A DNA stretch of 64,000 bases from Terriglobales bacterium (GTDB taxonomy: Bacteria; Acidobacteriota; Terriglobia; Terriglobales; Acidobacteriaceae). This document shows positions 1-64,000 of the stretch, in pieces (the first letter of the stretch is position 1; each line of letters begins with the position of its first letter). The stretch spans positions 1 through 64,000 of the forward strand of contig DASTZZ010000033.1 of the NCBI GenBank assembly GCA_035764005.1. The letters are read 5' to 3'. The notes under the pieces are model-generated. The model searched no databases, was not told the origin of the DNA, and saw only the letters and a program-made list of their open reading frames with translations. A program made the position numbers and the translations under genes.

Positions 1-44
1 CTGGGCCAAGGAGCCTCGTGAATGCATTTTTGTTTCAAGCGTTA

Positions 45-84
45 GCGGGAGATCCTTCGCCCAAACAGGGCTCCGGATGACAGA
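45..84. repeat. Partial dispersed palindromic element
   Basis: The stretch reads gcgggagatccttcgc followed by a ggatgaca end. It resembles the right half of the complete inverted-repeat element at 53105-53284 (cgggagatccttcgcgc then caggatgacag). Only one half is visible, so this is a decayed or truncated copy. No gene is seen in bases 1-133. Confidence 0.5.
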
Positions 85-133
85 CTCAAGGAGTTGAAGG
101 CTTGGTGAAGTAGCCCTCGTCCAGCAGAGACTC

Positions 134-952
134 TTATCGAAAGCTGAGCAGCAGGTCCTTCAGTCCGAAGGTTGCGTTTTCTTTTTTCAAATGGCGATTC
201 AGGAAGCGTAGCGTTCGAGTAAGCGCGTCCATTTGTGCCATTCCGCGGAAGCTGTGTCCCTGTCCGGGATAGATCTTCAGCTCGTGTGGCGTTCCCAGCC
301 GTTTGAGCAGGGCCTCGACTTTTTGCGCTTCGCTCACTGGAACTGTGGAATCGGCTTCCCCATGCAGCAGCAGGGTTGGCGGCATCTGCCGAGCTCCAGA
401 GATGAAGTCGTCCGGCATTCCTCCCATCAGGCTAGCAACTGTGCAGATGCGCGAGTCCTTCGAGGCAAGCGACAGCGATAGAAATCCACCCAACGAAACG
501 CCGAGCAGTCCGATGCGCTGCGAATCGACCTTCGGATGCCTCTCGGCAAAGCTGATCGCGTCGGCAATCGTAGTCAGCCACGTCTGGAAATGAGTGCGAA
601 TTCCAGAGTAGCTGGCATGACTGGTTCCGGTCGCGTCAAAGTAGTGCACGAAAAAAACGATGTAGCCAAAATTCGCGAGTTGCTGGGCATAGTCGCCAAC
701 AAACGAACTTACCGGCCCAGAAGAGCCGTGAATCACCAGCAACGCGGGAAAGGTCCCAGAACGCTGCGGCTCGTAGAGCACGATGCCTATGTTCCTACCT
801 TGAGAACTATATGAGAGCACTACGTGATTAGACGACCCAGGTCGAGCGCGAGATACAGAATTGCTGGTTAGCCTGGAGCTGAATAAAAGCGCAGATGCTC
901 GATTTGGTCTAAGCCGTGGGAGCGGAAAAGCGCGATTGCGAAGTCCCGACAA
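134..952 (-). CDS. Alpha/beta hydrolase, dienelactone hydrolase family
   Basis: A serine hydrolase that probably acts on a small ester, lactone or acyl group; the substrate is unknown. The fold signature is clear: an oxyanion region at VIHGSSG, the nucleophile elbow GVSLGG, the acid in HGEADSTVP and the histidine in GQGHSF, in the order and spacing of the DLH family. The length of 272 aa is slightly long because the first 45 residues are basic, low in homology and begin with TTG. A GTG at 820 (about residue 45) is another possible start; neither has a convincing ribosome-binding site. No operon partner is evident, and queG begins on the other strand 80 bp away. Confidence 0.8.
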   Translation of the reverse strand: MSGLRNRAFPLPRLRPNRASALLFSSRLTSNSVSRARPGSSNHVVLSYSSQGRNIGIVLYEPQRSGTFPALLVIHGSSGPVSSFVGDYAQQLANFGYIVFFVHYFDATGTSHASYSGIRTHFQTWLTTIADAISFAERHPKVDSQRIGLLGVSLGGFLSLSLASKDSRICTVASLMGGMPDDFISGARQMPPTLLLHGEADSTVPVSEAQKVEALLKRLGTPHELKIYPGQGHSFRGMAQMDALTRTLRFLNRHLKKENATFGLKDLLLSFR

Positions 953-1031
953 AGCAGATGTGAAGCGCGACTCTTAGTCACTGCCAAGAAGTGAGCCCGA
1001 AGGGCCTTGCTCCATAGGCTATGTTCGCGGA

Positions 1032-2228
1032 GTGGCAAACAGCCAACCATATGACCCGCTCAGAAGATATGGGTTCGGTTTCGATGCGAAAATATCGGTA
1101 GTGCCTTCCTCTCTTCTGCTCTCCGTTCAACAATCCGCAACAGCCGCGGGATTCGAGCGTGTCGGCCTGGCTCCGGCGAGCCATCCAGAGATGCGCGAGC
1201 TGGATCGCTTCGCCGATTGGGTCGATGCTGGATATGCGGGGGAAATGGAGTACCTGAAGCGGCGCAGCGAGTCCGGCAAATACAAGCGCAGTGCGCTCGA
1301 GGAGGCGCTGCCTTGGGCGAAGTCAGTGATCGTAGTTGCGATGAACTACAACCCGGCCGCACCGAAATCGACTGAACCGGCGGCCCGAACTCAGGGCTGG
1401 ATCTCGCGTTATGCGCTCAGCCCTCGCGATTACCACGACACAGTGTTGGGCTCGTTGCGCAAAGTCGAAGCTACTTTGATCGAGGAGCAACGCGCTGCAG
1501 GAGAGGAAATCATTACCCGCGCTTACGTCGATACCGGTCCGGTGCTTGAGCGCGTTTACGCCAAGTACGCGGGCATCGGCTGGATTGGCAAGAACACCTG
1601 CATCATCAACCAGGAACTTGGCTCGTGGATTTTTCTCGGCGTCATCGTCACATCAATACCGTACTCGGCGTTCGTTCCCGATCAGAAACTCGACATTGCT
1701 CCCGACCGCTGCGGACGCTGCACGCGCTGCATCGATGCCTGCCCGACCGACGCGCTGATCGGCCCTCATCAACTCGATGCATCGCGATGCATCGCATACT
1801 TCACGATCGAGAAGCGCGGCTCGATTCCCGAATCGGTACGCGGGAACATTGGCAGGCACGTGTTTGGGTGCGACATCTGTCAGGATGTATGTCCGTGGAA
1901 TCGCAAGGTTCCGGTTGCCACGAACGCCGGTTTCGAAGCGGACGCTTCTTTGATCAATCCTGATTTATCGGAGCTGTCGCAAATGTCTGCCGAACAATTT
2001 CGGAAGCGCTTCCGCGGCTCACCAATCTCGCGCGCGAAGTATTCAGGTTTTCTTCGCAATGTGGCTGTAGCAATGGGAAACAGCGGATTGCAGGAATATA
2101 TTCCTGCATTGGAACGACTGGCGCTAAGCGAGGATTCAGTAATTGCAGAACATGCGGTTTGGGCACTCGCTCGCTTGCGTGGGCTAAATTCAGAGTCGCA
2201 GCAAGAGGAAACTGTCGCCGCTCAGTAG
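1032..2228 (+). CDS. queG: Epoxyqueuosine reductase
   Basis: Catalyses the last step of queuosine synthesis, reducing epoxyqueuosine at tRNA position 34 with cobalamin and two 4Fe-4S clusters in the cytoplasm. The two ferredoxin-like cysteine sets are visible at C227/C230/C233/C237 and C280/C283/C287 (the latter in GCDICQDVCPWN). The catalytic-acid region YVDTGPVLER lies near residue 166, and GIGWIGKNTC is also conserved. A HEAT-like tail (about 330-385, HAVWALARLRG) matches the long form of the family. The start is GTG at 1032; about 25 N-terminal residues look dispensable, so a start further in is possible. No other queuosine gene is in the window. Confidence 0.95.
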   Translation: MANSQPYDPLRRYGFGFDAKISVVPSSLLLSVQQSATAAGFERVGLAPASHPEMRELDRFADWVDAGYAGEMEYLKRRSESGKYKRSALEEALPWAKSVIVVAMNYNPAAPKSTEPAARTQGWISRYALSPRDYHDTVLGSLRKVEATLIEEQRAAGEEIITRAYVDTGPVLERVYAKYAGIGWIGKNTCIINQELGSWIFLGVIVTSIPYSAFVPDQKLDIAPDRCGRCTRCIDACPTDALIGPHQLDASRCIAYFTIEKRGSIPESVRGNIGRHVFGCDICQDVCPWNRKVPVATNAGFEADASLINPDLSELSQMSAEQFRKRFRGSPISRAKYSGFLRNVAVAMGNSGLQEYIPALERLALSEDSVIAEHAVWALARLRGLNSESQQEETVAAQ

Positions 2229-2237
2229 TTCGCGTTG

Positions 2238-2777
2238 CTATGCGAGCTGAGCGCGAACGAATCTCCTCGTAGCTTCGCTGCTGACACCGTACACCGCATG
2301 AGCCAGGATTTCGTAGGTGAGTTCGGTTGGCGATCGCTTCGTAACAGGTTGCGAGAGGCCCATTGCGGGCAGGACCGTAGCGTCTGCTCCCGCCCAAAGA
2401 CCAAGCCCATGTAACAGCCCATATCCTGTTCGCGCGATCTTCAGATATTCACTGGAAATTCCGTAGATGCCGCCCATCAGGGTGCCGAAGGCAAAGTGAA
2501 CGGCATAGCTGGCCGGCTCTTTTTCGCTTTTTCCCAAGTCACGGTGAAGAGTGGCCTCGGAAATTTTATTCGCCACCTTTACGGTGGAGGGTTCCTCTTG
2601 CTGCGATTGATCGGAGTTTTTTGATTCCTCGCTCCCATTCTTCCGATTGAGTTCCTGCTCTGCCTTCGACCAGCCAGTCTGGAAGAGCGTCATTGCAGCC
2701 GTGCCGGCCAGTCCGGCTGCCAGGCCGGAAACGAATCCTTTCCATAAGACGTGGTGATTATCGAGTTCTTCATGCAT
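2238..2777 (-). CDS. DUF1440 / YagU-like inner membrane protein
   Basis: A small membrane protein of the DUF1440 (YagU) type; its function is not established beyond an acid-stress link for YagU. A glycine-rich hydrophobic segment (about 13-33, GFVSGLAAGLAGTAAMTLFQ) is followed by a charged linker rich in E, S and Q (40-75). Two or three further hydrophobic segments follow, containing HFAFGTLMGGIYG and HGLGLWAGADATVLPAMGL. It ends 9 bp from the end of queG on the opposite strand (convergent). The 286 bp upstream hold no gene, only GC-rich short repeats containing gcccgaagggcg. Confidence 0.75.
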   Translation of the reverse strand: MHEELDNHHVLWKGFVSGLAAGLAGTAAMTLFQTGWSKAEQELNRKNGSEESKNSDQSQQEEPSTVKVANKISEATLHRDLGKSEKEPASYAVHFAFGTLMGGIYGISSEYLKIARTGYGLLHGLGLWAGADATVLPAMGLSQPVTKRSPTELTYEILAHAVYGVSSEATRRFVRAQLA

Positions 2778-3063
2778 GGCGCCCCCTACGTGTGCTTGGC
2801 TGCCTTTGGTTTGGTGATTGGCTGTTGGGACGTGTTGCCCTCAAAATCGATGATTTGGCGCTGAGAGCAAATCAGTGCACTAGCCCGAAGGGCGAATGTA
2901 TTAGCCCACGTGCGTGAGCCGGCGGGTCAGCAATGTATTTGGTCGAACCCGAAGGGGGCGGCACTGAGTTTCAGTTGCCTATGACCGCAGAATCTCTATG
3001 CCGCCCTCCGGCTAACGCAGCTGCGGGCGGTAGTCCATCAAGAACCTTGGGGCAAGCCACAGC

Positions 3064-4476
3064 TTACGAATTCATTGGGCGCGGATTCACCGAGGTTCCG
3101 CTCCTCTGAAATACAAACTGGAGAACCCAGACATGAGCGTTGGGGCTGGCGAATTTCCAGTCTTGTGCTGCCTCAAGAGCGTGGTTGGCGAAATATCGGC
3201 TAGGCCCTGCGGACACGAATTCGGCCTTAGCGACGTTTCCTGCACGGTCAGTATGAACACGCACCGTGACTCGCACCTTTCCGTGAATCGTCTTCAGAGC
3301 GCTTGCTGTGACATTTGGCAATACCTGACGAACAATTTGCCCGGCTGAGGCGAATGACTGTGCTTGCCTTGCCGCACGATCTGCTGAATTGTGCCTTGGA
3401 TTTGGTGAGGGTTTTTCCAGCGCTGCCCCGACAGGCTGATCGCCCAAGGAAACATTAGTAGCAGCAGGATGCCGGCGAAGCGTGCTCGCGGCGAGAATCG
3501 CAACCGCGATCACCGCAAGGAAGCCAACGGCATAGATGTGACTGCTGATCTCCTTGCGTGCCTTCACGATGATCTCAGCGCCAGCCTTCGCGATAATTTC
3601 CGACTTCTCCCTTAGCCTTTGCGTCTCGATCTTTATCTTTTGCTTATCCAGCTTCGGTCGCGCGGGAGCTGGAACTGGCGTCGGCTGGAACTTCGAAAGT
3701 ATGTGAGAGACGGTCCAGCGCGATTTGGGATCGCGTCGTACAGAGTGGCTGGCGATTCCAGCGAATGGCTCGGGGATCCCGGCGGGCAATGTTGGTTCAT
3801 TCTGCAACCGGTCTGTCCACGCGGGCAGACGTCGCGTGAGTGACTCGCACAGAACAACGCCCAGGGACCAAACGTCACCGGCGGGCGAGCAGCCTTCGCG
3901 CGATGCCTCTGGAGCATCGTAGGCAGGCCGGTTTTCACTCACACTGTCGATCACGCCGGGACGGCAGACGCTGTCAGTCGACAGCTTCAATTGCTCGCCG
4001 ACCACGAGAATATTCGAGGGCCGCAGACGTCCGTGAGCAAAACCGTTTTCGTGAAGATATGACAGCGCCTCCAGGAGCGGCTTCGTCATTTCGCGCGCCT
4101 CGGCAGGTGTGAGAGCCCGCTCCGGCAGGATCTGTGAGAGTGCTTCGTCGGCAAACTCGGTGACAACGTACAGGAATTGCTCGTCAGCCACCTCGCACAT
4201 TCCGGTCTCGAAGATCTGCAGCAGGTGCGGATGCGAGAGCTTGGACGCCAGCTTCAAGCGTGTCTCTTGCACATCGGCGTGAGGACCGGCGGCGATCAGC
4301 TTGATTACGGCTTTGCGCGAGAGATCGTCCCGCCATTCCGTGGCAAAGACCGCGCTGCGGTTGGACGCGCCGAGATATTGGCGCAACGGAAACTTTCCAG
4401 CGATAGTGCGGCCTTCCCACTGTCTGCCGTTTTCGAAGATGGTCTTGCCGCTCCCCACCTGAGCTGTTTCGAGCAT
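3064..4476 (-). CDS. Membrane pseudokinase with TonB-C-like periplasmic domain
   Basis: A 470-residue protein with a Ser/Thr-kinase fold (about 28-262), a basic coiled linker, one transmembrane helix (about 313-332, YAVGFLAVIAVAILAAS) and a C-terminal domain (about 375-465) like the TonB/energy-transducer C-terminus (GKVRVTVRVHTDRAGNVAKAEFV, then ALEAAQDWKF). The ATP lysine (AVIKLI, K59) and the APE and DVWSLG motifs persist. The catalytic HRD is HGR (148-150), DFG reads DSV, and the glycine loop is GASNRS, so phosphotransfer is unlikely. The start at 4476 was chosen because it has GGAGT five bases upstream. Orientation would put the kinase domain in the cytoplasm and the TonB-like domain in the periplasm. 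Role unknown. Confidence 0.8.
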   Translation of the reverse strand: MLETAQVGSGKTIFENGRQWEGRTIAGKFPLRQYLGASNRSAVFATEWRDDLSRKAVIKLIAAGPHADVQETRLKLASKLSHPHLLQIFETGMCEVADEQFLYVVTEFADEALSQILPERALTPAEAREMTKPLLEALSYLHENGFAHGRLRPSNILVVGEQLKLSTDSVCRPGVIDSVSENRPAYDAPEASREGCSPAGDVWSLGVVLCESLTRRLPAWTDRLQNEPTLPAGIPEPFAGIASHSVRRDPKSRWTVSHILSKFQPTPVPAPARPKLDKQKIKIETQRLREKSEIIAKAGAEIIVKARKEISSHIYAVGFLAVIAVAILAASTLRRHPAATNVSLGDQPVGAALEKPSPNPRHNSADRAARQAQSFASAGQIVRQVLPNVTASALKTIHGKVRVTVRVHTDRAGNVAKAEFVSAGPSRYFANHALEAAQDWKFASPNAHVWVLQFVFQRSGTSVNPRPMNS

Positions 4477-4726
4477 AGCTACTCCACGTCGAGTTGAATC
4501 AGAACCTGAAATGTTCCGGACGGTAGGCGCTTGCCCATTATGCAAGAACCGGGCCGAGGTTTCGAGAAGAAGTTGCAGCACGAAAGGGAAATGTCGGGCA
4601 ATCCGGGGAAGGTTCGGTGCAAGTCAGCACCTCCTTAGGGCCCGCCGGCTCCCTACAGAGCTAGTGAATCCTGTCGTCCATGTCCGCTCGTAACCCTTTG
4701 CGGGGCTACTTGTAAACTTGTGAGCT

Positions 4727-5509
4727 ATGGACGTCGTGTTTGGAATCCATGCCGTGGAAGAGGCATTACGGGCGCGGAGCCGCTCGCTCGATCATCTGGA
4801 GGTCGCGCGCGAACGCCACGACCAGCGATTGCAGTCGGTGATCGACCTGGCACGAGAGGAGGGAGTTACGGTCCGGTTCGTTCCTCGGGACCAACTCGAT
4901 CGCCTGGCTCGGAGCAAGTCGCATCAGGGCGCAGTTGCCGTAGTTGCTGCGAAGGAATATGTCGGACTGGACACGCTGCTCTCAAGCAACAGCAGCCAAA
5001 CTTTCATTTTGGTGCTCGACGGAATCGAGGATCCTCACAATCTCGGAGCGCTCATCCGAACTGCAGACGGAGCCGGAGCGAGCGGGGTAGTCATTCCGGA
5101 ACGCCGATCTGCAGCCGTGAATGCAACTGTCGCAAAAACCTCGGCGGGAGCTTCGGAGCATGTGAAGGTCGCTCGCGTGGTGAACCTGGCGCGGGCGCTC
5201 GATGAACTGAAGGAAAAAAACGTGTGGATTGTCGGGCTCGATGAGCGCGGAGAAAAGAGCTATGACGATGTCGACTACAACATGGATTGCGCCGTTGTGC
5301 TCGGCGCTGAGGGTCACGGCCTTCACGATCTGATCCGCAAAAAATGCGATTACCTGGTTTCGATTCCGATGGCAGGCGAGGTTCCTTCTTTGAACGTCTC
5401 AGTTGCGGGGGCGGTGGTGATGTACGAGGTCGCACGCCAGCGTCGAGCTAAGGCTCAGGATTCAACAGAAGCGAAACACGAAAAGGCGCGCAGAGGATTA
5501 GGTTCGTGA
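4727..5509 (+). CDS. rlmB: 23S rRNA 2'-O-methyltransferase RlmB, TrmH/SpoU family
   Basis: A cytoplasmic methyltransferase expected to methylate the ribose of G2251 in 23S rRNA using SAM. The N-terminal substrate-binding domain starts with VFGIHAVEEALRAR. The SPOUT knot domain carries the three TrmH motifs: DGIEDPHNLGALIRTADGAG (about 103), VVLGAEGHGL (about 190) and IPMAGEVPSLNVSVAGAVVMYE (about 212). The 260-residue length is normal. Its TGA overlaps the GTG start of the next gene, so the two are translationally coupled. The 250 bp upstream, shared with the divergent pseudokinase, hold no recognised feature. Confidence 0.92.
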   Translation: MDVVFGIHAVEEALRARSRSLDHLEVARERHDQRLQSVIDLAREEGVTVRFVPRDQLDRLARSKSHQGAVAVVAAKEYVGLDTLLSSNSSQTFILVLDGIEDPHNLGALIRTADGAGASGVVIPERRSAAVNATVAKTSAGASEHVKVARVVNLARALDELKEKNVWIVGLDERGEKSYDDVDYNMDCAVVLGAEGHGLHDLIRKKCDYLVSIPMAGEVPSLNVSVAGAVVMYEVARQRRAKAQDSTEAKHEKARRGLGS

Positions 5510-7224
5510 AAGTTGTTCGCCTGTGCGCCGTGCTGCTGTGTCTCATGGCTGCCGGTGATACGCAGCAGAAAACGACCCCCGACACTCTCGATCGTAATAC
5601 TTTCACATTCCTGAATTGGAACTTGAATCTACGCATCGAGCCTGCCTCTGAATCGTTATCTGCACGGGGGAAGGTCACCCTTCGCAACGACAGTGAGCGG
5701 CCACAGAAGCGCGCATCATTGCAGATTTCTTCGTCGCTGCATTGGGCCTCTGTCCGGTTAAACGGAGCTGTTCTTCCGTTCGTTACTGAGCAGGTCCGCT
5801 CCGATCTCGACCACAGCGGCAAAGTCCAGGAAGCTGTTGTCAATCTCCCCGCTGCGGTCGTTCCTGGAGCAGCGATCGACCTCGAAGTTGGATACAGCGG
5901 TACCGTGTCGCTGGACACTACACGCCTAGCGCAGATCGGTGTTCCGCTCGAAGTGCGCACCGCGACCGACTACGATCGCATCACTCCAACATTCACGTGC
6001 CTGCGGGGAGTTGGGCACGTTCTCTGGTTCCCTGTGTCGCTGGCACCAGCGCTGCTGAGCGACGGCAATAAAGTCTTTGAGGAAACCAGCGCCTGGGCTG
6101 TGCGGCACAGTACTTCCGCGATGAATCTCGCGATCGGCACGACAAACAATCCTGCTTCTCGCGAATGGAACGGAAACGCCCAGCAAGTCCTGTACGAATC
6201 TATGGGAGGAGTTTCAAACACGGATTTGGTTTGGAAACATTTGGGTCTCGCAGGTCCCGTGTTGATCGGAGGGAAATTGGAAGAGTTGGCCGCGACGAGC
6301 TCTCCCCAACTTCCATTCAACATCAGCTTTTTCCCGCAGCACGAAAACGAAGCACAAGATTATGCGCGAATAATTCGTGACACGCCTTCGATGGTCGTAG
6401 GACGAGGCAAAATTCCCGCGACTCTCATCGAACTTCCGGAAGAACAAGATTCAACTTTCGAAGCCGACACCATGCTGCTCACTGCTCTCAAGCCAATTGA
6501 CCGGAAGTCGCTCGAGGTAACGCTTGCGTATCAACTGGCGCACCAGAGTCTATGGTCGCCGAGAGCCTGGATTTATGCGGGCGCGGCGCACTTCGCACAG
6601 GCGCTCATGCGCGAGCGGCAGGACGGTCGGGGTGCCGCCATCTCGTACATGCAGCAGCGCCTCGCGCCGTTGACGCTCGAGGACAGCGGCGCTTCTGATG
6701 TTCTGAAGAGCAACAGTTTGGTGAATACGACGAGTGAAGTTTTCTACCGCACGAAGGCGATGTATGTCTGGTGGATGCTGCGCGAGATCGTCGGCCAGCG
6801 CGCTGTGCTCGATGCCTTACAACAATATGATCCTGACGCAGACAAAGAGCCTTCGTACATGCAGAAACTGCTCGAAAAGAACTCGCACAAAGATTTGGAA
6901 TGGTTCTTTGACGATTGGGTTTATCAGGATCGCGGACTGCCCGAGTTCACAATCAGCAATGGATATGCGCGGCCCAGTCTGCAGGGCATCTTTCTGGTAT
7001 CAGCGACCATTGAGAACCAGGGTGGCGCGGCGGCGGAAGTTCCGATTATCGTTCACACACAGAACGGCGATGTGCCAAGCCGCATCCGTGTGCCTGCGCA
7101 TGGCAAGACTGCTTTGCGGGTGGAGGTCAGTAGCAGGCCTTTGGACGTTACGGTGAACGATGGGAGCGTGCCTGAGGTGGATCGGACGGACAATACGACG
7201 AGTGTGAGGATTGGAGCGCAGTGA
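5506..7224 (+). CDS. Secreted M1-peptidase-like protein lacking zinc ligands
   Basis: A 572-residue exported protein with a signal peptide (1-20). It has an M1-type layout: an N-terminal beta domain (FTFLNWNLNLRIEPASESL) and a central thermolysin-like region. At the place of the M1 HEXXH zinc motif it has YQLAH (342-346), and the usual WLNEGFA segment reads WIYAGAAHF (355-363). The first histidine and both key glutamates are therefore gone and it is probably not a protease. A later YRTKAMYVWWMLRE matches the conserved helix after the M1 site. The C-terminus is beta-rich. It starts with GTG overlapping the rlmB stop. It could be a binding or scaffold relative of aminopeptidases. Confidence 0.72.
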   Translation: MKVVRLCAVLLCLMAAGDTQQKTTPDTLDRNTFTFLNWNLNLRIEPASESLSARGKVTLRNDSERPQKRASLQISSSLHWASVRLNGAVLPFVTEQVRSDLDHSGKVQEAVVNLPAAVVPGAAIDLEVGYSGTVSLDTTRLAQIGVPLEVRTATDYDRITPTFTCLRGVGHVLWFPVSLAPALLSDGNKVFEETSAWAVRHSTSAMNLAIGTTNNPASREWNGNAQQVLYESMGGVSNTDLVWKHLGLAGPVLIGGKLEELAATSSPQLPFNISFFPQHENEAQDYARIIRDTPSMVVGRGKIPATLIELPEEQDSTFEADTMLLTALKPIDRKSLEVTLAYQLAHQSLWSPRAWIYAGAAHFAQALMRERQDGRGAAISYMQQRLAPLTLEDSGASDVLKSNSLVNTTSEVFYRTKAMYVWWMLREIVGQRAVLDALQQYDPDADKEPSYMQKLLEKNSHKDLEWFFDDWVYQDRGLPEFTISNGYARPSLQGIFLVSATIENQGGAAAEVPIIVHTQNGDVPSRIRVPAHGKTALRVEVSSRPLDVTVNDGSVPEVDRTDNTTSVRIGAQ

Positions 7225-7271
7225 CAGGTGCGAAAAACACAAGATGTTTCGACTCCGGTTTCCCGCGCCCG

Positions 7272-7304
7272 CCCCACCGAGCGCAACTGCAGCGCTCGGC
7301 GGGG
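7272..7304. terminator. GC-rich hairpin between convergent genes
   Basis: The left arm ccccaccgagcgc (7272-7284) pairs with gcgctcggcgggg (7292-7304), with one mismatch and a 7-base loop. It lies between the convergent ends of the M1-like gene and the RNase E/G gene. There is no T-run on either side, so it may act bidirectionally or as a transcript-stabilising stem rather than a classical intrinsic terminator. Confidence 0.55.
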
Positions 7305-7374
7305 CCCCGGAAACGCGCGGGAGCCCTCCTCCGCTCAACATGACAGACGTGGGCTCCCCAGAACGCGAGAAAAG

Positions 7375-10341
7375 TCAATTAATGTCGAACTGCTCCTGAT
7401 GCAGCAAGGGATCGCTTTTCACAATGATGGTTTTGCCTGTTAGTTCTTCCATCTCCTGCAGCCAGCGGGCGCTGTTTGCTTTTAGCGCTTTTACCACTTC
7501 GGGATTTACGCGCAGCATTACGTCGTGGCGCTCCAGGTTGCGGGACATCTTGCGCATCTCGACGTAGATCTCGTTGCAGACTGTCTGCACGCTTTTGATC
7601 ATTCCCGTTCCGGTACAGTAGCTGCACGCTGTTGAGAGCGTGCGTTCTAGCGACTGCTTCACGCGCTTGCGCGTGATCGCCACCAGGCCGAAGTCGTTGA
7701 ACTGCAGGACCTTGGATGGCGCGCGGTCACTCTTGAGCGCGTCTTCGAGGGCCTGCATGACTTTCTGGCGGTTCTTGCGCTCGTCCATGTCAATGAAGTC
7801 GATCACGATGATGCCGCCGAGGTCGCGGAGGCGAATCTGGCGAACGATCTCTTTGATCGCATCGATGTTGGTTTTAACGATCGTGTCTTCGAGACGCTGC
7901 GTTTTGCCGACATATTTGCCGGTATTGATGTCAATCGCGACCAGCGCTTCGGTCTGATTGATGACGATGTAGCCGCCGCTCTTGAGCCAGACTTTCGATT
8001 TAAGCGCGTTGTTGATCTCCTCCTGAATTCCGAACTGCTCGAACAGAGGAGTGTCTTTGGTGTACAGCTTCGCACGACGCACCATCGCAGGCTGGAAGCG
8101 TCCGAGGAAGCGCACGATGCGCTCGTACTCCTGCTCGTTATCGACCCAGATGCTGGTGAAGTTGCTCGTGACCTGATCGCGCAGAATGCGCTCGACCAAG
8201 TTCAGATCGTGATAGATCAGAGCCGGTGCCTTGCTGTTTTCCGAACGCGACTTGATGTCGTTCCAGAGATTGATAAGAAAACGCAGGTCGGAGCGCAGAT
8301 CCTCTTCGCTGGCTCCTGCGGCTGCAGTGCGCACGATGAATCCCCCGTGTGCGCTTCCTTTTTCGCTGATCAGGATGCGCTTCAGACGCTGACGTTCTTC
8401 GTCCGAACCGATCTTGCGCGAGACGCCGACGTGATTGACGGTCGGCATGTACACGAGGAAGCGTCCAGGCAGCGCGATGTGGCTGGTGATGCGCGCGCCC
8501 TTCTTGGCCATCGGCTCTTTTGCGATCTGGACGAGAATCTCCTGGCCTTCTTTAAGAAGCTCGCTGATGGTCGGCTGAGATTCGCGCTGGATATTGCGGC
8601 GTCCGCGCATCGGACGACCACGACGGCCGCGGCGGAAGCGGTCTGGCGCTCCGCGCTCGGTGCGTTCGGTTCGCTGCTGGAATGCCGCTGTGTTTGCCGG
8701 TGCGCGAAGTTCTGCCCGACCTTCGTCGGCTTCAACCTCTGCCGATTCGGGAACAGATTCTTCTTCGCTCGTGGAGGTTTCGAGCGCCTGCTCTTCATAG
8801 GCCGTATCTTCCATGTCTGCGGCTTCAATCTGCGCAGGCGAGGCATTGCCATTTCCTGAGACAAAGCTCTCGACCTCTTCCCCGGAAGGCTGATCTTCCA
8901 GATCGGAAGGCTCGCCTTGCTGTAATCCGAGGCGCTGATTTACATGGGCTTCGCGAACCGCTTCAACGAGCTGCTGCGCGTTGTCGGCGTCGAGAGTTTC
9001 CTCTTCGAGTTCTTCATAGACCTCTTCATCCAGGTGCTCGCCAATGGGAAGGACGTCGCTTTCTTCTTCGTCGATCAATTCTTCTTCGACAACGCCCGAA
9101 CCGAACTCATGGGACGGCTGCTCTGAGCGCTCTTGAATCTCGGGACTAAGTATTTCACCCGTAGAGACTGCTTCCCCCGAGCGAGATCCTTGGCCCTGCA
9201 GCGCATGTTCGACTCGCTCATCCGAGTCAGCGCGTTCTGGCTCGGTGTAGTGAACGTTTGCAGCGGTGGCATGATGCTCCGTGCGCACCTCTGGAGTTTC
9301 ATGCTGAGTAAGGGTTTCCGCCTGCGAAGGTTGAGGCTCCCTTGCAGACTCGCTCAGCTGGGCGTGCTGCTGAGCGCTCTCCGGCTCCAAAGTGGAACTC
9401 TCGCGCCCTCGATATTTCGCGAGCGATTCGCCGGGAAGAGCGAAGACTGGCGGACCGGCAGGAGCGCTCTCTTCTTTTTTCTGGCTCTGATTCTCCTCAC
9501 GACGGTTTGGCTTTTCCCAGCGCGATTCGAATCTCTTGCGAAAGCGCTCGAAGCGAGACGGCTGCCTCTCGGGTTGAGGTTCGGCGCTCGATTGTCCGCT
9601 GTCCCCGCCCCGGTACTTGGAGATCGACTCGCCGGGCAGGACCGAAATGGATGCACCGGGAGCCGGCTCGGGAATATGCGATTCCGAGATTACGTGCTCT
9701 GACGGGCGAATAGGCTCGGAAGAATGAGCCTCCGGTGCAGTCGCCAGTTCGTTTGCCGGTTCGGCTTCCACTTCGGCGTGACGGTACTTGGAAAGCGATT
9801 CGCCGGGCAGAATTACTTTTTCCTGTTCTCCACCTTCTGCGCTCTCTTCCCCTTCGAAGCTCTCGGTGGTTTCCGGCCCGCTTTGTTGGCCGCCTTGCTC
9901 CTGGAATCCCCCGCGTCCACGCCGCCGTCCACGGCGTCCACGCCACCGGCGCGGGCCGCGCTCAAACTGATCGGAAGATTGCTGATCCTGGGTTGAACCG
10001 TTCTCGGCACCTGCAGGTTTCTGCTCCTGCACTGCTGCGGATGCAGGCTGCGAACTCCGTTGCTGCGGCTCGCCGCGATCGGCTACCTGCTCGAAGTCTT
10101 CCTGATCTTCCTGCTCTTCGAGGAAGTCGGTTACGTACAAGAACGCGTCGCGCTCCAGTCCAATATCGACGAATGCCGACTGCATTCCGGGCAGCACTCG
10201 GGTGACGCGGCCTTTATAGATGGAACCTGCGAGCGTGTATTCGTTCTCACGCTCAAAGTAAATTTCAGAAAGTTGTTCGTCATCGACTACCGCGACTTTG
10301 GTTTCGTGCGGAGTCGTAGAAATGAATAGCTCTTTGGCCAT
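7375..10341 (-). CDS. rng: Ribonuclease E/G family endonuclease with giant S1 insertion
   Basis: A single-strand-specific endoribonuclease for rRNA maturation and mRNA turnover. The core is canonical: S1 strands (IYKGRVTRVLPGMQSAFVDIG, about 41-61), the DNase-I-like and Mg-binding region (GGYIVINQTEALVAIDINTGK, GGIIVIDFIDM) and a zinc-link CSYCTGTG. Between about residues 76 and 590 the S1 domain is interrupted by a low-complexity insertion of some 515 residues, acidic in most parts with two RG-rich basic blocks (FERGPRRWRGRRGRRRGRGG and RFRRGRRGRPMRGRR). The decapeptide LPGES(L/I)(S/A)KYR occurs three times in it (178, 235, 302). GGAGC precedes the ATG. Position downstream of mreBCD-mrdA-rodA matches rng in other bacteria. 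Confidence 0.92.
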   Translation of the reverse strand: MAKELFISTTPHETKVAVVDDEQLSEIYFERENEYTLAGSIYKGRVTRVLPGMQSAFVDIGLERDAFLYVTDFLEEQEDQEDFEQVADRGEPQQRSSQPASAAVQEQKPAGAENGSTQDQQSSDQFERGPRRWRGRRGRRRGRGGFQEQGGQQSGPETTESFEGEESAEGGEQEKVILPGESLSKYRHAEVEAEPANELATAPEAHSSEPIRPSEHVISESHIPEPAPGASISVLPGESISKYRGGDSGQSSAEPQPERQPSRFERFRKRFESRWEKPNRREENQSQKKEESAPAGPPVFALPGESLAKYRGRESSTLEPESAQQHAQLSESAREPQPSQAETLTQHETPEVRTEHHATAANVHYTEPERADSDERVEHALQGQGSRSGEAVSTGEILSPEIQERSEQPSHEFGSGVVEEELIDEEESDVLPIGEHLDEEVYEELEEETLDADNAQQLVEAVREAHVNQRLGLQQGEPSDLEDQPSGEEVESFVSGNGNASPAQIEAADMEDTAYEEQALETSTSEEESVPESAEVEADEGRAELRAPANTAAFQQRTERTERGAPDRFRRGRRGRPMRGRRNIQRESQPTISELLKEGQEILVQIAKEPMAKKGARITSHIALPGRFLVYMPTVNHVGVSRKIGSDEERQRLKRILISEKGSAHGGFIVRTAAAGASEEDLRSDLRFLINLWNDIKSRSENSKAPALIYHDLNLVERILRDQVTSNFTSIWVDNEQEYERIVRFLGRFQPAMVRRAKLYTKDTPLFEQFGIQEEINNALKSKVWLKSGGYIVINQTEALVAIDINTGKYVGKTQRLEDTIVKTNIDAIKEIVRQIRLRDLGGIIVIDFIDMDERKNRQKVMQALEDALKSDRAPSKVLQFNDFGLVAITRKRVKQSLERTLSTACSYCTGTGMIKSVQTVCNEIYVEMRKMSRNLERHDVMLRVNPEVVKALKANSARWLQEMEELTGKTIIVKSDPLLHQEQFDIN

Positions 10342-10806
10342 GCTTGCTCCAGTAATGCGGCAAGCGAGATGCTTAGGAGGTCAGAACCCCTTTACGGAAG
10401 GGACCGGAGTGCAGCGCAGCATTGGGATCTTCTTGGGAACGAACGGGTAGGCGGGAATCCGAAGTGGTGTTGGATGGACTACTGCTTCGAAATCTTGAAC
10501 CTATCGCGATCATGCTCGCGGCCTTGGCTGCAGATGAGAACTTGTGGCCGCTGTGCCGGAATCTGAACACATATCGCGGAGGCGATAGATGGATAAACCG
10601 GACGGGCCGTTACCCTGTCCTCTTGCAGACGTAAACTCTTAAGTCCTCTCCGGCTCGTCTCGATTGCCGGTGCCCTCATCTTCGTGGAGGGCTAAACGTA
10701 AATTCGTTGGCGTCCATCGGGACGCTAACACCAGATCGCCGATGCGATCCGGGTAAAACAAAAACTTGTGTGCCGGCCTGCCAGGGCTCCGGCTGTAAAC
10801 CTCGGT
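10342..10806. other. Intergenic region between rodA and the RNase E/G gene
   Basis: These 465 bp have no convincing coding frame. The only structure seen is a small perfect hairpin gcgtcc-atcg-ggacgc at 10710-10725, about 80 bp beyond the rodA stop, without a T-run on the transcript strand. The part next to 10341 must carry the RNase promoter or leader; RNase E mRNA leaders are autoregulated in some bacteria, but I cannot see specific evidence for that here. Confidence 0.5.
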
Positions 10807-11901
10807 CTAGTTCACGAACCTGCGCATGCGGATGTTATTCACAATGCCCAGAGCAAGGAACGTAAACAGAACCGACGATCCGCCATAACTCATCAACGGC
10901 AACGGGATTCCGGTCACAGGCATATAGCCTACGACCATGCCTACGTTGACGAGAATATGAAACACCAGGACCGCTACAACTCCCATGATAATCAAAGTTC
11001 CGGCACGGTCTGGAGCAGATTGAGCGTTTTGAATCAAACGCATCAACACGATGAAGTATAGCAGCAAGACGACCAGGCACCCCACAAACCCGTGCTCCTC
11101 GGCGAAGGCTGCGAAGATGAAGTCCGTATACGGGATCGGAATAAAGGCGCCTTGCGTCTGGCTACCCTTCATTGAACCTTTTCCGGTCAGTCCGCCGGAT
11201 CCTACCGCGATCAGAGACTGCTGAATCTGATATCCGGAACCGCGCGGATCCGCTTCCGGCTCGCTGAAGCTGGTCAAGCGGGCTTTCTGGTATGGCTTCA
11301 AACCCCATCGCCAGACGGGATAAATCATCAGCGTCCCCAGCAGCAAGATGCTAATCGCGTGCTTGAACTTAATACCCCCTAAAAACAAAGCGCAGATAAG
11401 AACCGGAATATAGGTCAGCGAAGTTCCCAGGTCGGGCTGCTTCAGCACCAGTGCCATCGGCACGCCAACGATCAAAAATGCCTTCACGATGTCGCGCAAA
11501 CCAACATCGCGTCCAGCTAAGTCGGAGAAGTACTTGGCCAGCGTCAATATCAGGACAAGCTTGATCCATTCCGATGGCTGAAAATGCTGACCTCCGGGCA
11601 GCTTGATCCAGCGCTTTGCGCCCAGCACGCGAGTTCCAACCGCGGCGACCGCCAATAATGAAAGAATCGATGCAATGTAAAACCAGTGCACGTTCTCCAG
11701 CAGAGCCTGATAGTTCACCATGCTGGCGAAGAACATCAGGATCAGTCCGCCGATGATCCAGTAAACCTGCTTGGTTTGGAATCCGACAAATTTCGTCTGC
11801 CGTGTAGCACTATAGATTTCGAAAGTGCCCACGGCGCAGATAATCAGGATGAACGCCAGAAGTATCCAGTCAAAATCGCGAAAAGAAATGAAGCGACGCA
11901 T
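10807..11901 (-). CDS. rodA: Peptidoglycan glycosyltransferase RodA, SEDS family
   Basis: An inner-membrane SEDS glycosyltransferase that polymerises lipid II in the elongasome with its PBP2 partner. The 364 residues contain about ten hydrophobic segments. SEDS signatures are present: WIKLPGGQHFQPSEWIKL, KQPDLGTSLTYIPVLICALFLGG, QQSLIAVGSGGLTGKG, PYTDFIFAAFAEEHGF and GIPLPLMSYGGSSVLFTFLALGIV. Its ATG overlaps the mrdA stop by one base (TAATG), so the pair is translationally coupled, as is common for these partners. Confidence 0.95.
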   Translation of the reverse strand: MRRFISFRDFDWILLAFILIICAVGTFEIYSATRQTKFVGFQTKQVYWIIGGLILMFFASMVNYQALLENVHWFYIASILSLLAVAAVGTRVLGAKRWIKLPGGQHFQPSEWIKLVLILTLAKYFSDLAGRDVGLRDIVKAFLIVGVPMALVLKQPDLGTSLTYIPVLICALFLGGIKFKHAISILLLGTLMIYPVWRWGLKPYQKARLTSFSEPEADPRGSGYQIQQSLIAVGSGGLTGKGSMKGSQTQGAFIPIPYTDFIFAAFAEEHGFVGCLVVLLLYFIVLMRLIQNAQSAPDRAGTLIIMGVVAVLVFHILVNVGMVVGYMPVTGIPLPLMSYGGSSVLFTFLALGIVNNIRMRRFVN

Positions 11902-13913
11902 TAGTGAACCTTGGCCGGGATTGCGGGTGGCGGCACTACGAGCAAAGTAGCAGGGTCGACTGGCTTGGCTGCTGGAGCATGCGCAGGGATCTCCAGACTA
12001 CCGGCCTGCAATTCGTCGGAGTTACCATCTTGGGTATGGCCTTCGCCCCAGAGTCCTGAAAGCTCAATCGGGCGACCATCTTTATCAACCGCCGCATAGT
12101 TCACGTCATTGCGGACGCGACGTTGCTTGTCGACAAATGCCTTTATGACGGGAGCGACGAGGCGAGCTGCCAATCTACCGTGTTCGCCACCTTTGAAAAG
12201 TATGGCAACGACAATGTCGGGATTGCGGCGAGGAGTAACCCCAACAAACCAGCCATTTTGTTTGTACAGATCAAGATGTTCACCGAGCATCTTCCGATGA
12301 CTTAGGCTAACGACTTGAGCGCTGCCGGTCTTTCCTGCGAAATCAATTCCCGGAAGGTGAGCACTGGGTGCCGAACCTCCTACATCCACGACCCGCGCCA
12401 TCGCGTCCGTGATCGTTACCCAAGCTTGAGGATCTAAGGGCACTTTTGTGATATCGCGGTCGCGCTTGGCTACTTCCACATATTGAGTTGGGAGTTCGTC
12501 AGGAAATGCAACATGTGGATGCACCAAGCGTCCATCGCTGGTGATCGCTCCAATCGCACGCGCGAGCTGCACGGGATTCGTCGCGATCGCACCTTGACCG
12601 ATACCAACTGAGATCGTTTCCCCTGCGAACCATTTTTGTTTAAACACCCTTGCCTTCCATTCTTCAGAAGGCATTACGCCGCTGACTTCCTGGGGTAAAT
12701 CGATGCCCGTTTTTTGACCAATGCCTAATTCGGTCGCGTACTTCGCGATTTTGTCAATGCCGAGCTTTTCAGCCAGTGTGTAGAAGAACACGTCGCAAGA
12801 TTGATAAATCGCCTTCGAGAAATCTACTTCGCCGTGACCGCTTGGAACCCAGCAGCCAAAACGGTGTCCATAGAAAACGGCGCTGCCGCTGCAATGGACC
12901 TTCATGTTCTGCGCGATGCCTTCTTGCGCACCGGCTACCGACATAATGATCTTGAAGACGGATCCGGGAGCGAGTTGCGATTGAATGGCCTTATTCAGAA
13001 GTGGTTTTTCGGGATCAGAGATCAGGGCATTCCATTCTTTGTTGGTAATGCGCACCGAAAATGCGTTCGGATCAAATGCTGGACGACTTACCATCGCCAG
13101 GATTTCTCCGGTATGAGGATCCATCGCGACGATCGCGCCGTTGTAACCTTCGAGAGCCTGCTCGGCAGCCATCTGAATGTCGAGATCGATAGTTAGCTTC
13201 AGATTTTGTCCCGGAACTGCCGGCTCGGTGCTGAGCCGTCCGACTTCTTTACCGTGACTGTTGACCAGCGACCGCCGCGATCCATCCTTTCCCATCAGGA
13301 TTTCGTTGTAGAACTGCTCGACTCCACTTTTGCCGACGATTGCTCCCGGTTGGTAGGTCTCATATTGCGGCGAGTTCAAGTCCTGCTCGCTCACTTCGCC
13401 GACATATCCGATCAGGTGCGCCAGGAACCCGTTCTTCGGATACAGGCGACGGTGCACCATGATTGTTTCCAATTCAGGAAGCTCGTCGCGATGTGCCTCG
13501 ACAAAAGCCTGCTCGTCAGGGGTGATGTCCTCCTTGAGAAGAAACGGGGCGCTGGGGCTTCCGGCCAGACGGCGCATCTGCTCGTGAATCTCCTCGACTG
13601 TCATGTGGAGACCGGAGGCAATCTTCTTGAGGTCCGTTTCAGAATCTTTCGGTAGCTGCTCGCGAATCAGCAGCGCGGAAACTGACGGGTAGTTATCAAC
13701 CAGGATGCGGCCTTCGCGGTCATAGATCTTGCCGCGCGGTGCCAGAATGGGAACCTTACGAATCCGGTTCTGTTCGGCTAAGCTCGAATACTTCTCGCTG
13801 CCGCGTACCTGAAGATTCCAAAGGCGGACCACGAGAATACCGATGATCAGCAGGATTACGTACTGGATGGAGGCCAGCTTGACTGACGGTATCTTGTCTT
13901 CGTGGTCGTACAT
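11901..13913 (-). CDS. mrdA: Penicillin-binding protein 2 (peptidoglycan transpeptidase)
   Basis: A class B PBP, the elongasome D,D-transpeptidase anchored by one N-terminal helix (about 13-34, ASIQYVILLIIGILVVRLWNL). The pedestal domain begins at LAPRGKIYDREGRILVDN. The active-site motifs are S318-V-F-K321, S372-C-D (SxN-like) and K528-T-G. I use the internal ATG at 13913, which gives 670 residues beginning MYDHEDKIP; a start 20 codons upstream would add a basic leader atypical of the family. It overlaps rodA by one base. The C-terminal 60 residues are proline- and alanine-rich. Confidence 0.94.
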   Translation of the reverse strand: MYDHEDKIPSVKLASIQYVILLIIGILVVRLWNLQVRGSEKYSSLAEQNRIRKVPILAPRGKIYDREGRILVDNYPSVSALLIREQLPKDSETDLKKIASGLHMTVEEIHEQMRRLAGSPSAPFLLKEDITPDEQAFVEAHRDELPELETIMVHRRLYPKNGFLAHLIGYVGEVSEQDLNSPQYETYQPGAIVGKSGVEQFYNEILMGKDGSRRSLVNSHGKEVGRLSTEPAVPGQNLKLTIDLDIQMAAEQALEGYNGAIVAMDPHTGEILAMVSRPAFDPNAFSVRITNKEWNALISDPEKPLLNKAIQSQLAPGSVFKIIMSVAGAQEGIAQNMKVHCSGSAVFYGHRFGCWVPSGHGEVDFSKAIYQSCDVFFYTLAEKLGIDKIAKYATELGIGQKTGIDLPQEVSGVMPSEEWKARVFKQKWFAGETISVGIGQGAIATNPVQLARAIGAITSDGRLVHPHVAFPDELPTQYVEVAKRDRDITKVPLDPQAWVTITDAMARVVDVGGSAPSAHLPGIDFAGKTGSAQVVSLSHRKMLGEHLDLYKQNGWFVGVTPRRNPDIVVAILFKGGEHGRLAARLVAPVIKAFVDKQRRVRNDVNYAAVDKDGRPIELSGLWGEGHTQDGNSDELQAGSLEIPAHAPAAKPVDPATLLVVPPPAIPAKVH

Positions 13914-14070
13914 CAAATCAGCTTCAATTTGGGAAGGAACCGCACAGCGGGGCCGTGCTCGTATTTTATCCAACTACACTGCTTCTAACAGCGAGAACCT
14001 TGGGGATATCCGTACCTAGTACGTTACGGAAGAGCTAGGGCGAGCGCCTGAGCGGTAATGCATTACATCG

Positions 14071-14589
14071 CTACCGCTTCTTCGTTCGGTCCATCAGCGC
14101 GAAAAGAATGACGGCCAATAGACCATTGGCGAGTGCTGCGCCGGCTTCGTGCAGGGTTCGCCAGTCCGACGGAATCGCCAGCAACTGCCGCCTGACAATG
14201 AAATAGAGGGCGTCGTGCAGGAATGTAAAGAAGAACACCATCAGGAAGCGCGAACCTGGATTGTCGACATCGACCTTTACACCGATTGACGATGCAGCGT
14301 ACCCGATAATGGTCTTGGCAATGCCGTAAATGCCTATGGGCAGGTGCGTTAGCGCATCCTGCGTAAGCCCAATCGCGCAGCCGGTAAGCATTCCGGCGAG
14401 TTGGTTGCGACGCGATACCGCAAAGAAAATAGTTACGAGAAGAGGAATGTCGAATAGCTTCAGGAAACCGAGGCGCGACGACACGTACACCTGGAAAAAA
14501 ATCGCGAGCAGAGGAATCCCGACCGTCGCGAGGGCACTAAATTTATGGACCTCGATCTCTTCGCGCGAAGTGTAAGTAATCGTTGTCAC
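14071..14589 (-). CDS. mreD: Rod shape-determining protein MreD
   Basis: A small membrane protein of the MreBCD elongasome scaffold. It has 172 residues with five to six hydrophobic segments. The typical MreD stretch GCAIGLTQDALTHLPIGIYGIAKTIIGY identifies it, along with a DVDNPGSRFLMVFFFTFLHDALYF segment. The GTG start shares one base with the mreC stop (TAGTG). The 157 bp between its stop and the mrdA start contain no gene. Confidence 0.9.
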   Translation of the reverse strand: MTTITYTSREEIEVHKFSALATVGIPLLAIFFQVYVSSRLGFLKLFDIPLLVTIFFAVSRRNQLAGMLTGCAIGLTQDALTHLPIGIYGIAKTIIGYAASSIGVKVDVDNPGSRFLMVFFFTFLHDALYFIVRRQLLAIPSDWRTLHEAGAALANGLLAVILFALMDRTKKR

Positions 14590-15848
14590 TATCGCGGCGT
14601 CTCCAGCGTCGGCTGATCGGTTGCAGGCGTCGTTTGCTGAGGCGCAGGTTGCTGAGGCACCGTTCGCTGAGGCGTGGTTTGCTCGGTCGTCGTTTGCTGA
14701 GGTGCAGGTTGCGTCGCGCTTTCTCCTTGAGCCGGTTTGGTTGTCCGGTTGTCACTTTCGACCGGACTAACCGCAGGCTTCCGCTTCGGTGCCTGCATGG
14801 ATGTGACAGAAGAATTTGCCGCTTGGGAAGTTGACGGTTTAGGCGCTCCTACACTCGCAGCCGTACTGGCCGGCTTCCTGGCATACAGCACGCTCGTCGG
14901 CGGAGGCTCCTCACCTTTTGCGGGCGCCCTGGGAGCGACGGTCGGCAACCGCTGAGCGAGAATATCGGCCGCTCGCAGAGCTCTCGGCCCTTCTGGAGCC
15001 TCGGGAGACTTATCGATCACCTTCGTGATCACCAGCACTTCTTCCACTCTCTCGAGATCGGCGGAAGGTTTGACTTTGACGATCATGAACGGTCCGCCTT
15101 CAGGATCGGGCGAAGTTGTGGAAACTACGCCCATGGGCAATCCGCGAGGATATATCTGATCGCCGCCCGATGAGACCACCGGGTCGCCGGGCTCAATCTT
15201 TTCGTCGACCATGACGTGAAGGATTTCCGGAATTCCAGACGGGGTTCCGTGCAGAACTCCGCGCAGACGCGTGCGCTCCAGCATCACACCCGCTCCGGCA
15301 GTCGCGTCGTTGATCTCAAGCACCTGCGACGTACCGGGAAAAACCTTGGCGATTTTGCCTACGATTCCTTTCGGCGTAATTACCGCCATGTCCGGCTTGA
15401 TCCCGTCGCCTGAACCTTTATCGATATAAAGCAGATGCGAATGCTCACTTCCGCTCGTGCCGATGACCTGCGCGGCTACAGTTTGCGAAATGAATTTCTC
15501 CTTAAAGGCGAGCAGGGCTTGCAGGCGGCGGGCCTGACCAGCGTCTTCGGCAAGGCTCACTTGTTCCAGCCGTAAGCGATCAACTTGCTCCTGCAGGTCG
15601 TGATTCTGCGCTCGGACGTGGCGGAGGTCGACGTAGTTATGCCAAATGCTGCTGACGCCGTCACCGATCGAATTAAATGCCTTTTCAGCAGGGACAAATA
15701 TCTCCACAATCCATAAGCGGACGAGAGACATCGATTCCCCCGCGCCTGCTACCGGACGACGCACTTGGGAAGCAAGCACGATGACCTGCGCCATCAACAG
15801 CCCGAGCAGAACGGTTACGTTCCGGTATCTTGTGAAGAAATTTTCCAT
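14589..15848 (-). CDS. mreC: Rod shape-determining protein MreC with long PQT-rich tail
   Basis: A periplasmic elongasome protein that binds PBP2 and MreD. An N-terminal anchor (about 12-28) is followed by a coiled coil (about 70-105) and the two beta domains (GTSGSEHSHLLYIDKGSGDGI, GVVSTTSPDPEGGPFMIVKVKPSADL). After about residue 285 comes a tail of some 130 residues rich in P, Q, T and A, ending in repeated QQP/QQTT units; the encoding DNA at 14590-14720 is correspondingly repetitive. A tail of this length is unusual for MreC. The gene is separated from mreB by an inverted-repeat element. Confidence 0.93.
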   Translation of the reverse strand: MENFFTRYRNVTVLLGLLMAQVIVLASQVRRPVAGAGESMSLVRLWIVEIFVPAEKAFNSIGDGVSSIWHNYVDLRHVRAQNHDLQEQVDRLRLEQVSLAEDAGQARRLQALLAFKEKFISQTVAAQVIGTSGSEHSHLLYIDKGSGDGIKPDMAVITPKGIVGKIAKVFPGTSQVLEINDATAGAGVMLERTRLRGVLHGTPSGIPEILHVMVDEKIEPGDPVVSSGGDQIYPRGLPMGVVSTTSPDPEGGPFMIVKVKPSADLERVEEVLVITKVIDKSPEAPEGPRALRAADILAQRLPTVAPRAPAKGEEPPPTSVLYARKPASTAASVGAPKPSTSQAANSSVTSMQAPKRKPAVSPVESDNRTTKPAQGESATQPAPQQTTTEQTTPQRTVPQQPAPQQTTPATDQPTLETPR

Positions 15849-15858
15849 TACTTCCTAG

Positions 15859-16003
15859 TTAACCACGGAGACACAGAGTCACGGAGAAAAGCAAATCGGG
15901 TGATCGGATGTCGAGCCCCGAAGGGAAGCAGATCGTCCGAATCACCCGATTGCCCAATCACCTTAATGCCTTTCTCTGCGCCTCCGTGTCTCCGTGGTGA
16001 ACA
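15859..16003. repeat. Inverted-repeat element, accacggagacac family
   Basis: The left arm (15859-15890, ttaaccacggagacacagag) is the near reverse complement of the right arm (15969-16003, ctccgtgtctccgtggtgaa). The inner part carries a second nested pair, cgggtgat at about 15898 and atcacccga at about 15942. The element fills the mreB-mreC gap and could fold into a long hairpin in the transcript. Similar accacggagacacggag strings occur in many bacterial genomes (from memory, unverified here). Confidence 0.7.
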
Positions 16004-16018
16004 GACGTTGTACGAACG

Positions 16019-17038
16019 CTATTCGATCGAAATCTTGCGCAGCAGCTTGAAGTCGCTGAGCATCTTCCCAGTGCCGAGCACCACGCTGGCCAGCGGATCG
16101 TCAGCAATCGAAACCGGCAGGCCGGTTTCCTCTCGGATGCGCTTATCCAAATTCTTGAGCAGAGCCCCGCCGCCGGTGAGCACGATGCCGCGATCACTGA
16201 TGTCGGCGCTGAGTTCAGGAGGCGTACGCTCCAGAGCGACGCGGATCGCGTTCATGATGGTCGAAACGCACTCGCTGAGCGCTTCGCGAATTTCGCTGTC
16301 GTCCACGGTTGCCGTTTTGGGAACACCCTCGATCAGGTTCCGCCCTTTGATCTCCATGGTCAGCGGCTTATCCAGTGGGAACGCGGAGCCGATTTCTATC
16401 TTGATCTGTTCAGCCGTGCGCTCGCCGATCAGCAGGTTATATTTCCGCTTCAGGTAATTCATAATGGCTTCGTCCATCTGATTACCCGCCATGCGCACCG
16501 AGCGCGAATAGACGATGCCGGAAAGCGAGATCACCGCGATGTCGGTGGTACCGCCGCCGATATCGACGACCATGTTGCCGCTCGGTTCCGTGATGGGAAG
16601 GCCAGCGCCGATCGCGGCCACCATCGCCTGCTCCACGAGGTGGACCTCGCTGGCTTTCGCGCGATAAGCCGAGTCCATAACGGCACGTTTTTCAACCTGC
16701 GTGATTTCCGAAGGTACACCAATAACGATGCGCGGATGCACCATCATCTTGCGGTTGTGTGCCTTCTGAATGAAGTAGTTCAACATCTTCTCGGTGACTT
16801 TGAAGTCAGCAATGACGCCGTCCTTCATCGGCTTGATAGCCACGATGTTGCCGGGCGTGCGGCCCAGCATCTCTTTGGCCTCCTTACCGACGGCCTCAAC
16901 TTCGCCGCTGTTCTTATTGATCGCGACGATCGACGGCTCATTAACGACGATGCCTTTCCCTTTGGCATAGACCAAGGTGTTGGCCGTGCCTAGATCAATC
17001 GCAAGGTCGCTCGAGAACATGCTGAACAGCGAGCGCAT
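16019..17038 (-). CDS. mreB: Rod shape-determining actin homologue MreB
   Basis: A cytoplasmic ATP-dependent filament protein that positions the elongasome. Actin-fold motifs are [21 protein letters not shown] (phosphate 1), [17 protein letters not shown] (phosphate 2) and [18 protein letters not shown] (adenosine). The start at 17038 gives [17 protein letters not shown], the usual MreB N-terminus, and 339 residues. A start 15 codons upstream is possible but atypical. It is first in the mreB-C-D-mrdA-rodA order, with a FecR-type gene upstream on the same strand. Confidence 0.96.
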
Positions 17039-17239
17039 GTTGTGCACGCGCGAGTTCTGGGAGTGAAATCCGTTCGACGACATGACAGTGAAGTTTTCTT
17101 TCTATCCTTGAGTGATTGCGCTCTCTGCTTCTAATCCTCACGCTGTGGTCTGGCGCAAAGAGCGTTCACCAGATTTGCGTCTGAACTTCCATTTGGGACT
17201 CGCGCCCCGAAACCTTTTTCGCCTGCACTCGGCGGGCCA

Positions 17240-18499
17240 CTACTGAATCACAATCTTCTGCGTTTGCGTACTTACGCCGCCCTTCGAGTTCTGTGCGGTG
17301 ACGGTGATCGAATTTTCTCCGGCCGAAAGAGGCGGAGTGTAATAACGGAACGTACCGTCACTGCCGATCACCGGAACCTCGTCGCCATTGACCATGACAC
17401 GCGCGCTGGGATCGGTCTTGCCGCGTACTTCAATCACGTGCCCATGCTGAATAAACGGGTCGAGTGTGAGCGCGAGGTTCGAAGCTGCCGATTTGGCAAT
17501 GATCGTAAATTTGTTGTGCTCGCTTTCGATCGATTCTTTCCCTTGCTGGTCGATCGACTGCACCGCCCAGTAATAAGCACCCTCGGGAAGTGAGGGCAGC
17601 TTGAGTTCCGGAAGCGCAACGGTTCGATCCTCAGCCAATTGCGTGAAGTAAGGATTTTTTGAGATGCGAAAGTGATAGGCCCGCGTGTTTGGCATTGGCG
17701 TCCACGTGAAGTCCAGCTGTCCGGAATCTTTGGTCGCAAAGATGGGCGACATATTCGCCGGAGTAATCAAGGTGGGAGGTCCGACCTCTTTGAGGCGAGT
17801 CATCTTCACGTCTTCTGCCTTGAAGGAAATGCGCTCGTAGCTGCCCAGGCGAACGACCTCTCCGTTACGCGCAACCTGGCCTGAACCTTGTTTCAGCAAA
17901 ATAGTGTGATCGTTGTTGAGATTGTCGTTATGAACTTGTGCGGCGCTTTCCGGCCCAAGGCTCGCCGTGGCCCCGGCAACGATGACGCGAGAGCTGGAGC
18001 CTTGCGAATAGGTAGCCGTAGCAAGATCGACAGTGCCAGTCGTGACCTGCACAGCAACTTGAGTCTGCTGAGCTTCGTTAGTCGAGTTGTCTTCCACGAC
18101 GATCAGCGAATCTTGCTTAATTGTGTAGTTCGTTCCATCGGTGAAAACAACTTTGGCAATACCTTCAGGGCCCGTTTGAATTACATCACCCTTGCTGAGC
18201 GGCAGATCATAGCTGGCACTTTGCCAAACGTTGCTGTTGTTGCGTTTGACACGAACCGTGCCATCAAGATTGGTGAAGTGCGCCTGTTGCTGTCCGACAT
18301 CTTTCGACAGCGAATGCGTTGCGGTGGACCCAATTTGATTGGCGATCTGGTTCAGTACGGCTCTGGTCTGCTGAGGAAAAAGAACATAGATCAGGACGCT
18401 GAGAACTGAAACCAGCACCACGCAAGCAAGAAAGACGCTGCGGTACGTGATCGTGACGTAGCGCAGGAAAAAGCCTTCGTCTTTGCCTTTGGGGGACAC
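17240..18499 (-). CDS. Membrane-anchored FecR-domain protein with beta-sandwich repeats
   Basis: An envelope protein of unknown job. It has a cytoplasmic start (MSPKGKDEGFFLRYVTITYRS), one transmembrane helix (about 22-43) and a FecR domain (about 80-200, GTVRVKRNNSNVWQSA, LSKGDVIQTGPEGIAKVVFTDGT). A fibronectin-like domain follows (about 240-335, LDFTWTPMPNTRAYHFRISKNPYF), then a C-terminal domain of the glucodextranase-B/Big type (about 345-419). There is no FecI sigma factor nearby, so it is probably not an anti-sigma partner but a wall- or protein-binding surface protein. It lies 201 bp upstream of mreB on the same strand, so a link to cell shape is possible but unproven. Confidence 0.78.
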   Translation of the reverse strand: MSPKGKDEGFFLRYVTITYRSVFLACVVLVSVLSVLIYVLFPQQTRAVLNQIANQIGSTATHSLSKDVGQQQAHFTNLDGTVRVKRNNSNVWQSASYDLPLSKGDVIQTGPEGIAKVVFTDGTNYTIKQDSLIVVEDNSTNEAQQTQVAVQVTTGTVDLATATYSQGSSSRVIVAGATASLGPESAAQVHNDNLNNDHTILLKQGSGQVARNGEVVRLGSYERISFKAEDVKMTRLKEVGPPTLITPANMSPIFATKDSGQLDFTWTPMPNTRAYHFRISKNPYFTQLAEDRTVALPELKLPSLPEGAYYWAVQSIDQQGKESIESEHNKFTIIAKSAASNLALTLDPFIQHGHVIEVRGKTDPSARVMVNGDEVPVIGSDGTFRYYTPPLSAGENSITVTAQNSKGGVSTQTQKIVIQ

Positions 18500-18722
18500 G
18501 CTAGTTGCTTAACTTTTTGGGCCGGATTCATCAGCGAGAGTACCACAAGGAAAACAGCTATCAAATGGGCGAAACCCTTAATAATCACCCATTTTGGAAT
18601 GCTAAAACCTTAAATCAAAGGGTGATGTACGAAGGTAACAGAAGCGGCTGTCGGCGCTCGGCAATCGGCGTTCGGCCGAAACCTCGCGGAACCCAATTCA
18701 CGCTCAACCGTCCAGGATCAGA

Positions 18723-18750
18723 TGACTATATATAGCTACTATTGTAGTCA
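18723..18750. promoter_or_regulatory. Possible operator ahead of the antitoxin-like gene
   Basis: The hexamers tgacta (18723-18728) and tagtca (18745-18750) form an inverted repeat around an AT-rich core (tatatagctactat) that ends at the start codon. Phd/RelB-type antitoxins usually bind such sites to repress their own promoters. The assignment rests on position and symmetry only. Confidence 0.3.
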
Positions 18751-19043
18751 TGAAGTCGGTCCGGATTGCGGAACTGAAGTCACGGCTCAGCGAATACCTG
18801 CGTGCCGTGCGCAATGGCGCCACTGTGACGGTTCTCGATCGCAATACCCCCGTAGCCAAAATCATCCCGATTCAACAGGCTGGCTTGCGGATGCCAACGG
18901 AAATTGGCACCCTCGGCTCCATCCACTTGGCAACCGCACTACTCTGGCGAGAACGTTCGAATGCGGAACTAGTGATGGCGACTCATCACCGACGCTTGGG
19001 CATTGCTGCACAGGCACATGGATTCAAAGTGGTGGGAGTCTAA
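18750..19043 (+). pseudogene. Fused remnant of a Phd-type antitoxin and PIN toxin
   Basis: Residues 1-47 (MKSVRIAELKSRLSEYL, NGATVTVLDRNTPVAKIIP) match the DNA-binding half of a Phd/YefM antitoxin. Residues about 53-97 (IGTLGSIHLATALL, LVMATHHRRLGIAAQAHGFKVVGV) match the last third of a VapC-like PIN domain, where families normally read LDAIHLATAL and TFDRRLAAAA. The antitoxin's toxin-binding tail and the first two-thirds of the toxin are missing, in frame. The PIN acidic positions are S and H. An internal deletion that joined a two-gene operon explains this best. A repressor that still binds DNA is possible; RNase activity is not expected. Confidence 0.72.
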
Positions 19044-19138
19044 GAAGGCCAAAGAGGAAGTGTTGCCCCCCAGGTTTCCGGAAGTCCCTTCTGTTACGAT
19101 AAGAGGTTTTGCACTGTCTTCCAGGAACTCCTATCTAA

Positions 19139-20632
19139 ATGGCTGCGAAAGTTTATAAGAACCTCGTCGGAGGCGAATGGGTCGAGTCGCGCTCCGGCAG
19201 AACCTTTGAAAACCAAAATCCCGCGAACACCAAAGATGTAGTCGGTATTTTTCCGCGTTCCAATCAGGACGACGTAAATGCCGCTGTCGAAGCTGCAAAG
19301 AAAGCCTTCGAACGTTGGCGGCTAACACCTGCTCCGCGCCGAGGCGAGATCATTTATCGATGCGCGCAAATTCTCGAGGAACGAAAAGAAGACTACGCGC
19401 GCGACATGACGCGCGAAATGGGCAAGATCCTGAAGGAAACCCGCGGCGATGTTCAAGAGGCCATCGATACAGCTTTCTACATGGCCGGCGAAGGACGCCG
19501 ACTCGACGGGCACACAGTTCCTTCAGAGCTTCCCAACAAGTTCGCCATGGCCATGCGCGTTCCGCTGGGCGTGGTCGGCATGATTACGCCGTGGAATTTC
19601 CCCATGGCGATTCCCTCGTGGAAGATCTTTCCGGCGATCGTCTGCGGCAACACGTGCGTCATTAAACCTGCGGAAGACACTCCGCTCTCGACGGTGAACC
19701 TGGTTCGAGCGCTTATGGATGCAGGCTTGCCGCCGGGAGTGGTGAACATCGTTCATGGCTTCGGTCCCGAAGCGGGAGCACCAATGCTCGACCATCCCGG
19801 CGTTCGCGCGATTTCGTTTACTGGATCAAGCGAAGTAGGCCGTCTCGTCGGCGAAGCTGCTGCCCGAAACTTCAAGCCATGCTCGCTCGAGATGGGAGGC
19901 AAGAACGCCATCATCGTCCTGAATGATGCCAATGTGGATCTCGCAATCGATGGCGCGCTTTGGGGCGGATTCGGCACTGCCGGACAACGCTGCACCGCGG
20001 CTAGTCGCGTCATCGTGCAGAAAGGCGTATACAACCAGTTCGCCGACAAATTCGTAGCGCGCGCGCGCGCGCTCAAAGTCGGACCTGGCATCGACGAACA
20101 GAACGACATGGGTCCGCAAATCAATCAGCAGCAGATTGAGACTACGCGGAAGTATGTTGACATCGGAAAGGGCGAAGGTGCAAAGCTGCTGGCTGGAGGC
20201 AATCGACTCGCCTCAAGCGGACTGAGTGACGGCTACTTCTTCGAACCCACCATCTTCGGCGATGCCCATGGAAACATGCGCATTGCGCAGGAAGAAATTT
20301 TTGGTCCGGTCGTCTCCATAATTCCTGCTGAGAGTCTCGAAGACGCGCTCGAAGTCTCCAACAGCGTGGCCTATGGACTTTCTTCGGCTGTTTACACACG
20401 CGATGTGAACCGCGCATTCAAAGCGATGCGTGATCTTCAGACCGGCATAACCTATATCAATGCTCCCACGATAGGTGCGGAAGTCCATCTGCCGTTCGGC
20501 GGGACAAAAGCTACAGGTAACGGACATCGCGAAGGCGGCATCGGCGCTATAGATTTCTACACGCAGTGGAAAGCGATTTATGTGGATTACTCCGATCGCC
20601 TGCAGCGTGCGCAGATCGATACGGGAGAGTGA
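19139..20632 (+). CDS. NAD(P)-dependent aldehyde dehydrogenase
   Basis: Oxidises an aldehyde to the acid in the cytoplasm. All ALDH catalytic parts are present: PWNFP (N153), KPAEDTPLS, the FTGSSEVG Rossmann turn, the general base E251 in LEMGGKN, the nucleophile C285 in GQRCTA, and EEIFGPVVS. The length of 497 aa is standard. The sequence is of the semialdehyde-dehydrogenase kind (succinate, 2-oxoglutarate or aminoadipate semialdehyde), but I cannot choose the substrate. It is followed after 134 bp by alanine dehydrogenase on the same strand, which suggests amino-acid catabolism. Confidence 0.9.
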
Positions 20633-20636
20633 TAAA

Positions 20637-20746
20637 GAAAAAGCGTTTCAAGTTTCTGGTTTCGAGTTTCGGCAAAGCCCAGTCCGAACTATTGCGGTGA
20701 CGGAGCTTGTCCGAAACTTGAAACCTGAAACTCGAAACGCTTTCCC
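20637..20746. repeat. Inverted-repeat element, gtttcaagtttc family
   Basis: Arms of about 40 bp: aaaaagcgtttcaagtttct onward (20637-20677) and its near reverse complement ending in actcgaaacgcttt (20706-20746), separated by about 28 bases. It fills the gap between the aldehyde dehydrogenase stop and the alanine dehydrogenase ribosome-binding site (gagg at 20755-20758), so it would form a stem in a shared transcript. Confidence 0.7.
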
Positions 20747-20766
20747 AGAATTTTTGAGGCGAACAT

Positions 20767-21882
20767 ATGATTATTGGCGTGCCAAAAGAGGTTAAAGATC
20801 ACGAAGCGAGAGTAGGCATTGTCCCCTCCGGCGTGAAGGCGCTGGTCGAGGCGCGGCATCAGGTGCTGGTCGAAACCAAGGCTGGTGAACTGTCGTCAAT
20901 GCTGGACAGCGAATACCGGCAGGCTGGAGCGGAGATCGTCGGCTCAGCGGCGGAAGTCTGGAAGCGCGCTGACATGGTCGTAAAAGTGAAGGAACCGATT
21001 GAGAAGGAGATTCCGTTCTTTCGAGAAGGCCTTGTTCTCTTCACTTACCTGCATCTCGCTCCCATTCCCGATTTGACCGATCAGTTGTTGAGGAAGAAAG
21101 TCATCGGCATTGCCTACGAAACGGTGACGGACCGAAATGGGACTCTTCCGCTACTTACGCCAATGTCAGAAGTCGCTGGACGTATGTCCATCCAGGTGGG
21201 CGCCAGCTATCTGGAGCATGAAAAAGGCGGGCGCGGCATTCTGCTCGGCGGCGTCCCCGGAGTTGCGCCGGCAAAAGTCACGATCATCGGCGGCGGCATT
21301 GTCGGTATCAACGCCGCAAAGATCGCATTAGGAATGGGAGCGGACACCACCATCATCGACATCAATCTCAATCGCCTGCGCGAACTCGACGACATATTCA
21401 ATGGGCGCGTTCGCACATTGGCGTCGAACTCGTACACCATCGGCAAATCATGCGAGCAAGCTGACCTGGTAATTGGCGGCGTTCTCATTCCGGGTGCCGC
21501 CGCTCCCAAATTGGTCACGCGGGAGATGGTGAGTCACATGAAGCGCGGGGCAGTGGTCGTCGACGTCGCCATCGATCAGGGCGGCTGTATCGAGACCGCC
21601 AAGCCCACGACCCATAGCAATCCCGCTTATACCGTCGACGGCGTAGTTCACTACTGCGTCACCAACATGCCGGGCGCCGTGCCGCATACATCGACGCTGG
21701 CGCTGACCAATGCGACGTTTCCCTATGTGCTGAAACTCGCGAACATGGGCGCGGAAGCCGCCATTAAATCCGACGCCGGAATTCGCGAGGGTGTGAATAC
21801 CTTCGAGGGACATCTCACGTATTCGGCTGTGGCCGAATCTCAGAAGAAGCCATGGAAAGCAGTCAAGGATCTAGTGGCTTAA
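20767..21882 (+). CDS. ald: Alanine dehydrogenase
   Basis: Converts L-alanine to pyruvate and ammonia with NAD+ (reversible), in the cytoplasm, usually as a hexamer. Family marks are the N-terminal [26 protein letters not shown], the substrate-site FTYLHLAP (His about 95), [12 protein letters not shown], the Rossmann motif [20 protein letters not shown] and [21 protein letters not shown]. The length is 371 aa, as expected. A GAGG lies just before the ATG, directly after the inverted-repeat element. Confidence 0.96.
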
Positions 21883-21938
21883 CGTAGAGGCGGGCGCCGC
21901 CTGGGCTCTCCTGCCGTCTGAACGGTAATTGCATGGTG

Positions 21939-22601
21939 TTATCTCATTCTTTGTCGGCCAAACGCTGCCCCGAAGATTCCTCCGGCGCAGGATAGCAGCA
22001 GGAAGAGCAGGAACATTACAAACAGCACGCTGATGATTATGGTTGTGATGCCTTCGGGAGTCTGCAGCAGTTGAGTGAGCGCCTGCGCTCCTGAAGGATT
22101 CGACGCAGCCGCTTGCTCGATCTGCGCTTTGAGCAAACTCCTAAGCTGATCTCCATTTTTCAACGCGATTACTTCCACAGCAAAGACGACCGACAGAAGC
22201 GCAGCAACGTAAATAAATCCGATTACTCCAGCCAGGGCGCCCAGTTTCGCGCCTGTTGCGGCTGGGACAAGCACAGCTGCAGTCCGGCGTCGATACAAGC
22301 TCACGCAAATCCACCCGCCGACCAGCATCCATAGGGGAAGCACCATGTTCAGCGGCGGAATCAAGGCACCGAAGGCCATCAGCAACGCGGCGATCGCGGC
22401 AGCTTTCCTGCCCTGCGTCCAATTCACGGAGCCCGGCTGTGCAGGAGTAAAAACGCGATTCGCGGCTGATTCGGTTCCGCTTGCGGCTGCAGTTGCCGTT
22501 GTAAGCGTCTCCGGAACGCGAACCTGCGGTGCGCCGCACTGGTTGCAAAACGCCGCGCCTTCACTCAGGACAGCTCCGCAGCGATGGCAGATATGCTCCA
22601 C
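21939..22601 (-). CDS. Zinc-ribbon membrane protein of unknown function
   Basis: The N-terminal double CxxC ribbon (CHRCGAVLSEGAAFCNQCG, residues 5-23) is followed by a disordered linker (30-62). Hydrophobic segments follow at about 68-87, 90-105, 115-145 and 185-215, the last two flanking a soluble loop. This zinc-ribbon plus membrane layout is common in many phyla without a known function. It ends 57 bp from the ald stop (convergent) and starts 64 bp downstream of the selB stop on the same strand. Confidence 0.75.
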   Translation of the reverse strand: MEHICHRCGAVLSEGAAFCNQCGAPQVRVPETLTTATAAASGTESAANRVFTPAQPGSVNWTQGRKAAAIAALLMAFGALIPPLNMVLPLWMLVGGWICVSLYRRRTAAVLVPAATGAKLGALAGVIGFIYVAALLSVVFAVEVIALKNGDQLRSLLKAQIEQAAASNPSGAQALTQLLQTPEGITTIIISVLFVMFLLFLLLSCAGGIFGAAFGRQRMR

Positions 22602-22665
22602 TGGTCGAACTTAAATCACCTGAGAGCAGCGTGCAACCCGCATTGCGGCACGGATGACACGAGGG

Positions 22666-24573
22666 CTAGAGTATCTCGCGGACATCTCCCACTCTTCGCG
22701 TCACCCGCTCGCGATCAAGGTACTCAAGCAGTGGAATCGCGTGCTTTCGAGTGACGCCGGCAAGGTCCTTGAACCGGCTAACGTCAATTCTTGGCGTCTT
22801 ATTTTTCTCTGCAGAAACCAAGTGGCGTAGCTGCTCAAGCGCGGTGCGATGGAAGACGAGCTCGTCGCCGAGCTTCACCAATACGCCTTCGCGCAAAAGC
22901 AACGTCATGATCTTCTGACTGCGCGCACGGTCAATCGATAGCGAGGCCAGGACGTCTTTGAGAAGAGGTACCTTCAACCCGGCCGAGGAAAATGCCTCTT
23001 CGATCGCCTTGCGGGCGCGCTCCTCGTCGCCGCTCATTGTGACGCCTCGTCCGGCAAGCCGGATTTGCTCACCTTGAGCTTCGATCTTTTTCCCGGCCGT
23101 GAGCTGATTGATCAGGAATGTGAACAACTGATCGCTGAGGCCAAGGCGCTCACGCAAAGCTTCTTTGCTGATGCCCGCGACCAGCGGATTTGTTTTGTGA
23201 AATTCCTCCAGCAGGGCAAGAATCGTTTTTGCAGCTTTCAGAGCCGCCGATTTCGCGACCAGCAGCTCGCCAGCCGCAAGAATTCGACCGCTTTCAATAA
23301 GGGTTCTTATGTCCTTCTTGATTGAGGCCGGAGTACGGCCGAGCTCCTTGACGGCATCTGCGGGCGTTAGTCCGTCTGAGCCGCGCCGGTCGATTCGCAG
23401 CGCCAGGGCCTCGGCGGAACCGGCGCTTTCAAGAGTACTGAGGAACTCGCTAACATCGGTTGTCCTCTTAGTTCTGTGCCGAATTGGGAAAGAATCGAGA
23501 ACAACTCCGCCTCCGATTGTGACGACCGGCGAGAATTGGCGAATGATGAACCGGTCACCTGGAGTGACGACCAAGGAATCCGCAGGGCGGAGTTGTGCCA
23601 GGCCAGTCTTGCCCGGTTGCAGCTCTTTCGCTTGCAGAAGCCTGACTTGCGCAACCGTTTCGGATGCGAAGGAGTGCAGATGAACACGCGCCAAATGCTT
23701 CAGAGGCTTCGCGTCTGCCAGTAACTGCAGACGTACGTCGATGCTGCGCGTCGCCTCCAGTGTTCCGGGTTGAGTCAGCATCATCCCACGCGCGATCTCT
23801 TCTGTCGTCACGTTCGCAAGATTAATCGCGGTGCGTTCGCCGGCACGCGCCTGATCGGTAGTGGCTCCGTGCACCTGGATTCCGCGCACACGCACGCGTT
23901 TTCTCGCGGGATGCAGCTCAAGTTCCTCATCGCGTCGTATCGAGCCGCCAATCAGTGTGCCCGTAACTACTGTTCCGAATCCCTTCATGACGAACGCGCG
24001 ATCGATTGGAAGACGCGTGAGCGTGGTTGAGTCCTTGACCGTGACTTCACCTGCGACTCGCGCGAGCTCCTGCTTCAGTTGCTCCATACCATCAGCGCGA
24101 ACCGCGCTTACGGCGACAATCGGAGTGCGCGCCGGATCGAGAAACGATCCGCGCAAAAAGTCTTCGACTTCAAGGCGAACCACTTCCAATGTGTCCTCGT
24201 CAACGGCATCGTACTTTGTGAGCGCAACGATCCCCCGCGGAATATTCAGCAGACGGCAGATCTCAAAATGTTCGCGCGTCTGCGGCTTGACCCCTTCATC
24301 GGCAGCAATTACGAAGAGCACGACATCAATACCGCCCACGCCGGCTAGCATATTACGGACGAAACGCTCGTGACCTGGAACATCGACGAATCCAAGCCGG
24401 AGCCTTTCGCCTGAATCCAAACCAAGTTCCAGATTGGCAAAGCCCAGATCGATCGTGATCCCACGCCGCTTCTCTTCCTGAAGGCGGTCGGCATCGATGC
24501 CGGTGAGTGCTTTTACGAGCGTAGTTTTACCGTGATCGATATGTCCGGCGGTGCCAACGATGACAGATTTCAT
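22666..24573 (-). CDS. selB: Selenocysteine-specific elongation factor SelB
   Basis: A GTPase that brings Sec-tRNA(Sec) to UGA codons marked by a SECIS element. G motifs: GTAGHIDHGKTT (8-19), RGITIDLG, DVPGHERF and TKYD. EF-Tu-like domains II and III follow, then four winged-helix repeats that bind the SECIS hairpin (about 380-635, ending FKDLAGVTRKHAIPLLEYLDRERVTRRVG). The length of 635 aa is normal. No selA, selC or obvious selenoprotein is in the window, so the partner genes must be elsewhere if the trait is functional. Confidence 0.93.
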   Translation of the reverse strand: MKSVIVGTAGHIDHGKTTLVKALTGIDADRLQEEKRRGITIDLGFANLELGLDSGERLRLGFVDVPGHERFVRNMLAGVGGIDVVLFVIAADEGVKPQTREHFEICRLLNIPRGIVALTKYDAVDEDTLEVVRLEVEDFLRGSFLDPARTPIVAVSAVRADGMEQLKQELARVAGEVTVKDSTTLTRLPIDRAFVMKGFGTVVTGTLIGGSIRRDEELELHPARKRVRVRGIQVHGATTDQARAGERTAINLANVTTEEIARGMMLTQPGTLEATRSIDVRLQLLADAKPLKHLARVHLHSFASETVAQVRLLQAKELQPGKTGLAQLRPADSLVVTPGDRFIIRQFSPVVTIGGGVVLDSFPIRHRTKRTTDVSEFLSTLESAGSAEALALRIDRRGSDGLTPADAVKELGRTPASIKKDIRTLIESGRILAAGELLVAKSAALKAAKTILALLEEFHKTNPLVAGISKEALRERLGLSDQLFTFLINQLTAGKKIEAQGEQIRLAGRGVTMSGDEERARKAIEEAFSSAGLKVPLLKDVLASLSIDRARSQKIMTLLLREGVLVKLGDELVFHRTALEQLRHLVSAEKNKTPRIDVSRFKDLAGVTRKHAIPLLEYLDRERVTRRVGDVREIL

Positions 24574-24614
24574 CTGGAATCAGTGTAAGGCGGGAAGACT
24601 GCAGTGCGCTGCTG

Positions 24615-25610
24615 CTAAAGCTGGACTCGCCGGCCGGTCCTGATGCTGGCGTATGCTGCATCGAGAATTCGCTGATTGATCAACCCCTCGCAGCCAGGAA
24701 TTGGAAACGGGGTGCCCTTCTCAATTGCAAGAGCAAAGGCATCAACCTGATCGGAGTAGGTGCGGTCATTCGATACGCGCTCGGTCTTCAATTCGCCGCC
24801 GATAGCTTTTGTCTGGATATCGACTGCGTGGTCCACAGTGAGCGCATCTTCAGCCCCAACGATTCCGCCTTCGCAGGTGATCCACAGCGGAGTGCGATAT
24901 TCCGCGCGCGTCGAGACAGTCACGTCGGCGATCGTCCCCTTTTTGAACTCGAGCACCAATGTTGCTGCGGCTTCAACGGCTCCGGATTCCTGATCATAGA
25001 GCGCTCTTCCGAACACCGAAGCGACCTCATCCTGAAAGATATAGCGCAGCGCATCAATGCAGTGCACAGCCACGTCGCCCACCGGACCACCGCATGCCAA
25101 GGTTGGATCCTTCAGCCATTTGCGCGGATGCTGGCGCATGAAGTAATGAAACTCGGAGCGGGCTAGCAGCGGCTTGCCGAACGTTCCTGCTGAGACAGCG
25201 TCGCGAATTCGATTCACGCTTGGTTCGAAACGAAAGTTCTGAGCTACGCCAAACAGCACTCCGGCTTTGTCCGCCGCCTCCACCATCTGCTCTGCTTCAC
25301 GCGCATTCATCGCCAATGGTTTTTCGCAGAGTACGGGTTTGCCGTGACGAATAGCAATGAGCACGTGTTCCAGGTGCAAGGCATCTGGCGAGGCGACAAA
25401 GATGGCGTCGATGTCCTGCGAAGCACAAAGCGAGTCGGGCGTTTCGTAAGTTTTAAGGGGGAGCTTGGGATATTCGCGAATGGCCTGCTTTGCTTTCTGC
25501 GGATCGCGCCGCCAAAGGCCTGTAACCGTGCAGTGCCTCGCGTCAGCAAAGCCCGGCATCAGGCGACGCACAGCATGAAGACCGAAGCCAAGAATTCCAA
25601 ATCGGATCAT
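24615..25610 (-). CDS. Gfo/Idh/MocA family oxidoreductase
   Basis: An NAD(P)-dependent oxidoreductase probably acting on a sugar or inositol-like substrate. It has the N-terminal Rossmann motif GILGFGLHAVRR, the diagnostic CEKPLAMNAREAEQM and the catalytic-domain helix GPVGDVAVHCIDALRYIF. The ATG at 25610 gives MIRFGILGFG and 331 residues; the longer frame reads into the neighbouring repeat and is rejected. It lies 41 bp downstream of selB's opposite end on the same strand and is separated from the upstream parvulin gene only by an inverted-repeat element. Confidence 0.88.
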   Translation of the reverse strand: MIRFGILGFGLHAVRRLMPGFADARHCTVTGLWRRDPQKAKQAIREYPKLPLKTYETPDSLCASQDIDAIFVASPDALHLEHVLIAIRHGKPVLCEKPLAMNAREAEQMVEAADKAGVLFGVAQNFRFEPSVNRIRDAVSAGTFGKPLLARSEFHYFMRQHPRKWLKDPTLACGGPVGDVAVHCIDALRYIFQDEVASVFGRALYDQESGAVEAAATLVLEFKKGTIADVTVSTRAEYRTPLWITCEGGIVGAEDALTVDHAVDIQTKAIGGELKTERVSNDRTYSDQVDAFALAIEKGTPFPIPGCEGLINQRILDAAYASIRTGRRVQL

Positions 25611-25623
25611 AGCGAAACCAGAA

Positions 25624-25716
25624 CGGCGAACACGAAGGTCACGATGGCAACACAAGAGGTCACAAAGAATTTCTCTGTGACCTCCTCCTTTGTCTTCGTG
25701 ACCTTCGTGTTCGCCG
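25624..25716. repeat. Near-perfect 46-bp inverted repeat, cgaacacgaaggtcac family
   Basis: The left arm (25624-25669), beginning cggcgaacacgaaggtcacg, is almost exactly the reverse complement of the right arm (25671-25716), which ends gtgaccttcgtgttcgccg, with a one-base centre. It would form a very stable stem between the parvulin stop and the Gfo/Idh start and probably limits transcription between them. A second member of the same family lies at 41808-41910. Confidence 0.85.
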
Positions 25717-25725
25717 TGCCGTGCC

Positions 25726-26775
25726 TCACTTCACGTTCTTCAGCAATTCTTCGGCGTAGTAATTTTCAATTTTTGACTCGTTATGCACTACGTCGTAGTA
25801 CGCAGATTTGAGAAGCTGTTCGCGGCTGTCGCGAAGTTGCTCGCGAATGAATTGCTGCACACGCGGATCGTTCAGCTCACGTTGTCCTGCCGGCTCTTTC
25901 GAGATTAGCCGCACGATGCTGTATCCGATCACCTTCTTGGTATTGGGATCGACCACCGGCAGGGGATGGCTGATCTCGCCAGGTTTCAATTTAGAAACCG
26001 CCGCGTAGATTTCTGGATTGGTACGCAGTTGCGATTCCGAGATCATGCCCATATCGCCTCCGTTACCTGCGGTGTCCGGCTGCTCGGAGTAGTTCATCGC
26101 GACCTGGGCGAAATCATCTCCGCTCTCCAGACGATTCTCGATCATCTGGATCTTCTTGCGCGCCTCGGCTTCGTTCTGGGCTTTGTCGTTCTTGAGATTG
26201 CTTACCTGCTGCGCCGGCTGCGAACTGACGACGATCTGCGCAAGGTGATAGCGCGGCTCGATCAGATTGAACTGCGCTTTGTTCTCGTTGTAGAAGTCCG
26301 TGATTTCCTTGTCGGTAATGTTGATTTTCGATGTGATCTCTTTGTTAAGAACCTTGTCAATGGTGAGGTTTCGTCGCAGGTCGCGTTTGAGGTCGTCGAG
26401 CGTCATATGACTGTCTTTCATCTTCTGCTCGAACTGTTCCTGCGTGTACGGCGCTTTGAGTTCGTTCAGCTTGCGATCGACTTCATCGTCGGTGGCGACC
26501 AGGTTGAGCTTCTCCGCACGCTGCATCATGATCTCCTGATCGATGAGCTGCTTCAGGATGTTCAGGCGCAGACTCTCTTCTTGCTCGCCCGTTGGTTTTT
26601 GCGGAGCGCCCGCCGATTGATTTTCGTAATACTTCTCGACCTCGGCACGGCTAATCGGATGGCCGTTCACTTTGGCCATCACATCGGCGCCATGACTTCC
26701 GCGCGAGCAACCGCTCACAAGCGCGCAGGTTGCCAGCAGTAATGTTGGGAAAAGATAAGCGCGAACCGAATTCAA
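25726..26775 (-). CDS. Parvulin-type peptidyl-prolyl isomerase lipoprotein (SurA/PrsA-like)
   Basis: A periplasmic foldase or chaperone for exported proteins. Signal peptide with a lipobox (LVSGC), a SurA-N-like helical domain (about 30-165: VNGHPISRAEVEKYYENQ, LIDQEIMMQRAEKLNL), then a parvulin domain (about 175-290: EPRYHLAQIVVS, GDDFAQVAMNYSEQPD, GGDMGMI, LKPGEIS). The TTG at 26775, preceded by GGAG at a spacing of about seven, gives a proper signal peptide; the longer frame would bury it. It follows the DsbA-like gene on the same strand, so the two form an exported-protein folding pair. Confidence 0.87.
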   Translation of the reverse strand: MNSVRAYLFPTLLLATCALVSGCSRGSHGADVMAKVNGHPISRAEVEKYYENQSAGAPQKPTGEQEESLRLNILKQLIDQEIMMQRAEKLNLVATDDEVDRKLNELKAPYTQEQFEQKMKDSHMTLDDLKRDLRRNLTIDKVLNKEITSKINITDKEITDFYNENKAQFNLIEPRYHLAQIVVSSQPAQQVSNLKNDKAQNEAEARKKIQMIENRLESGDDFAQVAMNYSEQPDTAGNGGDMGMISESQLRTNPEIYAAVSKLKPGEISHPLPVVDPNTKKVIGYSIVRLISKEPAGQRELNDPRVQQFIREQLRDSREQLLKSAYYDVVHNESKIENYYAEELLKNVK

Positions 26776-26910
26776 ACAAGAGCTCCCGAGAGCATGTGCA
26801 ATGGGACGGACGAAGGGATTGTACAGTACCGCGAGGAGCCGGACGCCCTCGCCGAGATTTTCACCGCTTTGACGCACTGGAGTAAATCCAAGAATCTTTG
26901 TTTCGTGACG

Positions 26911-27888
26911 TCAGTGTGGACGTTGACTCTCAGCCGTTTGCGGTCCATTTTGTCGCGAAGCCGCCGGAGCAGGCGATTGGGAAGCGGAAGCCTTAGGCGC
27001 AGGTGGCGGATTTTCGCCGGCATCCTTCAGAGCGCGGTCGATCACTGAACTTAATGCAGCCTCAGACACGACTCCCTCAATGCGCTCTCCGTTAACGAAC
27101 ATAGTGGGAGTGGCGCCGACGCCAAGCTTGTCTCCCTCCTTCATCGAGGCGCGCACAACAGTGTCATCCTGCTTCTTGATGCAGGCATCGAGACTCGCCG
27201 AGTCGAGCTTGTGCTTGGTACCAAGATCCCGCGTGAGTTGATCGATTCGTCCGTACTCCTGGTCAATATCACGCTTTTCGCCGTTAATTTCCTTTTGATT
27301 CGCGTGGATGTAATCAGCGAACTCCCAATAGGCATCGCCATTTTGAGCCGCAAGGCAATTAGCATCTACGGCCGCGTGCATGGCCCATGGATGAATCTCA
27401 ACCAAAGGGTAGTCCTTGTAAATGATTTTGACCTGGCTGCCGTAGCTCTTCATCAGGTCGGGAAAGAGCGTCTGGTGCATCCGCGAGCAGAACGGACATT
27501 CAAAATCGTCGTAATTAACGATGGTCACCTTGGCATCCTTGTTTCCTCTTTCGGGACGGCCTTCGGTGTTGATCGTGTCCATCAGGTCTTTACTGATGTC
27601 GAGCTTCTCCCACTCAATCAGCGTCTTGTCATCTTTGGAAATGAGGAACTGATGCGTGCTGGTATGACTGCTGTTGGAGAGCGTTACAGGAACCATGTCA
27701 TACCCGGGAATTTCGCTTGGGCTACGCTTGCCAACCGAGACTTCAAGTGACGACGGAAGCTGAAACGTGCTGCGCACCTTCTGCGCGATCCTGCGATTTA
27801 AGGCCGCCGCGTCGGTGCTTTTATTGGATTGGGCTGAGCAGCCCAGTGTGAATGCAAGCGCGCAAACAAGAGTGAGTCGGAATTTCAA
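26911..27888 (-). CDS. DsbA-like thioredoxin-fold lipoprotein
   Basis: An exported thiol-disulfide oxidoreductase. A lipobox ends at C17 (FTLGCS). An N-terminal extension (about 25-105) resembles those found ahead of DsbA/DsbC-like domains. The thioredoxin domain has the active site C131-P-F-C134, the cis-proline GATPTMFVNG and a DsbA helical insert. The last 35 residues are proline-, alanine- and serine-rich. The family takes electrons from substrate thiols or works as a reductase depending on its partner; no DsbB or VKOR is seen nearby. It lies upstream of the parvulin gene. Confidence 0.87.
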   Translation of the reverse strand: MKFRLTLVCALAFTLGCSAQSNKSTDAAALNRRIAQKVRSTFQLPSSLEVSVGKRSPSEIPGYDMVPVTLSNSSHTSTHQFLISKDDKTLIEWEKLDISKDLMDTINTEGRPERGNKDAKVTIVNYDDFECPFCSRMHQTLFPDLMKSYGSQVKIIYKDYPLVEIHPWAMHAAVDANCLAAQNGDAYWEFADYIHANQKEINGEKRDIDQEYGRIDQLTRDLGTKHKLDSASLDACIKKQDDTVVRASMKEGDKLGVGATPTMFVNGERIEGVVSEAALSSVIDRALKDAGENPPPAPKASASQSPAPAASRQNGPQTAESQRPH

Positions 27889-28004
27889 GAACGTGAGTAC
27901 CTCTGAGACTGGGGGTAGCTTGATTATCTCACGCGCTTTCTGCGATAAAAATTTCAGAGTAGCAGGATGTAGTTACTTTCGGTCTAACCCAGACGGGAAT
28001 CAGC

Positions 28005-29372
28005 TTAGCTTGCTTCGGATGTATCGCCTTGCGCGAGGATATCGTACAGGTCCGTGAGACTGATCCTCAAAATCTCGGCAGCACGTCCAGCATTGCCGTG
28101 CACGGCCTGCAGTACTTCATGCACGTATTGTCGTTGTGCTTCGTGCAAAGACATCATCGTTGCTGCCGCCCCTGGGTCGGCCTTCAAAGCAACGGGGAAG
28201 TGGCCCACGTCGAGTACTTCGCCTTCGCTGCGTCTCACCGCTGCTGCGATCACTTCCTCCAATTCGCGAACGTTCCCCGGCCAGCGATGATGCATTAACA
28301 AATCCTGCGCACGCCGCGTGAGACCGGTGATCGGTTTGCCGTATTGATCTGCATACTCCTCGACAAAGTGGCGCTGCAGCAGCGGCAGGTCTTCCGCTCG
28401 TTCTCGGAGGCTGGGAAGCTTCAAGTGGAGCGGTGACAAACGATAATAGAGGTCTTCGCGGAACCGTCCGTCTGCCACGGCGGTGCACAGATCTTGTTCA
28501 GTCGTCGCGATCATCCGTACGTCGACTCGCCTCGGAGTCGTCGAGCCCAGCCGCTGAAGCTCGCCACTTTGAAGTACACGCAGAAGCTTCGACTGTAGAG
28601 ATAGGGGCATTTCGTAGATGTGATCGAGGACAAGTGTCCCGCGATGGGCGCGCTCGAGCAGTCCGGATGCATCCTTCAGCAAACCGGGCAATGACCAATT
28701 TTCGGATCCAAAAAACTCTCTTTCGGCCGACGACTCTCGCAAACTGGCGCAGTTGGCGACCAGAAAGGGACCATCGTGAGCCGGCGAGAGCTTGTGCAGC
28801 GCGCGGGCGATAGTCTTCTTTCCTGTTCCGGGAGCACCATTTACCAGAGCGGTGCGGAAATGCGGAGCTACGCGCGCCACTTTGTTGAAGAGTTCCAGCA
28901 TTCGAGGACTGCGCCCAACCATTCCCTGAAATCGAAAAGAGGCAGCGAGTTCGGCGTCGAGCTCGCTCGTTCGGCGGTTCTTCTCGGCGGCGTCGAGGGA
29001 GCGTTCAACACGCGCTCGAAGTTCCGTCACGGGAATTGGCTTGCCGAGAAAATCTGCCGCGCCCTTTTCGATAGCTTCAATGGCCAGCGAAGACGAATAG
29101 TCCCCGGACAGCAGAATGACTTCTATACGCGAATCAAATTCCGCAATTTGTTCGAGCACCTTCATCCCACTCGTGTCGCGCAGGTGCAGATCGAGAATGA
29201 CGACCCGCGGATGATGCTGAACGAGCATTCTGATTCCGCTTTTGGCATCGGTCGCCACGAGGACATCGAGCGGCATGTCGCTGAAGATATCCGGCATCAG
29301 TTCAGCGACGTGCGGTTCGTCATCGATCACCAACAGCGCGATCTTTTGCGGCGGCTCTAGAACAAGGACCAT
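28005..29372 (-). CDS. NtrC-like response regulator lacking the sigma-54 contact motif
   Basis: A 455-residue regulator: receiver domain (about 10-125, DDE at 17-19, phospho-acceptor D61, K111), AAA+ domain (about 150-385) and a Fis-type helix-turn-helix (about 415-445, NAGRAAEILRISLTDLYDIL). Walker A is intact (GAPGTGK, 179-185). The GAFTGA loop expected after EFFG is absent: this region reads GSENWSLPG (222-230). Walker B is LVLDH, not DE. ATP hydrolysis and sigma-54 activation are therefore doubtful; it may act with sigma-70 or as a repressor. The ATG at 29372 gives a normal receiver start. No histidine kinase is adjacent. Confidence 0.88.
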   Translation of the reverse strand: MVLVLEPPQKIALLVIDDEPHVAELMPDIFSDMPLDVLVATDAKSGIRMLVQHHPRVVILDLHLRDTSGMKVLEQIAEFDSRIEVILLSGDYSSSLAIEAIEKGAADFLGKPIPVTELRARVERSLDAAEKNRRTSELDAELAASFRFQGMVGRSPRMLELFNKVARVAPHFRTALVNGAPGTGKKTIARALHKLSPAHDGPFLVANCASLRESSAEREFFGSENWSLPGLLKDASGLLERAHRGTLVLDHIYEMPLSLQSKLLRVLQSGELQRLGSTTPRRVDVRMIATTEQDLCTAVADGRFREDLYYRLSPLHLKLPSLRERAEDLPLLQRHFVEEYADQYGKPITGLTRRAQDLLMHHRWPGNVRELEEVIAAAVRRSEGEVLDVGHFPVALKADPGAAATMMSLHEAQRQYVHEVLQAVHGNAGRAAEILRISLTDLYDILAQGDTSEAS

Positions 29373-29463
29373 AATGAGGCGCGACAGCGGGGGTGTAGGA
29401 AATCTATCACTTGACCAGGGGGCTTGTAATCCCCAGCAGGATAGAACCCGTACCGAAGGACAT

Positions 29464-29595
29464 GACACGGATCACGCGGATTTTACGGATTGAACTGAGA
29501 GCCTGTCTGCTTTCTTACGCTCAGGTGAGCACGCCGCTCGATCAATTCTTACTTCACAAGTGTGATCTGTGAAATCCGTGCGATCCGTCTGGTGT
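29464..29595. repeat. Inverted-repeat element, acacggatcac family
   Basis: The left arm (29464-29491, gacacggatcacgcggattt) and right arm (29561-29595, gaaatccgtgcgatccgtct) are near reverse complements, about 70 bases apart. The element occupies the gap between the 181-residue membrane protein gene and the response regulator gene, which are on the same strand. Confidence 0.65.
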
Positions 29596-29608
29596 TTTGG
29601 TTTCCGGT

Positions 29609-30154
29609 TCAGTACCAGAAATGCTCGACCACGGCGTGTTCCAAGTCGGGGAAGTTGGATTCGCAGAACAGGCTGAGGCGCGAACCAACCTGGTTGTAGA
29701 GGTCTGTGATGTGCCGCCAGGAGGGAATCTCGCAATTGATGAAATAGCAGATCCAGATCGCGAACAAGCCTCGCAGAAGAGCCATGCGTAATTCCATGGC
29801 AGACGATCGAATTTCGGAGCCGAACTCCACAAAGCTCGAATGTTGGCTCGTGGCAAGCACTTCACCATATGCAAGCAGCAATGATGAGTTGCGCAAAGCC
29901 GACAAATAGTAGGCGTGAACCGCCTTCAGGCGCAGATGTTTCAGGCGTAGGTAGTCCTTCCTGGATACGTTGGCGCGAAGGTAATGATCGTCGCTGTAAG
30001 AGGCCAGGTGACGAAAAGAAGCTGCGTTGACCGGTTCGAGGTGATCCAAAAGTTCCACGAGATTCGCCGGGTGACGAACTGCGCCAAGCAATAGCTTGAC
30101 CAGCAGGACATTCGCAAGAATCAGCAGCAGGACCGCAACGATCGTGAAGGTCAC
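29609..30154 (-). CDS. Unknown membrane-associated protein, 181 aa
   Basis: I do not recognise the family. It has an N-terminal hydrophobic segment (about 3-26, IVAVLLLILANVLLVKLLLGAV) followed by a soluble helical part rich in H, Y and R (HLRLKAVHAYYLSALRN). A second possible hydrophobic stretch is near 128-143 (GLFAIWICYFINC). The GTG start overlaps the TGA of the upstream 7-TM gene by four bases (GTGA), so the two are co-translated and probably work together. It is the third gene of the peptide, 7-TM, this-gene order. Confidence 0.7.
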   Translation of the reverse strand: MTFTIVAVLLLILANVLLVKLLLGAVRHPANLVELLDHLEPVNAASFRHLASYSDDHYLRANVSRKDYLRLKHLRLKAVHAYYLSALRNSSLLLAYGEVLATSQHSSFVEFGSEIRSSAMELRMALLRGLFAIWICYFINCEIPSWRHITDLYNQVGSRLSLFCESNFPDLEHAVVEHFWY

Positions 30155-30888
30155 TTACGCACCGCTCCTCTCATCGATTCAGCCCATTCCAGGAGCTCAG
30201 GGCGCACATCTGTAGCGACTGTTTCGGTCACAGGACTGCGGAGGAAGTAGAAGGCAAAGATGGCTATCGCGCCGTCGAAAGCTAGGGTTTCGATCCAGCT
30301 CGCAAGTATCGCCGGCTGAGAGAAAGTGCTTACCCAGGAGAGTCCCGTAAATACGATCAGATCAGCTGCCCCGAGCAAGCCGAGCCCGGCTGCGATTCCG
30401 CAGTGGGCGGCTCTCCATCGTATTCCGAGGATCAGCGTCGTTATCAAGACGAAGACGAAGAGTCCAACCTCGGTAAAACTGAGGATCAGTTCGGCTCGGG
30501 TGACCCTCTGGGGCCATGCCTGATCGCGCATGAACCCCAGGTTTAGAGCCACTCCAGTAAACCAAATTGCCGAGACGACAAACTCAAATCCATGGCGGCG
30601 GACCCCATCAAGCGAAGGGTATTTTTCAAGAAAGCGTACAAAAACTGTACGCAGGAGGAGCAGTATCAGAAGAACGCTGAGGAAGCTGGTAGTCCAATAC
30701 GAATAGAAATACGCTTTGTAAGAAATCAACTTACATATAAACTCTATGACCAGCCTGAGGCATTGAAAGGAAGCATAGGCCCAGAAAATCGGATAAGAAG
30801 TATGCTGCTTCCTCCGGTACATGGCGACCGCGATAGCAGCCAAGACCGGAATGGGAAGCAGCCAAAACGCGTATAGAGCCAGTCGCAT
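30151..30888 (-). CDS. Unknown seven-transmembrane protein
   Basis: 245 residues with seven clear hydrophobic segments at about 4-24, 33-54, 59-82, 102-122, 132-154, 160-185 and 195-217, and a short charged C-terminus (about 220-245). No catalytic motif is visible. The layout resembles small sensory or receptor-like 7-TM proteins, but that is shape only. It starts 27 bp after a 49-residue secreted-peptide gene and overlaps the next gene, so the three look like one transcription unit. Confidence 0.72.
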   Translation of the reverse strand: MRLALYAFWLLPIPVLAAIAVAMYRRKQHTSYPIFWAYASFQCLRLVIEFICKLISYKAYFYSYWTTSFLSVLLILLLLRTVFVRFLEKYPSLDGVRRHGFEFVVSAIWFTGVALNLGFMRDQAWPQRVTRAELILSFTEVGLFVFVLITTLILGIRWRAAHCGIAAGLGLLGAADLIVFTGLSWVSTFSQPAILASWIETLAFDGAIAIFAFYFLRSPVTETVATDVRPELLEWAESMRGAVRK

Positions 30889-30914
30889 CTGCGCTGGCTA
30901 GGGTACCACTGAAT

Positions 30915-31064
30915 TTACGGCAGAGCGAGCGGGTTATCGCCGATGACACATCCAGTCGGGTTGTCCGGGGGACAAATTGGCATTGGTCCTGGGTTGTCAG
31001 AGAGTTGCCGCGAGATTGGTGCCGTGAGGACGAGAGTTAGAACTACAAGACCGAGTTTTTTCAC
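30915..31064 (-). CDS. Small secreted peptide with DNP repeats, 49 aa
   Basis: A short gene with a near-ideal ribosome-binding site (aaggaggt, seven bases before GTG). The product has a textbook signal sequence (MKKLGLVVLTLVLTAP). The mature tail is short, Pro/Asn-rich and has two cysteines: SDNPGPMPICPPDNP then TGCVIGDNPLALP, in which the tripeptide DNP occurs three times. A plausible mature product of about 30 residues could be cyclised by the cysteine pair. It is the first gene of a set with a 7-TM protein and is divergent from the 132-residue gene at 31168. Function unknown; a signal or effector peptide is the inference. Confidence 0.68.
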   Translation of the reverse strand: MKKLGLVVLTLVLTAPISRQLSDNPGPMPICPPDNPTGCVIGDNPLALP

Positions 31065-31145
31065 AGTGCGATACCTCCTTGTCGATATGCACGGTGATGG
31101 TCTTGCTTGGTAGTGATTTTTGGGTGATTTTGCTTTTGGTTTTAC

Positions 31146-31165
31146 AAATTACATATTTGTAATTT
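31146..31165. promoter_or_regulatory. Perfect palindromic operator candidate
   Basis: The arms aaattaca (31146-31153) and tgtaattt (31158-31165) are perfect inverted repeats around tatt. The site ends three bases before the first ATG of the 132-residue gene and lies in the control region shared with the divergent peptide gene. On the other strand it reads aaattacaaatatgtaattt, identical at 17 of 20 positions to the site at 32377-32396. Confidence 0.65.
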
Positions 31166-31167
31166 TT

Positions 31168-31566
31168 ATGATGAATCCGGTCGGCCACGAAGCTTCTCGG
31201 ACGCTCTCCGCCATCCAAGGTCAGTTCGCGCGCCTTGCATACCTCGCCAGCCTTCAGCAGACCCCCGGAAACTATCGCCATTGGGGTCTGGCGCGTGAAT
31301 TCGGCGACGAGGAAGTATCGCGCGCCTTCCACCATTCGCATCGCATGGTGCTGGAGACAGTGCTCCAGACGGATTTAGCCGAACTCCTTGGCGATCTTCA
31401 ACTTGGAGCCGAGGAGGAGGGCCAGTCGCCGACAGAATTCGTGGAATACCTGCTTTCCACTCCTCTAGTGCGCACCTCGGAATGGCCCTCACATAGCCAC
31501 GAGCACTTCAACTTTGTACTGGAATCGCTGAGGTCTCTCGCTCAGGCTCGCGCAAAGCGCTCTTGA
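31168..31566 (+). CDS. Unknown protein, 132 aa, linked to the XRE regulator
   Basis: I do not recognise a domain. The start at 31168 (with a second ATG at 31171) gives MMNPVGHEASRTLSAIQ; the upstream part of the frame is hydrophobic only because it reads through the operator. The protein is predicted mostly helical, rich in H, E and L (GLAREFGDEEVSRAFHHSHRMVLETVL, DLAELLGDLQLGAEEE). Its 3' end overlaps the end of the XRE regulator gene by 59 bp on the other strand. It shares an operator-like site with that regulator, so the two are probably co-regulated. Confidence 0.65.
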   Translation: MMNPVGHEASRTLSAIQGQFARLAYLASLQQTPGNYRHWGLAREFGDEEVSRAFHHSHRMVLETVLQTDLAELLGDLQLGAEEEGQSPTEFVEYLLSTPLVRTSEWPSHSHEHFNFVLESLRSLAQARAKRS

Positions 31567-32299
31567 GTTTCATTGCAATCCCTACAACGCGTCCAACTAC
31601 TTCGATTTCATCGGGATAGCGGAAATTGCGCGCGGGCAATCCGGATAGCGCGTGCGGCTGTACCTGAATTTCACGGCTGCTGATCAGTGCACACCATCCA
31701 CAGATGTAGCTGTCGTGGGTTTCGAGGAAATACACTGGCCGCTCAAAGTCCGAAACCCATGGCCCTGTCTCTATAGAAGTCAGCTTCGGATCCACTTGGA
31801 CAAAGCTTCCGGGCAGAATCATCGGGTAAAGGGTATAGTCCTCTGTTCCCACGTAACCGTATGTATATTCACTATTTTGCAACGTGTGGAGCGCAGCGAT
31901 CGGCCGCACGCCCCATTCCTGAATCATGCGCCGGATGTAACTGGTTTTCTTGTCATCGAACAGAGGATCAAGCCTGACAGGAAGTTCACAGGTTTCGACG
32001 CGGGCATTCTCTATCAGGTGAGTCTTGCGCACCGGAGCCACGGTGCTGATAGTCTGTCTCTCGATGCCATACCACTCCAGCAGCTCGCAAATACTGCGGC
32101 GATAGATAATGGCGAGCGCTTCGAGCTTGTAGATTCCCGGCAGGACGCCTTTGCTCTCAATATTTGACAGCCGGCTCTGCGCCACCCAATAGCGCATGTT
32201 GTCCCGGTCAGCTGCAAGGCGCAGACTGGCGTCCTCCACATCCTTCAGAGTAAATCCGAGCTTGTCGCGGAGCTTACGAAGTCGTTCTCCTGGTGTCAT
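31508..32299 (-). CDS. XRE-family regulator with S24/LexA-like C-terminal domain
   Basis: A 263-residue DNA-binding protein. The helix-turn-helix covers about 3-62 (GERLRKLRDKLGFTLKDVEDAS, YWVAQSRLSNIESKGVLPGIYKLEALAIIY). The C-terminal part (about 150-250) has the S24 pattern YTLYPMILPGSFVQVDP, PVYFLETHDSYICGWC and VVGRVVGIA. The nucleophile serine normally before MxPxxxxGD is not seen, so self-cleavage is unlikely and this half may sense a ligand or dimerise. The ATG at 32299 follows AAGGGG. Two matching sites lie upstream (32311-32330, 32377-32396), suggesting autoregulation. Confidence 0.85.
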   Translation of the reverse strand: MTPGERLRKLRDKLGFTLKDVEDASLRLAADRDNMRYWVAQSRLSNIESKGVLPGIYKLEALAIIYRRSICELLEWYGIERQTISTVAPVRKTHLIENARVETCELPVRLDPLFDDKKTSYIRRMIQEWGVRPIAALHTLQNSEYTYGYVGTEDYTLYPMILPGSFVQVDPKLTSIETGPWVSDFERPVYFLETHDSYICGWCALISSREIQVQPHALSGLPARNFRYPDEIEVVGRVVGIAMKLKSALREPERETSAIPVQS

Positions 32300-32310
32300 T
32301 AGTTGTCCCC

Positions 32311-32330
32311 TTCTTACGAAAATGAAAACT
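32311..32330. promoter_or_regulatory. Operator candidate next to the XRE start
   Basis: Contains ttacgaaaatgaaa (32314-32327), the exact 14-mer found on the opposite strand within 32377-32396. The two copies face each other about 50 bases apart, directly upstream of the regulator's ribosome-binding site, as expected for autoregulation by looping or by two dimers. Confidence 0.6.
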
Positions 32331-32376
32331 CCGATGACACGATACAGGCCCAAGACAAGACCAATCCACCGCAATG

Positions 32377-32396
32377 AAATTTCATTTTCGTAATTT
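32377..32396. promoter_or_regulatory. Distal operator candidate of the XRE regulator
   Basis: On the minus strand it reads aaattacgaaaatgaaattt, differing at three positions from the palindrome at 31146-31165 and sharing a 14-mer with 32311-32330. The AT-rich run after it (taatttttta) stands out from the GC-rich surroundings. Confidence 0.6.
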
Positions 32397-32539
32397 TTTA
32401 ATCTGTGGGGAGAACTCAACGTGGGGCCGGCCGCCCTCGGCCGGGTTTTGCGTGGCAGCACCTAAAGCAGGAGGAGACCGGAAATGCATCACAATCAACA
32501 CCCGGGCGAGGGTACCCGGCTCCGCGCCATACGAAAACA

Positions 32540-32565
32540 AAAGGCCAGCCTTTCGGCTGGCCTTT
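32540..32565 (-). terminator. Intrinsic terminator of the TonB receptor gene
   Basis: A perfect 11-bp stem: aaaggccagcc (32540-32550) with ggctggccttt (32555-32565) and a 4-base loop. On the minus strand the stem is followed by a T-rich run (ccttttgttttcg). It lies 20 bp past the end of the receptor gene. Confidence 0.85.
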
Positions 32566-32585
32566 ATCGCGAGCGTGGATGCTGA

Positions 32586-35500
32586 TTAGAACGTGTACTG
32601 CAACACGCCCTTGACGACGCGCTGCCCCTGACGTCCTTGCTGCAGGTTCAGGAAGCTGCCGGTGCCATCGAGCACGTTCATGTCAATTCCAGGCGTGTAG
32701 TCGTAGTTCGCGTGATTGAGCACGTTGTAGAACTCAGCACGCAGACGAAGCTCCTGCCCTTCCCACTTCGGCATCCTGATCGTGCGCGTGACTGCAGTGT
32801 TCAGGTTGTAGGAGCCTGGCTGGATGTAAGTATTGCGACCCACATTGCCCACTCCAGGAGCGACGATCCAGTGAACGTTGCTGGCAGTGGTCGGAGCGCC
32901 CGTGTCGTTGTTGTAGATGGTGCCCGGGGTGCCACCGACGAAGATTCCATCGATGCCCACAGAGGTGATCGGCGCAGTAACGTTGCCGAGGAAGGGGCGC
33001 CCGTTGGCGGTATTACCGTCGCCATTGGTGTCGATCCCCGCGACGGAAATCGTCGCCGGCTCACCCGACTGCAAGCTCAGCACGTTCGCGAACTCCCATC
33101 CATTGCTGAGCAGGCTCAGAGCGTGGGTGAACTGATTGCTATTCGAGTTGTATCCAGGAACCGAGTAAACGAAGCTCGTTACCCAGCGATGACGCGAGTC
33201 GAACGCCGAGAGTGCGCGCTCGCCTTTGCGTCCATCAGGGAAATACGGGCTCTGCGGAACGACCGTGAAGGTGCCGAGACCGTAATACACGTCGGAGCCG
33301 TTGTCGATTGCCTTGCTGAAGGTGTAAGCACTGCGGAATAGCAGCCCGCGAGCGAAGTGACGCTCCACTTCGGCACTCAAGCCGTTGTAGTGCGAGTCGC
33401 CGCTGTTATCGCGAACCGTGATCGGTCCACGTGCGGGATTCAGGCGCGGCAAGTATGCAAGCGCGCCAGATCCCAGTGCGTTCGGATCGTACCCGGCAAA
33501 GGCGTTGATCGTGTCGGACTCGAAGAGATGCTCGCCGCGAGTCCCCACGTATGCCAATGTCATGATCATCGATGCCGGCAGTTCGCGCTGTACGTCGAGG
33601 TTCCACTGATAGATCTTCGGGTTCTGCAGGTCCGAAGCCACCGAAGTCTGTCCAGCGAGCGGATTCAAAACGGGACTTTGCTGCGCGATCAACGTGCTCG
33701 CGTTGGCGAGTCCGCGTCCGCTGGTTCCGACGATGCTATCGGCAACCGCGTTCGGAGCGGAGGCCTGCACGTTGTCGAGCATCAGCGTGTAGAACGAGTC
33801 ATAGAAGACGCCGAAGCCGCCGCGGAACACAGTTTTCTTCTCACCTAGAATGCCGGGCAAGAAGTTCGGGCTGTAAGTCACGCCAATGCGAGGACCGAAG
33901 TTGTTGGTGTCGTTCTTCACCATGACCTTATCGGTCAAGTTGTTGAACGGACCGTTCGCAAGATTAAACGCGGGATACGCTTCGTAATTTTCAGGATTGC
34001 CGGCGTACTCATAGCGCAGCCCGAGAGAGAGTGTCAAATTGGGACGAGCCTTCCATGTATCTTCGAGGAAGTAGCCCTGCTGCGTCATCTTGGGCGCCGC
34101 TACCGGGCTACCGAAGCTGATTGCGCCAAAGGTGCCGAGCCCTGTGAAGTCGTCGAGGAAGTTGCCGAACGGAGTGAATCCGCCGCCGGCATTGTAGGTT
34201 TCAGTTCCGAAGTAGTTGAACGGAATGTGATCGTTCACCAGCAGGTGCGCAACATCGGCGCCCAGCTTCCAGGTGTGGTTGCCGCGAGTGTAGGTGAATG
34301 CGTCCTGTTCCTGATAGGTCTGGTGACCGCGTCCCTGCGGCACGATTGGAGCAACACCGAGCAGGGACAGACGCGAGATGCCGTTGATGGTGATGCGAGG
34401 CTCGGTGTAGAGGGGGTTCTTCAAGCTGTCCGGCTCAGGAGCAAATTCGAAATCGAACTTGCCATAGGACGAACGGAATTCGTTTACCGCATTCGGGGTG
34501 AACGTGTGAGTCCACGATCCGCCGATGTTCTGCGAAGGTCCACCCTGATTCGTGTCAAAGCCAGGGAGTGAAGTCGGATTGTTGTAGAAGTCCGGGCTTA
34601 CTTTGTTGTAGTCGTGCAGATAACGCACGGCGATCACGTTGCGCTCAGAGGCAACGTAATCAACCTTGAAGCTGTATTGTGTGTCTGGCTGCTGTTGCGG
34701 AGGAGGCGTGCGCTGCACCAGGCCGAATTCGATGTTCTGTCCGGCACCGTTGCTCTGCGTGTTCACGTTGAAGGTGTTGCCGCTGGCGCGCAGATTGCCG
34801 AAATACTGCAGCAACAGGTTGGCGTTTGCGCTTCCATACGCCTGAAGCTGCGATGCGCCCAAAGCTGTCGGGGCGGCGATCACGGCTGGCGTCGAGTTGC
34901 CGTAAAAGCGCTGCCACTCCGGAGTGAAGAAGAAGAACAGCTTGTTCTTCACCACGGGACCACCTACTGCGAATCCAAAAGTGTGCGTGTCGTAGCGAGC
35001 CTTGTCGTTCGAAGTCGCGCCGGCAAGTCCAGACTGCGCATCGACCGAATTCAGTCCGGAACCGCTGTAGTTGTCCCAAACTGAACCGTGAAAATTGTTG
35101 CTGCCGCTCTTGTAAATCACGTTGGTGACCGAAGCTCCACCGCGTCCGAATTCGGCCGAGTAGGAGTTCGTCAACACCGAGACTTCCTGAATAGCGTTCG
35201 GATTGATCGGCTGGAACGCCTGACCTTGCACGCCGTTGTCGTTGTTATCTTGACCGTCAATCAGGAAGTTGTTCGAGCGCGTGTTAAGCCCGTTCACGGA
35301 GAAGCCCGTTCCATTCGCGAAGTTGCGTCCAGTCTCGTTCACATCGGCAACGCCGGGAAGAGTCGTCGCCAGCGAGATTGGATTGAAGTTCTGAATGGGA
35401 AGGCTGGTGACTTCCTTGTTGCTGATGGTGTGTGTGATGGCTGCCGTCTGTGTCTCAACGCCGTTGTTCGTTGCTTCGACAGTGACAGACTCGCTCTTAA

Positions 35501-35843
35501 CGCCAACTCGCAGCGTTGCATCCGCCGGCGTGATTACCGAACCACGAACTGCGACGTTGTCGAGGGTGAGCGTGTCAAATCCGTTGCTGCTCACGGTGAT
35601 GGTGTAAGCGCCGAGGTCCATGGCGTCCATGCGGTACGCGCCGGTGGGTCCGGTGACAACGCTGCGCTTCAGTCCATTGTCTTTGTTAACGGCTGTAACC
35701 GATGCGCCCGGAATTGCGGCGCCGGTGGTGTCAGTAACGGTTCCCGCGATCATGCCTCGGCTCGTCTGTGCAAACGAGAGCATCGGAGCGATGAGGGATG
35801 CGGCCAGGAGCGATAAAAATACACTTCTAAAACGACGACTCAT
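32586..35843 (-). CDS. Oar-like TonB-dependent receptor with carboxypeptidase-regulatory domain
   Basis: An outer-membrane transporter of 1085 residues. Signal peptide (1-25), carboxypeptidase-D regulatory domain (about 28-105: GMIAGTVTDTTGAAIPGASVTAVN, GAYRMDAMDLGAYTITVSSNGF), plug domain (about 120-240: QNFNPISLATTLPGVADVNETG, GGASVTNVIYKSGSNNFHGSVW), then a large 22-strand-type barrel ending in an aromatic residue (VLQYTF). This architecture is typical of acidobacterial oligomer or glycan uptake; the substrate is unknown. It is monocistronic, with its own terminator, and divergent from the M13 peptidase gene. Confidence 0.93.
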   Translation of the reverse strand: MSRRFRSVFLSLLAASLIAPMLSFAQTSRGMIAGTVTDTTGAAIPGASVTAVNKDNGLKRSVVTGPTGAYRMDAMDLGAYTITVSSNGFDTLTLDNVAVRGSVITPADATLRVGVKSESVTVEATNNGVETQTAAITHTISNKEVTSLPIQNFNPISLATTLPGVADVNETGRNFANGTGFSVNGLNTRSNNFLIDGQDNNDNGVQGQAFQPINPNAIQEVSVLTNSYSAEFGRGGASVTNVIYKSGSNNFHGSVWDNYSGSGLNSVDAQSGLAGATSNDKARYDTHTFGFAVGGPVVKNKLFFFFTPEWQRFYGNSTPAVIAAPTALGASQLQAYGSANANLLLQYFGNLRASGNTFNVNTQSNGAGQNIEFGLVQRTPPPQQQPDTQYSFKVDYVASERNVIAVRYLHDYNKVSPDFYNNPTSLPGFDTNQGGPSQNIGGSWTHTFTPNAVNEFRSSYGKFDFEFAPEPDSLKNPLYTEPRITINGISRLSLLGVAPIVPQGRGHQTYQEQDAFTYTRGNHTWKLGADVAHLLVNDHIPFNYFGTETYNAGGGFTPFGNFLDDFTGLGTFGAISFGSPVAAPKMTQQGYFLEDTWKARPNLTLSLGLRYEYAGNPENYEAYPAFNLANGPFNNLTDKVMVKNDTNNFGPRIGVTYSPNFLPGILGEKKTVFRGGFGVFYDSFYTLMLDNVQASAPNAVADSIVGTSGRGLANASTLIAQQSPVLNPLAGQTSVASDLQNPKIYQWNLDVQRELPASMIMTLAYVGTRGEHLFESDTINAFAGYDPNALGSGALAYLPRLNPARGPITVRDNSGDSHYNGLSAEVERHFARGLLFRSAYTFSKAIDNGSDVYYGLGTFTVVPQSPYFPDGRKGERALSAFDSRHRWVTSFVYSVPGYNSNSNQFTHALSLLSNGWEFANVLSLQSGEPATISVAGIDTNGDGNTANGRPFLGNVTAPITSVGIDGIFVGGTPGTIYNNDTGAPTTASNVHWIVAPGVGNVGRNTYIQPGSYNLNTAVTRTIRMPKWEGQELRLRAEFYNVLNHANYDYTPGIDMNVLDGTGSFLNLQQGRQGQRVVKGVLQYTF

Positions 35844-36289
35844 TTCGAGTGTTCTCCAAAAAATTGTTTGGCTCGTAAACGCTCGCGGGAGAGAAAACCT
35901 CGCACCTTGGGGGAGCGCGATCTTCCGCTTTCCTGATTCGCTGATTCTCGTAACCGAGTCGCTCAGCGAAAGGCATCCACCGACCTGCGCGAAGCCCTAG
36001 CGGAACTGCTTAGAGCGTGTCGGCTGGATTAAGCCAGTTGCATCGACCGTAACATCCGGGTCGCCACGGCCTCAATGATTCGGCAGCAGATTGGCAAACC
36101 GAAGTAATAAGAAAAAAACTTAGGTTAGGGACAGATCGTCTGAATCGAGGGACAGCTGTCTTGCATCGCGCGTGGACGAGACCGTCAGTCATGGAAAAAT
36201 CAAGCAACTCGCATTCGCAGCCGCAAACACGCAGCTACCCGGCGGCGGTTCTTGCCTCCTGCTACACTCGTCTTTCTTCAAGGAGACCT
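35844..36289. other. Divergent control region between TonB receptor and M13 peptidase
   Basis: 446 bp with no convincing gene. An AT-rich patch is visible near 36105-36125 (aataagaaaaaaacttaggt). A repeated gggacag occurs twice (36128 and about 36151). These may belong to promoters for the two divergent genes, but I cannot place -35/-10 boxes with confidence. Confidence 0.4.
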
Positions 36290-38347
36290 ATGCGTTCTCG
36301 CGTCCTTGTCATCGCTCTGCTTGCGTCCGTCGCCGTCGCACAAAGCGCGCCTCAATCGTCCGGATCGACTGCTCCAGAGAGTCATCTCCTCCACCTCAAA
36401 GGACTCGATCCGAACTTGATGGACAAGAGCATCGATCCATGTGTGGACTTCTACCAATACTCCTGTGGCGGATGGTTGAAGCAGAATCCGGTGCCACCGG
36501 ATCAGAGCTCCTACGGACGCGATACCGAACTCGCCGAACGCAATCGCGTTATCCTTCGAGACATTCTCGAGAAAGCTTCGGTGAACGATCCGAAGCGGAG
36601 CGCGGTCGATCAGAAGATCGGCGACTTCTACTCGTCATGCATAGACGAATCGGCCATCGAGAAGAAGGGACTGGCTCCGCTGAAGCCGGAGCTCGATCGC
36701 ATCGCAGCCATCAAGAACAAAGCAGACCTTGCTCCGCTTATTGCCGATCTTCACCTGAAGAATGTTGATGCTCTCTTCAGCTACGGCTCCGACCAGGACT
36801 TCAAGAATGCCAACGAGGAAATCGCCGAAGCCGATCAGGGAGGTCTCGGCCTGCCGGAGCGCGATTACTACACGCGCACCGGAGCGAAAGACGAAGAGAT
36901 TCGCAAAGAATACGTGCAGCATGTGACCAATGTGTTCAAGCTGCTCGGGGAGTCGCCAACGCAAGCCGCAGCCGATGCGGCTACCGTCATGCGTATCGAA
37001 ACCGATTTGGCCAAGGCTTCACTGAATGTCGTTGACCGCCGCGAGCCGTCGAACCTGTATCACCGCATGCCCGTGAAGGATTTGGAAGGAATGGATCCCG
37101 CCTTCAATTGGGCGGTTTATATGCGCGACGTAGGAACTCCTCCAATTCAGTCGCTGAACGTTGTAGTACCTCAATTCTTTAAAGGTCTTGAATCGGTACT
37201 GCAGAACGAGAGTCTCACCGACATCAAAACCTATCTTCGCTGGCAGACCGTTCATGCGTTTTCGCCAATGCTTCCTTCAGCATTTGTGAATGAGAATTTC
37301 AACTTCTACGGCAAGACTCTTCAAGGCGCAAAGGAACTCCAGCCGCGATGGAAGCGCTGCGTGCGCTACACCGATCGCAATCTAGGCGAAGCACTTGGGC
37401 AGGCATACGTCGATCGAACCTTCGGCGTGGAAGGTAAGACGCGCACATTGAGGATGGTCCATGACATCGAGAACGCGATGCAGAAAGATATCGAACAGCT
37501 TGACTGGATGACTCCGCAAACAAAACAGCGGGCACTCGAGAAACTGCACTCCGTCGTCAATAAAATCGGATACCCAGACAAATGGCGCGATTACTCGAAG
37601 TACGAGGTCGTTCGCGGCGATGCCCTCGGCAACTTCCAGCGGGGAGCAATCTTCGAGTCACATCGCCAGCTCGATGAAATCGGCAAGCCCGTCGATCGCG
37701 GCGAGTGGGGCATGACTCCGCCAACCGTGAACGCCTACTACAACCCGCAGATGAATGACATTAACTTTCCTGCGGGAATCCTGCAGCCTCCGTTCTACGA
37801 CAGTACGATGGACGACGCGGTGAATTACGGAGATGCCGGTGGCGTAATCGGCCACGAGCTAACTCACGGGTTCGATGATGAAGGCCGCCAGTTCGACGCC
37901 AAAGGCGATCTCGAAGATTGGTGGACTCCGCAAGATGCGAAGCAGTTCGAGCAGCGCGTCGCTTGTGTGGTGGATGAGTACAACGGTTTCATCGCCACTG
38001 ATGACGTTCATGTAAATGGCAAGCTCACCCTGGGAGAAAACGTCGCGGACCTCGGCGGTCTCAAGCTTGCCTGGATGGCTTACCTCTCGCATGAAGCCGG
38101 TCTCGATGAGAATCCAAAGCCGGTCGATGGCTTCACACCCGAGCAGCGCTTTTTCATCAGCTACGGACAAGGCTGGTGCGAAAACTACACTCCGCAAATT
38201 CTGCGCTTGATCGCGCAAACCAATCCACACTCGCCGGTGCAGTACCGAGTCAATGGCGTAGTGGTAAATCTGCCTGAATTCCGCAAGGCATTCTCCTGCA
38301 AAGTCGGAACACCGATGGCGCCGGAGAAAACGTGCACCGTGTGGTAA
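36290..38347 (+). CDS. M13-family zinc metalloendopeptidase (PepO/neprilysin type)
   Basis: A secreted or periplasmic zinc peptidase cutting oligopeptides. The zinc motif HELTH lies in VIGHELTHGFDDEGRQFD, followed by the third-ligand motif GENVADLGG; the substrate-binding NAYY is also present and the C-terminal CTVW motif is intact. The ATG at 36290 is chosen because AAGGAG lies five bases upstream and gives a signal peptide MRSRVLVIALLASVAVAQS. The product is 685 aa, normal for the family. The N-terminal CVDFYQYSCGGW cysteines match the M13_N fold. Confidence 0.95.
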   Translation: MRSRVLVIALLASVAVAQSAPQSSGSTAPESHLLHLKGLDPNLMDKSIDPCVDFYQYSCGGWLKQNPVPPDQSSYGRDTELAERNRVILRDILEKASVNDPKRSAVDQKIGDFYSSCIDESAIEKKGLAPLKPELDRIAAIKNKADLAPLIADLHLKNVDALFSYGSDQDFKNANEEIAEADQGGLGLPERDYYTRTGAKDEEIRKEYVQHVTNVFKLLGESPTQAAADAATVMRIETDLAKASLNVVDRREPSNLYHRMPVKDLEGMDPAFNWAVYMRDVGTPPIQSLNVVVPQFFKGLESVLQNESLTDIKTYLRWQTVHAFSPMLPSAFVNENFNFYGKTLQGAKELQPRWKRCVRYTDRNLGEALGQAYVDRTFGVEGKTRTLRMVHDIENAMQKDIEQLDWMTPQTKQRALEKLHSVVNKIGYPDKWRDYSKYEVVRGDALGNFQRGAIFESHRQLDEIGKPVDRGEWGMTPPTVNAYYNPQMNDINFPAGILQPPFYDSTMDDAVNYGDAGGVIGHELTHGFDDEGRQFDAKGDLEDWWTPQDAKQFEQRVACVVDEYNGFIATDDVHVNGKLTLGENVADLGGLKLAWMAYLSHEAGLDENPKPVDGFTPEQRFFISYGQGWCENYTPQILRLIAQTNPHSPVQYRVNGVVVNLPEFRKAFSCKVGTPMAPEKTCTVW

Positions 38348-38584
38348 GGGAACCGCTGGCGGCAGCCGGGGTCCCCGACAGACGCCGATGTTGCGGCTGT
38401 TGGGGTGGTGGTAGCCAGTGTGGCGGAGATGGCCGAATGGCCAACTCCGAACGATACGAGAATCTTCTGTGGTTCGTGAAGAGCAGCTGCAACAATAGAC
38501 GGCTGCAGACGGTCGCGGCCGGCTCCGTTTCTTGGTTGCAGATGCGGAAGGTAAGATAGCCTTCATCCACGCCCGATCAAACGA

Positions 38585-40015
38585 ATGCTCTTACTCCTCC
38601 GCCGAAACAAGCTGTTCTTTATTTGTTTTACGGTGCTTGGATTCCTCCTGCGCGGCTATTTCCTGCATTGGCATTTTCTCTTTCAGGGAGACTCCCTCGT
38701 CTACGGTGATTTAGCCAAAACCTGGCTCATCCACGGTGTCTATGGAATCAGCGACAACCGCCAGATTCTCCCGGTGGATATCCGCATGCCTGGATATCCT
38801 GCATTTCTCGCCGCCTGCTTTCGACTGTTTGGCATCGAGCATTACGGAGCAGTAGTTCGTGTTCAGCTTGTCATCGATCTTGTCACCTGTTTTCTGATTG
38901 CTGCCGGTGCGCGGCGACTATGGTCCGACGGCGCAGCGAAGGTAGCCTTTGTGCTGGCAGCCCTGTGCCCTTTCACGGCGAACTATACGGCAACTCCTCT
39001 TCCGGAAACGCTTGCGACTTTTGGCGCGGCGGTTGTGCTCTTCTTTGCCTTGCGCGCAGTGCAAAGAATGAATGTCGTACCGCCTTGGGATGTAGCTCAC
39101 AGTTTCGCGATAAGCGATTGGGTTATTTCCGGATTCGGAATTGCCTTCAGCATCTATTTGCGACCGGATGGAGGAGTGCTACTCGCCGCGACAGGCATTT
39201 ACCTTTTGTATTTGGCTTTTCGGATGCATCAGGTCCAATATTTCTGGTCTGCCGTTCTGCTCGGGGTTGTGTCACTGCTGCCACTGCTGCCCTGGACGAT
39301 TCGCAACTGGCGCACCCTGCATCAGGTCGAACCGCTGGCTCCGTTTTACGCACAGCTCCCGACCGAGTATGTGCCCAAGGGATTCGACCGCTGGTGCAAG
39401 ACCTGGGTAGTCGATTTCATTTCGGTAATGGACGTGGAGTGGAATGTCTCGACCGAGGGTCTGGGTGATCCGATTGACCTCAATGACATACCCGCACGCG
39501 CGTACGACAACCCAGAACAAATGCGGCGTACCCAGGAGCTGATCACTGCATACAATCGCTCTCCCCAATTAACTCCGCAGATGGACGCCGAATTCGCTGC
39601 ACTCGCGAGAGAACGAGTTCGGGAGCGCCCGCTCCGATACTATCTCGGCCTTCCACTTGCGAGAGTAGCCGACATATGGCTGCGTCCCAGAACGGAAATG
39701 CTCAATCTTGAACTCGACTGGTGGAACTGGCAGGACGTTCCCCTGGAATCGCTCAATTCCATAGCGCTCGCATTGCTCGACATTTTTTATTTGATAGCAG
39801 CACTTTTATCCGTTCGCCACCGGATGCCTGGCGTAGCGATCTTGTGGTTGTTTATTCTGTGCCGGTCGGTGCTACTTGCCACGCTGCCAAATCCGGAGCC
39901 AAGGTATACGCTCGAATGCTTTCCCGCAGTGCTGGTGCTTGCCGGCGCAGGCCTGGTGAGGCGCGTTTCACCACGCAGGCACGGAGTACGTGGAGAATGG
40001 CAGGAAGTGTCTTGA
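38585..40015 (+). CDS. Membrane glycosyltransferase of the ArnT/PMT (GT-C) type
   Basis: A polytopic GT-C enzyme expected to move a sugar from a polyprenyl-phosphate donor to a lipid or protein on the periplasmic side. It has about ten hydrophobic segments over 476 residues. The first loop carries the acidic motif GDSLVYGDLAKTW followed by DIRMPGYPAFLAACF, as in PMT_2/ArnT proteins. A soluble loop lies at about 250-345. The 237 bp upstream have no recognised feature. folK starts 93 bp downstream on the same strand, with no functional link apparent. Confidence 0.82.
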   Translation: MLLLLRRNKLFFICFTVLGFLLRGYFLHWHFLFQGDSLVYGDLAKTWLIHGVYGISDNRQILPVDIRMPGYPAFLAACFRLFGIEHYGAVVRVQLVIDLVTCFLIAAGARRLWSDGAAKVAFVLAALCPFTANYTATPLPETLATFGAAVVLFFALRAVQRMNVVPPWDVAHSFAISDWVISGFGIAFSIYLRPDGGVLLAATGIYLLYLAFRMHQVQYFWSAVLLGVVSLLPLLPWTIRNWRTLHQVEPLAPFYAQLPTEYVPKGFDRWCKTWVVDFISVMDVEWNVSTEGLGDPIDLNDIPARAYDNPEQMRRTQELITAYNRSPQLTPQMDAEFAALARERVRERPLRYYLGLPLARVADIWLRPRTEMLNLELDWWNWQDVPLESLNSIALALLDIFYLIAALLSVRHRMPGVAILWLFILCRSVLLATLPNPEPRYTLECFPAVLVLAGAGLVRRVSPRRHGVRGEWQEVS

Positions 40016-40107
40016 GGCGCGACTTGATTCTTAGTGAAGGCTCGGTTTCCGAATTTTCGCGCCATTCAGACTTCAGCACCTGCGACAACTCGTTCCTGTG
40101 ATGTGCG

Positions 40108-40599
40108 ATGACTCATCGTGTCTATCTATCTCTTGGTTCCAATTTGGGAAATCGCGCCGCGAATCTGCAAAAGTGCATTCGGTTGCTGGGCAAATTGGGT
40201 GACATCGCAAAGGTATCGTCGTTTTATGAAACGGAACCAATGGAATTGCGCGAACAGCCCTGGTTCGTCAACTCTGTTGTCAAACTCGAAACTCAGCTGT
40301 CAGCTCGCGAGTTGTTGTCGCGAATTCAACAAATCGAAGCGCAACTGGGGCGCAGCCGTGAGATAAATAAAGGTCCCCGCACGATCGACATCGACATCCT
40401 TCTCTTCGATTCAGAGGTTATCAAGGACAGCGACCTGCAAATTCCGCACCCCACGATGCACAAGCGACGCTTTGTGTTGGCTCCTCTGACGGAAATTTCT
40501 GCTCGAGTGAAGCATCCTGTTTTGGGAGCAACAGCCGAAGAACTGCTGCAGAGGCTGGATAGTTCCGGCGGTGAAGTGAGGCGTCTCGCGCCTAAGTGA
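40108..40599 (+). CDS. folK: 6-hydroxymethyl-7,8-dihydropterin pyrophosphokinase
   Basis: Transfers pyrophosphate from ATP to hydroxymethyldihydropterin in folate synthesis. The 163 residues show all HPPK marks: LSLGSNLGNR, SSFYETEP, QPWFVNSVVKLET, RSREINKGPRTIDIDILLF and IPHPTMHKRRFVLAPL. It stands apart from folP and folB, which are not in the window. Confidence 0.95.
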   Translation: MTHRVYLSLGSNLGNRAANLQKCIRLLGKLGDIAKVSSFYETEPMELREQPWFVNSVVKLETQLSARELLSRIQQIEAQLGRSREINKGPRTIDIDILLFDSEVIKDSDLQIPHPTMHKRRFVLAPLTEISARVKHPVLGATAEELLQRLDSSGGEVRRLAPK

Positions 40600-40654
40600 A
40601 TTTTTTTGTGGCGTGAGACACAGGATCGATGCCGAATCGGGCTACAATTTTTCC

Positions 40655-40996
40655 GTGCGCCGAAGAACGCCAGTGCTGCTCGTTTTGGTAGCTTTCCTCG
40701 TCACCGCCACTGCGTTGGCAGATATTCCAACACGAGCGTCGCATACGCAGCCGGTTCTCTCCGAGAGTCAATCACATTTGCCTTTGGGAGCGTTCGACGA
40801 CTTTTCTGCGCCTCTCGATCCGCATCCATTCGCAACTGAGTTCTATCTTCACCAGTTTGCGCTTGAGAGCAGCAAATCCAGTTCACGCCAACGCTCGTGG
40901 TTTGATCCCGTGGTCAGCCCCGTCACGAATGCCGCTTCGAGTTTGTCGAAGCGGGTTGCGAGCTTGCGTCGCGCGCTGGTGAGGTTGATGCCGTAG
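40655..40996 (+). CDS. Small exported protein of unknown function
   Basis: 113 residues from a GTG at 40655 that begins a clear signal peptide (MRRRTPVLLVLVAFLVTATALA). The mature part is short and lacks known motifs (PHPFATEFYLHQFALESSKSSSRQRSW). It overlaps the end of the convergent SCO gene by 74 bp. Start and reality are uncertain because no strong ribosome-binding site is visible. Confidence 0.5.
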   Translation: MRRRTPVLLVLVAFLVTATALADIPTRASHTQPVLSESQSHLPLGAFDDFSAPLDPHPFATEFYLHQFALESSKSSSRQRSWFDPVVSPVTNAASSLSKRVASLRRALVRLMP

Positions 40997-41870
40997 TTGT
41001 CTGGCTTACGACTGCGAGAACTTCTTCAGGCTTCCAACTGTTTCCCGGGTACCAGGCTGAGATTTTCCCGTCCGGCCCAATCACGGTTGTGCTCAAGGAA
41101 TGCGTGATGCGGTTGCCATCTTCCTCGTAATACACTCCGAAGAAGTCGGCTAGTCTCTTCATCTCCGTTTCCGGAGCGCTCGCAAACTCCCAGTGTTTGA
41201 AGTCTTCTTTCGTGTAGCGCCCGGTGTAAGCAGCGCCGTAGCTGCGTAGCACTGGAGGCGTATCGTGCTTGGAATCGAAGCTGATGCTCAGCAGATGTGT
41301 CTTTGCATAAACGGCAGGGTTCTTCTCTAAATCTTTGTTGATAGCAGCAAAATTCTCATTCACCTTCGGGCAATAATCGTTCAGTGGGCAACGGGTATAG
41401 AAGAATGTGATTAGAAGAACTTTGCCGCGATAATCCTTGAGGTGAATGCGGGCATTGCTCTGGTTTGTGAGTGCAAAATTGGGAACCTGCTCGCTCACGC
41501 TCGGCACGTGCATTTGTGTGGACGGTACCGGAGCGCTTCCTGGAGGAGCCCGCTTCAGAACCTTTAACGCGACGATTTCTGCTTTATCTTCCTGGACGCG
41601 AAGATCAGCTTCGATCTCATCTCCTGCTGACACTTGGCCGAGCATGGCGTCGTCTTTCACGGAATACGGCATCGTCATCGCGTCCATAAAACCCGGAATC
41701 GCATCGTGATCGATGATCAGTTGATGCCCGAGCTTGTCGATCGAGATCACTTTGCCGTGGAGCTTGTAAATCTTCGCGGGAGGTTCGTGGCTGCAGCCGA
41801 AAAAGAAAAGAGCGAACACGAAGGTCACTAAGGTGAAAATCAAGGTCACGGAAAACCTGCAGTTCTTCAT
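40923..41870 (-). CDS. CusF-like and SCO1/SenC fusion lipoprotein (copper chaperone)
   Basis: An exported copper-handling protein, 315 aa. Lipobox at C26 (FFFGCS). A CusF-type domain follows (about 35-108: GKVISIDKLGHQLIIDHDAIPGFMDAMTMPY, the copper-binding His/Met/Trp-like surface of this family). Then comes a thioredoxin-fold SCO domain (about 120-285) with C161-P-L-N-D-Y-C167 and the conserved His in ITHSL. The Cys spacing is CP-x4-C rather than CxxxC, a variant seen in some SCO proteins. SCO delivers copper to the CuA site of cytochrome oxidase. The start at 41870, its ribosome-binding site and much of the signal peptide lie inside an inverted-repeat element. Confidence 0.88.
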   Translation of the reverse strand: MKNCRFSVTLIFTLVTFVFALFFFGCSHEPPAKIYKLHGKVISIDKLGHQLIIDHDAIPGFMDAMTMPYSVKDDAMLGQVSAGDEIEADLRVQEDKAEIVALKVLKRAPPGSAPVPSTQMHVPSVSEQVPNFALTNQSNARIHLKDYRGKVLLITFFYTRCPLNDYCPKVNENFAAINKDLEKNPAVYAKTHLLSISFDSKHDTPPVLRSYGAAYTGRYTKEDFKHWEFASAPETEMKRLADFFGVYYEEDGNRITHSLSTTVIGPDGKISAWYPGNSWKPEEVLAVVSQTTTASTSPARDASSQPASTNSKRHS

Positions 41871-41910
41871 GACCTCTTCTTTCACCTTAGTGTCCTTGGT
41901 GTTCGCTCTT
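41808..41910. repeat. Inverted-repeat element overlapping the SCO signal sequence
   Basis: The left arm (41808-41850, aagagcgaacacgaaggtca onward) and right arm (41869-41910, ending tccttggtgttcgctctt) are reverse complements with a few mismatches. It belongs to the same family as the element at 25624-25716: both contain cgaacacgaaggtcac and aaggtcac or gaggtcac blocks. It covers the first codons of the CusF-SCO gene, including the AGAGG before its ATG. Confidence 0.8.
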
Positions 41911-41921
41911 CTCATGATCCC

Positions 41922-44123
41922 TCAATAATGAAATCTATACTTTACCTGCAGCGAGAACTCGCGCGGATTCGCGAAATGTGAGCCCCCGAACGTATTGCTC
42001 AGGTCGATGAAGTAGCGCTTGTTCGTGAGATTCAATGCGCTTACCTTTGCCGACCAGTTCTCGCCAAATGACTTGCCGAGCGACACGTCGATCGTACGAT
42101 AGCTCGGCAGATGATCCGGTCCGTCGCCGTTCAGGAAGCCTGATCCATAATTCAGATTCGCTGCCAGCCAACTGCGATACGGCAAACTCGACGTCAATCC
42201 AGTGCTCAAGGTGTTGCGCTGATCGTGATCGAGATAGAAGAAGCCTTCCTCGGGCGGCGAGAAATCCGTAAGTCCTCCGGTCACACCTCCGCTGCCTTCA
42301 ATCGATTGATGCGAATATGCGAGATGAAAATCAAAGCGTCCGGCGACATGAGGCGAGCGCAGCGTACTTTCAAATCCGCGAATACGAACGTGATCGATGG
42401 TGAGCGGGAAAAAGATATTTGAGTTCCCAATCACGTCGTGATCGAAGAAGTTGCGCGCGCCCGTTCGGAAGTATGAGAAGTCGGTCGTCCATCCGCGCAC
42501 CGGAATGGTCAAGCCGAACTCGCGTTGCTCGTCGCGCTCGCCTTTGAGTGGCAGAAAGCCGAGATCTTGCGCGCTTGCGAACTCAAGCAATGGTCCGGAC
42601 AAGGTTGAAAGCGGCGGCGCCTGATAGTAGCGGCTATAGTTTGCGCGCAGCACCCAGTTGAGGGTGGGAACGCGAAGCGCGACTCCGAGCCGCGGATCAG
42701 CGGCGTTTTCACTCAGCGCCCCAGAGAAGTGAGTGAGTCGGATTCCGCCATTCAGAGTCAGCCACGAATTCAGTTTGTATTGATCTTCAAGAAAAATGGC
42801 TTCGAGCTGACCACTCACAAGATCGCGCTGGCGGAAGTCGTCACCGCCTCCGTCGTTTGCTACCAGGCGGAACAACGTACTGTCATGCTGCCCGAAGGCA
42901 TAGATTCCCGCACTGGCATTGTGTTTGCCTTTTGCCACACTCAACGAAATCTGGCCGCCCGCGTAGTTCGAGGCGCGGTTATCGGTCGCGCTCGGCACCT
43001 CATTGGCTCCGCCCTCGAAGGCTGCACGGTTGAAGTGGTAGAAGGGCGAGACAGTCAGGACCAGACTCGGCGACCACGAGTGAATCCAGGAGAAGTTCCC
43101 AAAGGCGTCCTGCTCACGTTCGCGATCGCGGATCAGGGCTGCTACCTGATCTGGGTCATTCGGCACCTGGTAATGATCCTGGCGGACCGAACCCACGAAT
43201 CGAAGTTGATCTACAGGCGTGGCGTTGAAAATAAGCGATGTGAACGCGCCGTAGCCATTCGCGCGATCGTGCAGAACACTCGAAGTCGGAGTTTCGAGTC
43301 CCAAATCGGTACGATTGCCGCTCAGACTCGCGTAGTAGGCAAATCGATCGGTATGACTGCCAAAGTTGAGTTGATTGTCTGTGTTGTTGTAGCTGCCGTA
43401 GCCGGCGATTAGCTCGGCTTCGCTGTTGCGCTCGAACCCTGAACGCGTGATCACATTGAAAACGCCGTAGGTACGGTCACCCGCGTCGGCGGATAGTCCG
43501 CCGCGCTCGGCTTCGACATAATCGATGTCCTTGGGATCGAACTGCGGCCCTACGTTGCTGGCAATATTCGTGTTCGGAACCGGAACTCCGTCGATTGCCC
43601 ACGTTACCTGGTGTCCGCCACGAATGTGGAGCTGATCGTGAACGATGTATGCTCCAGGGACAAAATCGGTAATTGCCGCCAGAGAATTTGCCTGGTCCGC
43701 GCCCGGCGTTTCATTGATCTCACGCCGGCTGATCATGCTTTGCGTGGTGCTCGATGAGGGGTTCACCGCTGCGGCTTCGCCCGTGACTTCCACTGTCTCT
43801 TTGGCCCCGGCAATTGCAAGCGGAAGATGCAAATCTTCGGCATTGCCGTCTATCACGCGAATAGTGATCGTGTTGTCAGCAAATCCGGGTGCACTTACCG
43901 TGACGGAATAGTCCCCCAGAGGGACGGTCTGCATCTGGAACAGTCCAGCATCGTTCGTAGTAGCTTCGGCCTTCCAGTCGCTCGTATTCGACTTCAATAA
44001 CACCTGAGCACCGGCAATAGGACGATGCTGCGGGTCGTGAACGACTCCCTTCACCACGCCGAATACTGAAGCGAACACCAAATTGGGAATCAATAATAAC
44101 GTTAAGGCAAGTACGCGTCGCAC
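41922..44123 (-). CDS. TonB-dependent receptor, probably copper-related
   Basis: An outer-membrane receptor of 733 residues from a GTG at 44123 with GAGGAG six bases upstream; this start gives a clean signal peptide (VRRVLALTLLLIPNLVFA). Carboxypeptidase-regulatory domain (about 22-100), plug (about 105-235: HVQW-type WAIDGVPVPNTNIASNVGPQFDPKDIDYVEAERGG) and a barrel ending YRFHY. It is followed at once by the CusF-SCO gene and preceded by a small CCRRGGAHHC protein on the same strand, so copper or a copper complex is the likely cargo (inference). Confidence 0.88.
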   Translation of the reverse strand: MRRVLALTLLLIPNLVFASVFGVVKGVVHDPQHRPIAGAQVLLKSNTSDWKAEATTNDAGLFQMQTVPLGDYSVTVSAPGFADNTITIRVIDGNAEDLHLPLAIAGAKETVEVTGEAAAVNPSSSTTQSMISRREINETPGADQANSLAAITDFVPGAYIVHDQLHIRGGHQVTWAIDGVPVPNTNIASNVGPQFDPKDIDYVEAERGGLSADAGDRTYGVFNVITRSGFERNSEAELIAGYGSYNNTDNQLNFGSHTDRFAYYASLSGNRTDLGLETPTSSVLHDRANGYGAFTSLIFNATPVDQLRFVGSVRQDHYQVPNDPDQVAALIRDREREQDAFGNFSWIHSWSPSLVLTVSPFYHFNRAAFEGGANEVPSATDNRASNYAGGQISLSVAKGKHNASAGIYAFGQHDSTLFRLVANDGGGDDFRQRDLVSGQLEAIFLEDQYKLNSWLTLNGGIRLTHFSGALSENAADPRLGVALRVPTLNWVLRANYSRYYQAPPLSTLSGPLLEFASAQDLGFLPLKGERDEQREFGLTIPVRGWTTDFSYFRTGARNFFDHDVIGNSNIFFPLTIDHVRIRGFESTLRSPHVAGRFDFHLAYSHQSIEGSGGVTGGLTDFSPPEEGFFYLDHDQRNTLSTGLTSSLPYRSWLAANLNYGSGFLNGDGPDHLPSYRTIDVSLGKSFGENWSAKVSALNLTNKRYFIDLSNTFGGSHFANPREFSLQVKYRFHY

Positions 44124-44169
44124 CTGAGACTCCTCTGAATGAAACGTAAGGTTGTTGCGGGCGGACTCT

Positions 44170-44300
44170 TCATAATTTCGTGATTTTGCGATTTCGTGAT
44201 TTCGCGATTGAAGAGCGCTCAACTCCGACTTATGTGCCGGGTGAACGAGCAACGCGAAAACGCGACTGCCTATTGGACAATACGAAATCGCAGATACGGA
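44170..44300. repeat. Short-unit repeat tttcgtgat, partly inverted
   Basis: Between 44170 and 44213 the unit tttcgtgat or variants (ttttgcgat, ttcgcgat) occurs four times in a row. A weaker reverse complement (caatacgaaatcgcagat) lies near 44278-44295. It fills the space between the small copper-motif gene and the TonB receptor start. It is likely a degenerate relative of the other inverted elements. Confidence 0.45.
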
Positions 44301-44324
44301 ATAATTCGTCTGCGCGATGCGCGA

Positions 44325-44684
44325 TTACAGGAGGAGTTCTGGAGGCCCGCGTTGGCAGTTGGAACTGGCGCTGGACGAATAGACGCTATTGTGAGCGCGA
44401 TTTACTAGCGCCTCATGCCGAACATCCAATGCGAACGACTGCGAGCTCGGCAGAGCGGCGATCGACGAAACCAGCACCGGTGGGTGCCACACTGGACATG
44501 AAGTCGCAGCTCGAAACGAGGTTTCGCCTGGAATTAATGCGTGCGCAACCGCCGTGCAGTGATGCGCTCCGCCGCGACGGCAGCAGGCTGGAAGCGCTGC
44601 CGACGCTGCGTTCGCAAATGCGGGCGCAAAGAATACCACCAGCATGAGCAGCAAGATCGAATTGGCGAGCAGCTTACGCATCAT
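44325..44684 (-). CDS. Small exported protein with CCRRGGAHHC metal motif
   Basis: 119 residues: signal peptide (1-27, MMRKLLANSILLLMLVVFFAPAFANA), then the motif C34-C35-R-R-G-G-A-H41-H42-C43, and C63 followed by PVWH. A cluster of two adjacent cysteines, two histidines and a third cysteine is a plausible Cu(I) site. I recall similar short CCRRxGxHHC proteins next to TonB receptors and SCO genes in acidobacterial genomes, but cannot verify it here. It is first of the three-gene set 44684-40923 on the minus strand. ATG and ATG+1 are both possible starts. Confidence 0.68.
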   Translation of the reverse strand: MMRKLLANSILLLMLVVFFAPAFANAASAALPACCRRGGAHHCTAVAHALIPGETSFRAATSCPVWHPPVLVSSIAALPSSQSFALDVRHEALVNRAHNSVYSSSASSNCQRGPPELLL

Positions 44685-44747
44685 TGGGTCGCAGGACGAG
44701 CATACAACAAAGATCGAGCCTTCCGGTACTCTCGTCCCAAAAAGGTC

Positions 44748-45878
44748 TTAGAGAACCAGCTCTTCTTGTGTCCACATCGTTGGCAGTGGTTCCGGTTCCG
44801 CACACAGATCAATAACTAACTTTTCCAGCACTAAGCGCTTGCTTGTCGGATTGGAACGGAGTGCCAAGTCTGCGCGTGCAAGCAGACGCAGTGCGCGCGT
44901 AAGCTCGCGCCGCGATTTGTAGCGTCGCGCCTGTCGAATTACGTCCTCAGCAGCAAACGGCGGCAAACGGAAGCCTTGCCAGAGCGCCTGCCAAATCGCG
45001 CGCGAATCGCGCACGTTCTTCTCGAGAATCACCAGCATCTGGCGGAACGTGCGGGCGAGCATGTAGATATGCCCGATCGCGGCCTCTTCGCCTTCTTCGC
45101 TGGACAGCATGGCATCGAGAACTGCTAGCGCGCGCACGCGATCTTTCGAGGAAATTGCATCGGTCAGTTCGTATAGAGAGCGCTGTTTCGCGGCGAGCAC
45201 CATGGTTTCTACGTCGCCCAAAGTAATGCGCTTCTTCGCTCCCACAAAGAGAATGAGTTTCTCGAGTTCGTTGCTGACCAGCATCATGTCAGCGCCAAGC
45301 GCGTCGACCAATTCGCGGGCCGCGTCGGGATCGACCTTCACATCTTCTTGCGCCGCGTGTTCAATGACCCATCGTGTCCCGTCACTCTCATCAACACGCG
45401 CCAGTTCGATGATCGCGCAGTACTCACCGAGAGTTTCGCGGATGCGTTCGTAGCGATCTTTGTCCTGCATCTCCATCCGGCGCGCGTCGGCGGGAATGCT
45501 GATGTGATCCGCAACGAAGATGAGCACCGCATCCGGATTGGGATTCTTGCAGTACTCCTCGATTCCCGCGAACTCTTCCTGATGCGAGCCACGGCTGTAG
45601 AGCGCCTTCACTCCGCGAATGAAGAAAACCTGGAAAGGCGACATCAGCGACGGTGTGCGTGCGAGATCGAGAATCTCTGCAACGCTTGTTTCGCTTAGAT
45701 CGCGATCATGCAAGCTGAAATCGCGCAGCTCGGGCGTAACCAGATGCTGAATCAACGCCCCGCGGCAACGATCGCGAAAGAAAACCTCATCGCCGACAAG
45801 CACATAGGCAGGACGCAGCTTGCGAGTGGATACGTCAGAAACGAAGCGGTCGGTAGCGGCAAAGCTGCGGCCCGCCAT
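44748..45878 (-). CDS. holA: DNA polymerase III delta subunit
   Basis: The clamp-loader subunit that opens the beta sliding clamp. The 376-residue protein has the HolA architecture: an N-terminal AAA-like domain (AYVLVGDEVFFRDRCRGAL; LARTPSLMSPFQVFFIRGV), a central region (LVDALGADMMLVSNELEKLILFVG, ITLGDVE) and the C-terminal collar helices (YELTDAISSKDRVRALAVLDAML; AARRYKSRRELTRALRLLARADLALRS-like segment). It shares one base with the lptE stop. This lptE-holA pairing is widespread. Confidence 0.92.
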   Translation of the reverse strand: MAGRSFAATDRFVSDVSTRKLRPAYVLVGDEVFFRDRCRGALIQHLVTPELRDFSLHDRDLSETSVAEILDLARTPSLMSPFQVFFIRGVKALYSRGSHQEEFAGIEEYCKNPNPDAVLIFVADHISIPADARRMEMQDKDRYERIRETLGEYCAIIELARVDESDGTRWVIEHAAQEDVKVDPDAARELVDALGADMMLVSNELEKLILFVGAKKRITLGDVETMVLAAKQRSLYELTDAISSKDRVRALAVLDAMLSSEEGEEAAIGHIYMLARTFRQMLVILEKNVRDSRAIWQALWQGFRLPPFAAEDVIRQARRYKSRRELTRALRLLARADLALRSNPTSKRLVLEKLVIDLCAEPEPLPTMWTQEELVL

Positions 45879-46429
45879 CAGAAGCCCTCCAGAATGTCGG
45901 CGACCAGTGTGCGCGCGAAATCGCGCGATAGACGATCGACCGCCGGCGGACTTTCATCGAAGAAGCTGGTGACTTCGCGGCTCACCTGATACTGCTCGCG
46001 AAACATGTAGTTGGGATTCTGGAACAACGTCTTCCCGTGCTTGTCGACGAGCTTGACGCTAAGGTTCAGTTGAACGATCGCGCTCGATTGGCGTCCTGTT
46101 TGTGAATCGAAGGTCAGCGGATAGACGTTGGTCGTAAGCAGCGTGCCTTCCAGAACTGCATCGGTTGCCCCATTGTCGGCTGGAATCACTTTGTACGGGC
46201 TGCGGCTGGTGAACTCGCGAACTACGGCTTGTGTGAGCACCTGTTCGGCCTTATAGCTGTTGGTCTTATTTCCGAAAATGGGAACAGCAATGGTGTCGAT
46301 GCCCGCAGGCAGGCGGATTTGAGCATGATTCGCGGTGTGATATCCGCAGCCGGAGATAAGGAAGCAGATCAAGAGAGCGGGTAATCTTCTTAGCTGAAAC
46401 AGTCCTGTATCCACGAATATTCGTCTCAA
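45878..46429 (-). CDS. lptE: LPS-assembly lipoprotein LptE
   Basis: The outer-membrane lipoprotein plug of the LptD translocon. Lipobox LISGCGYH with C28, then the characteristic IDTIAVPIFGNKTNSYKAEQVLTQAVVREF and a beta-sheet half (DAVLEGTLLTTNVYPLTFD, IVQLNLSVKLVDKHGKTLFQNPNYMFREQY). The length of 183 aa is normal. It overlaps holA by one base and lies 46 bp after the Usg-like gene on the same strand. Confidence 0.88.
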   Translation of the reverse strand: MRRIFVDTGLFQLRRLPALLICFLISGCGYHTANHAQIRLPAGIDTIAVPIFGNKTNSYKAEQVLTQAVVREFTSRSPYKVIPADNGATDAVLEGTLLTTNVYPLTFDSQTGRQSSAIVQLNLSVKLVDKHGKTLFQNPNYMFREQYQVSREVTSFFDESPPAVDRLSRDFARTLVADILEGF

Positions 46430-46475
46430 GATCGCATACGCTAGCCAGGAGCAAGTAGCCAGTGGCCAGCAGCCC

Positions 46476-47537
46476 TTATTGCACTTTCCCCAACGGGCGC
46501 ATGGTGCTGAGAGTCGAAGCGCACTCGACAGCAGTCATTGCAGAAATCTTCAAATTATCCGCGGCTGCCCAGAGCCATACACCATTGGCATTCGCTGCAT
46601 CTGGTCGCACAGAGACCATCACGGTGCCCTGACCTGCGGCGCTCACGTTGCTCGGTCCGTCTTCTCCCGGACCGATCACGGTTACGTGATCTCCCTCGAG
46701 GGCTTTCGCAATGCTTGCGGCGTCAATGTCGCGGCCAAACTGAATGTAGATGGAAAACGTATGCGCATGGAAGGTGGGAGCCTGCACCACCATCAACGAA
46801 GGCATCTGCAAGCGTCCATTGCAGAGCGACTCGAAGTGACGCGCGATTCGTTTCTCCGTTCCTGCGAGCGATAATCGCGAACTCTCGCCGAAGCGCCCGA
46901 GCATATTGAACGCGACCTGCTCGTCGAAGACCTGCTTTGGCAGCGACGTGAACGAGAGCAAGTTCACGGTTTGCTGATGCAACTCATCCATTCCCCGCTT
47001 GCCCTGTTCCGAAACGGGCTCGAACACAGTTGCAGCGACCGTCTGGATTGCGCCCAAGCTTCGTGCGCGGAGCAACAGAAGGGCGAGCACCGTGGCAACA
47101 GGATGCGCAACGACCACTGATGTGGTTGTGAGATCTTCCGGCCCCGATTGCTGACCCGATTCCCGTTCAATCTCCTTCTCGATCCAAGGCGAGCGAACCG
47201 TCACGTCAGGCTGATCATCGAGCGCGTATGACAGATCAAGGACGGTGCTCCCCGCCTGCAGCGCGCTTGCCCAGTGGCGTTTGGTGAAGTCGGCATCGGA
47301 GGCAAAGAATGCGAAATCCACGTTGCGAAAGTGCTCTGGGTCGGCCGGCTGAATGAAGGTGGCTTCGTCTCCCACTTGGTCGATCTGGCCCAGCGACTCG
47401 TCGTCGTCGAGCAGTTTCACATCGACTGCGGGAAAATTCATCTCGTCGAGGACATCTTTCAACTCACGACCTTTGAGAGTAGCTGCGCCGACGATCGCGA
47501 CGCGAAACATCTGCGCAACTCCGGCGGGGCGATTCAT
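46476..47537 (-). CDS. usg: Usg-1-like paralogue of aspartate-semialdehyde dehydrogenase
   Basis: A 353-residue relative of Asd: the NADP-binding start FRVAIVGAATLKGRELKDVL and the C-terminal dimerisation fold (GRLQMPSLMVVQAPTFHAHTFSIYIQF) are recognisable. At the active site Asd has a catalytic Cys in NPNCST; here the segment reads AHPVAT (144-149), so there is no nucleophile and Asd activity is not expected. The E. coli Usg-1 protein has the same loss. Its ATG overlaps the pssA stop by four bases (ATGA). Function unknown; it is coupled to phospholipid and LPS genes. Confidence 0.75.
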   Translation of the reverse strand: MNRPAGVAQMFRVAIVGAATLKGRELKDVLDEMNFPAVDVKLLDDDESLGQIDQVGDEATFIQPADPEHFRNVDFAFFASDADFTKRHWASALQAGSTVLDLSYALDDQPDVTVRSPWIEKEIERESGQQSGPEDLTTTSVVVAHPVATVLALLLLRARSLGAIQTVAATVFEPVSEQGKRGMDELHQQTVNLLSFTSLPKQVFDEQVAFNMLGRFGESSRLSLAGTEKRIARHFESLCNGRLQMPSLMVVQAPTFHAHTFSIYIQFGRDIDAASIAKALEGDHVTVIGPGEDGPSNVSAAGQGTVMVSVRPDAANANGVWLWAAADNLKISAMTAVECASTLSTMRPLGKVQ

Positions 47538-48412
47538 GCCATGTCCACGCGGGATTCAGGTTCATACGCGGGAGGCGCAGGCGGACGCCGCTTGAGAGCA
47601 TAAGCGAACCGCGCAATCACGCCCGAGACGAGATACAGCAGGGAGAGGGAAAAGAGGAAGTATTCAGAGAAGTACCAGATCAGGTACATCGAGATGCCGA
47701 TGACAATAAATAACCAGAACGGCTGACGCGTGCGCAAGTCGATCCCTTTCGGACTCCAGAAGCGCCACGTACTCACCATTAAGTACGAGATCAAAACGAC
47801 GAAAGCGAGCCACAGCGCGGTGATCCACCACGTATCGACGGGAACTCCATCGACAAAGTGAACAGTCGCCGCGATCATGGCCGCTCCCGCAGGAATCGGC
47901 ATTCCAACAAAATACTTCCGACCCGGGCGTCCGGGATTTTTCGGCTGCGGATTCTTGCTGATGTTGAATCGTGCCAATCGGCTGGCGCCTGCGATTAGAA
48001 AGAGGAATGTCGCGACAGCGCCGAATTGAATCAGCTTGTGACGCGCATCTGCACTCCACAACTCAGGAAGCTGATGGCATCCCCACATCCATGCAAGAAT
48101 CGCCGGAGCAACACCGAACGTGATTACGTCTGCGAGCGAATCCAGCTCGCGTCCAAAATCGCTGGTGGTGTTAGTCATGCGCGCAATGCGTCCGTCGAGG
48201 CCGTCGAAAAGTACTGCGAAACCAATCGCTTTAGCTGCGTTATCAAAATGGAAGGCGGCGTTGGCTGAACCTTGAACAGCCTGGGAGATTGCGAAATAAC
48301 CGGCAGCGATGTTTCCGGCGGTAAAGATTGAGGGCAGGATGTACATGCCCCGCCGCATGCGATACGGCTGTTGCGGATCGTCCGCCCGCCGACGTGGTGT
48401 TCTCAGATTCAT
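47534..48412 (-). CDS. pssA: CDP-diacylglycerol-serine O-phosphatidyltransferase
   Basis: A membrane enzyme making phosphatidylserine, the precursor of phosphatidylethanolamine. The CDP-alcohol phosphotransferase signature covers D70-G-L-D-G-R-I-A-R through D91-S-L-A-D95 ([21 protein letters not shown]). About eight hydrophobic segments over 292 residues. The gene overlaps psd upstream and the usg-like gene downstream by four bases each, so all three are translationally coupled. Confidence 0.93.
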
Positions 48413-49053
48413 CGCGCAGATTCCGCGCGGCCGGTATCTGCCGAGGCGCGCAGCACTCCAAGAATAGACGAACCTCCGGCCACGCGATCACCAACTTTTA
48501 CCCGGAGTTCCACACTTTGGTCCAGGACCACATCGACGCGCGAGCCGAACTTAATTAGCCCTACCCGCTGTCCACGAGCCAGTGTGTCGCCGGTGCGGGG
48601 ATTGAAAACAATGCGTCGGGCCAGCAAGCCGGCGATCTGCTTGAAGACGACGGTCTGGCCATCGCCGTTCACGGTCACAATGTTCTGCTCGTTGGCGTCC
48701 GACGAACCGGCCGACATCGCGTTTCCGAATTTCCCCTTCTGGTAAAAGAGCGATGTGATCGTGCCCTCAATCGGAGCGCGGTTCACATGTACGTTGAAGA
48801 CGTTGAGAAAGATGCTGATCCGCTGCTTCTTCCGGCCTCCGTCGATGAACTCTCCCACAGCGGTAACTTTGCCGTCAGCCGGTGAAACCACGACGCCCGG
48901 CCCATCCGGAATAGCGCGCTCCGGATCACGAAAGAACCATAGAAAGAACACGCCCAACAGCACCGGCGGCAGAGCGAGCCACGGGTTAATCAAGCCCAGA
49001 AGCACGGCCGCTACTGCCGCGCCCAGGCCATAGTAAAGGCCATCACGAACCAT
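48409..49053 (-). CDS. psd: Phosphatidylserine decarboxylase proenzyme, short type
   Basis: Decarboxylates phosphatidylserine to phosphatidylethanolamine at the inner membrane. The proenzyme cleaves itself before a serine that becomes the pyruvoyl group; the site is G170-S171 in [12 protein letters not shown]. Other marks are two N-terminal hydrophobic segments (about 10-40), [16 protein letters not shown] and [16 protein letters not shown]. The 214-aa length fits the short (archaeal/rhizobial-like) class. It overlaps pssA by four bases, the classical pathway pair. Confidence 0.94.
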
Positions 49054-49183
49054 AGGGGATTAACAGATTATATCGGCTTTAGGGGATATAGAAGGACTGT
49101 GCGCGGGCTTGCTTCAGGCTTGCTCGCCAAATTGGGAAATAAAGCTGGCTGTCTCGGCTCGAATCGGGCGAGCCGGGCGACGG

Positions 49184-49408
49184 TCAGGCGACCTGATGGT
49201 GTCGATGCTGCTGTTCGATCTGCTCCATCTGATCCTTCAGACGCAGCTTCAGTTTCTTCAACCTAACTTCTTCTAATTTTTCTTCGTCGGAGAGATACCG
49301 CTTTTGGAGGAGAGATTCGAGACGTTGGGAGTGTTGTGAGTGTTCCTGCGCCAGCCGACGGAACTCTTCGTGGCTGGCAATGAGCTCTTCGCGGAGGGAT
49401 GTCGCCAT
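49184..49408 (-). CDS. DUF465 / YdcH-like small protein
   Basis: A 74-residue, strongly helical and charged protein (LREELIASHEEFRRLAQEHSQHSQRLESLL, RLKKLKLRLKDQMEQIEQQHR). The pattern EFRRLAQEH and LKKLKLRLKDQM is that of DUF465. Function unknown; members are cytoplasmic and often dimeric coiled coils. It is on the same strand as the rimI-like gene upstream, which ends 58 bp away. Confidence 0.8.
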   Translation of the reverse strand: MATSLREELIASHEEFRRLAQEHSQHSQRLESLLQKRYLSDEEKLEEVRLKKLKLRLKDQMEQIEQQHRHHQVA

Positions 49409-49466
49409 CCTTGAACCTCCTGCCCAGACCTTGGGAGATGAAAGTTAGCACACGACCAGAGTCGGT

Positions 49467-49973
49467 TCAACCGTTTTTGCCAGATTTTTCGGAGCTGCCG
49501 GCGGGGCTGTCTGGGGTCTCCCGTTTGCTCTGGACTAAGTATCTGAAGAGTAAGGCGTCTTCTTGAGGATCGCGGTAATACCCCCGTCGGCGCCCATCCT
49601 GGACAAAGCCGACGTGGTGCCCCAGCCTGTGTGCAGCCACATTCGACCGTCGGATCTCCTGCCGAATTTCCGCGGCCCCCGCCTGCTCCCCCGCCGAGAT
49701 AAGCGCCTGCATCAGCCCCACCCCGATCTTTTGTCGGCGAGCAGAAGGCAGCACCGCGATGTTCTCCAGTTCCCATTCTTGAACTGCAGTGGAGGCAACA
49801 ACAAACCCCAGAATCAAACCCCTGCGTACGGCAACCAGAAATAACTTTTGATTATTGCTAATCGCAGTTTCGTACTGCCCACGCAGCCAATGAGCAGCTG
49901 TGGGCGAAGCCTGCTCGATTGCAAGTACCGCGTCCAGATCGCTTTGAATTGCTGCTCGAATCACCAGGTCCAT
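49467..49973 (-). CDS. rimI: Ribosomal-protein-alanine N-acetyltransferase-like GNAT enzyme
   Basis: A GNAT acetyltransferase; the closest recognisable form is RimI, which acetylates the N-terminus of ribosomal protein S18. The start at 49973 gives MDLVIRAAIQSDL. The acetyl-CoA loop is SARRQKIGVGLMQAL (R/Q-x-x-G-x-G/A), and the C-terminal RimI-like EIRRSNVAAHRLGHHVGFVQDGRRRGYYRDPQEDALLF is clear. The length is 168 aa. No tsaB or tsaD, which often sit nearby, is present. A different small substrate cannot be excluded. Confidence 0.82.
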   Translation of the reverse strand: MDLVIRAAIQSDLDAVLAIEQASPTAAHWLRGQYETAISNNQKLFLVAVRRGLILGFVVASTAVQEWELENIAVLPSARRQKIGVGLMQALISAGEQAGAAEIRQEIRRSNVAAHRLGHHVGFVQDGRRRGYYRDPQEDALLFRYLVQSKRETPDSPAGSSEKSGKNG

Positions 49974-50105
49974 AGAGATCCGCTGTGACTTGCGAATCAC
50001 CGCGAAGTTACTTCCTAAGTAGAACGTTATTAAGGGCACTAAGGCTTTCGTGGGATAGCTTATCTCGGTTGCAACCTTCTACATTGCATATACGAGCTCC
50101 ACTTT

Positions 50106-50315
50106 ATGACCTCCGCCACAGCCCTCTCCAAGTTCCTCGAAGCCCACGACCGTTATCTCGCCCTCGACCAAGCCCGCACAACTTGCAGCCAGCCCGCAGA
50201 ACGCGAGCAAATGCACATCGAGATTCTGAAGGCGTACCTGGAAGTTCAGTACCGCGCCAAGATGATTGCCGGCATTCAATACGCCGACGGCAACGACTAC
50301 GCCGAAGTAAATTAG
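50106..50315 (+). CDS. Small hypothetical protein, 69 aa
   Basis: An acidic, helix-rich 69-residue frame (MTSATALSKFLEAHDRYLALDQ, EILKAYLEVQYRAKMIAGIQYADG). The composition looks like a soluble protein, but the frame has no recognised family and a weak ribosome-binding site. The opposite strand is also open over part of it, so its reality is uncertain. Confidence 0.45.
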   Translation: MTSATALSKFLEAHDRYLALDQARTTCSQPAEREQMHIEILKAYLEVQYRAKMIAGIQYADGNDYAEVN

Positions 50316-50423
50316 CCAAAGCCAAGCGAGAAGCCGCGACCACTCGCGCAAGCATTCGCTCGGGCGTCCAGGCTGGAGCTTCTCTCCTCGTAGCCAAACA
50401 CGCAAACCGGTACGCTAGCACCT

Positions 50424-50464
50424 GTCCACCCAGTCCACTCAGTCCACCACGTCCAGTCAGTCCA
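50424..50464. repeat. Short tandem repeat of gtccac(n)ca units
   Basis: Five near-copies of a nine-base unit (gtccacccа-like, gtccactca, gtccaccac, gtccagtca) lie in a row. The next bases (50467-50487) form a small hairpin, aaggc/gcctt, separated by aaaaactttc. It lies in the 291-bp space before the 468-residue gene; no gene is seen there. Confidence 0.5.
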
Positions 50465-50606
50465 AAAAGGCAAAAACTTTCGCCTTTCGCTTGGTGTTGA
50501 TATTAGAAAGGCGACAGCAGCGCTGCATTCCGCATCTAAACCAGACGCGCCGCTTCCGTCGAAACCCGGAGACTGTCTTCTCCCCTCCAGCGTGAAAGAA
50601 GGTCAT

Positions 50607-52013
50607 ATGTCGGCCATTGGTCCGGACGAACATTCCTCGACGCAGTATTCCGAAGGATCCGAGCAGCACAATACTGCCGAAAACAGATCAGAATACGACC
50701 TGAACTATGAGCCCGAGCGCGAGTTCGTCCTCATGCCGCTGTTCCGCCGCATCGGCGAGATGCTTGGCATTCGCCGCAGCCCGGAACCAGAGTACGTCGA
50801 TCAGTCAGAGCAGAACGCGCCCGCGCAACAACCTGTGCTGCAAAAGGCTGAGCCGCAGCAAGAGGTCGTGCTGCCTGAAACTGCGATTCAGTATTCCGAG
50901 CCGCAATTGCCCGCTGAAGCTCAGGTACTAACTGAATCTACGCTGCCCGACCAGCCGTATCAGGAAGATGTCGCGCATGAGCACAACGAAGAAGAAGATG
51001 TGCTGCAGCTCGAGCCTTACACTCCGCAGCATGCCGGCGACAATGTCGTTCATGAATCATCGGAGGAATTTCCGCAACAGGATTCAGAGCCAGTCGAAAT
51101 CGACGCACCGCCTGAGTTCACCACGCATATAGACGAAACTGCTGACGAGCCGCTCGTAGCTGCGCGTTCCGAAGCTCCCGAAATGGAACCGGCTCGTTCT
51201 GTGGTCGAGGAGTGGCCGGTATCGGCGCACGCCGCGGGTTCCGCAACAGCACGCAAACGGACTCCAGAGGAAGTCCGGCAACTGGTCGCTCCATTGCGCG
51301 AAGCTGCGGTGAAGATGACCGCAATCGTCGCGCAGGCCGCAGAATGGCTGCGGGCGAAAGAAGAAGAATTTCTGCGCAGCGCGGAATCCATTGCCGCGGA
51401 ATCGAAGCGCGAGCAGGAAAGTCTGCGATCTGCTTCTACGCAACTAGACTCGCGGCTTGAAGATTCGGCTGCTTCCAGTGCCCTGCAGCAGACTGAAGTG
51501 CCCGCAGTGCAACGCGAACTTGCGTGGCGAGAAAAGAGGGACGCTTTCTCCAGCCCGCGCGAGCCTATCCAATTCGTGGCTAAGCCAGATCGACCGCTGA
51601 GGGCTCCGTCAGTTCCATTGTGGAAACGAGTCAACTGGGCAGAAGAATTCACGCCGAAGCGCGTCGCCGTGCTGGGTGGCCTGGCCATGGCTGTCCTGCT
51701 GGTGCTCGGCATATCGTTTGCGCGGCGTCCGGCATCGAGTGTTCTGCCTGAGCAGCAGACTCGTTCCCTGGAGCCCGGCGGTGTGACCGTGACCACGCAT
51801 CCCGTTGCAGCGCCGGTTTCTCCTCAGGTGCTGCGCAAGGCTTCCGCAACCCAGCGTCCGACTCTTGTGCCGCAACATCGATCGCGCCGTGCCACCGCAG
51901 ACGATTACGATGATGGACCGGATGTGATCATTCATCATTACAACACGGCAAAGAAGCCGTCACCAGTGAAGCAGACCACAGTGGCCGGCGTTCGCCATTA
52001 TTCAGACATGTGA
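50607..52013 (+). CDS. Acidic single-pass membrane protein of unknown function
   Basis: 468 residues from an ATG at 50607 that has AGAAGG upstream. Residues about 30-215 are very acidic and P/Q/E-rich (YVDQSEQNAPAQQPVLQ, EEEDVLQLEPYTPQHAG). Next come a helical region (about 225-300, REAAVKMTAIVAQAAEWLRAKEEEFLRS), one transmembrane helix (about 360-380, VAVLGGLAMAVLLVLGISFA) and a basic, disordered C-tail. Predicted as a membrane-anchored protein with a long cytoplasmic N-domain. I do not recognise a family and no neighbour suggests a role. Confidence 0.7.
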   Translation: MSAIGPDEHSSTQYSEGSEQHNTAENRSEYDLNYEPEREFVLMPLFRRIGEMLGIRRSPEPEYVDQSEQNAPAQQPVLQKAEPQQEVVLPETAIQYSEPQLPAEAQVLTESTLPDQPYQEDVAHEHNEEEDVLQLEPYTPQHAGDNVVHESSEEFPQQDSEPVEIDAPPEFTTHIDETADEPLVAARSEAPEMEPARSVVEEWPVSAHAAGSATARKRTPEEVRQLVAPLREAAVKMTAIVAQAAEWLRAKEEEFLRSAESIAAESKREQESLRSASTQLDSRLEDSAASSALQQTEVPAVQRELAWREKRDAFSSPREPIQFVAKPDRPLRAPSVPLWKRVNWAEEFTPKRVAVLGGLAMAVLLVLGISFARRPASSVLPEQQTRSLEPGGVTVTTHPVAAPVSPQVLRKASATQRPTLVPQHRSRRATADDYDDGPDVIIHHYNTAKKPSPVKQTTVAGVRHYSDM

Positions 52014-52266
52014 TCGATGGCGCGAACGAGCATCCAACCCAAGACTCTGGTCGGCATCTAATTCGGTTACGTGCAAGCCAGACTTGCTGAAATGTTGGAG
52101 TCGAGAGTAGTTCTCGAACCTGCGCAGCACTGATAAGTTCTTACGACGTTACACCGCGCGGAAAGCCGGCGCTTTATCGCCGGAAGAAGAAGGCTTCTTT
52201 ACCACCTCGGTCTCGTCCGTCTCGACCTTCGGACCAGACGATCCTGAATCCGGTGGGGGAAGCCTT

Positions 52267-52677
52267 TTACTTTTCTAAGTTCGAGGTGGCATCGCGTCGG
52301 TTACTCACGTCTTTTGGCACTTTCGTCCCTAGCGCGGCTCTTAGAAAAAACCAGACGAGCAAAGCCGAGATTGGAAGCCCGAGTAAGCTCTGAACAGGTT
52401 CACTTCCTGCGACGACTAAAATCACGGCATAGAGGGCAGCCCCGCCATAGAGAAGCGCTCCTGAAACTAAAATCCGACGGCGAAATCGGGTCTCGTTCAG
52501 CGCGTTCGGCTGTTCGGACCATGCGCCAAAGACCCAGATCAAGACGCCAGTGGCCGCGAGCACGCCAACGATGGCCGCTACAGTCGTAGCTGCCGGCGAG
52601 CCAGTCGCGTCTCCACCGCTACTTAGCACGATTGATGCGTATGTCTTAAAGTCCATTCCATCACCGTGTCTAGACAT
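52267..52677 (-). CDS. Small membrane protein of unknown function, 136 aa
   Basis: Three hydrophobic segments at about 30-52 (TTVAAIVGVLAATGVLIWVFGAW), 68-90 (ILVSGALLYGGAALYAVILVVAG) and 96-113 (LLGLPISALLVWFFLRAAL), with a charged C-terminus. No known motif. The start at 52677 or an ATG seven codons in are both possible. The 253 bp beyond its stop hold no gene, only a small stem ccggcg-ctttat-cgccgg at 52166-52183. Confidence 0.6.
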   Translation of the reverse strand: MSRHGDGMDFKTYASIVLSSGGDATGSPAATTVAAIVGVLAATGVLIWVFGAWSEQPNALNETRFRRRILVSGALLYGGAALYAVILVVAGSEPVQSLLGLPISALLVWFFLRAALGTKVPKDVSNRRDATSNLEK

Positions 52678-52793
52678 TAGTCGGCAAGAAGCTTCGTCTG
52701 GACGAATCTTATCGCGAACAACAATTGACGCGAATTTTTCTCAGCCTCTAGAATCGGGATTACGGCTAATTTTCAGTTTGTTTAAGGGGAACC

Positions 52794-53087
52794 GTGCCTC
52801 TTTACGAGTTCGAGTGCGAGAAATGCCATCATCGGTTTGAGAAGATCCAGAGCGTTTCTGCGCCTGATCCGGAGTGTCCCAAATGCGGAAGCAAAGTCGA
52901 GCGGCTTCTGCATGCGCCTGCCGTGCAATTCAAGGGCAGCGGATGGTATGTGACCGACTACGCCAAATCGGGAAGCAAGGCCGATTCGAAGTCGGGCGAT
53001 AAAGCCGCGAGTTCCAGCAGCGAGTCGAAATCGGAAAGCAAAACCGAGAGCAAGCCTGAGACGAAGAGCAAGCCGTCAAAAGAATAG
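52794..53087 (+). CDS. FmdB-family zinc-ribbon protein
   Basis: A 97-residue small protein with a GTG start and a good ribosome-binding site (aagggga). The CxxC...CxxC ribbon (CEKCHHRFEKIQSVSAPDPECPKCG, C9/C12/C29/C32) followed by VERLLHAPAVQFKGSGWYVTDY is the FmdB family pattern; function unknown. The last 40 residues are a low-complexity S/K/E tail (SKSGDKAASSSSESKSES) found in many members. Confidence 0.9.
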   Translation: MPLYEFECEKCHHRFEKIQSVSAPDPECPKCGSKVERLLHAPAVQFKGSGWYVTDYAKSGSKADSKSGDKAASSSSESKSESKTESKPETKSKPSKE

Positions 53088-53104
53088 TCTTGCCACCCAC
53101 AAAC

Positions 53105-53284
53105 CTGTCATCCTCAGGCCCGCTCTTGGCCGAAGGACCTCCCGCGATGCTTAAAACTAAATCGCACTCCTTGGGCTCTCCGGCCGAAACTGCGAGGTTT
53201 TGATGGAGGAGCCATGTGACAGCATTTAAGACTAGAGCATCTCGGGAGATCCTTCGCGCAAAAGATGCGCTTCAGGATGACAGC
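53105..53284. repeat. Palindromic dispersed element, tgtcatcctcagg family
   Basis: Ends ctgtcatcctcagg (53105-53118) and ttcaggatgacag (about 53271-53283) are inverted. An inner pair, cgaaggacctcccgcgatgct at about 53133 and agcatctcgggagatccttcg at about 53237, is also inverted. A half copy occurs at 45-84. It fills the space between the FmdB and MoaD-like genes. Confidence 0.7.
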
Positions 53285-53310
53285 CCTAAACCCAGACCGA
53301 CTCAGCCAAA

Positions 53311-53607
53311 TCATCCTCCCGCCACCGCCCCGATAATCAAGAACGGCTCCTTCCCTGACGCGACTGCCTCGGGCAGTGGCGCGTCTGGAGATTCGTGCGA
53401 TAAATCCTCCTCGCACGCGAAGAAACGCAAGAATGCGCGCCGCTTCAGAGTATCGTGGTCACGAATTGTGCCACGCAGCGCAGGATACTGAGCTTCGAGA
53501 GCGTCCAGCACTGCGCGCTGCGTGACAGGAGCAGGCACTTCGAGGCGTACCTCGCCGTTTATTTTGGCGAGTGTGCGCAGGTGCGAGGGGAGTTCTACGC
53601 GGATCAT
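53311..53607 (-). CDS. MoaD/ThiS-family sulfur-carrier protein
   Basis: A 98-residue ubiquitin-like protein: an N-terminal [24 protein letters not shown] strand-turn-strand, a helix ([16 protein letters not shown]) and the diagnostic C-terminal Gly-Gly (IIGAVAGG). Such carriers are adenylated and thiocarboxylated at the terminal glycine and donate sulfur for molybdopterin or thiazole synthesis, or act in ubiquitin-like systems. The ATG at 53607 overlaps the stop of the propeller gene by four bases. No moaE, moeB or thiF is in the window. Confidence 0.85.
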
Positions 53608-54779
53608 GACAGCGTCTGTACCTCTACCGAGAGCACGGCGGGAAGATCGCGTACGATCGGCATCCATGAGTCTCCAGCGTCGGCGGAGGCATAGACCTGG
53701 CCTCCGGTGGTCCCGAAGTAGACGCCGCATTTGTCGAGCGAATCGACGGCCATGGCGTCGCGCAGTACGTTGACATAACAATCCTTCTGCGGCAAGCCTT
53801 TGGTGAGCGCCTCCCATTCGTTGCCACCCTTGCGGCTGCGATAGACGCGCAGCTTGCCTTCGTGGACGTAGTGTTCTCCATCGCTCTTGATCGGCACGAC
53901 GTAGATTGTTTCCGGCTCGTGCGCATGAACGTCGATCACGAAGCCAAAGTCCGTGGGCAGATTGCCGCTCACTTCCGTCCAGTTATCGCCGCCATCGTCG
54001 CTGCGCATCACGTCCCAATGCTTCTGCATGAAGAGCGTGTTCGGACGCGATGGATGCATGGCGATGTGGTGTACGCAGTGTCCGATTTCGGCGCGCGGAT
54101 CCGGGATGTATTGCGAGTGCAGTCCGCGATTGATCGGCTTCCAGGTTTCACCACCATCGTCGGTGCGGAATGCGCCTGCGGCGGAAATGGCAATGTAGAT
54201 TCGGCCAGGATTCTTGGGATCAAGGATGATGGTGTGCAGACACATGCCGCCGGCGCCGGGTTGCCATTTTGGTCCGGTTCCGTGACCGCGCAGGCCGGGA
54301 AGCTCCTGCCAGCTGTGTCCGCCGTCTTTCGATTGGAAGAGCGCCGCGTCTTCTACACCGGCGTAGACGGTATCGGCGTCTTTGAGCGAAGGCTCGAGGT
54401 GCCAAACGCGCTTGAACTCCCACGGATGCTGCGTGCCGTCGTACCACTGGTGCGTCGTCAGCGGCTTGCCCTTGTTCGAAGTGTCGTAGACGAATTTGTT
54501 GCTCTGCCCTTTTGGAAATCCATCGGGACCGGTCTCAACCCCACCGCCAGGCGCAGACCATGTTTTGCCGCCGTCATCGGAACGTTGGATGATTTGGCCG
54601 AACCAGCCGCTCGTCTGCGATACATAGATCCGATTCGGGTCAACGGGAGAACCCTTCATGTGATAGATCTCCCATCCCGCGAAATGCGGACCGCTTACGT
54701 CCCAGTTCTGCCGCTTGCCGTCTGACGAAAGAATGAATGCGCCTTTCTTTGTTCCCACCAGCACTCGTACTTTGCTCAT
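53604..54779 (-). CDS. Asp-box (BNR/sortilin-like) beta-propeller protein
   Basis: A 391-residue soluble protein (no signal peptide), built of repeated Asp-box blades: [49 protein letters not shown] and ADAGDSWM. These are structural motifs of sialidase, sortilin and photosystem-assembly propellers; no sialidase catalytic set is visible, so enzyme activity is unlikely. It starts at an ATG with AAAGGA upstream. Its stop overlaps the MoaD-like start, so both are made together; the function of this pair is unknown. Confidence 0.82.
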
Positions 54780-54830
54780 GCTTGTCCTTTCATTGCTTCG
54801 AAGCTAGATAATCGAAGTTGGTCCTTTCTC

Positions 54831-55274
54831 TCAGGCGGCGCTGGCGGCGGTGCTTTTCGCTTTAGCCGTTTGTGCTTCGCGAATCCGTCCGCCTGCCCAT
54901 GCGGTTGGGAGCGCGAGCACGATCAGCGCGATCGGATACCAGTGCGGCCCGTATTGCGGGCCGGCATTCCAGGTCACAATGGCTCCGATCGTAGCCACCA
55001 CAATTCCAATGGCTGCGCCTACAAGCGCGTGAAACATAGGTCGTCGCGGCGCCAAGCGAGCCGTCACGTACGCCGCGAGCACGCTATAGACGGTGCGATA
55101 CGCGGTCGCGAGCGCCAGCAATGAATCCGCAACGCGCACTCCCAAAGCGGGAAAGAATCCCGCTGAGCGCAGGAGAACGTCGGTGAGGATCGATAGGGCA
55201 GCGCCTACTACGATGCCCGCGACTACCGCTCCGATACTCCTTGGTACGTTACGCGAACTCTGTGCTTCGCTCAT
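54831..55274 (-). CDS. Small membrane protein of unknown function, 147 aa
   Basis: Four hydrophobic segments at about 14-34, 40-68, 80-102 and 112-128 (GAVVAGIVVGAALSILTDVLL; FHALVGAAIGIVVATIGAIVTW; YPIALIVLALPTAWAGG). AAAGGA precedes the ATG. It is 51 bp upstream of the propeller gene on the same strand and 94 bp downstream of the DoxX-like gene, so the four may form an operon. No family recognised. Confidence 0.65.
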   Translation of the reverse strand: MSEAQSSRNVPRSIGAVVAGIVVGAALSILTDVLLRSAGFFPALGVRVADSLLALATAYRTVYSVLAAYVTARLAPRRPMFHALVGAAIGIVVATIGAIVTWNAGPQYGPHWYPIALIVLALPTAWAGGRIREAQTAKAKSTAASAA

Positions 55275-55367
55275 GGTGTTCCTTTCTCAACCAGCGCCTG
55301 ACCGTAACCGAACAGCCGCAACATCGGCCTGATCCGCCGCCCGGTTCTGTTGCTTTCCGCAAAACCG

Positions 55368-55787
55368 CTAGTCCTTCCACGGAATCAGCGCGCGCACGCG
55401 CGGGTCGCGGAAGAAGAGTCCACCCCATACGAAGATTCCTACGTACACCGGCGTGAGAATGTAGCCGAACAGCGGATTGCCGACGCGTGCATTTGTTGCC
55501 ACCGCGCCGCCGAGATAGCCCGTCAGCAGGATCGCACCTAAAACAGACGTTCTCGGAATCGCGTACAAAATTACGCTGACCAGCAGCGTGGCGCCGATTA
55601 GCGGAATCGCGCTTACTGACCAGCCAACCTTGGTCGTGCCCTCGACTACTGCAGCCGGCAGTGGACGCCAGAGCTTTCCCACAGCGTCGGCCAACAGAAA
55701 CAGAATAGGGAGCCCACTGATAATGCGTCCTGCCCAAAGCGTCTTGCTGGACGTGGCTACTGCGGTCTGCGTGCCTGCTTGAGACAT
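55368..55787 (-). CDS. DoxX-like membrane protein
   Basis: A 139-residue four-helix membrane protein. The start at 55787 has GAAGGAG seven bases upstream. The pattern ILFLLADAVGKLWRP, IPLIGATLLVSVILYAIPRTSVLGAILLTGYLGGAVATNARVG and YVGIFVWGGLFFRDPRVRALIP fits DoxX_2-like proteins, whose role (redox or quinone-linked) is poorly known. Confidence 0.75.
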   Translation of the reverse strand: MSQAGTQTAVATSSKTLWAGRIISGLPILFLLADAVGKLWRPLPAAVVEGTTKVGWSVSAIPLIGATLLVSVILYAIPRTSVLGAILLTGYLGGAVATNARVGNPLFGYILTPVYVGIFVWGGLFFRDPRVRALIPWKD

Positions 55788-55974
55788 ATCTCCTTCTCCT
55801 TCGCCTGTACGTCGGATGAGGTTTGTGGAATCGACAATTTGAGGCACCGATCAGCGATTAGCGCACAAAAAACGACGAAAAATTTTCAGTTCCGAGCTGA
55901 GGAAAATTCGAATTCGGCAGCACAAGCACTGAAGCTTCAAGAGGATACAACGAAGTGCCTTCTGGTTCGCGTGT

Positions 55975-56078
55975 TGGGGTTAACGCCGAAATATCCACGG
56001 CGTTAACCCCAGATTTCCACGGGGTTAACCCCGGATTTTCCACGGCGTTAACCCCAATGAGACTGGGGGTTAACCCCA
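55975..56078. repeat. Regularly spaced GTTAAC array (period about 22.5 bp)
   Basis: GTTAAC occurs at 55979, 56002, 56024, 56047 and 56069, i.e. spacings of 23, 22, 23 and 22 bp. The unit is (a)tttccacggcgttaacccc with variants; three copies read ccacggcgttaacccc or ccacggggttaacccc. The core ggggttaacccc is itself a palindrome. The spacing equals about two helical turns, so all sites would face one side of the DNA. No spacers are present, so it is not CRISPR. Confidence 0.8.
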
Positions 56079-56411
56079 TTGAGACGCGAACCGGAGTTAA
56101 GGTTTGGTGAATCACTGTGCGGGCAATTGGAATCCGCCACGCAGGAGTTGCGGAGAACACGCTCAGGCATAGGCACCGATGTTCGTTTTATATTCGCCAC
56201 CATAGAATGCATGCTATCGCGAATCGCGGAATTGTTCAATGGGAATTTTGCGCAGATTTTATGCGGGTAGAACACTCTCCACTGGCAGTCGCAAACGGCA
56301 TGCGCGCTCTGAGTTTTGTAGCTCCAGGTTAGTTAAAACTAGACGGCGAGTTCCACAGCATTTTTGCCGTCGCTGTGAGACCGCTCTCGGAGATAACGAA
56401 TTTCTCATTGC

Positions 56412-56580
56412 GTTGTCATCCTTCGGAGCGCGAGGTTCCAGTTTAGGGAGTCAACGATGTTGGGTTTGCGCTCCGGGGGGATCTGCTGTTCCTCGCGTTA
56501 GCAAACAGCAGATTCCCCGCGCCGCAAAGCAAAGGCGAGGAGACCGATACTCTTTCGCGGCGGCGCGAGGAATGACAATG
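56412..56580. repeat. Palindromic dispersed element, tgtcatcc family (copy 1)
   Basis: Ends gttgtcatccttcg and gcgaggaatgacaa are inverted. The centre has a second inverted pair, gcgctccggggggatctgct (56475) with agcagattccccgcgccgca (56505). The same four blocks in the same order occur in the element at 62145-62310, so the two are members of one family. No gene in it. Confidence 0.75.
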
Positions 56581-56781
56581 TCAAAAAGAAGCAGCGTTTC
56601 TGCTTGAGTCCATCAGTTCATAGCTTCTAGAGCGCTTCCGGTATTGCTGTATCCGCCACAACGTGTGCGCAAAAGCAATCACGCGGTACCGCTCGCGGGT
56701 AGCGAATGGGTGAATAGCGCGGCGACCCGTCCGCTACCGCGGGACCGTACCGACTCTTCGGACACACCATACAGCTCTAGT

Positions 56782-58479
56782 TCAGAACGTGAACGCCAAA
56801 CCACCGCGCAAGGCCCTGGCCGATTGCACCAGGTACAGCGTGCGACCGTCGGGACTCAAAAACGGACGGTACCCTTGAGCAAGGAGGTTACGTACATCGA
56901 GGAGTGCTTCAATGTGGCCGGGGAAGAAGGCGCCCCCGGGAAGCGGCTGGCGGATAACGATGCTGAAGTAAGGATCGGCTTGACCGGGCGACGCGTTAAA
57001 GAGATCGACGGGTGTGACTGCGCTGGTGCTCGTCCACTTGTACGACGCCGACCAGCGTGTTCCTGTTTCGGGAACGCTGCCATTCAGCTTCGCCGTAACG
57101 GCATGGGCATCCTCGACGCGCAGCTCATGGCGAAGATCGTCCCAGGAGCCGTTCGCAGAGGCGTCAGGAGCTGTGACGGCGCCGCCATAAGCGTAATCGA
57201 GCAGCGCGGTCAGCTCCGGAGAGAAGCTGTGCTCGGCCACTACTCGAATGCCGTGGGTCTCGAGATTGCCCCCATTGAGCGTAAAGGTATCTGACGAGAC
57301 ATCGGGAATTACGTCGGAGGCAATCGACGAAACGTCGCCCGAGCCGGTTAGCGCGATGTTCGAGACGCGATCGAAGAAGACGGCCGCCTGGAACTTGGTG
57401 TCGCCGTGCTTGCGTGAGACCGCCACTTCCTGATGGCGATCGCGCTCCAACGCCGGAGCAAAGGCCACCACGGAAATTCTGGGAACGGGAACTGAAGAGC
57501 CGTCGCCGTTATCGAGCGCGCGATCGAATGGGCTGGAGGGCTCTGCCGTCGCGTAGCGATATTCCACTAGTGTGTCTTTGCCAAGATGCAGTCCGGCGGT
57601 GGCGAACGGACGCATGCCGCTGATGTGCCGGATGAACTGAACATCCTGCACTTCGCTGCCATAGCTCAAATCGATCAGATCGGCCACTCGCGTGGTGTTC
57701 GAGAAGGTGAACGCTACAGAATTCAGCGCGTTCGTAATCGAGGTGCCGGAGGGAGCAGTGCGCCGCAGAGTGACGGCAAAAGTAGGTGTGTCGCCGTTTG
57801 CGAACTCGTGCTTGTAAGTGGTGCGAATCACGCCTGCGGGCTGGCCGTTCCCGTCGCCTACGCGACCAGTGAACGAGATGCTGTCGGACGCGAACAGCGG
57901 CTGCTGCACGTTGAAGCTCGTTCCGTAATCAGGAGCGCTGCCGAAGCCATCGGCTTGTGAGCCGGCCACGAAGGCCACCCGTCCAGTGACTGCGTGCGGG
58001 TCGTGAGTCTCGGTCGCCGAGGTGGCGAGAACGAATCCCTGCTGGTCGTCGAAGCGCAGGATTGGACGCTGTGCCGCGGAGCGCAGAATCCATTTCCAAT
58101 CGTCCTGGTCGAGAGGAGATGTTTGGCGAGCAGGAATCAGGCGAAGCGCTTCGGCCAGCGTGCTGAGAGTCACATTGATGACCGCGCGACCGCCGGAGCG
58201 GACAATCACGTTTTCCACCAGGGAAGGAAGGAACGAGGCGGCGGTGACCTTCACGCGATAGCTGCCTGGCGCGAGATTAGCAGCCTGATACGTACCGGCC
58301 TGGCTGGTGAAGGCAATCGAAGGCTGCAGCGCGCCGGCGGCGAAGATCTCGACCAGCGCTCCCATTTGGGGAATGCCTTCGGCACTCTTCACGGTGCCGG
58401 TGATGGAGCCAGGGCCGGCAGCGCACACCGGTAGCGCTGCGCCTAACAGCACAACCAACCACGGGAGCCGGTTTGCCAT
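56782..58479 (-). CDS. Outer-membrane barrel protein with carboxypeptidase-regulatory domain, no plug
   Basis: A 565-residue exported protein: signal peptide (1-20), regulatory domain (about 25-105: GSITGTVKSAEGIPQMGALVEIF; LAPGSYRVKVTAASFLP), then a beta-strand-rich C-terminal two-thirds ending in an aromatic residue (GLAFTF). It resembles the TonB-receptor set but lacks the plug domain and is much shorter, so it is probably a TonB-independent barrel or an assembly relative. It is downstream of the GWxTD gene on the same strand, 93 bp apart. Confidence 0.65.
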   Translation of the reverse strand: MANRLPWLVVLLGAALPVCAAGPGSITGTVKSAEGIPQMGALVEIFAAGALQPSIAFTSQAGTYQAANLAPGSYRVKVTAASFLPSLVENVIVRSGGRAVINVTLSTLAEALRLIPARQTSPLDQDDWKWILRSAAQRPILRFDDQQGFVLATSATETHDPHAVTGRVAFVAGSQADGFGSAPDYGTSFNVQQPLFASDSISFTGRVGDGNGQPAGVIRTTYKHEFANGDTPTFAVTLRRTAPSGTSITNALNSVAFTFSNTTRVADLIDLSYGSEVQDVQFIRHISGMRPFATAGLHLGKDTLVEYRYATAEPSSPFDRALDNGDGSSVPVPRISVVAFAPALERDRHQEVAVSRKHGDTKFQAAVFFDRVSNIALTGSGDVSSIASDVIPDVSSDTFTLNGGNLETHGIRVVAEHSFSPELTALLDYAYGGAVTAPDASANGSWDDLRHELRVEDAHAVTAKLNGSVPETGTRWSASYKWTSTSAVTPVDLFNASPGQADPYFSIVIRQPLPGGAFFPGHIEALLDVRNLLAQGYRPFLSPDGRTLYLVQSARALRGGLAFTF

Positions 58480-58572
58480 TCTTCCACCCCTGATCGAAGT
58501 TCGCGCATGCCCAAACGGGCAAACTGAGAACTTCTCTGCCGATTGCCGTCCGGCAGCCCGGACTTCGAGTTC

Positions 58573-60330
58573 CTACTGGACGAGGAACTTTGCAGTGGGG
58601 GCAATCGACTGCTTGGAGATATTGTCGTTCACCTTTACCGTCAGCTCGTACGTTCCCGGTTCGAGACTCGCCAGGGACATGCTCTTCTCGAGTGTCACCT
58701 GGTCTCCGGTGTTGCCGATCTGATCGGTTGTTTCTACAGCATGCAGCACAGGTTTCCTGGTCGTCGTGTTGACGATGTCGTACTCAAACTGCGCCGACGA
58801 CTTCTTGCTCTGATCGTTGATCCCGAGATTGTATACCTGCATCCAGAAATTGAGCTTCTGATCCCGCTTGAACTTCGCCGGAGTACCATCGGCGCCATCC
58901 ATGCGCGGACGAACCTTGGTGGAACCGATCACGAACTCTCCCGTACCCACCTGCTTCGACGGAACCTTCTCCATTACGTCAGCAAGGATGAGCGTTGAAG
59001 AAGTGAGACCCTTGTCGTCGCTCATGTCGGGAACAACGATGCCGCGAGACCAGGTGCCCATGCGATCGCCATTCACGTCCTTCACGACGATGTCGAAGCG
59101 ATAACGACCAGGACGCAACGGGATCGCTTTCGAGTACACATCTGAGCTCTCAAGCACCTTCGGCAGCAGCTCTGGCGGTTGGTCGTCCTGAAGGGTGTCT
59201 TCGAAGGTCTGTGCAATGCGCCCAGTGAGCGTCGTGACGCGACCGAAAACATTTATCGTGCCTCGCTCAATGCCGTCCTTATTGAGATACGTGACGTTCT
59301 TCTTTTTCACCTGCAGCATGATCGGAACCAGCACAGTGTCGCCGGTCACGCGCACGAAGTCAGCGCGCACCTCGAATGGAAGCAGGTTGTAACGGACTTT
59401 CGAGGTAACAACTTCTTCGAGGTCCTTGAACTTAACCGCCGGCGGACGGTTCAACTTCGCGAACTGCTCGAGGCGATCGAACTGCTTGCTCTGCAAATCC
59501 TGATTGAACGGACCGGCGCCCAATTGCTCCAAGCCGCCGGTGAAACGATCCGCTTTGTTGGCGAGTCCCATCTGCTCGTACAGCGTGAGTCCCGCTCCGG
59601 GAACGTACTTCAGCGCGTCTTTTTCCGAGCGATCGATCGTCATGTGATAGTCGCCGCACATGCACGTATCGACGAACTCGATAATCACTTCCTGTCCGAT
59701 GCCCTCAAGATAGCGATACCGCCAATCCTCGAAAGGATAGGTTGAGGTCTCGCCGCCGCCTTCTTCCATCGGACGCTCATAGGTGCCGCCGCTCGGATGC
59801 GAATCGATCTCGTCCGGCTTGCCGTACATGATGTAAATGCGGCCGCGATCGGTCTTCCATCCGGGAATGCCGGCAGCGAAATGCTCGTTCGCGTAGGCTA
59901 TGCGCGCGTAGTGCTCTTCTTTGAATTCGTTTTCGACGGTGTCAGGCGTAGGATCGCGGCGCGCCCAGAAAGCCTCGATGAAGTTGTCGCGCTCTTCATC
60001 GTTCGATAACTGCTTGAATGCAGCTTTCTCTTCGTCGGTGATGATGTAGCGAACATCTTCGTCCAGCCACTTCTTATAGACTGCGCCAACTTCTTTCTTG
60101 AACGCCTTTTCGCGCTCTTTCTTTTCTTTGTCCGTGAGAGGCCGATTGCGCTTGTCGACATCGGGAGAGTTGGGATCCTGCGAGCCGGCTTTGGCGTCAG
60201 CCTTTGGTGTGGCCGACGATTTGTCCGTGGAGACATCTGCAGATGTCTGCGCCGTCATCAGGACCGGAACCGCCATCAGCGTTGAAAAGAGAACAGCAGA
60301 CGAGAAGCGACGAAGAAGTGAGGAAGACAT
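58573..60330 (-). CDS. GWxTD-domain exported protein
   Basis: 585 residues from the ATG at 60330, which gives a signal peptide (MSSSLLRRFSSAVLFSTLM onward); 39 upstream codons of the frame are rejected. The GWxTD domain spans about 80-230, with the motif G157-W-K-T-D followed by RGRIYIMYGKPDEI. The rest is a chain of beta-sandwich-like segments (VLVPIMLQVKKKNVTYLNKDG; YRFDIVVKDVNGDRMGTWSRGI; ELTVKVNDNIS). The family is frequent in Acidobacteriota and Bacteroidota; its function is not established. Confidence 0.88.
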   Translation of the reverse strand: MSSSLLRRFSSAVLFSTLMAVPVLMTAQTSADVSTDKSSATPKADAKAGSQDPNSPDVDKRNRPLTDKEKKEREKAFKKEVGAVYKKWLDEDVRYIITDEEKAAFKQLSNDEERDNFIEAFWARRDPTPDTVENEFKEEHYARIAYANEHFAAGIPGWKTDRGRIYIMYGKPDEIDSHPSGGTYERPMEEGGGETSTYPFEDWRYRYLEGIGQEVIIEFVDTCMCGDYHMTIDRSEKDALKYVPGAGLTLYEQMGLANKADRFTGGLEQLGAGPFNQDLQSKQFDRLEQFAKLNRPPAVKFKDLEEVVTSKVRYNLLPFEVRADFVRVTGDTVLVPIMLQVKKKNVTYLNKDGIERGTINVFGRVTTLTGRIAQTFEDTLQDDQPPELLPKVLESSDVYSKAIPLRPGRYRFDIVVKDVNGDRMGTWSRGIVVPDMSDDKGLTSSTLILADVMEKVPSKQVGTGEFVIGSTKVRPRMDGADGTPAKFKRDQKLNFWMQVYNLGINDQSKKSSAQFEYDIVNTTTRKPVLHAVETTDQIGNTGDQVTLEKSMSLASLEPGTYELTVKVNDNISKQSIAPTAKFLVQ

Positions 60331-60597
60331 GGTACGGACTACTCCTGAGGAACACACGATGAGCACCATTATTTTAGGCACTTCTCTGGGCCGGAGCAAG
60401 CAAAGTTGCGTTAATTGGTACGAAATGCAAGGGGTCCCCGGACGCAAGTTTTCGCCAAAATTCTGCTATAACTCACGCTATAATGAGGATTCCCGGCAAG
60501 TTGAGTTCCCCCTCGCCTGTTTCAGCCGAAGGATTCCTTCCTCGACTGCCCAAGAAACTTTTTGTCCCGAGTTGGCGTAACACTGCCTGGAGGATGC

Positions 60598-62085
60598 ATG
60601 GCCGAAACCCGCACGATTGACCTACCACTTACAGACACCCGCTCGACGGTGGGATCAACTCACAGCCCTGCTCCGGAGCGCAAGCCTCGCAGCAACACCA
60701 AGAAGATCGTCATCGCGATTGTGGCGTTGGTTGTGCTCGCAGGACTGGTAGCGCTCAGCGTCCGCAGCAGCCAGAGCAATGTGCCCAGCGTGACTACCTC
60801 CAAAGTCACGCATGAGGACCTCTCCAGCGTGGTGACCGGCTCGGGCGAGATCAAGGCCAAGACATACGTCAACATCGGTGCACAGGGCTTTGGCAAGATC
60901 ACCAAGCTCTACGTGAAAGAAGGCGACACGGTTAAGAAGGGCCAGAAACTGGCGCAGCTCGAAAACGTGCAGAGTGCTGCCGATGTAAACGCGCAGCGCG
61001 CCAACATCGAGACGGCGCAGATGGATTTGGACGCCTCGAATGCTGCTATCGAGACCGGCATCGCCGACATCGCCCGCGACAAAGCTGACCTTGAGCAGAA
61101 GACGCTGGACTTCAACCGCGCCAAGCAGCTCTACCAGAGCCAGCTTATCGCGAAGTCTGACTTCGACGCCAAGAAGGCTGCCTACGACGTTTCCGCTGCA
61201 ACTCTGAAGGAATCGGAAGCCAAGCTAGCGCAGATGAAGGCGCAGAAGGCTTCGAGTTCCGGTCGCGTGACGCAAGCCAACGCCACCCTGCACAAGCTCA
61301 CAGATATTCTTGGCAAGACCGAGTACATTGCTCCGTTCGATGGGATAGTGACGAATCTTCCCGTGCGCGAAGGGGAAACCGTCGTGGTCGGCATTCAAAA
61401 TTCTCCCGGCAGCACGCTTATGACGCTTGCGGACATGTCGGTAGTGACCGCCGAAGTGCGGGTGGACGAGACTGACATCGTGAACGTCAAGTTAGGCCAG
61501 CCCGCTGACGTGACCATCGATGCAATGCCGGATGAGACTTTCAAAGGTCATGTCACAGAGATCGGCGACCAGGCGTTGGTGCGATCTTCTGGTGTAGCTA
61601 CTTCGCAAACCACGGCAGGCACGCAGGAAGCGAAGGATTTCAAGGTCGTAATCACGCTGGATAATCCGCCGGCGAACCTGCGTCCAGGCTTCTCGACTAC
61701 AGCCAAGATCACGACAGCGAGCAAGAGCAACGTGATGGCAATCCCGATTCAGGCTTTGACCGTCCGCACGCAGGGTGAATTGGATGCGCAGCGCGCAGCT
61801 CTGACAAAGAAGAAAGCGCCAGCACAAGCCTCGCCATCGGCCGCTCCGGACTCTAAGAGCAAGAAGGAAGTTCAGGGCGTCTTCGTGGTCGACAAGAGCA
61901 CGAAGAAAGTCGATTTCAAGCCTGTGGAGACCGGGATCCAAGGCGCGACGGATGTTGAAGTCACGAAGGGACTCAGCGATGGTCAGGAGATCGTGACCGG
62001 CAGCTACAAGATCTTGCGCACGCTGAAAGTCGGCGCCAAGGTCAAAGTCGATAACACGGTCGCGAAGAAGGACGACAACTCCTAG
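60598..62085 (+). CDS. Membrane-fusion (periplasmic adaptor) protein, HlyD/MacA type
   Basis: The periplasmic adaptor of a tripartite efflux or lipid-export system. The ATG at 60598 has GGAGG upstream. One N-terminal transmembrane helix (about 36-57, IVIAIVALVVLAGLVALSV), a lipoyl half (GFGKITKLYVKEGDTVKKGQKLAQLE), a coiled-coil hairpin (about 118-225), the second lipoyl half (APFDGIVTNLPVREGETVVVG) and the beta-barrel and MP domains. 495 aa. It lies 413 bp before an ABC ATPase on the same strand, with a palindromic element between. Confidence 0.9.
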   Translation: MAETRTIDLPLTDTRSTVGSTHSPAPERKPRSNTKKIVIAIVALVVLAGLVALSVRSSQSNVPSVTTSKVTHEDLSSVVTGSGEIKAKTYVNIGAQGFGKITKLYVKEGDTVKKGQKLAQLENVQSAADVNAQRANIETAQMDLDASNAAIETGIADIARDKADLEQKTLDFNRAKQLYQSQLIAKSDFDAKKAAYDVSAATLKESEAKLAQMKAQKASSSGRVTQANATLHKLTDILGKTEYIAPFDGIVTNLPVREGETVVVGIQNSPGSTLMTLADMSVVTAEVRVDETDIVNVKLGQPADVTIDAMPDETFKGHVTEIGDQALVRSSGVATSQTTAGTQEAKDFKVVITLDNPPANLRPGFSTTAKITTASKSNVMAIPIQALTVRTQGELDAQRAALTKKKAPAQASPSAAPDSKSKKEVQGVFVVDKSTKKVDFKPVETGIQGATDVEVTKGLSDGQEIVTGSYKILRTLKVGAKVKVDNTVAKKDDNS

Positions 62086-62144
62086 GCAACGGCTGTGTCG
62101 GAGAGAACATGGTACCCCTTCGGCGGTGTCTATTTAATTGAGGA

Positions 62145-62310
62145 CTGTCATCCCTCGCGCAGCCGCGAACTTGGTGAGGACTTCGAGAATTAGTCTTTGC
62201 TGCGCGGGGGACCTGCTGTTTGACTTGAGGCGAACAACAGATCCCCCGCTCCGCAGAACCACAATTTTCTAAACGGACAAGTCGTGGCGGCGGAGCGAGG
62301 GATGACAGTG
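62145..62310. repeat. Palindromic dispersed element, tgtcatcc family (copy 2)
   Basis: Shares with 56412-56580 the end blocks (gtcatccctcgcgc and gagcgagggatgacag) and the inner pair (tgcgcgggggacctgctgtt with aacagatcccccgctccgca). Length about 165 bp. It lies between the adaptor and ATPase genes. Confidence 0.75.
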
Positions 62311-62318
62311 TTCCTTGA

Positions 62319-62349
62319 GTAAGCCTTACGAATACGTAAGCCTTACGAA
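62319..62349. promoter_or_regulatory. Direct repeat of a palindromic 14-mer, possible operator
   Basis: gtaagccttacgaa occurs twice, at 62319 and 62336, 17 bp apart. Each copy contains gtaag-c-cttac, an inverted repeat. It lies about 150 bp upstream of the ABC ATPase gene, right after the palindromic element. A regulator binding two dimers is plausible; no candidate regulator is adjacent. Confidence 0.35.
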
Positions 62350-62498
62350 CGCACCAAAGTTCGAGTGTTAAGGTCGCAGAGGATGTTTCTAGTAACTGTC
62401 CCCAATTTGAAACGTCTATAGCCTGACAGGGGTGTTTTCGTCCAATATTGGGGAACCAGGTTTTTGGTCTTCCCGTAACTGACATGCAGGAGACCGGA

Positions 62499-63254
62499 AT
62501 GGCGACGCAAATGGCAGAACTGACGACGATGGAACCGATTAGCACTCGGCCTGCAACCTCCACCATCATCAAAGTAGACGATCTGTGGAAGACCTACGAC
62601 ATGGGTTCTGAACAGCAGGTCCACGCGTTGCGCGGGGTCAACATCGACATCAAGCGCAACGAATACGTCGCCATCATGGGTCCTTCCGGTTCCGGGAAAT
62701 CGACGCTGATGAATCTGATCGGCTGTCTCGATAGTCCCAGCAAAGGGCAATACTGGCTGAACGGACACCTCGTCAGCGAGCTCGACGACGACGAGCTTGC
62801 CCGAATCAGGAATAAAGAAATCGGATTCGTCTTCCAGACCTTCAACTTGCTGGCTCGCGCGACGGCGCTGCACAACGTCGAGCTGCCGCTGATCTACAAC
62901 GGAACGCATTCGGAAGAGCGGATTCGCCGCGCGAAGGAAGCGCTGCGCAAAGTCGATCTTGAATCGCGGATGATGCACAAGCCCAACGAGCTCTCCGGAG
63001 GTCAGCGCCAGAGAGTCGCGATCGCACGCGCGCTGGTGAACAATCCTTCCATCATCCTTGCCGACGAGCCCACGGGAAACCTCGATTCCCAAACTGGAAA
63101 CGAGATCATGGCTCTTTTCGATCACCTGCACTCGCAGGGCAACACGATCGTTCTGGTCACCCATGAGCACGACATAGCCGAGTACGCGCATCGCGTAATC
63201 TACATCCGCGACGGCGTGATCGCCGACGACCGCAAGACGGGCCGTAAGGTCTAG
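62499..63254 (+). CDS. ABC transporter ATP-binding protein, MacB/LolD type
   Basis: The cytoplasmic ATPase of an ABC exporter of the MacB/LolD family. Walker [10 protein letters not shown]-loop [20 protein letters not shown] (typical MacB/LolD), signature [15 protein letters not shown], Walker [13 protein letters not shown] and the H-loop VTHEHD. The ATG at 62499 is chosen because AGGAG lies six bases upstream; 251 residues. The upstream adaptor is the natural partner. The matching FtsX-like permease is not in the window: the next gene is a heptosyltransferase. Confidence 0.9.
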
Positions 63255-63367
63255 CGGGTCGGTTCAGGCGGCATTCATCTCGTTCAGCTCCGAGTTCATG
63301 GCGACATAAGCTCAGTCGCTGTCGTGAGACAATGCCGGGTGCACTTCTTCGTCGGGGCTCTTTGCCA

Positions 63368-64000
63368 ATGAGAGTCCTCATTGTTCGCCTCAGCGCAATG
63401 GGCGACATTATTCATGCCATGCCGGCGGTCGCTGGACTGCGCCGCGCGTTTCCCGATCTGGAAATCGACTGGGCCATCGAAGAGCGTTGGGCGCCGCTGA
63501 TGACCTCTCTGCAGACAACTCCTTCGGCGCTCTCGCCGGAGCAACCGCTGGCCAACGTCGTACATAAAGTCCACATGCGACGCTGGCGAAAATCGCCGCT
63601 TTCTTCTTCAACGGTTTCCGAACTGCGGGAGCTGCGATCGTCGCTGCGAATGATTCACTACGATCATGTGATCGACTTGCAAGGAGCGATCCGCTCCGCT
63701 CTGGTGGCGCGAGCTACGGGCGCAAAAGTGATTGCAGGAGCAGCCGACCCGCGCGAGCTTCCCGCGCGCTGGTTCTATAACGTGAAGGCTCACACGCCGG
63801 CCAGGCACGTGGTCGATCAGGCTGCCGAGATCGTCTCAGCGGCAGTGGGCATAACCATCCCTCCCGAGCCGCCGCCATTTCCAATTTCGTCCGAAGCGGA
63901 AGGCTGGACCGATCGGCTGCTCGCCGATCTATCGCCTCGGTTCGCACTCATCAACCCTGGAGCAGGGTGGGGAGCCAAGTGCTGGCCTGCTGAGCGTTAC
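63368..64000 (+). CDS. LPS heptosyltransferase-like GT9 protein (truncated by window end)
   Basis: The first 211 codons of a glycosyltransferase family 9 protein, running to the window edge. It starts MRVLIVRLSAMGDIIHAMPAV and carries the typical DWAIEERWAPLM, YDHVIDLQGAIRSAL and LINPGAGWGAKCWPAERY segments. These enzymes add heptose to LPS inner core at the inner-membrane cytoplasmic face. The start at 63368 lacks a strong ribosome-binding site. WaaC (heptosyltransferase I) is the closest form, but the acceptor cannot be told from half a gene. Confidence 0.87.
   Translation, partial: MRVLIVRLSAMGDIIHAMPAVAGLRRAFPDLEIDWAIEERWAPLMTSLQTTPSALSPEQPLANVVHKVHMRRWRKSPLSSSTVSELRELRSSLRMIHYDHVIDLQGAIRSALVARATGAKVIAGAADPRELPARWFYNVKAHTPARHVVDQAAEIVSAAVGITIPPEPPPFPISSEAEGWTDRLLADLSPRFALINPGAGWGAKCWPAERY

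Follow-up and report, generated by a model that had tools for sequence, protein, structure and literature searches.

A dispersed palindromic element of about 100 nucleotides is very likely the source of the signal-peptide core of a CusF-SCO copper chaperone in the Terriglobales genome analyzed here, one of a group of soil acidobacteria, having been inserted upstream of the native lipobox, where it would have replaced an older signal. Comparison of orthologous loci shows that the predicted h-region derives from the element, that its carriers share one register, and that a related genome, G062, and the outgroups have a different signal. Because the carriers hold the arm in register and G062, which is basal in the locus tree, has an unrelated signal, the insertion appears to have replaced an older export signal. 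The initial annotation had proposed that the element created or replaced both the translation start and the export signal. The orthologue comparison sustains the part concerning the signal core, while the element as source of the start codon and ribosome-binding site is not established: ATG 41870 lies one base off the element consensus, through a substitution present in one of the 20 aligned copies, and ATG 41915 is a rival start. Creation of the gene itself by the element does not hold, the CusF-SCO gene being old and its lipobox native.

The features of the locus, located in a window of 64,000 nucleotides (the whole stretch of DNA analyzed), are summarized in Table 1. The CusF-SCO product passes the Pfam cut-offs for both of its domains (CusF_Ec, 53.9 bits against 27; SCO1-SenC, 59.7 bits against 22.8), and its sole match in the source genome at E ≤ 1e-20 is to itself. 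Counted from ATG 41870, the protein begins MKNCRFSVTLIFTLVTFVFALFFFGC. The 3′ arm of the element is translated as LVTFVFAL, the hydrophobic core of the predicted lipoprotein signal, and the translation predicted from the sequence is open through the element into CusF-SCO. A PS51257-like lipobox pattern (a hydrophobic core, then a lipobox ending in Cys) was matched in the source genome and in the related genomes G060, G054 and G061. A start downstream of the element would have undone the proposed role of the repeat; no in-frame ATG, GTG or TTG occurs between the element and the Cys codon in the source genome, so the proposal stands on this point. The TonB-dependent receptor is also found upstream within the genus, with 78-82% identity over the C-terminal 432-459 residues in four relatives.

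Table 1. Coordinates of the features at the CusF-SCO locus and of the sister copy in the window.
Feature	Position	Strand	Details
CusF-SCO1/SenC lipoprotein gene	40923..41870 (counted from ATG 41870)	-	CusF_Ec, E 1.7e-14; SCO1-SenC, E 3.9e-16
Native FFFG and lipobox Cys26, downstream of the element arm	41793..41807	-	
Palindromic element copy, ~100-nt hairpin	41805..41913	.	Repeat, fold and model match; conserved core about 41808-41912
Inverted repeat arms	41805-41856 and 41862-41913		52 nt each, 81% complementary, 5-nt gap
Element 3′ arm	41805..41856	-	Part 41805-41846 encodes TLIFTLVTFVFALF, the predicted signal-peptide hydrophobic core
Element 5′ arm (transcript direction)	41862..41913	-	Contains AGAGG and ATG 41870; would be leader or code for the N-terminus, according to which start is used
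Candidate start ATG within the stem	41868..41870	-	AGAGG 41873-41877, 2-nt spacer; element consensus there is CAC
Candidate start ATG at the outer element edge	41913..41915	-	GAGGG 41919-41923, 3-nt spacer; 6 nt past the receptor stop
TonB-dependent receptor gene, upstream	41922..44252	-	Stop codon 41922-41924
Sister copy, intergenic	25622..25718 (model match)	.	Arms 25623-25669 and 25671-25717, 85% complementary

The inverted repeat that had been annotated at 41808-41910 is real, its interval being identical to the covariance-model match of this copy (E 2.1e-17), and its two arms hold what had been assigned to them, namely the AGAGG and ATG 41870 in one and the hydrophobic core in the other. 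On the minus strand, that of the transcript, the copy has a folding energy of -72 kcal/mol, whereas 200 shuffles average -34.94 kcal/mol (z -9.45) and none of them is as good. By eye, two unpaired changes are found in the 5′ arm and none in the 3′ arm; this asymmetric decay agrees with selection on the coding arm, in changes too few to count. No intrinsic terminator was predicted in 41700-42100, so a plain terminator role for the hairpin is unsupported, and Rfam gave no match at gathering score across the 64-kb window. The sister repeat, annotated at 25624-25716, is separated by 7 nt from a gene called on one side, at its 3′ end, and by about 11-13 nt from the in-frame ATG 25608-25610 of the gene on its other side, whose start as chosen by the gene caller is 62 nt away; since the model match falls outside both flanking genes, the sister copy is non-coding, as the annotation stated.

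These two repeats belong to a larger family than the pair initially described. Using a covariance model built from 20 copies, we located the ~100-bp hairpin at 57 distinct places of the 5.1-Mb source genome at E ≤ 1e-3 (from a listing, at E ≤ 1, of 125 hits over the two strands), a count that may be a lower bound, with 150 of 1848 first-look candidates scored; copies are about 95-105 nt long. Matches at E ≤ 1e-4 are carried by all five other genomes of the genus, thus by six of six including the source genome, and 22 of 60 sampled genomes of the taxonomic family have matches at E ≤ 0.001. Placement was measured on 63 copies of the source genome (the 57 together with six of seven half copies seen by BLAST) and 61 copies from the five other genomes, using our own periodic Markov gene caller, which was adopted after a mean codon score for coding overlap proved too insensitive and missed the CusF-SCO gene. 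The 5′ ends given by this caller are rough, since it placed the CusF-SCO start 57 nt inside the gene side of the element. In the source genome, the median distance from the element to the 3′ end of a neighboring gene is 5 nt, with 56 of 64 such ends within 20 nt and seven of them overlapping it; to neighboring 5′ ends the median is 47 nt, with 14 of 56 within 20 nt. Around the copies of the other genomes, the ends within 20 nt are 39 of 55 (3′) and 1 of 55 (5′). When positions are drawn at random in 31 gaps of the window, 5.6% of 3′ ends and 6.0% of 5′ ends fall within 20 nt; by comparison, the observed counts indicate that the family sits mostly behind stop codons. The studied copy follows this habit, the distance past the receptor stop codon being 8 nt for the start of its arm and 11 nt for that of its model match.

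Captures of the element as a signal peptide are rare, with one recognized among the 124 copies examined. No other convincing case was found among the nine most hydrophobic element frames of each of the two sets, and six candidates (L013, L003, L285, L294, L284 and L315) were rejected, as their in-frame starts come after the element. The source-genome copies that overlap the 3′ end of a called gene are L015, L159, L161, L172, L180, L188 and L190, and in these seven, stop codons and residues of the C-terminus may come from the element. A second subfamily (L177, L180, L183-L187, L191 and others) ends in GTTAACACGAAGG rather than GCGAACACGAAGG.

To place the fusion in context, 113 orthologous loci were compared with that of the source genome; of these 114, 112 had enough upstream DNA. 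The genomes compared are drafts, and the 112 loci include duplicates (L058 equals L062 in one genome and L059 equals L063 in another; others are possible). When the arm was aligned locally, without anchoring, to the 180 nt that precede the CusF domain, the source genome scored 64, G054 59 and G060 55 (two loci of one genome), while the other 108 of 112 loci scored at most 25 and the overall median was 13; G061, at 19, is inside this background. A Cys-anchored test, applied to the 30 nt ending 12 nt before the lipobox Cys, covered 93 loci, the remaining 19 of the 112 having been set aside as the lipobox rule found none, though several plainly have a Cys (e.g., PTGC). Here the source genome scored 29, G054 26, G060 25 (two loci) and G061 21, against a mean of 10.4 (sd 2.3, maximum 17) for the other 88 loci. 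Of the 48 nt preceding Cys, G061 also shares 31 with the source genome, compared with 24 for the runner-up locus, and the model applied to the G061 site alone gave 13.3 bits (E 0.0016 over 304 nt, filters off), as opposed to a best match of only E 3.3 at the G062 site. When 18 orthologue loci were searched for whole elements, none of these remnants reached significance (E 0.1 for G054, locus L052; 0.41 for G060, L058/L062; 0.69 for G061, L060). The 3′ arm is thus common, in the same register, to G054, G060 and, in diverged form, G061; the sequence evidence for an element arm at the G054/G060 locus is strong, and that for a diverged remnant in the same register at G061 is moderate. The signal of G062 is unrelated (MKLFTRANAVFFLAVVIVLSGC), element-free outgroup orthologues carry different signal peptides, and G063 has no CusF-SCO orthologue at E ≤ 1e-10. 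The orthologue check proposed in the initial annotation, that relatives lacking the element should have a different signal peptide, is therefore borne out, with the carriers keeping the arm in register before Cys.

Translation of the chaperone would begin at ATG 41915 or at ATG 41870, with an approximately even chance for the former and only slightly less than that for the latter. ATG 41915, a second in-frame ATG at the outer edge of the element absent from the initial annotation, belongs to the flank because the conserved core ends near 41912; if it is the start, the whole element would be coding (MRRANTKDTKVKEEVMKNCRFSVTLIF...), and ATG 41870 with its ribosome-binding site would be unused. 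Its position just behind the receptor stop and its GAGGG with a 3-nt spacer (Table 1) are consistent with this, as is a codon predicted to be 62% unpaired, compared with 1% for ATG 41870. The relatives point the same way: starts downstream of the remnant edge in G054, G060 and G061 would leave signal peptides of at most 11 residues, and for this reason their credible starts lie upstream of the remnants. Against ATG 41915 stands the length of the signal peptide before Cys, 40 residues rather than the 25 obtained from ATG 41870; its opening energy (-18 to +12) is also high, at 28.4 kcal/mol, and its anti-SD pairing (-6.1) is no stronger than that of ATG 41870 (-6.5). The opening energy of ATG 41870 is 34.5 kcal/mol. 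At the starts of the 38 ATG-initiated ORFs of 200 aa or more in the window, the median is 13.0 and the maximum 28.4 kcal/mol, the latter equal to the ATG 41915 value, so both candidate starts are costly to open. The earlier suggestion that transcript folding could hide the start codon thus agrees, by computation, with the values for ATG 41870.

In G054 and G060, the 5′ half of the element is gone and is replaced by two near-copies of a second palindrome with the consensus GTAGAGACGCAGCATGCTGCGTCTCTAC (eight places, four of them at this locus). Exact copies of its core number 37 in G054, 188 in G060, 48 in G063 and three in G062, with none in the source genome or G061. Two copies lie in the flank of one Y1_Tnp gene (L199; L199:2517), and the palindrome is likely a GTAG-type REP with its RAYT. 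The best-looking start of G054/G060 is a GTG with GAGGA 8 nt upstream, its first codons lying inside this second repeat. A broader proposal, tentative and on balance rather unlikely, is that the genus rebuilds export signals piecemeal from repeats, G054/G060 taking the h-region from the hairpin element and the n-region with its GTG start (METQHAASLRR in G060) from the GTAG-tagged palindrome, and that the intact hairpin of the source genome gates chaperone translation via ribosomes of the receptor gene. As a separate observation, the similarity of the CusF-SCO frame of G054 (L052:1501-2541) extends only to about residue 134, leaving it without the SCO half, and the contig breaks off shortly beyond; the sequence past the break looked RAYT-like by eye and was set aside, having no Pfam match at E ≤ 1.

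The history of the locus was examined in a DNA tree of the receptor end and the CusF domain, in which G062 falls outside the source genome, G061 and G054/G060 (95/96) and the latter three form a polytomy; the AU test does not reject a clade that joins G054 and G060 to the source genome (p 0.19, locus DNA), and the corresponding protein tree does not settle the branching order. As a species marker, gyrB was used, rpoB having been dropped because it had no match in G061 and only a partial one in G060, and the gyrB tree instead groups the source genome, G061 and G062 (100/99). G054 and G060 are 97% identical in protein at the receptor-SCO locus (L052 and L058), yet 0.26 substitutions per site apart in gyrB, a likeness that would reflect either recent transfer between them or bin contamination. 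Given the conflict between locus and gyrB, the insertion is dated on the locus only, and G054/G060 are counted once. At least two independent insertions of the same family at one spot, or interspecies recombination spreading one fused locus, would account for carriers that are not united by gyrB and would suit a family present genus-wide with a preference for stop codons, but this is quite improbable: the carriers have one register, the arm ending 12 nt before the Cys codon, the non-carrier G062 lies outside them in the locus DNA tree, and transfer between species still implies one original insertion. The comparison thus favors a single insertion event. A chance likeness, in which a native hydrophobic signal peptide happened to resemble the repeat, has a negligible probability, for although V, F, L and A codons abound in any signal peptide and the locus L087 aligns at 25, the score of 64 in the source genome compares with a shuffle mean of 12.9 and a maximum of 21 in 500 shuffles, the full-length model match is highly significant (E 2.1e-17, as above), and the other arm is present too.

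The preferred reading, that the inserted element supplied the signal core, can be set out as a sequence of events. A MITE/REP-like palindromic element, of a family habitually found just behind stop codons, would have inserted after the TonB-receptor stop, in the short intergenic gap, in an ancestor of the source genome, G061 and the G054/G060 locus. By steps that we infer, it would then have become joined in frame to the CusF-SCO gene, directly upstream of the native lipobox. Since the arm reads as the hydrophobic V-T-F-V-F-A in one of its three frames, it could serve as a ready h-region of a lipoprotein signal; the old signal would have been replaced and the arm retained, and in the relatives the remaining half of the element would have been shortened or overwritten. 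The protein would accordingly be exported and lipidated with the element-derived signal, and the intact hairpin between receptor and chaperone may lower chaperone translation or couple it to ribosomes leaving the receptor gene.

The hairpin element itself was found undescribed in the literature that was searched. In Yersinia, the signal peptide predicted for YPO1552 has its residues 1-30 formed by the palindrome RU-2/YPAL, and the signals of its homologues are unrelated (Delihas 2007, PMC2759123; reviewed in PMC2229807). The event described here is of the same kind, a well-documented further case: in both, a dispersed palindrome gives an N-terminal part of a signal peptide and homologues have unrelated signals. 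The present case differs in element family and phylum and in involving a conserved two-domain copper protein with a lipobox; it also offers a series in which the arms are intact, halved or diverged from one relative to the next, and its start codon may lie within the hairpin. The wider class is that of the fusions made by Rickettsia palindromic elements (RPEs), which are described as about 100-150 bp long and translated in frame within genes (PMC2229807, PMC10969869), and the element resembles them in its palindromic form, comparable size and predicted in-frame translation; RPEs enter many genes, whereas the hairpin family has the single recognized capture, the rest of its copies lying mostly behind genes. 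The features of the RPE/YPAL class found here are a short dispersed element, within the class range of about 100-200 bp, that folds into one long hairpin (57 copies, -72 kcal/mol for this copy), and a predicted in-frame fusion to a host protein. REP/REPIN sequences associated with RAYT, as outlined in PMC3733652 and PMC12306157, are likewise dispersed palindromes, many close behind stop codons, but these short REPs are unlike the hairpin element, with its length of about 100 nt and long stem. A RAYT link for the hairpin is unsupported: no GTAG/CGTC tag appears in the end profile of 118 element ends, and no element match at E ≤ 0.1 was found in 30 scanned Y1_Tnp loci (flanks up to 1.5 kb) of the 52 in the genus. 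According to work cited in PMC12306157, translation is reduced by E. coli REPs that lie no more than about 15 nt from a stop codon, an effect that may offer a lead for the role of the hairpin family.

Taken as read here, the locus would show the states before and after a dispersed repeat took the place of a functional part of a conserved protein, with a series running from an unrelated signal in G062 and the outgroups, through the intact element in the source genome, to the half or diverged remnants in the relatives. It would also illustrate a pre-adaptation of the element, whose stem arm holds VTFVFA in one frame, and how rarely that capacity is recognized in use. Finally, it may provide a natural test case for translation from a start region that lies at the edge of, or within, a highly stable hairpin behind the stop codon of another gene.
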